IMG/VR virus record: IMGVR_UViG_3300031673_000301
Coordinates: 1 to 32,337 of that record
Source: a virus
Direction: 5' to 3' (one strand)
DNA length: 32,337 nucleotides
In this document: positions 1 to 32,337 of the stretch, piece by piece
How the letters are laid out: every line of letters begins with the position of its first letter
Numbering within the stretch: position 1 is the first letter of the stretch
Notes under the pieces: model-generated
The model's input: only the letters and a program-made list of their open reading frames with translations
Told to the model about the DNA's origin: nothing
Database searches by the model: none
Program-made: the position numbers and the translations under genes

Positions 1-43
1 ATTACTCTGCGAGGGTTCACATATCGCGTTGTGTATAGTTTTT

Positions 44-96
44 TGTTACCTGTTACCATGACAATATTTATCTTGACAGAATGGTAACAGGTAACA
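44..96. repeat. Perfect 16-bp inverted repeat around the terminase promoter
   Basis: Arms TGTTACCTGTTACCAT (44-59) and ATGGTAACAGGTAACA (81-96) are exact reverse complements separated by 21 bp. Each arm contains two tandem copies of the heptamer TGTTACC/GGTAACA, giving four half-sites. The left arm lies upstream of the -35 box and the right arm fills the -35/-10 spacer. This is the layout expected of an operator for a repressor or late regulator. A terminase recognition element next to the packaging site is an alternative. The repeat is seen directly; the function is inferred. Confidence 0.8.
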
Positions 97-102
97 TATA
101 AT
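73..102 (+). promoter_or_regulatory. Consensus sigma70-type promoter for the terminase genes
   Basis: TTGACA (73-78) and TATAAT (97-102) are both perfect consensus hexamers with an 18-bp spacer. The expected start of transcription, about 7 nt past the -10, is at about position 109. That is one base before the ATG at 110, so the mRNA would be leaderless. The right operator arm (81-96) occupies the spacer, so a bound protein would compete with RNA polymerase. Confidence 0.8.
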
Positions 103-109
103 AAAATTC

Positions 110-898
110 ATGGCAGAAATTAAACCGGCACAGCTGGCAAAAATCGCAGGCTTAAAAAGACAGGCCGTTTATAATGCAATCCGCAGGGGAAACATAATTT
201 CAAACTCGGCCGGGTTAGTAGATACTCAAAATAAAAAAAATATGGACTGGATGTTAAATCATAATGTGTCAGAAAAAAACGTAAATCAATATCTTTATGA
301 AATCCAAAATAGAGAAAAAAAACAGAAAGAAAGTAAAGTCATATCTAACCCTTTACCAGATATAAGAAAGAATAATAAAAAAAAACCTCTCGATATCGAA
401 CCTGAAAAAATAGATATAATTCAAAAATATATCGAACCTAAACAAGAAAACAAACTTCACGATGAATTGGAGTTTGAAAATATTTCCGGATTACCATCCG
501 AAGTAATGAACCTCAAATTATTCGAACTTGTTAAAAGACACGGAGGGCCGATGATGCTTACCGGATGGTCCTTGATTTTACAACGAATTATGAGCGCTCA
601 ACAAATGGAACAGAAAATAAAAGAACGTAGACTTGAACTTGTAGAAAAAGATTTTGTGATTTCACGCCTTATGTTATATTTAGAAACCTTAAGTAGTCAA
701 CTATTTGATTATACAGAAAGTTTTCCAATCAGGGCAATTTCCCTTGTAAAATCTGATGTGGATTCTATGGAACTTCATATCAAGCAACAAATGAGAAAGG
801 ATTTTTCAATCCTTATCAAAGATACAAAAGAAAGATTAAATAAAGAACTCGAAAACTTAAAAAGGAAATTTGAAAAATCAGATGATTCGAGTAATTGA
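110..898 (+). CDS. Putative terminase small subunit / DNA-packaging protein
   Basis: 262 aa. It is expected to recognise the packaging site and load the large subunit. The N-terminus (about residues 5-60) reads as a helix-turn-helix, with LAKIAGLKRQAVYNAIRRG and then a predicted wing, as in Nu1-type small terminases. The middle (about 65-110) is Lys/Glu-rich and low in complexity, and the C-terminal half is helical and charged, suiting oligomerisation. The gene starts one base after the predicted transcription start with no Shine-Dalgarno sequence, so leaderless initiation is likely. Its end overlaps the large terminase gene. The family was assigned from the HTH plus its position directly before a clear TerL; sequence similarity to known small subunits is weak by eye. 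An HTH regulator remains possible. Confidence 0.7.
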   Translation: MAEIKPAQLAKIAGLKRQAVYNAIRRGNIISNSAGLVDTQNKKNMDWMLNHNVSEKNVNQYLYEIQNREKKQKESKVISNPLPDIRKNNKKKPLDIEPEKIDIIQKYIEPKQENKLHDELEFENISGLPSEVMNLKLFELVKRHGGPMMLTGWSLILQRIMSAQQMEQKIKERRLELVEKDFVISRLMLYLETLSSQLFDYTESFPIRAISLVKSDVDSMELHIKQQMRKDFSILIKDTKERLNKELENLKRKFEKSDDSSN

Positions 899-2855
899 AA
901 GATCAGACATAGAATTTTTTATACAACAAATAAATTCAATCACTGATTCAAAAGAATACGAATTGCCGTCTGATTATGTTGAACGTGTCCGATATCTTCC
1001 CTCCGAACTTACCACATTTCCAGGTAAGTTTAATTTTGACAAGTCCCCATACCTTCGGGAAATTTTAGATTGTCTTTCTCCATTATCCACAGTTCAAGAA
1101 GTTGTCTTAATGAAGGCAGCCCAGATAATGGCAACAACAGGTATCCTTGAAAATTATCTTGTATACAATATTGGATGTGATCCTAAGACTCAACTTTATG
1201 TTTCTGCTGATAAAGGTTTGATTGAAAAAGGTTTCAAGGTAAAAGTAGAACGCGCAATTGATACTTGTGATCTCCGTGATCTAATTTTTTCACAAACAAG
1301 GAAGAGAAAAGCAACAGGCGATACTACAACTGAAAAAGAATATCCAGGCGGATTTCTTCATGGAGTAGGTGCAAGAAATCCCGGTAAGCTAAGATCTATG
1401 AGTTATCAGGTAATGTTATTTGATGAGCTTGATGGTTTTCCGGATACACTCGGAAAAGAAGGTGATCCTGTATCAATTGCAAAAAACAGAACAAATGCTT
1501 TTTCGACAAAAAGAAAAATATTATACTTATCTACTCCAACAATTACACAGACTTCAAAAATAGATAAATTATACTTACAGGGTGATCAGAGAAATTTTTT
1601 CGTACCATGTAAATTCTGTGGAAAAATGCAAGTTTTACGTTGGCATGGAGTAACAGAAGAAGGAAAAACCTATGGAATAGTTTTCGATTTAGACAGTGAT
1701 TTTTTGCCATTATATGATACCGTAGGATATAAATGTCAATACTGTGATGGTATTATGAAAAATCATGATAAAGCAGTCATAATAAAAAAAGGAGAATGGC
1801 GACCTACTGAAAAAGCAAAAGTACCTAATTTCCGCAGCTACTGGATAAACGCTTTGTACTCACCTCCCGGAATGTACACTTTTGAGGACATGGTCACTGA
1901 TTGGACAAAATGTTGGGATCTTAAAAAAGATAGAATGAAAGACAAAGATGAAATGAAAACTTTTTATAATACAAAACGTGGTTTACCATGGTTAGAAAAA
2001 GGTACATCTATAAAATACGAAAAATCCGTATTACATCGGCGTACAGGTTTTGCCATGGGACATATTCCCGAAAAAATGATGATTGAAGATACCGGAAGTT
2101 TTGCTCTACTTTTCACATCTTCTGTAGATGTTAGTGGGGATAAAATATATGTAGATACAAAAGCCTGGACAGAAGGTGGTCAATCATGGACTATAGATTT
2201 TTTTTCAATTGATGGAGATATCACAGATGTGAAATCAAAATTGTGGTCTGATTTAGATAAATATATAATTGAAAAAGTTTATTCTGGTGAAAATGGAAAA
2301 CAATATCAAATTATAAATACCTTTATAGATTCTGGATGGGGAAAATATACCGATGTAGTTTATGAGTTTTGTAAACGGTTTTCAGGTGGAGTATTTGCCG
2401 TCAAAGGAAAAGAAGATCTACCAGAAGGTATCACTTACAGAAAGTTTTCAAAAGAGACACTTGAAAAAATAGGACTATACGCAGCATACAGTATAAACAC
2501 CACAAAAATAAAAGATCGCATTTCCAGAGCTATGTCAATATTACAGTGGGATACTGGACAGATACAACCTGATTGGTACCCCAATTTCCCTGAAGATTTA
2601 GGGGATGAATTTTTTAGAATGTTTGAAGCCGAACATAGAGTTGAAGTTCGCGACCGAGATACAAAACAATTCAGGCGGGTTAGATGGAAACAAACAGAAG
2701 GCGCCGAAAATCATGCATTTGATACATTCGTTTACAATCTCGCCGGGCTTGAACTTGTGGCATACCGTACCTGCCGTGAGGAGTTGGGACTTAACGTTCT
2801 TTCATGGTCGGATTTTTGGGAATATTGCAAGACTGGAAGATTTTACTACTTTTGA
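882..2855 (+). CDS. terL: Terminase large subunit, lambda GpA family
   Basis: 657 aa; the ATP-driven packaging motor and nuclease that fills the prohead through the portal. The N-terminal ATPase has a GpA-type Walker A-like segment (VVLMKAAQIMATT, about residues 74-86) and a Walker B element (VMLFDELD, DELD at 181-184). A four-Cys zinc ribbon typical of the family follows (Cys 243, 246, 285, 288). The C-terminal nuclease shows acidic residues in SSVDVSGD, NTFIDSGWG and the closing NHAFDTF. An in-frame TTG lies at 870, but the nearby AAAGGA is only about 3 nt from it, so ATG 882 is preferred. Overlap with the small subunit gene implies coupling. Oddity: Met and Thr replace the usual Gly and Glu in the AQxGATE-type loop. 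Confidence 0.95.
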   Translation: MIRVIERSDIEFFIQQINSITDSKEYELPSDYVERVRYLPSELTTFPGKFNFDKSPYLREILDCLSPLSTVQEVVLMKAAQIMATTGILENYLVYNIGCDPKTQLYVSADKGLIEKGFKVKVERAIDTCDLRDLIFSQTRKRKATGDTTTEKEYPGGFLHGVGARNPGKLRSMSYQVMLFDELDGFPDTLGKEGDPVSIAKNRTNAFSTKRKILYLSTPTITQTSKIDKLYLQGDQRNFFVPCKFCGKMQVLRWHGVTEEGKTYGIVFDLDSDFLPLYDTVGYKCQYCDGIMKNHDKAVIIKKGEWRPTEKAKVPNFRSYWINALYSPPGMYTFEDMVTDWTKCWDLKKDRMKDKDEMKTFYNTKRGLPWLEKGTSIKYEKSVLHRRTGFAMGHIPEKMMIEDTGSFALLFTSSVDVSGDKIYVDTKAWTEGGQSWTIDFFSIDGDITDVKSKLWSDLDKYIIEKVYSGENGKQYQIINTFIDSGWGKYTDVVYEFCKRFSGGVFAVKGKEDLPEGITYRKFSKETLEKIGLYAAYSINTTKIKDRISRAMSILQWDTGQIQPDWYPNFPEDLGDEFFRMFEAEHRVEVRDRDTKQFRRVRWKQTEGAENHAFDTFVYNLAGLELVAYRTCREELGLNVLSWSDFWEYCKTGRFYYF

Positions 2856-2865
2856 AAGTAATAAA

Positions 2866-3096
2866 TTATTTTTTTACCATTTTTATTTTTTTCTTTTTTT
2901 TGTAATACTGCAACCTTCTTCCTATTGGTGAACATTTAGGACAGTAACACAAATGATTTCCCCCGTTTGCCTTAATTGTCCATCCTGATTTTTTTATTAT
3001 TTCCTTTAAGCTCATACAGTGTCCTTCAAACTCAATTTCCTCAAAACATCTAACGGGGCTATTATCACAAGTTAACCTAATTATTTTTTTTATCAT
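2866..3096 (-). CDS. Small Cys-rich, putative zinc-binding protein
   Basis: 76 aa, not recognised. It carries six cysteines, three of them in a CYCPKC cluster near residues 50-55 that resembles half of a zinc knuckle; two more lie near residues 10 and 17. A GW motif precedes the cluster and the tail is a run of lysines. It is the last gene of a counter-oriented four-gene cassette between terminase and gpW, and its stop lies 10 nt from the TerL stop on the opposite strand. Its ATG overlaps the stop of the upstream gene (ATGA), with a GGAATGGAG ribosome site. Metal binding is inferred from the Cys pattern only. The Lys-rich end coincides with a T-rich plus-strand stretch and may be poorly conserved. 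Confidence 0.65.
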   Translation of the reverse strand: MIKKIIRLTCDNSPVRCFEEIEFEGHCMSLKEIIKKSGWTIKANGGNHLCYCPKCSPIGRRLQYYKKKKKIKMVKK

Positions 3097-3269
3097 ATTT
3101 CACTCCATTCCTTTTCGGATATTCGTTTTTTTGCAAAAGAATTAAATTTTTCCTTATCATACATATTTTCACTTGGTTCAAGTCTGTAGTATCTCACGAT
3201 ATTATATATGTATATTATCTTTTCATACTGATAATATTCAGTTTCTTTAGTTTCGATCTTTATTATCAT
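3093..3269 (-). CDS. Small uncharacterised protein (58 aa)
   Basis: 58 aa, read directly from the minus strand. It is charged and Tyr-rich (an EYYQYEKIIYIYNIVRYYRLE segment) with a basic C-terminus ending KEWSEI. There is no recognisable domain, signal peptide or membrane segment. Support as a gene comes from its stop overlapping the next ATG as ATGA and from an open frame that exactly bridges two neighbouring small genes. Its own ribosome site (AGAAAGTAG) is weak, so it may depend on translation of the gene upstream. Confidence 0.55.
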   Translation of the reverse strand: MIIKIETKETEYYQYEKIIYIYNIVRYYRLEPSENMYDKEKFNSFAKKRISEKEWSEI

Positions 3270-3288
3270 ATTCTACTTTCTGGATTGA

Positions 3289-3441
3289 TTATCTATCAAC
3301 ATAAAAGTGTACTACACAGTCAAGACAAAAGTTTTCCGTAAATAAATTATTTCCATCAAACACAAACGTATTATTTCCTTTACAGTGTGGACATACATTT
3401 TTTTCCATGACTAATTCTTTTTCTACTTTGCTTTGTTTCAT
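3289..3441 (-). CDS. Zinc-ribbon mini-protein (50 aa)
   Basis: 50 aa, read directly from the minus strand. Two CxxC pairs (CPHC at residues 17-20, CLDC at 39-42) are separated by about 18 residues containing Gly-Asn-Asn turns and beta-prone segments. This is the classic spacing of a small rubredoxin-like zinc ribbon. Such domains bind nucleic acid or protein partners such as polymerase; the target here is unknown. It has a good ribosome site (AAGGAGAAATAGG) and sits in the counter-oriented cassette. A GC-rich hairpin lies just upstream of the ribosome site. Confidence 0.7.
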   Translation of the reverse strand: MKQSKVEKELVMEKNVCPHCKGNNTFVFDGNNLFTENFCLDCVVHFYVDR

Positions 3442-3456
3442 CCTATTTCTCCTTCT

Positions 3457-3473
3457 CCCGGATACCGTCCGGG
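3457..3473 (-). promoter_or_regulatory. GC-rich hairpin before the zinc-ribbon gene
   Basis: CCCGGA (3457-3462) and TCCGGG (3468-3473) form a perfect 6-bp stem with a 5-nt loop. It lies in a locally GC-rich patch of otherwise AT-rich sequence, directly upstream of the ribosome site of the 50-aa gene. There is no U-run, so it is not an intrinsic terminator. It may be an mRNA stabiliser or a processing site. Confidence 0.4.
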
Positions 3474-3498
3474 GCGGTGTTATTGTCGGTGCCCTATG

Positions 3499-3759
3499 TT
3501 ATATGTTGATATCATTTTCATACCAGTCATAATTGGGGATTTCTTTTTCTACTAATCCCGTCCCCCGATTTGCAACAATTCTGTCGTATTGTTCTCTGGA
3601 TTCAAAAACGTCGATTTCTTTTTTATATGTTTTTTTTCCAGAATCTAAAACGATAATCAGATCAGAACCATCATATCCGGTAAAAACACCCTCTTCGGTT
3701 CCGGTTACCTGCCCGGTAAAATCTCTATTTTCAACAATTACTCTCTGGTTTTTGTTCAT
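3499..3759 (-). CDS. Small predicted beta-barrel protein, first gene of the counter-oriented cassette
   Basis: 86 aa, no recognised family. Residues about 5-50 alternate hydrophobic and polar with repeated glycines (QRVIVENRDFTGQVTGT, then GVFTGYDGSDLIIVLDSGKK). That suggests a small SH3/KOW-like barrel, and the C-terminus is acidic. The chosen ATG at 3759 has an ideal AGGAGGG ribosome site 7 nt upstream; a GTG two codons earlier overlaps that site and is unlikely. A near-consensus promoter lies about 60 bp upstream and can drive this gene and the three behind it. Its location between packaging and portal genes, on the other strand, is typical of a moron. The function is unknown. Confidence 0.75.
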   Translation of the reverse strand: MNKNQRVIVENRDFTGQVTGTEEGVFTGYDGSDLIIVLDSGKKTYKKEIDVFESREQYDRIVANRGTGLVEKEIPNYDWYENDINI

Positions 3760-3818
3760 AATCACCCTCCTCTTGGTTTTTGTGAGTTATTCACTCACTC
3801 ATTCATTTTCTATTATTA

Positions 3819-3847
3819 ATAATAACACCGTTTGTTTTATTTGTCAA
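3819..3847 (-). promoter_or_regulatory. Strong sigma70-type promoter for the counter-oriented cassette
   Basis: Read on the minus strand: TTGACA (3842-3847), a 17-bp spacer, then TATTAT (3819-3824, five of six consensus bases). The transcript would start near 3812, giving a leader of about 50 nt before the AGGAGGG site and the ATG at 3759. The -35 element is part of a 10-bp inverted repeat (3840-3849 with 3889-3898) whose other arm is the -35 element of the plus-strand promoter. Confidence 0.8.
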
Positions 3848-3890
3848 GTGTTTTCTTTAAAAAATTACAATTTTTTTTAAAAATTTTTAC

Positions 3891-3918
3891 TTGACAAAGC
3901 AAAAAAATGCTATAAACT
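3891..3918 (+). promoter_or_regulatory. Probable promoter for gpW and the head operon
   Basis: TTGACA at 3891-3896 is perfect. The -10 is either TAAACT (3913-3918, 16-bp spacer) or TATAAA (3911-3916, 14-bp spacer, short). Transcription would begin at about 3923-3925, at or next to the ATG at 3925, which has no Shine-Dalgarno sequence, so a leaderless message is likely. A direct repeat TGTCAGT-A-TGTCAGT spans the start. This promoter is divergent from the cassette promoter. Confidence 0.55.
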
Positions 3919-3924
3919 GTCAGT

Positions 3925-4224
3925 ATGTCAGTTATAGATACGGGACATCCATCAATAAATCAAACTATGTCTGATTATTGGAAAGATGAACTTAAAAACA
4001 CAAAAATATTATTAAATGCAATTGATACCGCTATTTACGAAATATTACAAAAAGGCGTTCAGTCATATACACTTGATACTGGCCAGAATAGCCAAACGGT
4101 AACAAGGGCAAATATTCCCGCTCTGATTCAACAGCGTACTGATTTAGAAAGCGCGGTAAATAGACTTGAATTAAAATTAAACATGGGGCAACCGGCCGTG
4201 AAACAGGTAATACCAGGTTTTTAA
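3925..4224 (+). CDS. Head-tail joining protein, gpW-like
   Basis: 99 aa, helical; the size and position fit lambda gpW, which binds the portal exit after packaging and stabilises the filled head. The N-terminal part (about 15-50) and C-terminal part (about 70-92) are predicted helices joined by a short beta segment (VQSYTLDTGQNSQTVTRAN), matching the gpW layout. It lies directly before the portal gene, with the stop abutting the portal ATG. No ribosome site precedes the ATG; a near-consensus promoter places the transcript start at or beside it. An in-frame Met at codon 14 also lacks a ribosome site, so 3925 is kept. Confidence 0.75.
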   Translation: MSVIDTGHPSINQTMSDYWKDELKNTKILLNAIDTAIYEILQKGVQSYTLDTGQNSQTVTRANIPALIQQRTDLESAVNRLELKLNMGQPAVKQVIPGF

Positions 4225-5871
4225 ATGGGAATAATAAATAATATTAAAAACATATTTACAAAAAACAAAAAACAAGAACAACCTGAAGAAATAAAAAATG
4301 ATAAAACTTATTACTCATATGTTACGGATATTTTTGACGCGATATGGTCTGGTGAAAAGTTTTCTGGCGGATTTGGTCCCGTCAAAGATTATCAATTTGT
4401 TGATTACTGGACATTACGAAAAAGAAGTATGCAATTATTTACTGAAAATATGTATGCTAAGGGAATGATAAGAAGATTATTAAGAAATGAGATACATACC
4501 GGATTACAATTAGAATCAAACACTATATCAGAAATTACCGGGTTATCAGATGAGCAAGCGGTAATTTGGGATGAGATGTCAGAACTAAACTGGAAACTAT
4601 GGGCAGATGATAGAGAATTATGTGACTGGAATAAACAAAGATTATTTGGAGAGATTCAACATGATGCGAGACTAACAGCGATTATATCCGGTGATTGCCT
4701 TATAATAAATCATATAAATCAGTCTACCGGGTTACCCATGATTGAATTAGTCGACGGTTGTAATGTCCGTACACCATTCGGAAAAACTCCACGTAAAGGA
4801 AATAAAATTGTACATGGTGTTGAAATTGATAGATTTGACAGACATGTCGCTTATTGGATTGTAGTAAAAACCGAAAACGGAACAGAGTCAAAAAGAATTC
4901 CTGCCTATGGAGAAAAGTCAAAAAGAAAAATAGCATGGATGATCTACGGTTGTGAAAAACGCCTTGATAAAGTTAGAGGTGAGCCAATTCTTGCACTTGC
5001 ATTATATGCACTAAGAGATTTAGATCGATACAAAGATTCAGAATCAAGGGCAGCTGTTATCAATTCCATGCTTGCAATATACATACAAAAAACAAAGTCG
5101 GGTGTAGGAAGTCAGCCGATCGGAAAAGGGGCAATACGTAGAGACTCTGTTAATGTTACAGATGGAGATGGAACTACAAGAAAATTCAATACCGCTTCGA
5201 TGTTACCAGGAACTGTTATTGATGAGTTGCAAGAGGGTGAAACACCGATGTCATTTAGTACAACACGACCAAATACTAATTTTAAAATGTTTGAAGAAGT
5301 TATAATAAATACAATCGCATGGTCTTTAGAAATACCCCCTGAAGTTGCAAGACTACTTTTCCAGAGTAATTTTTCCGCTTCCAGGCAGGCTAATAATGAG
5401 TTTAATGTTTATCTATCATATATGTTTTTTAAATTCGGAAATGATTTTTGCCAGCCTATATATGATGAGTTTATAATAATGTCAATATTGTCTAATAAAA
5501 TTGTAGCACCTGGATTTATAGATGCTTATTTTTCTAATAATTGGCTTGTAGTTAATTCTTGGCTAAATGCAGAATGGACAGGATTATCAAGGCCGAGTGT
5601 AGATGTTTTAAAAGATGTTAATGCAGCGGAAAAAGCTTTGGCATTAAGGATTACAACATATGACCAAATGTCAAGAAAGATATTTGGAATCTCATTTAGG
5701 GCAGCATTAAAAAAACAGACAAGAGAAAAAAGATTATTTGAAAAGGCAGGGTTAACTTCAAGTGTCGATGAAAATACACAAGGTGAACCGATTGTACAGA
5801 ATAAAAAAATTATTTCTTTTTTAGATAGAGTTGAAGAAATTGAAAATAGACTTGAAGAGGTCGAAAATTGA
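4225..5871 (+). CDS. Portal protein, lambda gpB family
   Basis: 548 aa, close to the family norm. It forms the dodecameric ring at the capsid vertex through which DNA passes and to which terminase and tail attach. Family features are FVDYWTLRKRSMQLFTENMYAKGMIRRLLRNEI near the N-terminus and the central KVRGEPILALALYALRDLDRYKDSE. A later stretch, TRPNTNFKMFEEVIINTIAWSLEIPPEVARLLFQSNFSASRQA, is the hallmark of lambda-type portals. The C-terminus is charged and coiled-coil-like. The ATG follows the gpW stop without a gap, with only a weak AGG ahead, so initiation is probably coupled. The stop overlaps a TTG start of the next gene. Confidence 0.95.
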   Translation: MGIINNIKNIFTKNKKQEQPEEIKNDKTYYSYVTDIFDAIWSGEKFSGGFGPVKDYQFVDYWTLRKRSMQLFTENMYAKGMIRRLLRNEIHTGLQLESNTISEITGLSDEQAVIWDEMSELNWKLWADDRELCDWNKQRLFGEIQHDARLTAIISGDCLIINHINQSTGLPMIELVDGCNVRTPFGKTPRKGNKIVHGVEIDRFDRHVAYWIVVKTENGTESKRIPAYGEKSKRKIAWMIYGCEKRLDKVRGEPILALALYALRDLDRYKDSESRAAVINSMLAIYIQKTKSGVGSQPIGKGAIRRDSVNVTDGDGTTRKFNTASMLPGTVIDELQEGETPMSFSTTRPNTNFKMFEEVIINTIAWSLEIPPEVARLLFQSNFSASRQANNEFNVYLSYMFFKFGNDFCQPIYDEFIIMSILSNKIVAPGFIDAYFSNNWLVVNSWLNAEWTGLSRPSVDVLKDVNAAEKALALRITTYDQMSRKIFGISFRAALKKQTREKRLFEKAGLTSSVDENTQGEPIVQNKKIISFLDRVEEIENRLEEVEN

Positions 5872-6434
5872 GTAATATAAGCGAAGAGCAATTAACTGAA
5901 ATAATGGAAGGTGTTGGTATATTACAAAATTTAAAAACTGAATTTGCTATATCGAAAGAAAAACTAGAACAACTTGAAAGAAAAGTAGAAGATGAAAAAG
6001 AAGAAAGAAAGCGTGAAGTTGATGGAGTAAAAACAAATTATGTAAAAAGATTCGAATTGGTAAATAGTAATCAATTAAAGATGTTTTCAAACATAAAGGA
6101 TGTACATCAAAGAATAAATACAATTGCAAAAGAAATAGATAGTAAAATTAAAAATATAGAAAATCAAATTAGTGGGCTTCACGATGCTTTAACCGATGAT
6201 TTTAAAGAAAAAATTAAATCTGTAATAGATGCTGTAAAAAAAGAAACCGAAAACTTTAAAGAATGCGTAATGTCAGACGTCAATTTAAAAATTGAGCAAT
6301 CAGTTAACGAAGCAAACAAAAAAACTATCAATTTTTTATGGCTTTTATTCTGGTTAATATTTTCAGGGTTTGGATTAGTTATTATAAAAGAAATTGGCAC
6401 ACTTATTTTAAAAAAGTTAGGAATAACTATATGA
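5868..6434 (+). CDS. Coiled-coil protein with C-terminal membrane anchor (lysis-associated, XhlA-like topology)
   Basis: 188 aa. About 150 residues of charged heptad-rich sequence are followed by one strong hydrophobic segment (about residues 155-175) and a short basic tail. This predicts a cytoplasmic coiled coil anchored by a C-terminal TM helix. The topology matches XhlA-type proteins that accompany holins, although those are shorter; no homology is claimed. The start is TTG at 5868 with GAGG 7 nt upstream, overlapping the portal stop as TTGA, and the end overlaps the next gene as ATGA. The genes that follow look like a lysis cassette, which supports a role in timing membrane disruption. 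A virion or DNA-ejection role is an alternative. Confidence 0.65.
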   Translation: MSNISEEQLTEIMEGVGILQNLKTEFAISKEKLEQLERKVEDEKEERKREVDGVKTNYVKRFELVNSNQLKMFSNIKDVHQRINTIAKEIDSKIKNIENQISGLHDALTDDFKEKIKSVIDAVKKETENFKECVMSDVNLKIEQSVNEANKKTINFLWLLFWLIFSGFGLVIIKEIGTLILKKLGITI

Positions 6435-6679
6435 GAAAAAAACCTATAAGCAAAAAAATGATTATTTTCTTTACAGGTATTTTATCATTACTTTTTATTT
6501 TTTGTTCACTGCTTATAATTAAAATAGTTTTAAAAGATGATTTACTTAATAATATGACCGGCTTTATAATTGGAGGTATAGGTACTATAACGGGTATCGT
6601 TATGACTGGACGTGTAGCAGATGATTATCAGATAGGAATTAACTTTAAAAAAGAACTGGCAGAGAAAGATGAAGAATGA
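6431..6679 (+). CDS. Holin candidate (two TM segments)
   Basis: 82 aa. The short basic N-terminus is followed by two hydrophobic helices (about 10-32 and 43-63) and a charged C-terminal tail (KKELAEKDEE). Length, topology and position ahead of spanin-like and endolysin-like genes fit a class II holin, the pore former that releases the endolysin. The ATG at 6431 overlaps the upstream stop (ATGA) and has AGGA about 9 nt ahead; the frame extends further upstream but without a ribosome site. There is no sequence-level family recognition, so the call rests on topology and neighbours. Confidence 0.6.
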   Translation: MRKKPISKKMIIFFTGILSLLFIFCSLLIIKIVLKDDLLNNMTGFIIGGIGTITGIVMTGRVADDYQIGINFKKELAEKDEE

Positions 6680-7025
6680 GACAATCAAGAAAATTGCTTT
6701 TATTGAGTTTATTATTATTTTTATTCTTTTCGGAATTATCGTTTTCGGGATTGTTATCCAGGGAAGAAAAGATAAAGAATATAAAATTAATTATAATAGA
6801 CTTGAGAACACAGCAAAAAAACTTGGAAACACAATTGTCGAATTACATGAAAATATCTATGCGCTTGAAAACCAACAACCAGAGATTATTGAAATATATA
6901 AATACGATAACGAAAATAATTTACAACTTGAAAATACAAATAACGAACTTGGAAACACAATTGAAAGAATTGACAGAGACATTACCGAAATTGAAAAACT
7001 GCTCTCCGAATTTTTCGATGATTGA
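6669..7025 (+). CDS. i-spanin-like protein (N-terminal TM plus periplasmic coiled coil)
   Basis: 118 aa. One N-terminal TM helix (about residues 8-30) follows a basic start. The remainder is a hydrophilic, heptad-rich region with repeated LENT/LGNTI elements. That is the layout of an Rz-type inner-membrane spanin, which spans the periplasm and drives outer-membrane fusion at lysis. It overlaps the holin gene by 11 nt and a second open frame almost completely. Codon choice (ATT, GAA, CTT, AAC) is ordinary for this genome. Either this frame, the overlapping one, or both are translated. The ribosome site is weak (GAGAAAG). Confidence 0.5.
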   Translation: MKNETIKKIAFIEFIIIFILFGIIVFGIVIQGRKDKEYKINYNRLENTAKKLGNTIVELHENIYALENQQPEIIEIYKYDNENNLQLENTNNELGNTIERIDRDITEIEKLLSEFFDD

Positions 7026-7086
7026 TTTATTGATATGGGGCGTTTTATTTTTAGGAGGGTTATTTTTTGGAGGTAGATTTTTATGA
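6676..7086 (+). CDS. Overlapping-frame spanin-like protein (signal sequence, coiled coil, C-terminal TM)
   Basis: 136 aa in the +1 frame relative to the gene starting at 6669. A strong signal-like N-terminus (RKLLLLSLLLFLFFSELSFSG) is followed by a long coiled coil with two NLETQL repeats. A C-terminal hydrophobic helix (LLIWGVLFLGGLFFGG, about 116-132) closes it. Signal plus coil plus C-terminal TM is the topology of a unimolecular spanin, but the Cys of a lipobox is missing. Its start overlaps the holin stop (ATGA) and its stop overlaps the endolysin start (ATGA), which argues strongly that this frame is real. The last 57 nt are coding only in this frame. Confidence 0.6.
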   Translation: MRQSRKLLLLSLLLFLFFSELSFSGLLSREEKIKNIKLIIIDLRTQQKNLETQLSNYMKISMRLKTNNQRLLKYINTITKIIYNLKIQITNLETQLKELTETLPKLKNCSPNFSMIDLLIWGVLFLGGLFFGGRFL

Positions 7087-7643
7087 AAACATATAAAGAT
7101 ATTTCAGATGGTTTAGAAAATAAGCGAAATGAGTTTTATGAAAAATTAAGACAAGACATTTATGATTATTCATCAACTCATTTGAGTCCTGGGTTTTGCG
7201 CGCTAACCGTTAGAGATGTATTAGAAAAAAACGGATTTTCAATTGAGCCAATATGCAAGAAAAATATATACAAAACTATAAATAAATTAAAAATCTTATC
7301 AGAAGAAACGACAGAAGTAGAAATAATAACAGGATCTCCTGAAATGAATATGCATACGGCCGCACAGGTAATAGCAAATGCAAGTCAAGACGAATACGTG
7401 GTACTTGCATTATTGGCTAATTTTAGATATCCTGAAAAAAAACTTGACGGTTGTCATCATATAGGTTTTGTGATAAAAAATAAATTGTCAGATAATCCAC
7501 TTATAGGGCAGGGCGGTATGAAAAGTGTAAAAAATATTTTTAAGCCTGCATCGTGGAGTTTTTCATGGAACTGGGAGAATGCCCAGGGTGTTAAAAATAA
7601 GTATTGTATGATCTACGTAAAATACGGATTAAAAGTAAAATAA
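7083..7643 (+). CDS. Putative endolysin with papain-like (CHAP/NlpC-type) Cys-His pair
   Basis: 186 aa, no signal peptide. Cys39 lies at the start of a predicted helix (SPGFCALTVRDVLEKNG) and HHIGFV (His125-His126) follows about 85 residues later on a predicted strand. This is the arrangement of NlpC/P60 and CHAP peptidases that cut peptidoglycan stem peptides. The position after holin-like and spanin-like genes supports an endolysin. The gene has a good GGAGG ribosome site 9 nt upstream and an ATGA overlap with the preceding gene. No cell-wall-binding repeat is visible. Another Cys-protease-fold enzyme is possible; the family call is by motif spacing only. Confidence 0.55.
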   Translation: MKTYKDISDGLENKRNEFYEKLRQDIYDYSSTHLSPGFCALTVRDVLEKNGFSIEPICKKNIYKTINKLKILSEETTEVEIITGSPEMNMHTAAQVIANASQDEYVVLALLANFRYPEKKLDGCHHIGFVIKNKLSDNPLIGQGGMKSVKNIFKPASWSFSWNWENAQGVKNKYCMIYVKYGLKVK

Positions 7644-7646
7644 TGC

Positions 7647-7674
7647 TTGACATAAATATAGGTTATGTTATTAT
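7647..7674 (+). promoter_or_regulatory. Internal sigma70-type promoter for the beta-helix gene
   Basis: TTGACA (7647-7652) is perfect, followed by a 16-bp spacer and TATTAT (7669-7674, five of six). It sits immediately behind the endolysin stop. The predicted transcript starts near 7681, just ahead of the AAAGGAG ribosome site and the ATG at 7696. It would let the beta-helix gene, and the head genes behind it, be expressed independently of the upstream promoters. Confidence 0.65.
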
Positions 7675-7695
7675 AAATTATTAAAGGAGTAAGCT

Positions 7696-8589
7696 ATGAT
7701 AGACCAGTTAAGAAAATTGAGAGCGAGTTTAACGGATGTTAATCCATCTATACAACGTGAATATTATGTTTCCCCAGACGGAAATGATAAGAGGGATGGA
7801 AGAAGTCTTGCTTCTTCCCTAAAAACTCCGGAAAGAGCAATTGAAATTATCAATAATTTACCCTCGGTAATAACTAGCGTTGCCTTGTATATTGCTCCAG
7901 GTGCATATTTTGTAAAAACGCCATTACTTTCAACTAAAGATTTTTTTCTATTAAGCGGTATTGTTGGATCTCCTGGAATGGTAAATTTTATCGGATCAGG
8001 TGATACCGGAAGTTTAAGTCCTGCGACGGATAACATGTTAAAAATTGAAGGAAGAAGAAATACAGTACGAGGTATAACATTTTTTGTTAATAGTCCAAAT
8101 TATACTCCCTTGAGTTTTGCCGATAGAGCAGGGGGAGGTGGTTATGGTGGTCTCAATCTTACAGAAAATTGTTATTTTTATTTTCTTGTTGCAACATCTC
8201 AAATGAAATATGGAATCGTGATGATAGGAAGCAAAAGAAATACAGTAAGAAATTGTGTTTTTAGTGCTTCTAATACGGCAGGTATTTATATTGTGAAAAA
8301 TGTAGAAGATCCTACTGATATTGTTATCGAAAATAATCAGTTTATAGGTACCGGAAGAGGGGTATTGATAAACGGACTTAATTACAATACGATCATAAAA
8401 AACAATCTTTTTTCCTCTGGAAGTAAAGCAGGTGAAGTCATGGTAAATGGAATTGAAATTACCGCGCTAATGACGGCAGGGAAAGTTATTGTTGTAAATA
8501 ATCAATTTGAACAATCTCAAATAAATTCAATCCTTGACAATAAAGTCGGTGGCACTTTAATTGATTTCGGAAATGAGTATGGAGCGTAA
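7696..8589 (+). CDS. Right-handed parallel beta-helix protein (DUF1565/NosD-like), possible virion decoration or spike
   Basis: 297 aa. The segment YYVSPDGNDKRDGRSLASSLKTPERAIEIIN (about residues 23-53) is the typical opening of DUF1565-type beta-helix proteins. It is followed by short repeats of the coil type: NTVRGITFF, NTVRNCVFSASNTAGIYI, DIVIENNQFIG, NTIIKNNLFSS, KVIVVNNQFEQ. Such folds bind or cleave polysaccharide in phage spikes and exopolysaccharide enzymes. It has no signal peptide, an excellent AAAGGAG ribosome site and its own upstream promoter. It sits between the lysis genes and the prohead protease, an odd place for a tail spike, so a capsid-surface or moron role is equally likely. 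Catalytic residues cannot be assigned by eye. Confidence 0.75.
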   Translation: MIDQLRKLRASLTDVNPSIQREYYVSPDGNDKRDGRSLASSLKTPERAIEIINNLPSVITSVALYIAPGAYFVKTPLLSTKDFFLLSGIVGSPGMVNFIGSGDTGSLSPATDNMLKIEGRRNTVRGITFFVNSPNYTPLSFADRAGGGGYGGLNLTENCYFYFLVATSQMKYGIVMIGSKRNTVRNCVFSASNTAGIYIVKNVEDPTDIVIENNQFIGTGRGVLINGLNYNTIIKNNLFSSGSKAGEVMVNGIEITALMTAGKVIVVNNQFEQSQINSILDNKVGGTLIDFGNEYGA

Positions 8590-9621
8590 ATGGATATAGT
8601 AATCGATGGGGTTATCGGATGGGATTTTAACGCGTCCGATTTTCGCGAACAGTTAAAAAGTGCAAAAGGTGATGATCTTAATATACAGATTTCCTCTCCG
8701 GGAGGTTCTATTTTTGAAGGATTCACAATTTTTGATTTAATCGTAAAGTACAAAAAAGACTTTCCATTATCTCAAGTAAATATTACATCTTTCGGAATCT
8801 CCGCAAGTATGGCGTCAATTATTGCACTTGCAGGAGATAAGCATATAGTTTTTGGTAACACTGTTTATATTATTCATAATTCATGGACTATTGAGGTCGG
8901 TGATAAACACGTTCTGATAAAAACCGCTGATATACTTGATAATTTAGATTTAATAGCTGCAAGGGTTTATTCCGAAAAATCAGGGAAAAAATTATCTGAA
9001 ATTGAATTGATTCAAAATGAGGAAACTTATTTCTATGGTCAAGAGATTATTGATTCAGGTTTTGCAGATGAAATTATTAAACGTGAAGATGATTCTGAAA
9101 AAGATGAGAAAGTTTCATTTGCAAAAAATGCAGTTTCTGAAACAATTTTAAAATTGAAAAATAATAATGATTATGACTTTAGGGCAGATTGTTTAAAAAT
9201 TGTTACCTTAATTCCTGAATTAAAAGAAATCGAAAAAAAGGATTTATTAACCGCGGTTGCGGATAAAAATATTAAAACGGAGGTTAAGCGTATGACTCCT
9301 GATGAGTTGAAACAACAATTTCCTGATACTTATAATACTATTGTTTCTATCGGGATTGAAAGAGAATATGAGAGGGTGAAATCTCACATAGTTATGGGCA
9401 AGGGTGCCGGTAATATAGAAATGGCAGTTAAAAATATTGAAGATAAAAAAGAATTTACTTCTTCAATAACAGCTGAGTACATGGCCGAGGGTATGAAAAC
9501 GAAAGAAATTAAAAATCGTATTGCCGATAATGTTGAGACGGGTTCACATACCGGAGATGATGATGAGGCTGATACCCTGGAATATACAAAACAGCTTAAA
9601 AAGAAAATGGGGGTGAAATAA
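8590..9621 (+). CDS. Prohead protease, ClpP-fold, with C-terminal scaffold domain
   Basis: 343 aa. Residues 1-165 are a ClpP/S49-type protease with NIQISSPGGSIFEG, then GISASMASIIALAG carrying the nucleophile (Ser73) and YIIHNSW with the general base (His96). An acidic residue in the ADILDNLD region is the third member of the triad. It cleaves scaffold and itself during head maturation. After an acidic linker, residues from about 235 form a helical Glu/Lys-rich domain (IEREYERVKSHI, AEYMAEGMKTKEI) that looks like a scaffold, so the protein parallels lambda gpC. An internal ribosome site and ATG at 9292 would make that domain separately. The gene abuts the beta-helix stop and ends in a TAATG overlap with the decoration gene. 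Confidence 0.92.
   Translation: MDIVIDGVIGWDFNASDFREQLKSAKGDDLNIQISSPGGSIFEGFTIFDLIVKYKKDFPLSQVNITSFGISASMASIIALAGDKHIVFGNTVYIIHNSWTIEVGDKHVLIKTADILDNLDLIAARVYSEKSGKKLSEIELIQNEETYFYGQEIIDSGFADEIIKREDDSEKDEKVSFAKNAVSETILKLKNNNDYDFRADCLKIVTLIPELKEIEKKDLLTAVADKNIKTEVKRMTPDELKQQFPDTYNTIVSIGIEREYERVKSHIVMGKGAGNIEMAVKNIEDKKEFTSSITAEYMAEGMKTKEIKNRIADNVETGSHTGDDDEADTLEYTKQLKKKMGVK
9292..9621 (+). CDS. Nested in-frame scaffold protein (Nu3-like)
   Basis: 109 aa, translated from an internal ATG in the same frame as the protease. GGAGG at 9279-9283 lies 8 nt before the ATG, a better ribosome site than the protease start has. The product is the helical, charged C-terminal domain alone. In lambda, Nu3 scaffold is made this way from inside gene C and guides capsid assembly. 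The internal start is seen directly; production and role are inferred from that precedent. Confidence 0.7.
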   Translation: MTPDELKQQFPDTYNTIVSIGIEREYERVKSHIVMGKGAGNIEMAVKNIEDKKEFTSSITAEYMAEGMKTKEIKNRIADNVETGSHTGDDDEADTLEYTKQLKKKMGVK

Positions 9622-10022
9622 TGCCGAATCTTGAAATAACAAATTTTTATCCTGGCGACGGGATAAGGGCAGTAGTAGAAAGTGAACAAGCTTTACTTAC
9701 TACCATAGAGGCAGATACAATCAAGCGCGTCACAATACTCGGACGAATTACAGCAACAGGTAGCTATTGTTACTATGATTCCGGTAATGATCCTGAAGGT
9801 TCCGGAATTCCTGTCGCGATATCACTTTCCGAAGTTGAAGCAGATGACGCTGGTGATTATGTACTTTCCGTCCTTCTTCAGGGAAAAGTTGAAGAGGAAA
9901 AACTCATTATACATGGAAGTGAACCTGGTGTTGGAATAACGCCTGCTATTAAGGATTCCTTGAGAACTTATGGAATAATTGTTCAGACAGCAGCCGAGTG
10001 CGCCACACTCGATAACCAATAA
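9621..10022 (+). CDS. Head decoration protein, lambda gpD-like
   Basis: 133 aa, beta-rich and slightly acidic. These proteins form trimers at capsid threefold sites and stabilise the expanded head. The pattern ADTIKRVTILGRITATGSYCYYDSGNDPEGSGIPVAISLSE, followed by paired strands, resembles the HDPD/gpD fold. The gene lies in the canonical place between protease/scaffold and major capsid. The ATG overlaps the protease stop (TAATG) and has a GGGGGTGA site. Confidence 0.85.
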   Translation: MPNLEITNFYPGDGIRAVVESEQALLTTIEADTIKRVTILGRITATGSYCYYDSGNDPEGSGIPVAISLSEVEADDAGDYVLSVLLQGKVEEEKLIIHGSEPGVGITPAIKDSLRTYGIIVQTAAECATLDNQ

Positions 10023-10033
10023 AGGAGGACATA

Positions 10034-11134
10034 ATGGCTATTGATAAAAGAACAGCTTTTTTAATGGCATATATAGAACGTGAATTTTTTATTCCGTTTT
10101 TATCGACATTTTTCACAACAACACCGAGCGATATAGTAAATGCCGAAAGTGTTATAATAGAAATACAGAGAAACACCCGGAAGATTGCACCTGTTATTTC
10201 TGATTTAACTGCAAGGGGATCGATTATTAAAAAATCGATTTATACACAGAAGGAATTTAAACCTCCTGTTGTTTCCTTAGGTTCTGTATTTACGGCAGGT
10301 GATCTAATTGAAAAAGTTTTCGGTATGACTCAATATGATTCTGCCGGGTTGGATTATTTGGCACAATTGCAGATAAAAATAATGGAAACTATGGCAGAGA
10401 TAGAATCTCAAATAATGAGAAGTATTGAATTTCAATCTTCGCAGATATTTCAGAATAAAGCTATTGTTGTATTATACGATGATAAAGGACAACCTGCTTA
10501 TGAGATAGATTTTAAAGCTAAGGATGAACACTTTCCGGTTGTCGATGTAAATTGGTCAGATGAAACTTCAGATCCTGATATTGATATTGCAAATCTTTCT
10601 AAAGTAATTACAAAAAATGGAAGAGCAAGAATTAGAAATCTTGTGTTTGGAGAAAATGCATATAACGAATATTTCAGAAATACAAAAATACAAGACAAGC
10701 TTAATATTAGGCGTATTGTATCGGGCGAACTTGATCCAAGAGAAGTTAACCCGGATGTAAATTATATCGGAAATTATCTGATTGGAAATAGACGATATAA
10801 TATATGGCAATATGAAGGTGAATATGAACATCCTGAAACAAAAGAATTGACACCTTTTGTCGATCCTGATAAAGTTATATTTTTACCTGATGCCGGAGCC
10901 ATGAACGTAGATTTTAGGCGTATTTTTTGCACAGTGCCTTCTATAACAGGAACAGATCCAAGATTTTCCGAATTAATACCTATGCGAATGAATCTTGATA
11001 ATAGATCATATCTCGCAAGGGTGTGGGAAGAAAAAGGCGCCGATACTTTGAATATGGAATTAAAAACACGTCCTCTCGATATTCCGGTTTCTATCGATTC
11101 TTTTGGATGTTTAACTACTAACAGTGGAGAGTAA
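10034..11134 (+). CDS. Major capsid protein, lambda gpE family
   Basis: 366 aa, HK97 fold; forms the icosahedral shell. Family features include an N-terminal region with FFTTTPSDIVNAESVIIEIQRNTRKIAPVI and the VFTAGDLIEKVFG turn. A central acidic helix (MAEIESQIMRSIEFQSSQIFQNKAIVV) and VIFLPDAG followed by a C-terminal beta region (LARVWEEKGADTLNMELKTRPLDIP) complete the picture. There is no long N-terminal delta domain, consistent with the separate scaffold made from the nested start upstream. The ribosome site is AAAGGAGG, 7 nt before the ATG, as suits a highly expressed structural gene. Confidence 0.95.
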   Translation: MAIDKRTAFLMAYIEREFFIPFLSTFFTTTPSDIVNAESVIIEIQRNTRKIAPVISDLTARGSIIKKSIYTQKEFKPPVVSLGSVFTAGDLIEKVFGMTQYDSAGLDYLAQLQIKIMETMAEIESQIMRSIEFQSSQIFQNKAIVVLYDDKGQPAYEIDFKAKDEHFPVVDVNWSDETSDPDIDIANLSKVITKNGRARIRNLVFGENAYNEYFRNTKIQDKLNIRRIVSGELDPREVNPDVNYIGNYLIGNRRYNIWQYEGEYEHPETKELTPFVDPDKVIFLPDAGAMNVDFRRIFCTVPSITGTDPRFSELIPMRMNLDNRSYLARVWEEKGADTLNMELKTRPLDIPVSIDSFGCLTTNSGE

Positions 11135-11135
11135 A

Positions 11136-11369
11136 ATGAAATATATAGTAAAAGAAGGAAAAGCAATTTCAACATTAAGGGGAATTATTGGACATCCTAA
11201 GGATATAAATGATGTGAAAGAAAAAGAGTTTGTAACTGAAAAAGATATTAAAACAGGGAAATCAGGACTTGACAGGCTTTTAAAACTGGAAAACTCACCT
11301 TTGGTTGAGTATGAAAAAATCAAAAAACAGAACAAAAAAGCAGAACCTATAAAGGAAGATGATAAATAG
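11136..11369 (+). CDS. Small charged protein after the capsid gene
   Basis: 77 aa, Lys/Glu-rich with no membrane segment. A predicted short beta start (MKYIVKEGKAISTLRGIIGHPKDI) is followed by helices and a basic then acidic tail. It occupies the position of lambda FI or of small connector accessory proteins in related phages, but no family is recognised. The start was chosen at ATG 11136, with GGAGAG 4 nt upstream; a GTG at 11124 overlaps that site and is less likely. The stop overlaps a GTG start of the next gene (TAGTG). Confidence 0.65.
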   Translation: MKYIVKEGKAISTLRGIIGHPKDINDVKEKEFVTEKDIKTGKSGLDRLLKLENSPLVEYEKIKKQNKKAEPIKEDDK

Positions 11370-11725
11370 TGAACTTAAATGAACTTGCCGAATCTGATTT
11401 AGAAATAACTCTTGAAGATGTTGAAAATGGATTCGCTGTTGAACTTATTTTTCTTGATGCTTTTATGGTAGAAACTACAATACCATGCCAAACAACCGAT
11501 ATTGGTTTTTTTGTAGATCCTGGTTCTGGTATGGGTGTTTCCGGAAGGCAAGTTGAAATTAACTGTCGAATAAAGACACTTGATGATAATAATGTTATTG
11601 TTGCAAAAGATGATGTTGTTATGCATAAAGATACTTTAGGTAATACTTATAAAACACGGATAAAGAAAATTGAACCTGATAGAAAATTGCCTATTTATAA
11701 AATATTATTAGAGGTAAGTAATTGA
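11369..11725 (+). CDS. Putative head-tail connector (stopper-type)
   Basis: 118 aa, acidic and beta-rich (AVELIFLDAFMVETTIPCQTTDIGFFVDPGSG, then EINCRIKTLDDNNVIVAKDD and TYKTRIKKIEPD). Its size, beta content and place between capsid and tail terminator match stopper proteins such as lambda FII or SPP1 gp16, which close the portal and form the tail interface. It starts at GTG, overlapping the upstream stop, with AAAGGAAG 11 nt ahead. The assignment is positional. Confidence 0.6.
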   Translation: MNLNELAESDLEITLEDVENGFAVELIFLDAFMVETTIPCQTTDIGFFVDPGSGMGVSGRQVEINCRIKTLDDNNVIVAKDDVVMHKDTLGNTYKTRIKKIEPDRKLPIYKILLEVSN

Positions 11726-12384
11726 TAACAAAAATAAAAACCTTAATAGAAAAACAGGATACTAATGAGATTGTAAGGGATCAGATAGCGGCAATACTTG
11801 CAATCGAAGTTGAAAATCAAAAAACTATTGCAACAAGTCAAGCAAAAAATCCCGATGATTTTTCCTTTTCGGTTTATGTTGAAAGATCGAGACCGTGGGA
11901 AACAAATGAAATGCCTTTGGTGAATGTGATGTTCGATAATGACCGGTTTGATACGAAGGGTTCCGGTTTGATAAAACAACAACATCCTATCGGAACTTTT
12001 TATATCGATTGTTACGGATACAAGGCAGCTGATGAAAATAAAACCGGTGACGAACTTGCAAGCAAGGAAGTGGATAGGATTGCAAGACTTGCACGAAATA
12101 TAATAATGTATAATGAGTATGCATATCTTGGATTAGGATATCAAGAACTTGGACAGGGTAATAATTTAGTTTCAAAGCGTTATATTGTTAGACGTGAAAA
12201 GTTTATGCCTAATATAAATCAGGATGGGTATGAAAATATCGTAGCTTGTAGACTTACCCTTGAGGTAGAATATAAGGAAGAAAGTCCACAGACTTTACCT
12301 GAGGATTTTGAATTATTGATTTTTAAATGTCAGAGAAATGACGGTAAGATTTTATTTACTGCTGAATATGATTTAACAGCCTAA
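11722..12384 (+). CDS. Tail terminator/completion protein, Mu gp37-like
   Basis: 220 aa. It has the pattern of tail-completion proteins that cap the tube at the neck: an N-terminal helix (MITKIKTLIEKQDTNEIVRDQIAAILAIEVENQ), then strands with PLVNVMFD and QHPIGTFYIDCYGYKA. A long acidic/basic helix (ASKEVDRIARLARNIIMYNEYAYL) and closing strands (CRLTLEVEYKEES) follow. It directly precedes the sheath gene. The start is TTG overlapping the upstream stop (TTGA) with an AGAGG site, and the next gene follows after an AAGGAGG site. Confidence 0.75.
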   Translation: MITKIKTLIEKQDTNEIVRDQIAAILAIEVENQKTIATSQAKNPDDFSFSVYVERSRPWETNEMPLVNVMFDNDRFDTKGSGLIKQQHPIGTFYIDCYGYKAADENKTGDELASKEVDRIARLARNIIMYNEYAYLGLGYQELGQGNNLVSKRYIVRREKFMPNINQDGYENIVACRLTLEVEYKEESPQTLPEDFELLIFKCQRNDGKILFTAEYDLTA

Positions 12385-12395
12385 GGAGGTTTTAT

Positions 12396-13874
12396 ATGTC
12401 TATTTCACCATCGGTAATAGCAAGGGTAATTGGCGTTAATGTTGAATATGCTAATTTCAATTTGGGGCAGGCTTTATATTTGCCACAAAGAATTGCAATA
12501 GTCGGGCAGGGTAGTAGTGCGGTATCTTACGGTACAGATAAACAACTTATAAACTCTGCAAAACAAGTCGCTCAACTATACGGCTATGGATCTCCCTTAC
12601 ACCTTGTATGTAGACAGTTACTACCAGCTACTGGAAAAGGATTGGAAGGAATACCGGTTACTGCTTACCCGCTTGTTGATGATGGTTCGGGAGTTGCCGC
12701 GACTGGTTCTCTGGGTGTTACAGGCGGACCTGTTGAAATTGCTTCTTCTGGCTATGTTTATATTGGTGGGATAAGATCAGCACCTATAGTTTTGCAAGTT
12801 GACGATACAGCCGCTATCGTTGCCGGTAAAATAAAAGTTGCAATCGATTCTGTTCTTGAAATGCCGGTTACTACGGGAGCCATAGTTGTTTCTGCCTTTC
12901 CGGTTACTGCGAAATGGAAAGGGGCATCGGGAAATGAAATAACTGTAGATTATTCTGAATTAGTTAATGATAATTTAACTTTTGTAATTCCCACGAAATT
13001 AACTGGAGGTTTGGTTAATCCGGATGTACAGGATGCACTTGATATTGTAAACGATGTTTGGGAAACAATAATTTTAAATTGTTTTAATTATTATGATACG
13101 GTTAGCCTACAAAAATATAGTGATTTTGGGGAAAGCAGATGGGATCAGCTTATTAAAAAACCATTATTAGTTGCTACGGGAGCTGTAGAAGGGTTTAGTG
13201 AGCGAACTATAGTGACCAATCTGGTAGCAAGAAGATCAGATAGAACAAACTTTCTTATTGTTTCGGTTGGTTCCCGTGAATTACCTTGTACAATAGCTGC
13301 CCAGGGGCTTGTAAGTGATATTGCACAAAAAGCAAACGATAAACCTGCTCATAATTATATCGGAGTTTTACAGGGATTGCACGCGGGAGCGGACGATTTA
13401 CAGGAAGATTTTACAACCAAAGATAATTCGGTAAAACTGGGAAGTTCAACAAATATAAAAGTTGGAAATCTTGCTGGGTTATCTGATACGGTTACTTTTT
13501 ATCATCCGGATGGTGAACCCATACCGGCTTATCGTTATGTTGTTGATGTTGTAAAATTACAAAATGTAGTTTATAATGTCGATATAATAATGGAAACATT
13601 AAAAGGACGTCCATTATTGCCGGATGGAACACCGACGGCTGATCCAGATGCTATCCAGCCGAAAGGCGTAAAGGCGCTACTAAGTAAATTAGCTGATAGC
13701 CTTGCAAATGGCAAATCTGCAATAATAGTTGATTCTGAATATACAAAAAAAAATATGGTTGTTGAAATTGATGGAACTAATCCTAAAAGATTGAACACTA
13801 CTTTTCCGGTTATATTATCGGGAAATGTAGAAGTCAATTCAACAGATATTTTATTTTCATTTTTAGGAACATAG
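12396..13874 (+). CDS. Contractile tail sheath protein, Mu gpL family
   Basis: 492 aa. Its presence defines the phage as a contractile-tailed virus; the protein forms helical discs around the tube and contracts during infection. Supporting features are the N-terminal SPSVIARVIGVNVEYANFNLG, QRIAIVGQG, and a central region with QLYGYGSPLHLVCRQLLP. The conserved C-terminal domain carries LARRSDRTNFLIVSVGSRELPC and later VILSGNVEVNSTDILFSFLG. A strong AAGGAGG ribosome site precedes the ATG. Confidence 0.93.
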   Translation: MSISPSVIARVIGVNVEYANFNLGQALYLPQRIAIVGQGSSAVSYGTDKQLINSAKQVAQLYGYGSPLHLVCRQLLPATGKGLEGIPVTAYPLVDDGSGVAATGSLGVTGGPVEIASSGYVYIGGIRSAPIVLQVDDTAAIVAGKIKVAIDSVLEMPVTTGAIVVSAFPVTAKWKGASGNEITVDYSELVNDNLTFVIPTKLTGGLVNPDVQDALDIVNDVWETIILNCFNYYDTVSLQKYSDFGESRWDQLIKKPLLVATGAVEGFSERTIVTNLVARRSDRTNFLIVSVGSRELPCTIAAQGLVSDIAQKANDKPAHNYIGVLQGLHAGADDLQEDFTTKDNSVKLGSSTNIKVGNLAGLSDTVTFYHPDGEPIPAYRYVVDVVKLQNVVYNVDIIMETLKGRPLLPDGTPTADPDAIQPKGVKALLSKLADSLANGKSAIIVDSEYTKKNMVVEIDGTNPKRLNTTFPVILSGNVEVNSTDILFSFLGT

Positions 13875-13883
13875 GAGGTAAAA

Positions 13884-14264
13884 ATGACAAGCGGGCCACT
13901 TGAAAGCATAAATATAAATACTCGACGTTTTCCTGTTGACGGTGAGATAAACGCAGTATTAAATCTTGATGGTTATACTAATGAAGTAAAACCAAACGGA
14001 CAACCTGGAGAAAGTAGAATAATAAAATCAAGACGTTCCGGAAAAATTGGAGCCATACCGTTAGTTATTGATAGTTCACGTGGTGATGTGGAGTTTTTAC
14101 AAGAAATCATGAATTCTAATGATTTTGTAGATTTTTATGCTACCGGTGTAGATGGTATTACATGGGAAGGAAATGTACAGATTGTGGAATCTCCCGAATT
14201 GGCAACAAAAGATGGAACTATGGAAATTGTTGTAATGGGATTTATAAAAAGGCAAGGTACATAA
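13884..14264 (+). CDS. Tail tube protein, Mu gpM family
   Basis: 126 aa. It stacks as hexamers to form the inner tube that delivers DNA. The sequence is beta-rich and starts with LESININTRRFPVDGEINAVLNLDGYTNEVKPNG, then ITWEGNVQIVESPELATKDGTMEIVVMGF, characteristic of the Mu-type tube. The ribosome site is AGGAGG and the stop overlaps the chaperone ATG as TAATG. Confidence 0.9.
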   Translation: MTSGPLESININTRRFPVDGEINAVLNLDGYTNEVKPNGQPGESRIIKSRRSGKIGAIPLVIDSSRGDVEFLQEIMNSNDFVDFYATGVDGITWEGNVQIVESPELATKDGTMEIVVMGFIKRQGT

Positions 14265-14683
14265 TGCAATACAAAATTGATGAACAGCTGGCAGAAGAAG
14301 AGTTTGTTAAAATATGTGAGGATTGGGAAATCGATATTGATGAAAGTAACATGGATTCAGAAGAAAAAATCGATTTTAAAAGTGTAAAAGTAAAAGTTAT
14401 AAAAGCAATCAGGCTTGGAAGGCTTGTGTATAATTCAGATGGAACTATCATTTATACTTTAAGTAAGCATTCTATAGATTTTGTAGGTACTGAATTGACT
14501 ATAAAAGTTCCCGATGGTGTTGCTTATACCGACATGGATCAGTTTAAAAAAGACAAAGATATGCACAAAACATTTACGATACTGTCTTACATGATAGGTA
14601 AACCATTACCAGTTATAAATAAACTTGATGGAAGGGATCTTAAACCGCTTCTCGCGCTGGCATCGCTTTTTTTAGCCGATTAG
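14264..14683 (+). CDS. Tail assembly chaperone, short product (Mu gp41-like, gpG equivalent)
   Basis: 139 aa, acidic. It accompanies tape measure folding during tail assembly. The order of features is acidic helices (EQLAEEEFVKICEDWEIDIDE), a central region with VIKAIRLGRLVYNSDGTIIYTL and DMDQFKKDKDMHKTFTILSYMIG, then LPVINKLDGRDLKPLLALASLFLAD. The ATG overlaps the tube stop (TAATG). Near the 3' end the T7A run forms a canonical -1 slippery heptamer, so a longer fusion product is also expected. It stands between tube and tape measure, the standard position. Confidence 0.85.
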   Translation: MQYKIDEQLAEEEFVKICEDWEIDIDESNMDSEEKIDFKSVKVKVIKAIRLGRLVYNSDGTIIYTLSKHSIDFVGTELTIKVPDGVAYTDMDQFKKDKDMHKTFTILSYMIGKPLPVINKLDGRDLKPLLALASLFLAD

Positions 14684-14886
14684 CTTCCACGGTTGCAGCT
14701 GGGGGCATAGAAAAAGTAATATATGGGATTGAGGGTGTTATAATTCAGTTAGTGCAAATACTTATGGATTATTCATCATTACCGGATTATAGGACTATGA
14801 AACTACATCAGATACGATTTTTTTATAAACCACTTATTCCAGGTTTGAAAAAATGTCAGAAGGATATGAGGAAAAATGGCGAGTAG
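14264..14886 (+). CDS. Tail assembly chaperone, -1 frameshift fusion (gpGT-like)
   Basis: If ribosomes slip -1 on T TTT TTA (14668-14674), the product is 207 aa: the first 137 residues of the short chaperone plus 70 more. The -1 frame is open from 14674 to the TAG at 14884-14886 and has no start codon of its own with a ribosome site. It contains PDYRTMKLHQIRFFYKPLIPGLKK, of the type seen in the downstream halves of Mu- and P2-like chaperones. The end overlaps the tape measure start. In lambda, P2 and Mu relatives both forms are needed at a set ratio. The slip is inferred; the site and open frame are seen directly. Confidence 0.8.
14668..14706 (+). promoter_or_regulatory. -1 programmed frameshift site with possible stem-loop
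   Basis: The heptamer T TTT TTA (14668-14674) is in register with zero-frame codons TTT and TTA, matching X XXY YYZ. Eight nt downstream, GCTTCC (14683-14688) can pair with GGGGGC (14701-14706), using two G-U pairs and a 12-nt loop. That is the usual distance for a stimulatory structure. Confidence 0.75.
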
Positions 14887-16591
14887 ATTTTCCTTAGAAG
14901 CGGTTTTTCGTGCCGTAGATAAATTCTCCTCTCCCATGAAAAAAATTACAAGTTCAACGAATAAATTTACAAGTTCATTAAAAAAAGATTTTGCCAAGGC
15001 ACAGAGACAAGTTGCTAATTTCGGACAGAATCTTAAAAGACATGCATGGATTGGAGCAACCGCAGTAATAGCTGGAATAGCCTATATGGTCAAAGAAGGC
15101 GTTCAATTAGCAAGTGATTTGTATGAAGTTCAAAATGTTGTCGATACTACATTTAGGGAATCGTCAAAAGTTATTGATAAATGGTCTCAAAGTGCCATAA
15201 GTGATTTTGGATTATCTGAATTACAGGCTAAAAAGTTTACAGGTTCATTAGGGGCAGCATTAAAATCCTCTGGAATTACAGGTGATGAAATTGTTAATTT
15301 ATCAACTGATCTTGTAGGTTTATCCGGTGATTTTGCATCATTTTACAATTTGCCTGTAGAAGAGGCTTTTGAAAAAATAAGATCTGGTATTATGGGACAA
15401 TCAAAACCATTACGTGATTTAGGTATAAATATGAGTGTTGCTAATTTAGAAGCTTATGCACTTTCAAAGGGAATGCAAAAACAATTTAAGGATATGAGTC
15501 AAGGTGAGCAAACTATGTTAAGATACAATTATTTGATGAGTGTATCAAATGACGCGCAAGGTGATTTTGCAAAAACATTATCTACTAGTTTAGCAAATCA
15601 AACAAGAGTATTACAAACAAAGTTTTCTCAAAAATTGGCAGGAGCTATGCAAAAACTAATACCAATACTTATAAAGGTAATGGAAGGTTTTAATAATTTT
15701 CTTGACACATTAGATACCGACGCTATCGCAAATTTTGTAGTGATTGTATTTAATGGGATAAAAAAAGGTATCGATATATTTATTTCATTCATAAAGTTTT
15801 TAAAACCATTTGCACCAATTATTTTTGGTATAGTCGCTGCTTTTGCAGCATATAAAGCGATTATGATTTTAGCTGCTATCGCACAAGGTATTTTAAACAT
15901 AGTAATGTTAGCTAATCCTATAGGATTGTTAATCATAGCTATAGGTGTTTTAATAGGATTAACAATCATAATAGTTCAGAATTGGGATAAAATTACAGGT
16001 GCATTAAAAAAAGGTTGGAATGCAATTAAAAAAACTGGGAAAGCATTATGGGACAATCTTATAAAAGGACTTCAAAAAGCAGGTGATTGGATATCTAAAA
16101 ACTTTGATAAGTTTTCTTTATTACTAGGGCCGATTGGTTTTCTTGTTTCAATCGTTCAAGAACTTGGAAAAAGTTGGGATGATATAACTAATCTTTTTAA
16201 AAAAGGTGATATTTTAGGTGGTATACTTGCAATAGGACGCGCTATGCTTTCCGGATTACTTGCACCAATTCAAGGATTTTTGGAATTAGTATCAAATATT
16301 CCAGGGCTTGGAGATATAGCCAAGGGTGCCGCCGAAAAAATTAGACAGATACGGGAAGGCTTGACAGAGTTTGAAATTAAAAAACCTGAAGGTGAAGGAA
16401 AAGAAGTATCAGTTGCACCTATTACCCAGGGAGAAAGATCAGCTACAATAATGAGTGAAGAAAAAACAACCGGTGAGTTGATAATAAAAGATGAAACTGG
16501 AAGAGCTTTATTAAGTAAGGGGAAAGGAAATAAAAAACCAGGATATAAAATCAGACTTCAAACTTCATCATCTTTTACAGGTGCTAGCTAA
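14876..16591 (+). CDS. Tail tape measure protein
   Basis: 571 aa. It sets tail length and is ejected with DNA. The N-terminal coiled region (KKITSSTNKFTSSLKKDFAKAQRQVANFGQNLKRH) is followed by a TP901-type tape measure core: VQLASDLYEVQNVVDTTF, ELQAKKFTGSLGAALKSSGI and GQSKPLRDLGINMSVANLEAYALSKG. A long hydrophobic centre (about residues 310-370) could insert in membrane. Using the usual rule of about 0.15 nm per residue, the tail would be near 85 nm, short for a myovirus. The start lies inside the frameshifted chaperone frame. The ribosome site (GGATATGAGG) is modest. Confidence 0.92.
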   Translation: MASRFSLEAVFRAVDKFSSPMKKITSSTNKFTSSLKKDFAKAQRQVANFGQNLKRHAWIGATAVIAGIAYMVKEGVQLASDLYEVQNVVDTTFRESSKVIDKWSQSAISDFGLSELQAKKFTGSLGAALKSSGITGDEIVNLSTDLVGLSGDFASFYNLPVEEAFEKIRSGIMGQSKPLRDLGINMSVANLEAYALSKGMQKQFKDMSQGEQTMLRYNYLMSVSNDAQGDFAKTLSTSLANQTRVLQTKFSQKLAGAMQKLIPILIKVMEGFNNFLDTLDTDAIANFVVIVFNGIKKGIDIFISFIKFLKPFAPIIFGIVAAFAAYKAIMILAAIAQGILNIVMLANPIGLLIIAIGVLIGLTIIIVQNWDKITGALKKGWNAIKKTGKALWDNLIKGLQKAGDWISKNFDKFSLLLGPIGFLVSIVQELGKSWDDITNLFKKGDILGGILAIGRAMLSGLLAPIQGFLELVSNIPGLGDIAKGAAEKIRQIREGLTEFEIKKPEGEGKEVSVAPITQGERSATIMSEEKTTGELIIKDETGRALLSKGKGNKKPGYKIRLQTSSSFTGAS

Positions 16592-17808
16592 TGCCTTGGC
16601 AAGAAAGGATACAAACAGCAATTTATATCTCACCTTCTGGAATTCGTTTTGAGTTTCAATATGAAAATGTCAGTATGGATGTAGATAAAAAAACAGGTGA
16701 GTTCAATTTTCCTGAAATTGATGGTATCTATATTCAAGATTTGGGAATATCAGGTAGAAATTTTCCATTTATAATATTTTTTTCAGGTGATGATTATGAT
16801 ATTGTTGCAGATGCTTTTTTTTCTGCATTAGAAGAAAGAGGAGTAGGAACACTAGAACATCCTAAATATGGTACAAGGAAAGTAATTCCCACAGGAACTA
16901 TAAGCCGAAGAGATGATCTTGTAACAGCTGCAAATCAAGCCGCCTTCAATGTTTCTTTTAGAGAGACAATCGAAAATATTACTTTTCCTTTTTCCGGACT
17001 CAATCAGAAGGGTGATATAAAAACAAGTTTAGATGGTCTTAATTTCAATACGTCTGCACAATATTCTGGTAGTATCGTACCGAAAACAGAAAGTGAAAAT
17101 GCAATATTGCAAGCGGATTTACTTGATAAAAAAACAGCTATAGTACAACTACTTGAAAATATTACACAGTTAAATGAGGACATAGATAATGCATTTAAAA
17201 CTATATCAGATTCGTTCGACGATAATATTATAAATATTTTAATTGATCCTGGTGGAGTTGCCGATCAATTTATAACTTTAATAAATACACCAGCTAATGT
17301 TGTAATTTCATCGGTAACTATGATAGAGGGTTACGGTAATGCTATTAGTACTGTTATAGGTGCTATAATTGATACACCTGGTAAGTTTTATAATTCATTA
17401 TTAAGTATTGCAAGTCTTTTCGGTGCCCTTAATTTTTCTATGACTAATTCTGAGTTTTTATTTCGACCACAGGCTTTAAATGCTGCCGATTCTGTAATTG
17501 AAATACAAAGTACTATTTCTTTGTGGATAGATGAAAAGATAACTGAATTGGAAATTGCAGATACCGGAGAAGCTTATGATTCTATGATTGAATTGTATAG
17601 TAAAACTATCGCTTATTTAATACAATTATCTTTTGATTTGCCTAAGGAAATATTTTTAACTTTATCAGAAGACAAAAATATAATAGAGTTAGTATCTGAA
17701 TTATATAATAATATCGATAAAATAGATTTTTTTATTGAAACTAATGATTTAATAATAGATGAAATAGAAATACTTCCCGTGGGAAAACGGATAGTATATT
17801 ATGAATAG
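16591..17808 (+). CDS. DNA circulation/baseplate protein, Mu gpN-like
   Basis: 405 aa. The N-terminal domain (MPWQERIQTAIYISPSGIRFEFQYENVSMD, DGIYIQDLGISGRNFPFIIFFSGDDYD, GTLEHPKYG, FNVSFRETI, to about residue 130) matches the DNA circulation family of Mu gpN, a tail hub-proximal component. The rest is a helical region without a recognised domain. The ATG overlaps the tape measure stop (TAATG) and the end overlaps the next gene by 8 nt. The family name is historical; a structural role between tube and hub is the more likely one. Confidence 0.85.
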   Translation: MPWQERIQTAIYISPSGIRFEFQYENVSMDVDKKTGEFNFPEIDGIYIQDLGISGRNFPFIIFFSGDDYDIVADAFFSALEERGVGTLEHPKYGTRKVIPTGTISRRDDLVTAANQAAFNVSFRETIENITFPFSGLNQKGDIKTSLDGLNFNTSAQYSGSIVPKTESENAILQADLLDKKTAIVQLLENITQLNEDIDNAFKTISDSFDDNIINILIDPGGVADQFITLINTPANVVISSVTMIEGYGNAISTVIGAIIDTPGKFYNSLLSIASLFGALNFSMTNSEFLFRPQALNAADSVIEIQSTISLWIDEKITELEIADTGEAYDSMIELYSKTIAYLIQLSFDLPKEIFLTLSEDKNIIELVSELYNNIDKIDFFIETNDLIIDEIEILPVGKRIVYYE

Positions 17809-19084
17809 AACATATACAGTACAAAAAAATGATGTATTAGCTAAAATATCTACAAAGTTTTATGGGGTACCTAATAAATATAATCTTATTGTTAACGCAA
17901 ATCCTCAATTATTAGGTAGGGGAAAAGCATTAGATGGTACTCCGTTAATTAATAAAGGTGATATTTTAATTATTCCAGATGAAACTGAAAATATAATAAA
18001 TCAAACACAAAAAGAAAAAATACCTGAAAAAGTAAAAAGTGTTTCCGATAATGCTATTTCAATTTTAATTGATAATACTTTATTTTCTTTCTGGACTGAG
18101 TATTCTATAACTTTTGAAATTGACACTTTTGATACGTTTTCTTTTTCGGCGCCTTTTGATAGCGATTTACAAATCTATCGGGAAGCTTTCAGGCCATTTA
18201 ATTATAAACCTGTTGCAATTTATTATGGACAGGATTTAATTTTTACGGGTGTTTTATTGGCAGATGAAACAACCCTTGAACCTGATGAAAAAAGTATATC
18301 GATAGTTGGATACTCTAAACCTGGAATATTAAATGATTGCCATATGCCTATTTCAAGTTTTCCTTTAGAGTTTAATAATCAGACATTAAAACAGATTTCA
18401 CCTATAGTCTGTAAACCATATGGAATTATATCAAGTTTTTTATCTCCTGTCGGAAATCCATTTGAGAAAGTTTCTATTGATATCGAAACAGATATTTTTT
18501 CATTTCTTTCAGGACTTGCAGAACAAAGAGGATTATTGATTTCCAATAATGTAAAAGGTGAATTGATTTATTATAAATCACAAACAGGAAATTCTGTTGC
18601 ATCTTTTAAACAAGGTGAATTGCCTTTTATGTCATGTAGTAATAGTTTTGATTATCAATCTTTTTATTCTCATATAACAGGAATTACACAGACAACAGAA
18701 GAAAAAAAATCTGCAAGCTATACATACATAAATAATTATTTAGTGAAAAAAGGAATTATGAGATGTTTTAATTTTATAGCCGAAGATACAAAAGATTCTG
18801 AAATTAAACAGGCTACGTTATCTATGGCTGGCCGTATGTTTGGAGAATCTGCATCGTACGAATTAACAATACAAGGACATCGTGACAAAGATGGAAATCT
18901 ATTAAAAAAAAATACTATCGTTTCTGTATTATCTCCAGGTGCTATGATTTATAGAGAAACTAATTTTTTGATAAAATCGTTGACCATGTCTAGAAATAAC
19001 GAAGGCGATATAACAGAAATGGAACTTGTTTTACCTGGGAGTTATTCAGGGCGGATACCGGAGGTTTTCCCATGGGAAGAATAG
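17801..19084 (+). CDS. Baseplate hub protein, LysM fused to Mu gpP/P2 gpD-like domain
   Basis: 427 aa. Residues about 4-60 are a LysM domain (YTVQKNDVLAKISTKFYGVPNKYNLIVNANPQL, then INKGDILIIPDE). The remainder is a hub protein of the gpP/late control D type with ISILIDNTLFSFWTEYSITFEIDTFDTFSFSAPFDSD and LIFTGVLL. A PISSFPLEFNNQTLKQISPIVCKPYGI stretch and a closing beta domain (NTIVSVLSPGAMIYRETNFLIKSLTMSRNNEGDITEMELVLPG) follow. In P2 the LysM-like gpX and hub gpD are separate genes; here they form one protein. The gene overlaps both neighbours, and the spike gene begins inside its last codons. Confidence 0.88.
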   Translation: MNRTYTVQKNDVLAKISTKFYGVPNKYNLIVNANPQLLGRGKALDGTPLINKGDILIIPDETENIINQTQKEKIPEKVKSVSDNAISILIDNTLFSFWTEYSITFEIDTFDTFSFSAPFDSDLQIYREAFRPFNYKPVAIYYGQDLIFTGVLLADETTLEPDEKSISIVGYSKPGILNDCHMPISSFPLEFNNQTLKQISPIVCKPYGIISSFLSPVGNPFEKVSIDIETDIFSFLSGLAEQRGLLISNNVKGELIYYKSQTGNSVASFKQGELPFMSCSNSFDYQSFYSHITGITQTTEEKKSASYTYINNYLVKKGIMRCFNFIAEDTKDSEIKQATLSMAGRMFGESASYELTIQGHRDKDGNLLKKNTIVSVLSPGAMIYRETNFLIKSLTMSRNNEGDITEMELVLPGSYSGRIPEVFPWEE

Positions 19085-19575
19085 CGCGATGGATTAGATC
19101 ACAAATAGATAAATATATAATAGGTGTAGTGGAAAGTAGATTAAATACTACTATACAAGCGTTTTTATATGGTTCACCAGGGGATGATTCGCCACCTCTT
19201 CCGGAAGACCGAGTCTTAATAATTAAAATAGATGGTTCTGGAAAATATGCTATTGCGGGAACTTTAGTATTATCACAGGGTGCAGAACCTGGAGAGAAGA
19301 AACTTTATAGTCGCGATAATGAAGGTAATTTAAAAAGCTTGATTTATTTAAAAAATGATGGTACTATGGAACTTAACGGAAATACTGATTTTGCAGTTAG
19401 ATTTACAATATTGGAAAGTGGGTTTAATCAATTGAAAGATGATTTTAATGCAACACTTTTACACGTTCATCCGGTAACAACAGCACCTGGGTCGACTGGA
19501 CCACCTACTCCACTTATCACTCCAAGTACTGCAAATATTGCAGGGGCAAAAATTGAGGAAATAAAAGTATCGTGA
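19072..19575 (+). CDS. Baseplate spike protein, Mu gp45-like
   Basis: 167 aa. It forms the trimeric needle at the tail tip that punctures the outer membrane. The amphipathic N-terminus is followed by an OB-like strand-rich part (EDRVLIIKIDGSGKYAIAGTLVLSQG) and then a beta-helix region. The C-terminal end carries HVHP (His131, His133) and a Gly/Pro-rich apex (GSTGPPTP), the iron-binding HxH tip of gp45/gpV spikes. Such a spike is characteristic of phages that cross an outer membrane. GGAGG lies 7 nt before the ATG. Confidence 0.88.
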   Translation: MGRIARWIRSQIDKYIIGVVESRLNTTIQAFLYGSPGDDSPPLPEDRVLIIKIDGSGKYAIAGTLVLSQGAEPGEKKLYSRDNEGNLKSLIYLKNDGTMELNGNTDFAVRFTILESGFNQLKDDFNATLLHVHPVTTAPGSTGPPTPLITPSTANIAGAKIEEIKVS

Positions 19576-20042
19576 ACAATAGAGGTGATGTTTTAATATT
19601 TTCTACTCTTGATGGTGCTGATATAGATATTGAAAATGGTATAGTTAAAATGACAGAAGGATTTGAAACGGCTGTTTATCTTTCTCTATTAGGTGGTAAT
19701 GCAGAAGATGACGGAACACTTGCAACGAAAAAAAAAGAATGGTGGGGAAATAAATTAGAAAGTAATAATCCTGAAAAAAAATTGACAAGTAGATTTAATA
19801 ATATAATAACCGGTTTACCTGCAACACCTGCCAATTTAAAAAAAATAGACGAGGCTGCAAAGCAGGATTTATCATGGTTTATTTCTGAAAAGATAGTCGA
19901 TAAACTAGAAATAGATTCGAATTTATCTAATAAAAATAGATTAGATATTAAGATAATACTTTGGAAAGATAAAGAAAAATTATGTGAAACAAAATATTCT
20001 ATAAATTGGGAAGGTCAGTCAAGGAATGGAAATAAACTTTAG
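19572..20042 (+). CDS. Baseplate protein, Mu gp46 family
   Basis: 156 aa. The family signature is DVLIFSTLDGADIDIENGIVKMTEGFETAVYLSLLGGNAEDDG, then KKEWWGNKL and LTSRFNNIITGLPATPANLKKIDEAAKQDLSWFI. It is a wedge component connecting hub and baseplate J. It starts with GTG overlapping the spike stop (GTGA) and overlaps the next small gene. Confidence 0.88.
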   Translation: MNNRGDVLIFSTLDGADIDIENGIVKMTEGFETAVYLSLLGGNAEDDGTLATKKKEWWGNKLESNNPEKKLTSRFNNIITGLPATPANLKKIDEAAKQDLSWFISEKIVDKLEIDSNLSNKNRLDIKIILWKDKEKLCETKYSINWEGQSRNGNKL

Positions 20043-20256
20043 GTGGGAAAGTTGTTGCGATAAAAAATTGATCAATATTTATGTTGGTAGAGTTTTTTTA
20101 GGAAGGATTATTATTAATGAACATAAATTCGTATGTTTATTTGATATGCTTTCTTTAAGATTTGTAATTTGTAAAACTCTTAATGAAGCTGAGATTTATA
20201 TTGAATCTAAATTAACGAATTGGATTAATGATATGATGGAAGGTGTAAAAAAATGA
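20026..20256 (+). CDS. Small uncharacterised protein in the baseplate operon
   Basis: 76 aa, not recognised. It is hydrophobic at the centre (NIYVGRVFLGRIIINEHKFVCLFDMLSLRFVICKTL) with a helical C-terminus, four Cys and no clear TM helix. It starts inside the gp46-like gene, with AAGGA directly adjacent to the ATG, and ends in an ATGA overlap with baseplate J. Coupling argues that it is translated. It has no counterpart between gp46 and gp47 in Mu. Confidence 0.55.
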   Translation: MEINFRWESCCDKKLINIYVGRVFLGRIIINEHKFVCLFDMLSLRFVICKTLNEAEIYIESKLTNWINDMMEGVKK

Positions 20257-21458
20257 ATCTTGAAAATAAAACAGTTTCGGAAATAAATCAACTTATTATA
20301 GATCAATTAGAAGCTGCCTTTAATCAGCTTATTCCAATTTTACCTAAAAACTTTTGTAGAGTATTAGCAAAGATTTTATCAGGTGTTTTTATAATTTTAT
20401 ATAAAAGTTCACAGTGGATTTTCCTACAAATATTTGTATCGACAGCATCTTTTAAGGAGGTGACAATCTACGGAAAAAAAATAACTCCACTTACAGAATG
20501 GGGAAAACTTATAGGTGTTGGAACTCCTTTTCCTTCCCTTCAGGCAAGGTTACAGATTAAAATATTCGTTAATAATTTAGGTGAAACTTTACCATCAGGT
20601 ACTCAATTTTTATCTACAATAAATGGTTTAATTTATATTACTCAACAGGATTATTTATTAGATTTGGCTATTTTTTATATTGATGTTATTTGTACTACCG
20701 GAGGGATAGCCGGAAATTTAGAGGTTGGGCAAATAGTTTCTGTTGTTAATACTTTAGGATATATAGAAAATGACGGTGAGGTTTTTTTTATAATTCAATC
20801 GGGAACTGATTCTGAAAGTGAAGAGCAATACAGGCAGAGAGTTGTAGAAAGATTTCAACTACAACCTCAGGGTGGCGCCCTGGCTGATTATCGTATATGG
20901 TCACAGGATGCACCAGGGGTTTACCAGACGTTTATTTATACAGGAGATATTCCAGGTCATGTTTTAATTTATGTTGCAGGTGATCCAGAAATCTATCCCT
21001 TTAGATATCCAACACCTGGCTTATTGATAAATGTTGGTAATGTATGTACTTATAATCCTATTACCGGATTCGCAACAAGAAAACCAGTGACGGCTATAAT
21101 AGATCCAGCTGGAGATGGAAGCTATGGAAATGTTTTACCGATTGATGTTATTTTTTTTGATGTTATTATTTATAATTTAGTTGCAGATGATTTAATTTAT
21201 ATAAAAAGTTTAATACAACAGGCAATTGGTGATTTTATATTTTCAAGAGAACCGTATATTTTAGGTTTATCAATTTTGCCTAAAAAAGAAAAAATATCTC
21301 AATCGGCTTTAGTTGGTATAGTTTATGATATTGTTAATGCTAATAATGCAAGTTTTACTTCTGCTAGTTTATTATTTTCCGGCTTACCAACAGAATCTTA
21401 TATTTTAGGTGAAGGTCAACTTGCTGTTTTAAATTTATTGACATATGTGAGTAGTTAA
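20253..21458 (+). CDS. Baseplate J-like protein, Mu gp47 family
   Basis: 401 aa; the wedge protein of contractile baseplates. Diagnostic stretches are an N-terminal helical part, LSGVFIILYKSSQWIFLQIFVSTAS, and GTPFPSLQARLQIKI. QIVSVVNTLGYIENDG, SESEEQYRQRVVERFQLQPQGGALADYRIWSQDAPGV and a C-terminal YNLVADDLIYIKSLIQQAIGDFI follow. The Y..R...R...PQGG.L.DY..W pattern is the family hallmark. The ATG overlaps the previous stop (ATGA) and the end overlaps the next ATG (TAATG). Confidence 0.93.
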   Translation: MNLENKTVSEINQLIIDQLEAAFNQLIPILPKNFCRVLAKILSGVFIILYKSSQWIFLQIFVSTASFKEVTIYGKKITPLTEWGKLIGVGTPFPSLQARLQIKIFVNNLGETLPSGTQFLSTINGLIYITQQDYLLDLAIFYIDVICTTGGIAGNLEVGQIVSVVNTLGYIENDGEVFFIIQSGTDSESEEQYRQRVVERFQLQPQGGALADYRIWSQDAPGVYQTFIYTGDIPGHVLIYVAGDPEIYPFRYPTPGLLINVGNVCTYNPITGFATRKPVTAIIDPAGDGSYGNVLPIDVIFFDVIIYNLVADDLIYIKSLIQQAIGDFIFSREPYILGLSILPKKEKISQSALVGIVYDIVNANNASFTSASLLFSGLPTESYILGEGQLAVLNLLTYVSS

Positions 21459-22249
21459 TGGCGTTTAATGAAAGATTTTTTAAAATAATTAAATATCTCT
21501 TGCCTAAAAGTAAATCGTTTAAAATCTATATTGAAAAAAAATTAAGTAATTTTTTCAAGGCTCTAACTTGTATACCAGATGATTTTAGAAAATATTTAGA
21601 TGAGATTTATTTAGATATTTTTCCAAAAACTACAAGGCAATTGGATGAATGGAAAAATGAGTTCGGTTTGTTTTTTTTCCCACCGTATGAAAATGAACAA
21701 AGAGAAACAATTGACGGAGAATGGAAAGCTAAAGGAGGACAGGGAAAAGATTATATTCAACAGGTTTTAAGGGATGCTGGATTCGACGTTTATGTTCATG
21801 AAAATATACCTCCGGTTGATCCTGATATTTTTTTAACTTCAATTGCTTCTATGGTATGTGGTGGATTTAATGCATATGCTGGCCGCCTGGATGCATATGC
21901 TGGTTTAACAGGTGGGGAATTACTCGTAAATGGTCCCATATATACTAATATTATTGATATAGCATCATCTGCTGGAAATATAAATATGAGTTGCGGAAAT
22001 TTGAAAGCTTGTTGCAGATATTTTGAAAAAATGGAAATAGTTGATAAAACTTACACTATAACTAATGATCCTGATTATTGGGGTTATTTTTTCTTTATCG
22101 GAGGACAGGCTACAAGGAATATAAATCATGAACTTGAAACTATTGATTTTGCTTTAATTCCATCCGGAAGAAAAGAGGAGTTTAAAAGATTGGTTTTGAA
22201 ATTAAAACCTGCTCAAACGTGGGTAGGATTGATTGTAACCTATACATAA
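21458..22249 (+). CDS. Baseplate/tail protein, Mu gp48-like (DUF2313)
   Basis: 263 aa. The N-terminal region (LTCIPDDFRKYLDEIYLDIFPKTTRQLDEWKNEFGL and GQGKDYIQQVLRDAGFDVYVHEN) is typical of the gp48/YmfQ family that links baseplate to fibre. The middle has a short repeat NAYAGRL/DAYAGLT, encoded by a 13-bp direct repeat (21870-21882 and 21891-21903). The C-terminus ends with LKLKPAQTWVGLIVTYT, another family feature. Confidence 0.85.
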   Translation: MAFNERFFKIIKYLLPKSKSFKIYIEKKLSNFFKALTCIPDDFRKYLDEIYLDIFPKTTRQLDEWKNEFGLFFFPPYENEQRETIDGEWKAKGGQGKDYIQQVLRDAGFDVYVHENIPPVDPDIFLTSIASMVCGGFNAYAGRLDAYAGLTGGELLVNGPIYTNIIDIASSAGNINMSCGNLKACCRYFEKMEIVDKTYTITNDPDYWGYFFFIGGQATRNINHELETIDFALIPSGRKEEFKRLVLKLKPAQTWVGLIVTYT

Positions 22250-22260
22250 GGAGTGAAAAC

Positions 22261-23055
22261 ATGTTAAATATATTATCTACTTTTATACATCAAGATGGAG
22301 TTCCTTTTCCCAATACTAAGGCAATAAACTCTACCGGGCCATTTACCACAGATGGAACTGAGTTTATCGCTGCTTTGGTTAATGATTTTAATTTTGGTGT
22401 TTTACAATCCTTACTTGCCTATACAGGACAGACACCAAATGGAATTGTAGAAAGTCCTGCTAATAGTCAATTTTTAGAGGGATTGAGAAGGGCTTTTTCA
22501 TACCCGGGAGAAGTTTTTGCGGCTGCTTTCAATCAAGATCCTGCTATCCTTGGCATAAGGGCGTTAAAATTGACAGGTCAGGGAATTTTAAGGGTAAATT
22601 ATCCGTTATTAGATAACGCGGTTTATGTTGGTGATGGAAATAATGGTACTGCACCTGCTTTTTATCATAGTGATGATGCTGCTGGAACGATAAGAAATAT
22701 AACTGGAATATATTTAAAATTACCGGATGCAAGAGGTAGAGTAATAAGAGGACTTGACCTTGCCGCTATAGTAGATCCTCAGGGAGCAAGCAGGCGACTT
22801 GGGGGATCTCAAGGATTTGCAATTGAAGATTTTTCAGGTAGTTTTATTTATAGAAATCCAACCACAGGCGGCACCCTATTGACTGCTTTAGGAGTTTTTA
22901 GTCTTGGAAGTCCTGGGCCATTATTTGCGCCTTTAGCCACAACAGGAGGGGCAGTTGTATCGGGTACTATGAATTTTGATGCTTCAGGGGATGCAGTGAC
23001 AAGCACTGAGACACGTATGACTAATATAGCGTTTGATTATTTTATCAGATATTAA
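22261..23055 (+). CDS. Tail fibre protein with phage tail-collar domain
   Basis: 264 aa, short for a fibre. The collar domain in the second half has YLKLPDARGRVIRGLDL, GASRRLGGSQGFAIEDFSG and the terminal TETRMTNIAFDYFIRY, matching the DxRGRxxRG and ETRxxNxAxxYxI hallmarks. It recognises host surface structures or caps the fibre end. The start was taken at ATG 22261, which has AAGGAG 7 nt upstream; the frame is open further upstream but without a ribosome site. It is the only clear receptor-binding candidate in the tail module. Confidence 0.88.
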   Translation: MLNILSTFIHQDGVPFPNTKAINSTGPFTTDGTEFIAALVNDFNFGVLQSLLAYTGQTPNGIVESPANSQFLEGLRRAFSYPGEVFAAAFNQDPAILGIRALKLTGQGILRVNYPLLDNAVYVGDGNNGTAPAFYHSDDAAGTIRNITGIYLKLPDARGRVIRGLDLAAIVDPQGASRRLGGSQGFAIEDFSGSFIYRNPTTGGTLLTALGVFSLGSPGPLFAPLATTGGAVVSGTMNFDASGDAVTSTETRMTNIAFDYFIRY

Positions 23056-23068
23056 AAGGAGAATTAAG

Positions 23069-23959
23069 ATGTACATAGCATATATAGAAGAAGTTGATGG
23101 TTTAAAAATTATCACTGGTGTTGACATAAAAGGAATAGAACCTATTGAGACTGAAAAAATTATTTTTCCGCTACTTGAACAATCGGATGAGATTAAAGCC
23201 GTAAATGTAAGGTTGGATAAAATAAAAGCGTATGAAAAAAATAAAAATAATATAAGATCTTCGGCATATAAATTATTGAAAACTGTTTCTGTTGATAAAA
23301 GTATTCCAATAGAAAATATAACTGATAAGGATTTTACATTTCAACAAAAAGATCTTTCTATGCAATTAGATAAAAGTTTTAATTTTAATGATTATCAGAT
23401 AGGAGAACTTAAAAAAGAAATCCCTGATTTGAATTATATATTAAGATTAAAAAAAATATCACTTATAAAAGCTAATGCAATTTACCAGGAAACCGGAAGA
23501 AATCAAATTGATTTGACAGAGTTACAATATAACATCTATAAAACAAAATTGATAGACATAAAAAATTATTTTGAAACAACAGGTAAATTACGCTATCTTA
23601 TTTCGGATGGTTCGATAATTGATGATAACCGTGGTTGTATTTTATGGTCTTTTGGTGACAAATGGAAAAAAAGAATTTTCCAATTTTTAACTGATACTAT
23701 AGATACGCTTGAAATACTTGAAAGTGAATTGACAGAAGAACAGAAGGAACAAATAAGAATACAATTGGAAGAAGAAAGATTTGACGCGTTAACACCTGAA
23801 GAAAAAGAAAATGAAAAAGCTTCTATGATTGCAGGTGCTTTATCGCAAAGTGTGCAGATGAGAAATGAACTTGAAATATTGGATGATCCTGACGCTTTAC
23901 AAAAAGTGCAAGATTGGTATGGTATAGAAGTTTTAAAAATTGAGGAAAAGTATAGTTAA
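23069..23959 (+). CDS. Uncharacterised protein at the end of the tail operon, possible fibre chaperone
   Basis: 296 aa, charged and helical, with no recognised catalytic motif. A short beta start (MYIAYIEEVDGLKIITGVD) is followed by long helices. The acidic C-terminal part contains LTEEQKEQIRIQLEEERFDALTPEEKENEK and ends VQDWYGIEVLKIEEKYS. Position directly behind the fibre gene and the soluble helical nature fit a fibre assembly protein, but that is inference. ATG 23069 has AAAAGGAG about 7 nt upstream. Its stop overlaps the stop of the opposing minus-strand gene. Confidence 0.75.
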   Translation: MYIAYIEEVDGLKIITGVDIKGIEPIETEKIIFPLLEQSDEIKAVNVRLDKIKAYEKNKNNIRSSAYKLLKTVSVDKSIPIENITDKDFTFQQKDLSMQLDKSFNFNDYQIGELKKEIPDLNYILRLKKISLIKANAIYQETGRNQIDLTELQYNIYKTKLIDIKNYFETTGKLRYLISDGSIIDDNRGCILWSFGDKWKKRIFQFLTDTIDTLEILESELTEEQKEQIRIQLEEERFDALTPEEKENEKASMIAGALSQSVQMRNELEILDDPDALQKVQDWYGIEVLKIEEKYS

Positions 23960-24258
23960 TTATCAATAATTATTTCATCATTTTCAGATTCAAAAAAAGT
24001 CATAAATTGACTATTTTTTAGTATAACAGTCATTACCCATTGAAAAAGAAAATCTTCATCGAATATTTTTTCGGCTTTTATATTTAATATTTTACCAGAA
24101 TACACATTTCTAGATAATTTTGAATAAATTAGAATTTGATCTCCAATTTTATATTTGAATTCTTGTAATATTTTATTTTTTGTTTTTTCTATTAATTTAT
24201 CATAATCGTTTTCAGCTTTATTATAGATTTTATTATAATTGTCTTCTATATTTATCAT
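23956..24258 (-). CDS. Small protein with predicted SH3-like core
   Basis: 100 aa, not recognised. An N-terminal Lys/Asp-rich helix (about 1-35) is followed by strands (KYKIGDQILIYSKLSRNVYSGKILNIKAEKI) suggesting a small barrel, and an acidic tail. It converges with the tail operon, with stops overlapping, and its ATG overlaps the stop of the 234-aa gene upstream (ATGA). The ribosome site is AAGGATATT. Confidence 0.65.
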   Translation of the reverse strand: MINIEDNYNKIYNKAENDYDKLIEKTKNKILQEFKYKIGDQILIYSKLSRNVYSGKILNIKAEKIFDEDFLFQWVMTVILKNSQFMTFFESENDEIIIDN

Positions 24259-24959
24259 ATAATATCCTTCTGTCTTAATAGTTTTTTCATTTGGCCGTTA
24301 TAAATGTTTTGTGCATCCTTGACCGGTTTATCTATTGAAGGTTCAAGGGACTTTTTTTGTTTTATGAAAACTGTTTTTTGAGATATATTGTAAATATGTT
24401 TTTTTCTAAATCTGATTTTATTTTTATTTTTTGCAAATGATGTTACTTGAAAAATATTATCTGAATACTTAAAATAATATTTATTCGTAAATGCTACATA
24501 CGCCCTGGCTACATTTTGAGCTTTCCTACTTCTAAAGTTTTTTGTGAACTTTCCTTTTACTGTTTTTCTTCTTATTGTTCGCAAATAATGAGCTTTTGAT
24601 ACAACCCTTTTTTTTGAACCTCCCCTTGCTTCCGGTTGAGGTATAGCAAGGTGAGAACCTCGTTTTGATGTTCTTCTTCCGGACTCTTCATGCAATCTTA
24701 AATAATCAGCTTTTTCTGTTGCACCGACTTTTGTTTCCATAGTTGAAATGTCTAATGATTCTGTTTTTTCATATCTAATTTGTCTTACTGTAAAAGTATT
24801 TCGTAAAACAAAAGTATCCTGAACTTTTCTGATATAGTTTTTTCTTGAGATTGCAGCTATTATATTTAATGTATTTTTTGCTGCAATATTTGAAGCTTTA
24901 TTTAAATCGACAAAACCTCGGTTTATTTTTTCAACATCTATGTCAAGTCTAATTTCCAT
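24255..24959 (-). CDS. Putative virion/tail-completion protein (minor tail Z / HK97 gp10-like pattern) on the minus strand
   Basis: 234 aa, strongly basic. The layout is an N-terminal helix (LNKASNIAAKNTLNIIAAISRKNYI) and RNTFTVRQIRYEKT, then a beta stretch VGATEKADYLRLHEESGRR. SHLAIPQPEARGG and a basic C-terminal region follow. The helix, R-T-x-R-x-I, lHE-GG and hlAIP-ar sequence resembles phage tail-completion proteins of the gpZ or gp10 type. Those are normally in the late operon, whereas this one is transcribed against it. It is flanked by coupled small genes (TAATG and ATGA overlaps). The assignment is by eye only. Confidence 0.55.
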   Translation of the reverse strand: MEIRLDIDVEKINRGFVDLNKASNIAAKNTLNIIAAISRKNYIRKVQDTFVLRNTFTVRQIRYEKTESLDISTMETKVGATEKADYLRLHEESGRRTSKRGSHLAIPQPEARGGSKKRVVSKAHYLRTIRRKTVKGKFTKNFRSRKAQNVARAYVAFTNKYYFKYSDNIFQVTSFAKNKNKIRFRKKHIYNISQKTVFIKQKKSLEPSIDKPVKDAQNIYNGQMKKLLRQKDII

Positions 24960-25060
24960 TAGTGCACATCACATTCTTTTTTTAATTTTGCTAATAGAAT
25001 TATCCAAACTATGGTACTTACTACACAACCTATTATAAAACCTATAAAAAATAACATCAT
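24959..25060 (-). CDS. Single-TM mini-protein (33 aa)
   Basis: 33 aa, read directly. An almost entirely hydrophobic N-terminal helix (about residues 3-24, including GFIIGCVVSTIVWIILLA) ends in a short basic/Cys tail (KLKKECDVH). AAAGGAG lies about 8 nt before a double ATG, and the stop overlaps the start of the 234-aa gene (TAATG), so it is probably translated. It could be a small membrane effector or holin-like peptide; the function is unknown. Confidence 0.6.
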   Translation of the reverse strand: MMLFFIGFIIGCVVSTIVWIILLAKLKKECDVH

Positions 25061-25128
25061 AAAAAACTCCTTTATAAAAGACAGCCTACTCACTTTATGC
25101 TTTCGGCTGCTTTTGCTTATTTATACAC

Positions 25129-25174
25129 TGTGAAATATATTATTATTTATAAATTTATATTAGTCCATTTCACA
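25129..25174. repeat. Inverted repeat with AT-rich spacer
   Basis: TGTGAAAT (25129-25136) and ATTTCACA (25167-25174) are perfect 8-bp arms separated by 30 bp of nearly pure A/T, which contains the palindrome TATAAATTTATA. It lies upstream of the 33-aa gene and its right arm covers the ATG of a two-codon minigene. A pair of regulator half-sites is the simplest reading. Confidence 0.5.
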
Positions 25175-25182
25175 CTCTCCTT
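25160..25182 (-). other. Two-codon minigene with a perfect ribosome site
   Basis: On the minus strand AAGGAG (25177-25182) is followed 8 nt later by ATG GAC TAA (25160-25168). A GTG start in the same stretch would give only 8 codons. The ribosome site has no longer frame to serve. It may be a leader or drop-off minigene like lambda bar, or a remnant of a lost gene. The region from here to 25061 shows no other gene. Confidence 0.35.
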
Positions 25183-25205
25183 TCTATATTTTTGTTTGTT
25201 CGGCT

Positions 25206-25222
25206 ATAATCACTATGATTAT
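25206..25222. repeat. Operator-like palindrome
   Basis: ATAATCA (25206-25212) and TGATTAT (25216-25222) are perfect 7-bp arms with a 3-bp centre, a typical size for a dimeric repressor site. It lies between the RecT gene end and the minigene, near a weak minus-strand TTGAAT box. The function is inferred. Confidence 0.45.
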
Positions 25223-25248
25223 TCCTTATTCAAGTCTACTATTACTAC

Positions 25249-25268
25249 ATAGGCAACGCCTATTTTTT
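25249..25268 (+). terminator. Intrinsic terminator, plus orientation
   Basis: ATAGGC (25249-25254), loop AAC, GCCTAT (25258-25263), then a T run to 25268. The U-tract follows the stem only when read rightward. It would stop late transcripts that pass the end of the tail operon before they run antisense through the RecT operon. The stem is only 6 bp, so efficiency may be moderate. Confidence 0.6.
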
Positions 25269-25275
25269 AACTATA

Positions 25276-26196
25276 TCAGAAAAGTTCAGGTTCGTCAAGT
25301 TTTTCTTTCTCATCCGGTTTTTCCTCATCCGGTTTTTCTTTTTTTTCTTCTTCTTCAATTGGATCTTGTTTACTCAAAGCAGTTTCAATATCTTCTATGA
25401 CTGATTTGTCTTTTTCATTTTCAGACTCATCATCATAAATAGAAGCTGCCAATAACTCCCTGGCAGTTTCATATTTATCACAAAAGTGACGAATAGAGGC
25501 TTGCAGGGCCATTTCTTCTGGCCATTTGTCCCATGGTTTATCGTCGTAGGTTGTTTTTGAACATTTTTTCCACTGGTTTATTTTTAATAAAGAAAAAAAA
25601 TCTACTTCAAGTTGACTATTCATTTTTCTACACTGTACCCATACTCCGATAAACTTTCCCTTATCTTCTGCTATGCACACATTATGTATAACTTCTCCAT
25701 TTCCTTTATTAACTGAACACTGATCTTTTTCGTAGACAGTACCCCATCTAAGATCAAGAAAAATAGGTTGTTTTCCACCACATAGTAAGGCATAATATCC
25801 ACGATCACGGATGGAAAATCTAATTTCTGTAACCCAGATGTCCTTTCCTTTTCCATCTTTCTTTTTTGTGTTTCTTCCCTGGGGTATGAGATAGGCATGT
25901 TTTCCACCTATTTCTAACCCGGTGGAAACTGCTTTTTCTACTGCACCGATTATGGAAAGTTTTCCTTCGGTGGATTGAAAACAATCAGATAGTTCTTTAT
26001 CTTTTGCAATTGTGATGATTGTACTTTCCAGAAACTTATCTTGTTTTTCTTTTTCCCATGAAAGAAACTCATCTCCGGCCGAGACAAGTATTTTTTCTTT
26101 CAAGGCGAGTACTCCTTTTTTTATGCTGTCTTGTTTCTGGATCATGGATACTACCGGTACATATTCTTCCGGTAAGTTTTCTTTATTTGCTTCCAT
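25276..26196 (-). CDS. recT: RecT-family single-strand annealing protein
   Basis: 306 aa. It anneals complementary single strands produced by the partner exonuclease, giving RecA-independent recombination. RecT features are the N-terminal SWEKEKQDKFLESTIITIAKDKELSDC and GAVEKAVSTGLEIGGKHAYLIPQGRN. The core sequence has IRFSIRDRGYYAL and DDKPWDKWPEEMALQASIRHFCDKYE, the last being the conserved helical region before the tail. The C-terminal 45 residues are a low-complexity acidic tail (repeated EEKPDEKE), common in annealing proteins that contact SSB or exonuclease. AAAGGAG precedes the ATG. It is in the same operon as a YqaJ-type exonuclease three genes upstream. Confidence 0.92.
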   Translation of the reverse strand: MEANKENLPEEYVPVVSMIQKQDSIKKGVLALKEKILVSAGDEFLSWEKEKQDKFLESTIITIAKDKELSDCFQSTEGKLSIIGAVEKAVSTGLEIGGKHAYLIPQGRNTKKKDGKGKDIWVTEIRFSIRDRGYYALLCGGKQPIFLDLRWGTVYEKDQCSVNKGNGEVIHNVCIAEDKGKFIGVWVQCRKMNSQLEVDFFSLLKINQWKKCSKTTYDDKPWDKWPEEMALQASIRHFCDKYETARELLAASIYDDESENEKDKSVIEDIETALSKQDPIEEEEKKEKPDEEKPDEKEKLDEPELF

Positions 26197-26210
26197 TTGT
26201 TTCTCCTTTC

Positions 26211-26882
26211 TTAATCTCGATAATTTCCGTATGAAGTTTCGACGTATTCATAATCGTCAATTATTTTTACTTTGGCTGCATAGAGTTGGAATAAGAATGA
26301 ATCGAAACCGTACAATAGGGGTGTTTTTATTTTTTTAGCTTCACATTCGTCTATTTTAACATTCCATAACCCATCATTATTTATTGATAATTGATAGGTG
26401 CAAGAATATTTATTTGTATTAGATTCTTTGTCAAAATAATAATCAATATAGCCATCTGAAACATTAGATTCACTTCTTTGAAAAGTTATTTCCCCGGATT
26501 CTTCATGACGATCAACATCTTCAATAAATGCACTTATTATTTCAGATATTTTATATTCTGATTTTTCAAGTGGTTTAAAAAACTTTTTCAAGTTTTTTTC
26601 GATTTGTTCTTTTCCAGTGGATATAATAGTATTATTTATTATATCGGTTATCCAGGTTAAGACAAGCTGATTATAAGAGGGAAGGTCAAGTTTCATATTG
26701 CCAAGGGATAAGGCTTGTTTTACTTGTTTTTCTACCTCCTTTCCGAAATCTGAATATTTACTTATACAATCATATACTATTGATTCAATAGTTTTTTCAA
26801 GTTGTTTCCCGATTGTATTTTCTATGAATCCAGATTTTACAATTTCACCGAATTGTTGTTCAATAATTTTTTCAAGTTCCAT
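26211..26882 (-). CDS. Uncharacterised protein between RecT and the exonuclease
   Basis: 223 aa, not recognised. The N-terminal half (1-125) is helical and amphipathic (MELEKIIEQQFGEIVKSGFIENTIGKQLEKTIESIVYDCI). The C-terminal half is beta-rich with an acidic cluster (DVDRHEESGEITFQRSESN, then DGYIDYYFDKESN and CTYQLSINNDGLWNVKIDECEAKKI). There is no membrane segment or nuclease motif. Operon position suggests a role with the recombination proteins or in host interaction. AAGGAG precedes the ATG and the gap to recT is 14 nt. Confidence 0.7.
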   Translation of the reverse strand: MELEKIIEQQFGEIVKSGFIENTIGKQLEKTIESIVYDCISKYSDFGKEVEKQVKQALSLGNMKLDLPSYNQLVLTWITDIINNTIISTGKEQIEKNLKKFFKPLEKSEYKISEIISAFIEDVDRHEESGEITFQRSESNVSDGYIDYYFDKESNTNKYSCTYQLSINNDGLWNVKIDECEAKKIKTPLLYGFDSFLFQLYAAKVKIIDDYEYVETSYGNYRD

Positions 26883-26892
26883 GATTTTCTCC

Positions 26893-27078
26893 TTATTGTA
26901 TTATTCGACTTATTCCAACTTTACCGAGAGATTTAAAAAGTATTTTCTCGGTTTCTGGAATAGTTATGCAATTTTCAAAATGATCTTTTAATTTTCTTAT
27001 AAGTTCAATATAACCTGTTTTATAATTCCATTCTGAAGGTTCTTCATATTCAATTTCTAATTGTATTAGTATTTTCAT
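26893..27078 (-). CDS. Small uncharacterised protein (61 aa)
   Basis: 61 aa, with a mixed helix/strand pattern: MKILIQLEIEYEEPSEWNYKTGYIELIRKLKDHFENC then a basic end. No motif was found. It has a GAAAGGAAA ribosome site and an ATGA overlap with the 34-aa gene upstream. The strand-turn-helix order could be a small ferredoxin-like unit, but this is a guess. Confidence 0.6.
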   Translation of the reverse strand: MKILIQLEIEYEEPSEWNYKTGYIELIRKLKDHFENCITIPETEKILFKSLGKVGISRIIQ

Positions 27079-27179
27079 TTAGTTTTCCTTTCATATTTCC
27101 ATTCAACATTATTTTTTTCACATTCATCACCATATTCTTTTAAATTACAGGATACATAAGTAATTTTAATAACTATCAT
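27075..27179 (-). CDS. Mini-protein bridging exonuclease and next gene (34 aa)
   Basis: 34 aa, read directly (MIVIKITYVSCNLKEYGDECEKNNVEWKYERKTK). It overlaps the exonuclease stop with ATGA at its start and the 61-aa gene with ATGA at its end, so the three are translationally chained. It has two Cys and no recognised fold. Confidence 0.55.
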   Translation of the reverse strand: MIVIKITYVSCNLKEYGDECEKNNVEWKYERKTK

Positions 27180-28237
27180 TTTACATATCTCCTTGTGTAA
27201 GTTTTTATCAAGCCTTTTTCTTGTAGGATTTCAAATGCAACAGGTGCAAACTTTTCTATAGTGGATGGGTGAATTAAATTGTATTGATCTGTTGAAATTA
27301 CCTGTTGAAATACTTTTTTTCCAGTTTCTCCGTTATATAGAAATTTATTATCACACATAAGTAAACCGGCTGCATTATTTATATCATCGATACGCTTTTG
27401 ATATTTTTTTACTTTTGAAAGTAGTTTCTTTTTTTCTTTGCTCATTTCATCTGATATTAAAGCGCGTTCACCTGTAACATAGATAGCACGATCTTTGATT
27501 TCTGGAAATAGTTTTTTAATATCATCGTATTTTTCAGGTTTAGGGGGTTTGTCGTTTACACAGTACCATAAAAAAACGCTTGCTTTTTCAAGCAGTAAAG
27601 GCCACCACTTTTTTATGGCAGGTACTTTATAAACATAAAACTTATTATCGTCAATCAATAATAAAACGTATGTTAAGTTTACATTATAACACATCATTTG
27701 CCACTGTACTTGTAAAAGCACATCGGAAGGAACTCCATTTTCAGATAAATCGTCAAGGTCGAAGCCTTCTATTCCTTCACGTTTTACCCTAGCAAAATAT
27801 CCGCCTGTTTTTGCTTCGATAAGATAGGGATCTGATAGATATGTGTTTGCAACACAGTCAGCATGTGCAATTGCCCATGGAAATTGAGGGTGTCTGCATT
27901 CTGTATATGGTTCGAAAATAGTTTTTGATTTATAATTTTTTATTCTTATATGATCATGTCTGATATAATCAATTAAAAAATCTTTACCAACAGTATTATA
28001 TCCAAATCTTTCAGAAATAAATGTTGATAAAAGTAATGGTTCTAAACGATGTCCCCAGGTGGTAAAATCATTTCCTTTAAAAGATTCTACTTTTCCTGTT
28101 TTTTCTTCCCATAATTCATATTGTGATTTTTTGATTTTTGAGTTTTTTGTTTTTATTATCACAGGGATATCAGAGGAGCCTATAATTAGTTCACCTGGTT
28201 TTCTGACATCTGATTCATAAAATGTATATTGATTCAT
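27176..28237 (-). CDS. YqaJ-type 5'-3' exonuclease (lambda Exo fold)
   Basis: 353 aa, PD-(D/E)XK nuclease that resects double-strand ends for RecT. Active-site elements in order: GHRLEP with Glu66, AHADCVA with Asp127, LIEAKTG with Glu141 and Lys143, and VLLQVQWQMMCYN with Gln176/178/180 on the following helix. All catalytic positions are intact. The C-terminal third is helical (KEKKKLLSKVKKYQKRIDDINN). AAAGGAG precedes the ATG and its start overlaps the 89-aa gene upstream. Pairing with RecT makes an Exo/Bet-like recombination module. Confidence 0.92.
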   Translation of the reverse strand: MNQYTFYESDVRKPGELIIGSSDIPVIIKTKNSKIKKSQYELWEEKTGKVESFKGNDFTTWGHRLEPLLLSTFISERFGYNTVGKDFLIDYIRHDHIRIKNYKSKTIFEPYTECRHPQFPWAIAHADCVANTYLSDPYLIEAKTGGYFARVKREGIEGFDLDDLSENGVPSDVLLQVQWQMMCYNVNLTYVLLLIDDNKFYVYKVPAIKKWWPLLLEKASVFLWYCVNDKPPKPEKYDDIKKLFPEIKDRAIYVTGERALISDEMSKEKKKLLSKVKKYQKRIDDINNAAGLLMCDNKFLYNGETGKKVFQQVISTDQYNLIHPSTIEKFAPVAFEILQEKGLIKTYTRRYVK

Positions 28238-28484
28238 GATTTTTCTCCTTTCTCCTTCCAGAACGTTTTATTTTTTTATGTCCGTTATTGTTGTATTTTT
28301 TGTAAACGGAATCTATATCTTCAATACCGGCAATTCCAGCAATTATAAAACGATAATTACTATTAAAAAACATATGGGCTGTCCTTTCATAATTTTTTCC
28401 TTTTTTAGTTTTGATGTTTAGGTCGTTAATTGCCTGTATAACTATTGCTATTGCAATCAGTTTTATTTCACGATGACTATACAT
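28215..28484 (-). CDS. Small basic protein upstream of the exonuclease
   Basis: 89 aa, basic, with KKYNNNGHKKIKRSGRRKEK near the C-terminus. The N-terminal half is predicted helical, including IKLIAIAIVIQAINDLN and FFNSNYRFIIAGIAGIEDID, and no motif is recognised. Its end overlaps the exonuclease gene by 23 nt. AGGGAA lies 6 nt before the ATG. It may bind nucleic acid on charge grounds only. Confidence 0.6.
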   Translation of the reverse strand: MYSHREIKLIAIAIVIQAINDLNIKTKKGKNYERTAHMFFNSNYRFIIAGIAGIEDIDSVYKKYNNNGHKKIKRSGRRKEKNHESIYIL

Positions 28485-28492
28485 ATAATTCC

Positions 28493-28756
28493 CTATTTCA
28501 AAAATGGTATTATAAAATAACTTTTCTTCTTTTCAAGTAACTTTATCAATAGCATATCAAGTGTACCTCCTGGTAAAGTTTCACATAAAGCGTCAAATAG
28601 CTTTTGTGCTTCATCATTAAACATTTCATCATATTTTTTTAAATAATCTTTTACATTACTGTCAACTTTTTTAATTTCAGTATCTATGATTATTGTAATA
28701 TTTTTCATAGGTTCAGCCCCTACACCCTGTCCTTTATGAATATATACGGTTTTCAT
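28493..28756 (-). CDS. Small uncharacterised protein (87 aa)
   Basis: 87 aa. A beta start (MKTVYIHKGQGVGAEPMKNITIIIDTEIKK) is followed by helices (KDYLKKYDEMFNDEAQKLFDALCETLPGGTLDMLLIKLLEKKK). No family is recognised. It lies directly behind the helicase gene with AAAAGGAG before the ATG. Confidence 0.65.
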   Translation of the reverse strand: MKTVYIHKGQGVGAEPMKNITIIIDTEIKKVDSNVKDYLKKYDEMFNDEAQKLFDALCETLPGGTLDMLLIKLLEKKKSYFIIPFLK

Positions 28757-28768
28757 GGTTTACTCCTT

Positions 28769-30247
28769 TTATTTCCCTTCATGGTATCTTTTCCATACTA
28801 AATCTGTCCATTTTTGATCTTTGCCAATAAGTTTTGCAAGTTCACCAAATCTGTCAAGGCTTGTTAAATGACCATTTTTTACACGGTTTATTATTTCCTG
28901 TTCGCGATCTTTTATTTCAAACTCCTCTATATCGGTTATTTCTCCGAATCCTTGTTGAACAGGTGCGGGTAATATTTCCATTTGGGCGGGAACTTCCCTG
29001 ATTTGAGTTTCAAAAAATCCCTCTGATTTTAAATTTTCTCCACAATAGGGACATATGGGAGGCTTACCAGATAATAGACGATTGCAACCCGTACAAACAG
29101 TCATTTGTATGTTTTCTTCTTTTTCTTCTTTCTCTATACCTTCAAGCGTCCACGTGTGACGTTCAAGGGGGTGTCCATGTATTATGCTATTTCCACACTG
29201 GTCAATTATTATATTATATTTTTTTCCAGGATGTTTTCTTGCTGATCTTCCGATTTGCTGCAAATAGATTATTACAGATAATGATCGGCGCCTTAAAATA
29301 CATCCAGAAACAACTGGTATATCAACACCTTCATCTATAATTGCATAACTGCAAATGAAATTATATCTTCCATCCCCTAGACCATCAATATAATCTTTTC
29401 TTTCGGATTGATCCATTCCGCTATATACTGCGCCACCTTTCCATCCTGCCGCTCTCATGGCAATTGTTACTTCCATACAATCGTTTACAGAAGCACAAAA
29501 AATAATGCATGGTGCACCTAAAAAATATTTATTGTAAAGATCTATACAATTGTTTATTACAATATTATTGGAAAAGATTTTTTCTTCTTCATTTGGGTCG
29601 AAGTCACCTTTTTTCTTTTTTCCTTTAGCTTTTGCAAGTTGAAAAGTTAAGGGAGAATAGAAAACAACCGGTTCTGAAAGATAAACAGTACCTCCGGTGT
29701 ATTCAGGATTCAATAAATCAGCGTATTGAGGACCTGGTATTAAAGCAGTATATCCTGCTGATTTCATACCTATTCCATCGGTTCGGGCAGGTGTTGCAGT
29801 AAAACCTATAATGAGGCATTTCTTTTTATATCTGATAATCGTGTCAAATATTTTCATCCATGTCGGAGCTGTACCATGATGCGCTTCATCTGATATTATA
29901 ATATCCGGTAATAAATCATTTTTTGTGAGAAAATCAAGCCTGCCGGATAGAGTTTGAACCATAGCTATGTGAGTTAAGGAATCTATCATATAATTATTTC
30001 CCTGGATGATTCCAGGGTTAACGCCGAAAAGCACAAGCTTTTTTAGGGTTTGATCTGCTATTTCTTGCCTATGAACTAACCATAGGACGCGGTTTTTTTT
30101 ATCGTTTGCTTTTTTTGTTATGTCGGCGCCTATCACTGTTTTTCCGCATCCGGTTGAGCCTGTCCATATTATTTGTTTATGTCCTTTTTTACTGGCCATT
30201 AGTATATTTGTTTCGGCTTCTGTTTGGTATGGTCTAAGATTTATCAT
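28769..30247 (-). CDS. Superfamily 2 DEAH-type helicase with zinc ribbon
   Basis: 492 aa from ATG 30247. Motifs in order: Q-like RPYQTEA, Walker A GSTGCGKT (30-37), DEAH (120-123), TAT (150-152), and motif VI QQIGRSARKHPGK (from 330). A four-Cys zinc ribbon (Cys 385, 388, 399, 402) follows and the C-terminal tail is charged. It resembles phage helicases of the type III restriction/UvsW class that remodel branched DNA in replication and recombination. A GTG at 30265 would add six residues but lacks a ribosome site, whereas GAGGAA lies about 10 nt before ATG 30247. The start overlaps the upstream small gene. Overall length is normal for this phage group. Confidence 0.93.
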   Translation of the reverse strand: MINLRPYQTEAETNILMASKKGHKQIIWTGSTGCGKTVIGADITKKANDKKNRVLWLVHRQEIADQTLKKLVLFGVNPGIIQGNNYMIDSLTHIAMVQTLSGRLDFLTKNDLLPDIIISDEAHHGTAPTWMKIFDTIIRYKKKCLIIGFTATPARTDGIGMKSAGYTALIPGPQYADLLNPEYTGGTVYLSEPVVFYSPLTFQLAKAKGKKKKGDFDPNEEEKIFSNNIVINNCIDLYNKYFLGAPCIIFCASVNDCMEVTIAMRAAGWKGGAVYSGMDQSERKDYIDGLGDGRYNFICSYAIIDEGVDIPVVSGCILRRRSLSVIIYLQQIGRSARKHPGKKYNIIIDQCGNSIIHGHPLERHTWTLEGIEKEEKEENIQMTVCTGCNRLLSGKPPICPYCGENLKSEGFFETQIREVPAQMEILPAPVQQGFGEITDIEEFEIKDREQEIINRVKNGHLTSLDRFGELAKLIGKDQKWTDLVWKRYHEGK

Positions 30248-30416
30248 AAATTTTAATTTCCTCACATAAAACTTGAAAGATTGTATAATTTTTATTATAA
30301 TAACCCATTAATTTTTTATCGTTAATTTTGGATATTAGTCTTTCTCCATCTATTAGCCATAATTTTTTTGCATAAATAATTATTTTTTCTTTCCATTCTG
30401 AAAATGATTCTTTCAT
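30234..30416 (-). CDS. Small uncharacterised protein (60 aa)
   Basis: 60 aa, helical and charged (MKESFSEWKEKIIIYAKKLWLIDGERLISKINDKKLMGYY). The start was taken at ATG 30416, which overlaps the stop of the 62-aa gene (ATGA) and has GGAG 6 nt ahead; an upstream in-frame ATG is inside that site. Its end overlaps the helicase start. The function is unknown. Confidence 0.6.
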   Translation of the reverse strand: MKESFSEWKEKIIIYAKKLWLIDGERLISKINDKKLMGYYNKNYTIFQVLCEEIKIYDKS

Positions 30417-30601
30417 AGACGACTCCATACTAAAAATATTGTTAAAATTAAAATTATAACTGTTTGAAAAATTGTAATTAAAAAGATAATGTCTCTTTGT
30501 CGTGCTATCTGAAAAGCTGTTTTTCCCATTATTCCACGGGAAAGACTATCTACTGCTTTTCGTGTTTGTTTTCTAAACTTCTTTGATAATTTTTCAGACA
30601 T
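30413..30601 (-). CDS. Small tail-anchored membrane protein (62 aa)
   Basis: 62 aa from ATG 30601. A basic N-terminal half (EKLSKKFRKQTRKAVDSLSRGIMGKTAFQIARQRD) is followed by one C-terminal TM helix (IIFLITIFQTVIILILTIFLVW). The ATG overlaps the upstream stop (TAATG) and GAGGGTA serves as ribosome site; a longer frame starts 13 codons earlier but overlaps the zinc-ribbon gene. It could tether early complexes to the membrane or act on the host; no homology is seen. Confidence 0.65.
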   Translation of the reverse strand: MSEKLSKKFRKQTRKAVDSLSRGIMGKTAFQIARQRDIIFLITIFQTVIILILTIFLVWSRL

Positions 30602-30759
30602 TATTGTACCCTCACTACACCTAAACCACATTTTAAACATTTTTTATCGAAATTATTATAATTTCCGATATATAATGAATCAGGATTGATTTTTTTACCA
30701 CAGATACAACATCTGTAATAATCCTGTTTTCTTTGTTTCTTTTGTTTTTTTTCAGACAT
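30601..30759 (-). CDS. Zinc-ribbon mini-protein (52 aa)
   Basis: 52 aa, read directly. A basic N-terminus (EKKQKKQRKQ) precedes two CxxC knuckles (CCICGKK and CLKCG) about 20 residues apart, a compact treble-clef or ribbon. The start overlaps the upstream stop (TAATG) and the stop overlaps the next ATG (TAATG). It probably binds nucleic acid or a partner protein; the specific target is unknown. Confidence 0.65.
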   Translation of the reverse strand: MSEKKQKKQRKQDYYRCCICGKKINPDSLYIGNYNNFDKKCLKCGLGVVRVQ

Positions 30760-30938
30760 TATTCTAACTCCATAATTGAAGTATATAAATCATGGGTACG
30801 TTCTCCTTTTTCGTAACGTATCAATAATGGATTTATGGTAATTTGCAAACCTAAAAGACCACATGCTCCGATTTCCGTATAGATTTGTCTTACTTTATCA
30901 AGATATTTTTTAGCTTCTTCCCAATCATAAGTTTTCAT
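30759..30938 (-). CDS. Small conserved-looking protein (59 aa)
   Basis: 59 aa, read directly. A helical start (YDWEEAKKYLDKVRQIYTEIG) is followed by GLLGLQITINPLLIRYEKGERTHDLYTSIMELE. The NPLLIRYEKGERT motif has the look of a conserved phage mini-protein, but no function is known to me. AGGAGAAGTGAT precedes the ATG and the stop overlaps the zinc-ribbon start (TAATG). Confidence 0.65.
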   Translation of the reverse strand: MKTYDWEEAKKYLDKVRQIYTEIGACGLLGLQITINPLLIRYEKGERTHDLYTSIMELE

Positions 30939-30948
30939 ATCACTTCTC

Positions 30949-31218
30949 CTACAAATATTTTAATGCTGATTTCAAACTATCATGAAAATCACTTTTTATA
31001 AGCCATTTTTTCAGGATTTCTTTGAAGCCGTCTTTTTTTAAATATGTATTTTTTGCTGCTATAGTATTCCATATTTTATTATACTCTCTTATAGTTGCTA
31101 TAATTTTATTATTTATTTCTTCTTCGGTTAATCCCGATACAAATTCTGCCATTTTGTTCAAACAATCATTTTTTAAATCTATAAAAAGTTTACCTACGTC
31201 TGTTGTTGAATAATCCAT
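30949..31218 (-). CDS. Small helical protein (89 aa)
   Basis: 89 aa, almost all helix, with no motif: DVGKLFIDLKNDCLNKMAEFVSGLTEEEINNKIIATIREYNKIWN. A strong GGGAGGAAT ribosome site precedes the ATG, and the next gene starts 11 nt after its stop. It lies between the nuclease and the 59-aa gene. The function is unknown. Confidence 0.65.
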   Translation of the reverse strand: MDYSTTDVGKLFIDLKNDCLNKMAEFVSGLTEEEINNKIIATIREYNKIWNTIAAKNTYLKKDGFKEILKKWLIKSDFHDSLKSALKYL

Positions 31219-31219
31219 A

Positions 31220-31720
31220 TTATTCCTCCCTTAAAACTTTGGATATTCCACCTGCTGCTATTACCATTTCCCGGAATTGTATTTGTTCTTTAGATTCAGG
31301 GACATTTTTTGTTTTTAATTCAAGGTTGGTAAAAACAGCTATCTTTTTTTTACCAATGGGTTTATAGAAAATGCATACTTTAATATTATAATAATTAACA
31401 TGAAAGCAAGCTTTAAACTTTTCACAGCTTCCACAACAAGGAGATGCAATTTCTTTTGTCGTCCATCCGATACGATCACCGCCGCCTTTTTGTTTTATCC
31501 TTCTGGTTTTTTTGTCTTTTACTGGTTTTCCCACACCGAAAAAAACAGGGGTTGGGTTTTCTATGATTAGGCATTTTTTACCGTCAATCACTTTCCATGA
31601 AGTTTTTCCAGTATAAAGCATACCAGAGTTATTCCGAAAAGTAATTGTATCCGGGTTTTTTTCCTGGTATTCAGGAAGTATCTTTTTTGCAAAATTAGAT
31701 TCATTCTTTTTCTTTTTCAT
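31220..31720 (-). CDS. VRR-NUC-like nuclease with Cys-rich insert
   Basis: 166 aa. The VRR-NUC pattern is present: FRNNSGM near residue 30, GGGDRIGWT with Asp82, TNLELKTK with Glu134 and Lys136, SKEQIQF with Gln146, and AAGGISKVLREE. This is a PD-(D/E)XK nuclease used by phages on branched or nicked DNA, plausibly with the helicase and exonuclease. Between the Asp and the Glu-x-Lys lies an insertion of about 35 residues with five Cys (95, 96, 99, 105, 116), which suggests a metal or Fe-S site; most VRR-NUC proteins lack this. The gene overlaps the ribbon-helix-helix gene by 20 nt. Confidence 0.8.
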   Translation of the reverse strand: MKKKKNESNFAKKILPEYQEKNPDTITFRNNSGMLYTGKTSWKVIDGKKCLIIENPTPVFFGVGKPVKDKKTRRIKQKGGGDRIGWTTKEIASPCCGSCEKFKACFHVNYYNIKVCIFYKPIGKKKIAVFTNLELKTKNVPESKEQIQFREMVIAAGGISKVLREE

Positions 31721-31889
31721 TTTCTTTTTCCTCTTCTTCTTTTACGTGATCGGCTAAAACCAATCTGACATATCCGGAAAGCGGAGCTATTGCATCCTTT
31801 TTTTTTGCAAGTTTTATTATTCCATCATATAGTGATTTTCCTATACGGAAGGATAACACCACTGTGTCATTTTTATGATTCTTTGCCAT
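31701..31889 (-). CDS. Ribbon-helix-helix-type small DNA-binding protein
   Basis: 62 aa. A strand (DTVVLSFRIGKSLYDGIIKLAKKKD) and helix, then a second helix (SGYVRLVLADHVKEEEE), give a CopG/Arc-type RHH pattern; the C-terminal 12 residues are Lys/Glu repeats. An autoregulator of the early operon is plausible. GGAGG is at the expected distance before the ATG. The tail overlaps the nuclease gene. Confidence 0.65.
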   Translation of the reverse strand: MAKNHKNDTVVLSFRIGKSLYDGIIKLAKKKDAIAPLSGYVRLVLADHVKEEEEKENEKEKE

Positions 31890-32163
31890 TTTCTACCTCC
31901 TTATTATATTTTACAATTTTTCCGTCAAACACTTTTTTTAGCATATGCAATTCTGACGTTATCTGTCTACCTTCCAGAATTGCAAGTTCTTCCATATCAT
32001 AAGTAATAAGTATATATTTTTTATTGTCTTTATCAATTTTTATATCAGATTCTTTTTCATATTCTATATCCGGATCTTTTACGTAAAGTGTATTTTCTAC
32101 TTTATTAAATGCACATTCTAAATTTAATGTTTTTGAATAAAATATATTCCAGTTATTTGACAT
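31873..32163 (-). CDS. Small uncharacterised protein (96 aa)
   Basis: 96 aa, acidic, with beta-rich and helical parts: NIFYSKTLNLECAFNKVENTLYVKDPDIEYEKESDIKIDKDNKKYILITYDMEELAILEGRQ. No family is recognised. It overlaps the RHH gene by 17 nt and the next upstream gene by 11 nt. AGGAAAC precedes the ATG. Confidence 0.65.
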   Translation of the reverse strand: MSNNWNIFYSKTLNLECAFNKVENTLYVKDPDIEYEKESDIKIDKDNKKYILITYDMEELAILEGRQITSELHMLKKVFDGKIVKYNKEVENGKES

Positions 32164-32337
32164 ATAGTTTCCTGTATTGAATCTGTATACAACATTTATC
32201 TGCTTGTTTAATATCTTCTTTCATTCCTTCTGATATCCCTAAGTCTTCATAAACAACACAATAATCAGCACAATAAAACCATTCATGACCAGATTTAATT
32301 CCTAATTTTCTTTCATTCGGATTTTTATCATCCAATA
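32153..32337 (-). CDS. Partial small Cys-rich protein at window edge
   Basis: The frame is open to the end of the window, so the true start may lie outside; the visible part is about 60 aa. It has four Cys (CADYC and CC pairs) and aromatic residues (EWFYCADYCVVYEDLG). No start with a ribosome site can be judged. It may be a small metal-binding protein of the early operon. Confidence 0.5.
   Translation of the reverse strand, partial: LDDKNPNERKLGIKSGHEWFYCADYCVVYEDLGISEGMKEDIKQADKCCIQIQYRKLYVK

Follow-up and report, generated by a model that had tools for sequence, protein, structure and literature searches.

Does the tail chaperone gene of this virus yield one protein or two? A sequence-only reading of the genome had proposed that ribosomes shift into the −1 frame near the 3′ end of the gene, joining the chaperone to an extension that has no start codon of its own. 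The proposal is followed here in the window, i.e., the whole 32,337 nt stretch of DNA that was analysed, and across related loci. Judged from sequence, the gene very probably makes both a short form and a −1 frameshift fusion.

Tail Module and Identity of the Chaperone

The tail genes of the window are arranged in the order sheath (PHROG 165), tube, tail assembly chaperone (TAC), tape measure, DNA_circ_N protein (PF07157) and gp44-like hub. The tail tube gene (13884..14264, plus strand) matches PHROG 4699 (tail tube, E 1.2e-19), and the tape measure gene (14876..16591, plus strand) matches PHROG 1535 (tail length tape measure, E 1.4e-46). Placed between them, also on the plus strand, is a gene for a protein of 139 aa (14264..14683), the zero-frame product and short form of the TAC. 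It matches PHROG 4648 (E 3.5e-24), a family that carries an unknown-function label.

The sequence-only reading had proposed searching the 207 aa fusion against tail chaperone profiles. PF10109 (Phage_TAC_7) matches the chaperones of 15 of 75 diverse relatives (best 2.3e-7). That of Shewanella phage SppYZU01, with 29.2 bits, exceeds the curated cut-off of 25, whereas the window chaperone, at 12.1 bits (E 0.005), stays below it. An AF2 model of the chaperone, built from a 75-sequence alignment, has a pLDDT of 93.5. Foldseek placed three unnamed viral proteins at the top of its BFVD matches to this model, and also returned the ‘Tape measure chaperone’ of Burkholderia phage Mica (E 5e-3, probability 1.00) and a ‘Tail assembly chaperone’ (probability 1.00); the best PDB match, the HK97 tail assembly chaperone (2ob9), was not significant (E 0.78). 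Gene order, the Phage_TAC_7 matches in relatives and the structure matches agree with one another, and together make it very likely that the 139 aa product is a tail assembly chaperone, as the gene had been named at the outset.

Anatomy of the Junction

The 3′ end of the chaperone gene reads CTT TTT TTA GCC GAT TAG in the zero frame. The slippery heptamer T TTT TTA (14668..14674, plus strand) lies in exact zero-frame register, as previously described, its codons being TTT (14669–71) and TTA (14672–74). The zero-frame stop, TAG (14681..14683, plus strand), follows 6 nt past the heptamer, counted from 14674, and not the seven bases given before. The −1 frame is open over 14644–14886, and the extension (14674..14886, plus strand) comprises the predicted 70 codons (14674–14883) and a stop. 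This stop lies just inside the tape measure gene (ATG 14876), and the two reading frames share 11 nt. A fusion by way of the −1 frame would be 207 aa long, compared with 139 aa for the short product. In a scan of the ORFs of the window, this was the sole in-register X XXY YYZ at most 30 nt from a stop and with a −1 extension of at least 50 codons that was not simply an adjacent listed ORF.

Alternatively, the extension might be a small gene in its own right, its translation depending on re-initiation or coupling at the stop codon, and no fusion would be made. Aeromonas phage AeroV_348 and Oceanospirillum phage PD0307 are annotated in this way, with a GTG over the stop and the extension as its own gene, and 61 of 141 distinct junctions from related loci (described below) have some −1 frame ATG, GTG or TTG within −49 to +16. 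A nearby −1 start is nevertheless absent in most relatives. The −1 frame of the window contains no ATG, GTG or TTG upstream of GTG 14752, which lies 71 nt beyond the first base of the stop codon and within the conserved extension domain; the earlier claim that no start codon lies near the junction is therefore correct, and re-initiation is unlikely here. Re-initiation would also not need the T run and the CTT TTT codon pair, which are kept far beyond what codon usage would give. A separate gene is thus a very unlikely explanation. In a first sample, degenerate slip sites seemed to go together with an ATG 31 nt ahead of the stop that might serve for internal initiation (Fisher p 2e-4). This idea was dropped because the loci were largely one clade, and the association was absent from a second sample (12/36 canonical versus 2/8 T TTV).

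Conservation of the Frame Relation

If the gene is read by frameshifting, then its relatives might be expected to retain both the frame relation and the slip site. Viral contigs searched with the 139 aa chaperone as a single protein gave no matches; relatives were gathered by sheath alignment and search instead, giving a total of 177 loci with both halves and a conserved extension profile. The extension is in the −1 frame relative to the chaperone in 176 of these. The sole exception, L109 (5116–5800; a spirochaete MAG), has an indel that breaks the chaperone zero frame upstream of the junction, yet CTTTTTTTA is present and intact; the indel may reflect a sequencing error or a decaying prophage.

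A homopolymer at the junction invites the suspicion that the 139 aa frame and the extension are one gene split by an indel, through sequencing error or pseudogene formation, homopolymer runs being generally error-prone. The same frame relation is, however, found in nearly all loci, from many independent assemblies that include cultured phage genomes from several laboratories, and the probability of this explanation is negligible.

Among the 141 distinct junctions, T TTT TTN occurs in register, near the zero-frame stop, in 103, T TTT only in 20, T TTA or T TTC in 15, and no run in three. Loss of the T run or of the open −1 frame in relatives had been named beforehand as evidence that would refute frameshifting; in this comparison relatives retained both, and the proposal was not refuted. 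Where the slip site encodes Leu-Phe, the codons are CTT TTT in 67 of 77 cases, against 15.2 expected from each gene's own codon usage. Read codon by codon, all 12 annotated phage records have T TTT followed by TTA, TTG, TTC, ATT or ATG, and a thirteenth phage record (L014), which is unannotated, has T TTT TTC. An upstream Shine-Dalgarno stimulator was also sought, but SD-like words were present in only 21 of 97 junctions, which is not convincing.

The T run also raises the possibility that RNA polymerase, and not the ribosome, changes the frame. There are seven consecutive T in the window, and eight in six of the 141 junctions. The longest run is six T or fewer in 57 of the 141, which is short for polymerase slippage and makes it unlikely; moreover, the run is in codon register and the hairpin lies at ribosomal spacing. 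Transcriptional slippage is accordingly judged extremely improbable, and ribosomal frameshifting is the preferred reading.

Variation at the Slip Site

The canonical heptamer is absent from 38 of the 141 junctions, and any T run from three; not all relatives can therefore use exactly the same mechanism. One possible, though less probable, explanation is that some lineages have undergone erosion of the slip site (T TTT ATN, T TTT CTN, T TTA ATG and the three without a run) with the −1 extension left intact. The fusion would then be made by P-site-only slippage of a single tRNA, or the extension would be made separately. If true, frameshift sites ranging from the canonical form to complete absence would form a natural series within one orthologous gene.

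Three loci (L090, 5397–5430; L092, 5345–5378; and L116, 5281–5314) keep the −1 extension although neither a T run nor any other slippery sequence precedes the stop, and each has a −1 frame ATG 31 nt before the stop. In a clade of eight loci (L064, L075, L076, L080, L084, L091, L094 and L106), junctions end in CTT TTA ATG GAY TAG, the heptamer now being G CTT TTA ATG or similar, at which only TTA-to-TTT re-pairing is possible. In siblings of this clade (L150, L185 and L192), the corresponding site is still T TTT TTA/G.

Candidate Downstream Stem

A candidate stimulatory stem (14683..14706, plus strand) begins 8 nt past the heptamer, the spacing given in the sequence-only reading. It pairs 14683–14689 with 14700–14706 (GCUUCCA/UGGGGGC; 7 bp, including two G-U) around a 10 nt loop. 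Compared with synonymous-codon shuffles, which preserve the extension protein, the pairing score of the stem gave p of about 0.02, and its energy p of 0.32. In folding energy the downstream sequence was no better than shuffled sequences (z +0.96; folding of other spans gave z of −0.9 to +1.1).

The signal is clearer across the family. The 60 nt downstream of the junction fold more stably (mean z −1.19) than a control stretch upstream (mean z −0.28). In the synonymous-shuffle test 23 of 94 loci gave p < 0.05; when the test was moved 93 nt further downstream as a control, 8 of 94 did so. Loci with the same 6 nt stop spacing most commonly have a stem starting exactly 8 nt past the heptamer. The commonest stem register (i+j=39) is common to 11 loci of differing sequence, the window included, and the longest stems among relatives reach 15 bp (L026). 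Given the pairing score and the family signal on the one hand, and the non-significant energy on the other, the stem of the window is probably real but weak.

Extension Protein

The extension is conserved as a protein (75 sequences, mean column identity 36%), and its predicted model has a pLDDT of 89.7. When used alone in a tblastn search, the extension peptide matched the same locus position in other phages. Scans against Pfam, PHROGs and PDB profiles gave chance matches only, with no Pfam family above chance among the 75 members; the apparent pentatricopeptide matches come from just 13 residues, aligned to repeat proteins. A Foldseek search of the PDB with the extension model gave no significant match.

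Proposed Mechanism

Most ribosomes would terminate at TAG 14681–14683 and release the 139 aa chaperone. A minority would pause over T TTT TTA, aided by the hairpin 8 nt downstream, and the tRNAs on TTT and TTA would slip one base back onto TTT TTT, after which 70 further codons would be read to give the 207 aa fusion. Simultaneous slippage of both tRNAs is possible on T TTT TTA, while in relatives with T TTT ATN slippage in the P site alone would suffice. What the comparison establishes directly is the layout of the junction, the retention of frame relation, slip site and hairpin position, the gene order, and profile and structure matches of chaperone type; the occurrence of the slip, and its efficiency, are inferred. 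By analogy with lambda G/GT and P2 E/E+E′, the tape measure protein would be bound by the N-terminal portion that both products share, tail tube subunits would be brought in by the extension, and the efficiency of the slip would determine the ratio of short to long product. These suggested roles of the two products follow the lambda model (PMC5009743).

Comparison with Known Systems

Frameshifted tail chaperones are already known from lambda and P2, and the window is very probably a further case; the frameshift mechanism itself is textbook. Lambda has a long non-contractile tail and a slip sequence different from that of the window. Its short and long chaperones, gpG and gpGT, arise because ribosomes slip by −1 shortly before the first frame ends, and both act with the tape measure protein (PMC5009743). 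The likeness of the window to lambda lies in such a predicted pair of products.

Phage P2 has a contractile tail, the same gene position and a −1 shift on a T-rich site, and in its record E+E′ is annotated as a joined CDS running into the beginning of the T gene. The P2 proteins differ in length from those of the window, with a short form of 91 aa and an extension of 57 aa. PF10109, the broad family of the chaperone half, names E, 41 and 14 in its description (P2 E, Mu 41 and HK97 14). The tail gene order of Mu is nearly identical to that of the window (sheath, tube, chaperone, tape measure, DNA_circ_N protein and gp44-like hub), but the extension here is in the −1 frame, not in the Mu-type +1/−2 frame, Mu itself using −2 frameshifting (PMC5009743).

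In profile comparisons, no similarity was found to P2 E or P2 E′ for either half, nor to Mu gp41 or the Mu extension, all of these being single sequences and weak partners, and hhalign of the extension against P2 E′ and the Mu extension gave no usable alignment. The Mu/P2-type sequence character that had been attributed to the extension was thus not corroborated by these comparisons.

Annotated Relatives and Possible Host

Vibrio phage VP16T and the phages SFCi1, SppYZU01, CKB-S1, Scuro, AeroV_348, PD0307 and MAG7 carry a homologous chaperone and extension, in the same −1 relation and with a T run at the same place. Their sheaths are 39–46% identical to that of the window, and several have T TTT ATT (VP16T) or T TTT ATG in place of the canonical heptamer. 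Electron microscopy shows the tail of SFCi1 to be contractile (PMC5371815).

The expectation that such a fusion would go unannotated proved accurate, as none of the 12 annotated GenBank relatives lists a frameshift or joined product. The extension appears as a separate GTG-started gene in two of them, as a truncated ORF in three and as nothing in the rest. Within the open-licence PMC literature, frameshifting goes unmentioned in the MAG7 and PD0307 papers, although it may be described elsewhere. The present analysis corrects the annotation of a widespread, poorly annotated tail family, in which the extension is a conserved domain that is missing or mis-started in GenBank. The 141 distinct junctions are natural versions of one frameshift site, graded away from the canonical heptamer, and could be used to test the requirements of a bacterial −1 site.

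The window carries no tRNA. On the minus strand (24255–30265), opposite in direction to the structural module, are genes for RecT, a YqaJ-like nuclease and a DEAD/ResIII helicase. Among genome contigs, most sheath relatives come from Brachyspira, Treponema and other spirochaetes, with up to 53% identity, so a spirochaete host is possible for the virus. In one group of Vibrio phages, a block of small reverse-strand genes, one of them HTH-like, is inserted between the tube and chaperone genes and splits the tail operon (L010, 686–1810; L012, 1208–2337; and L013, 1303–2317).
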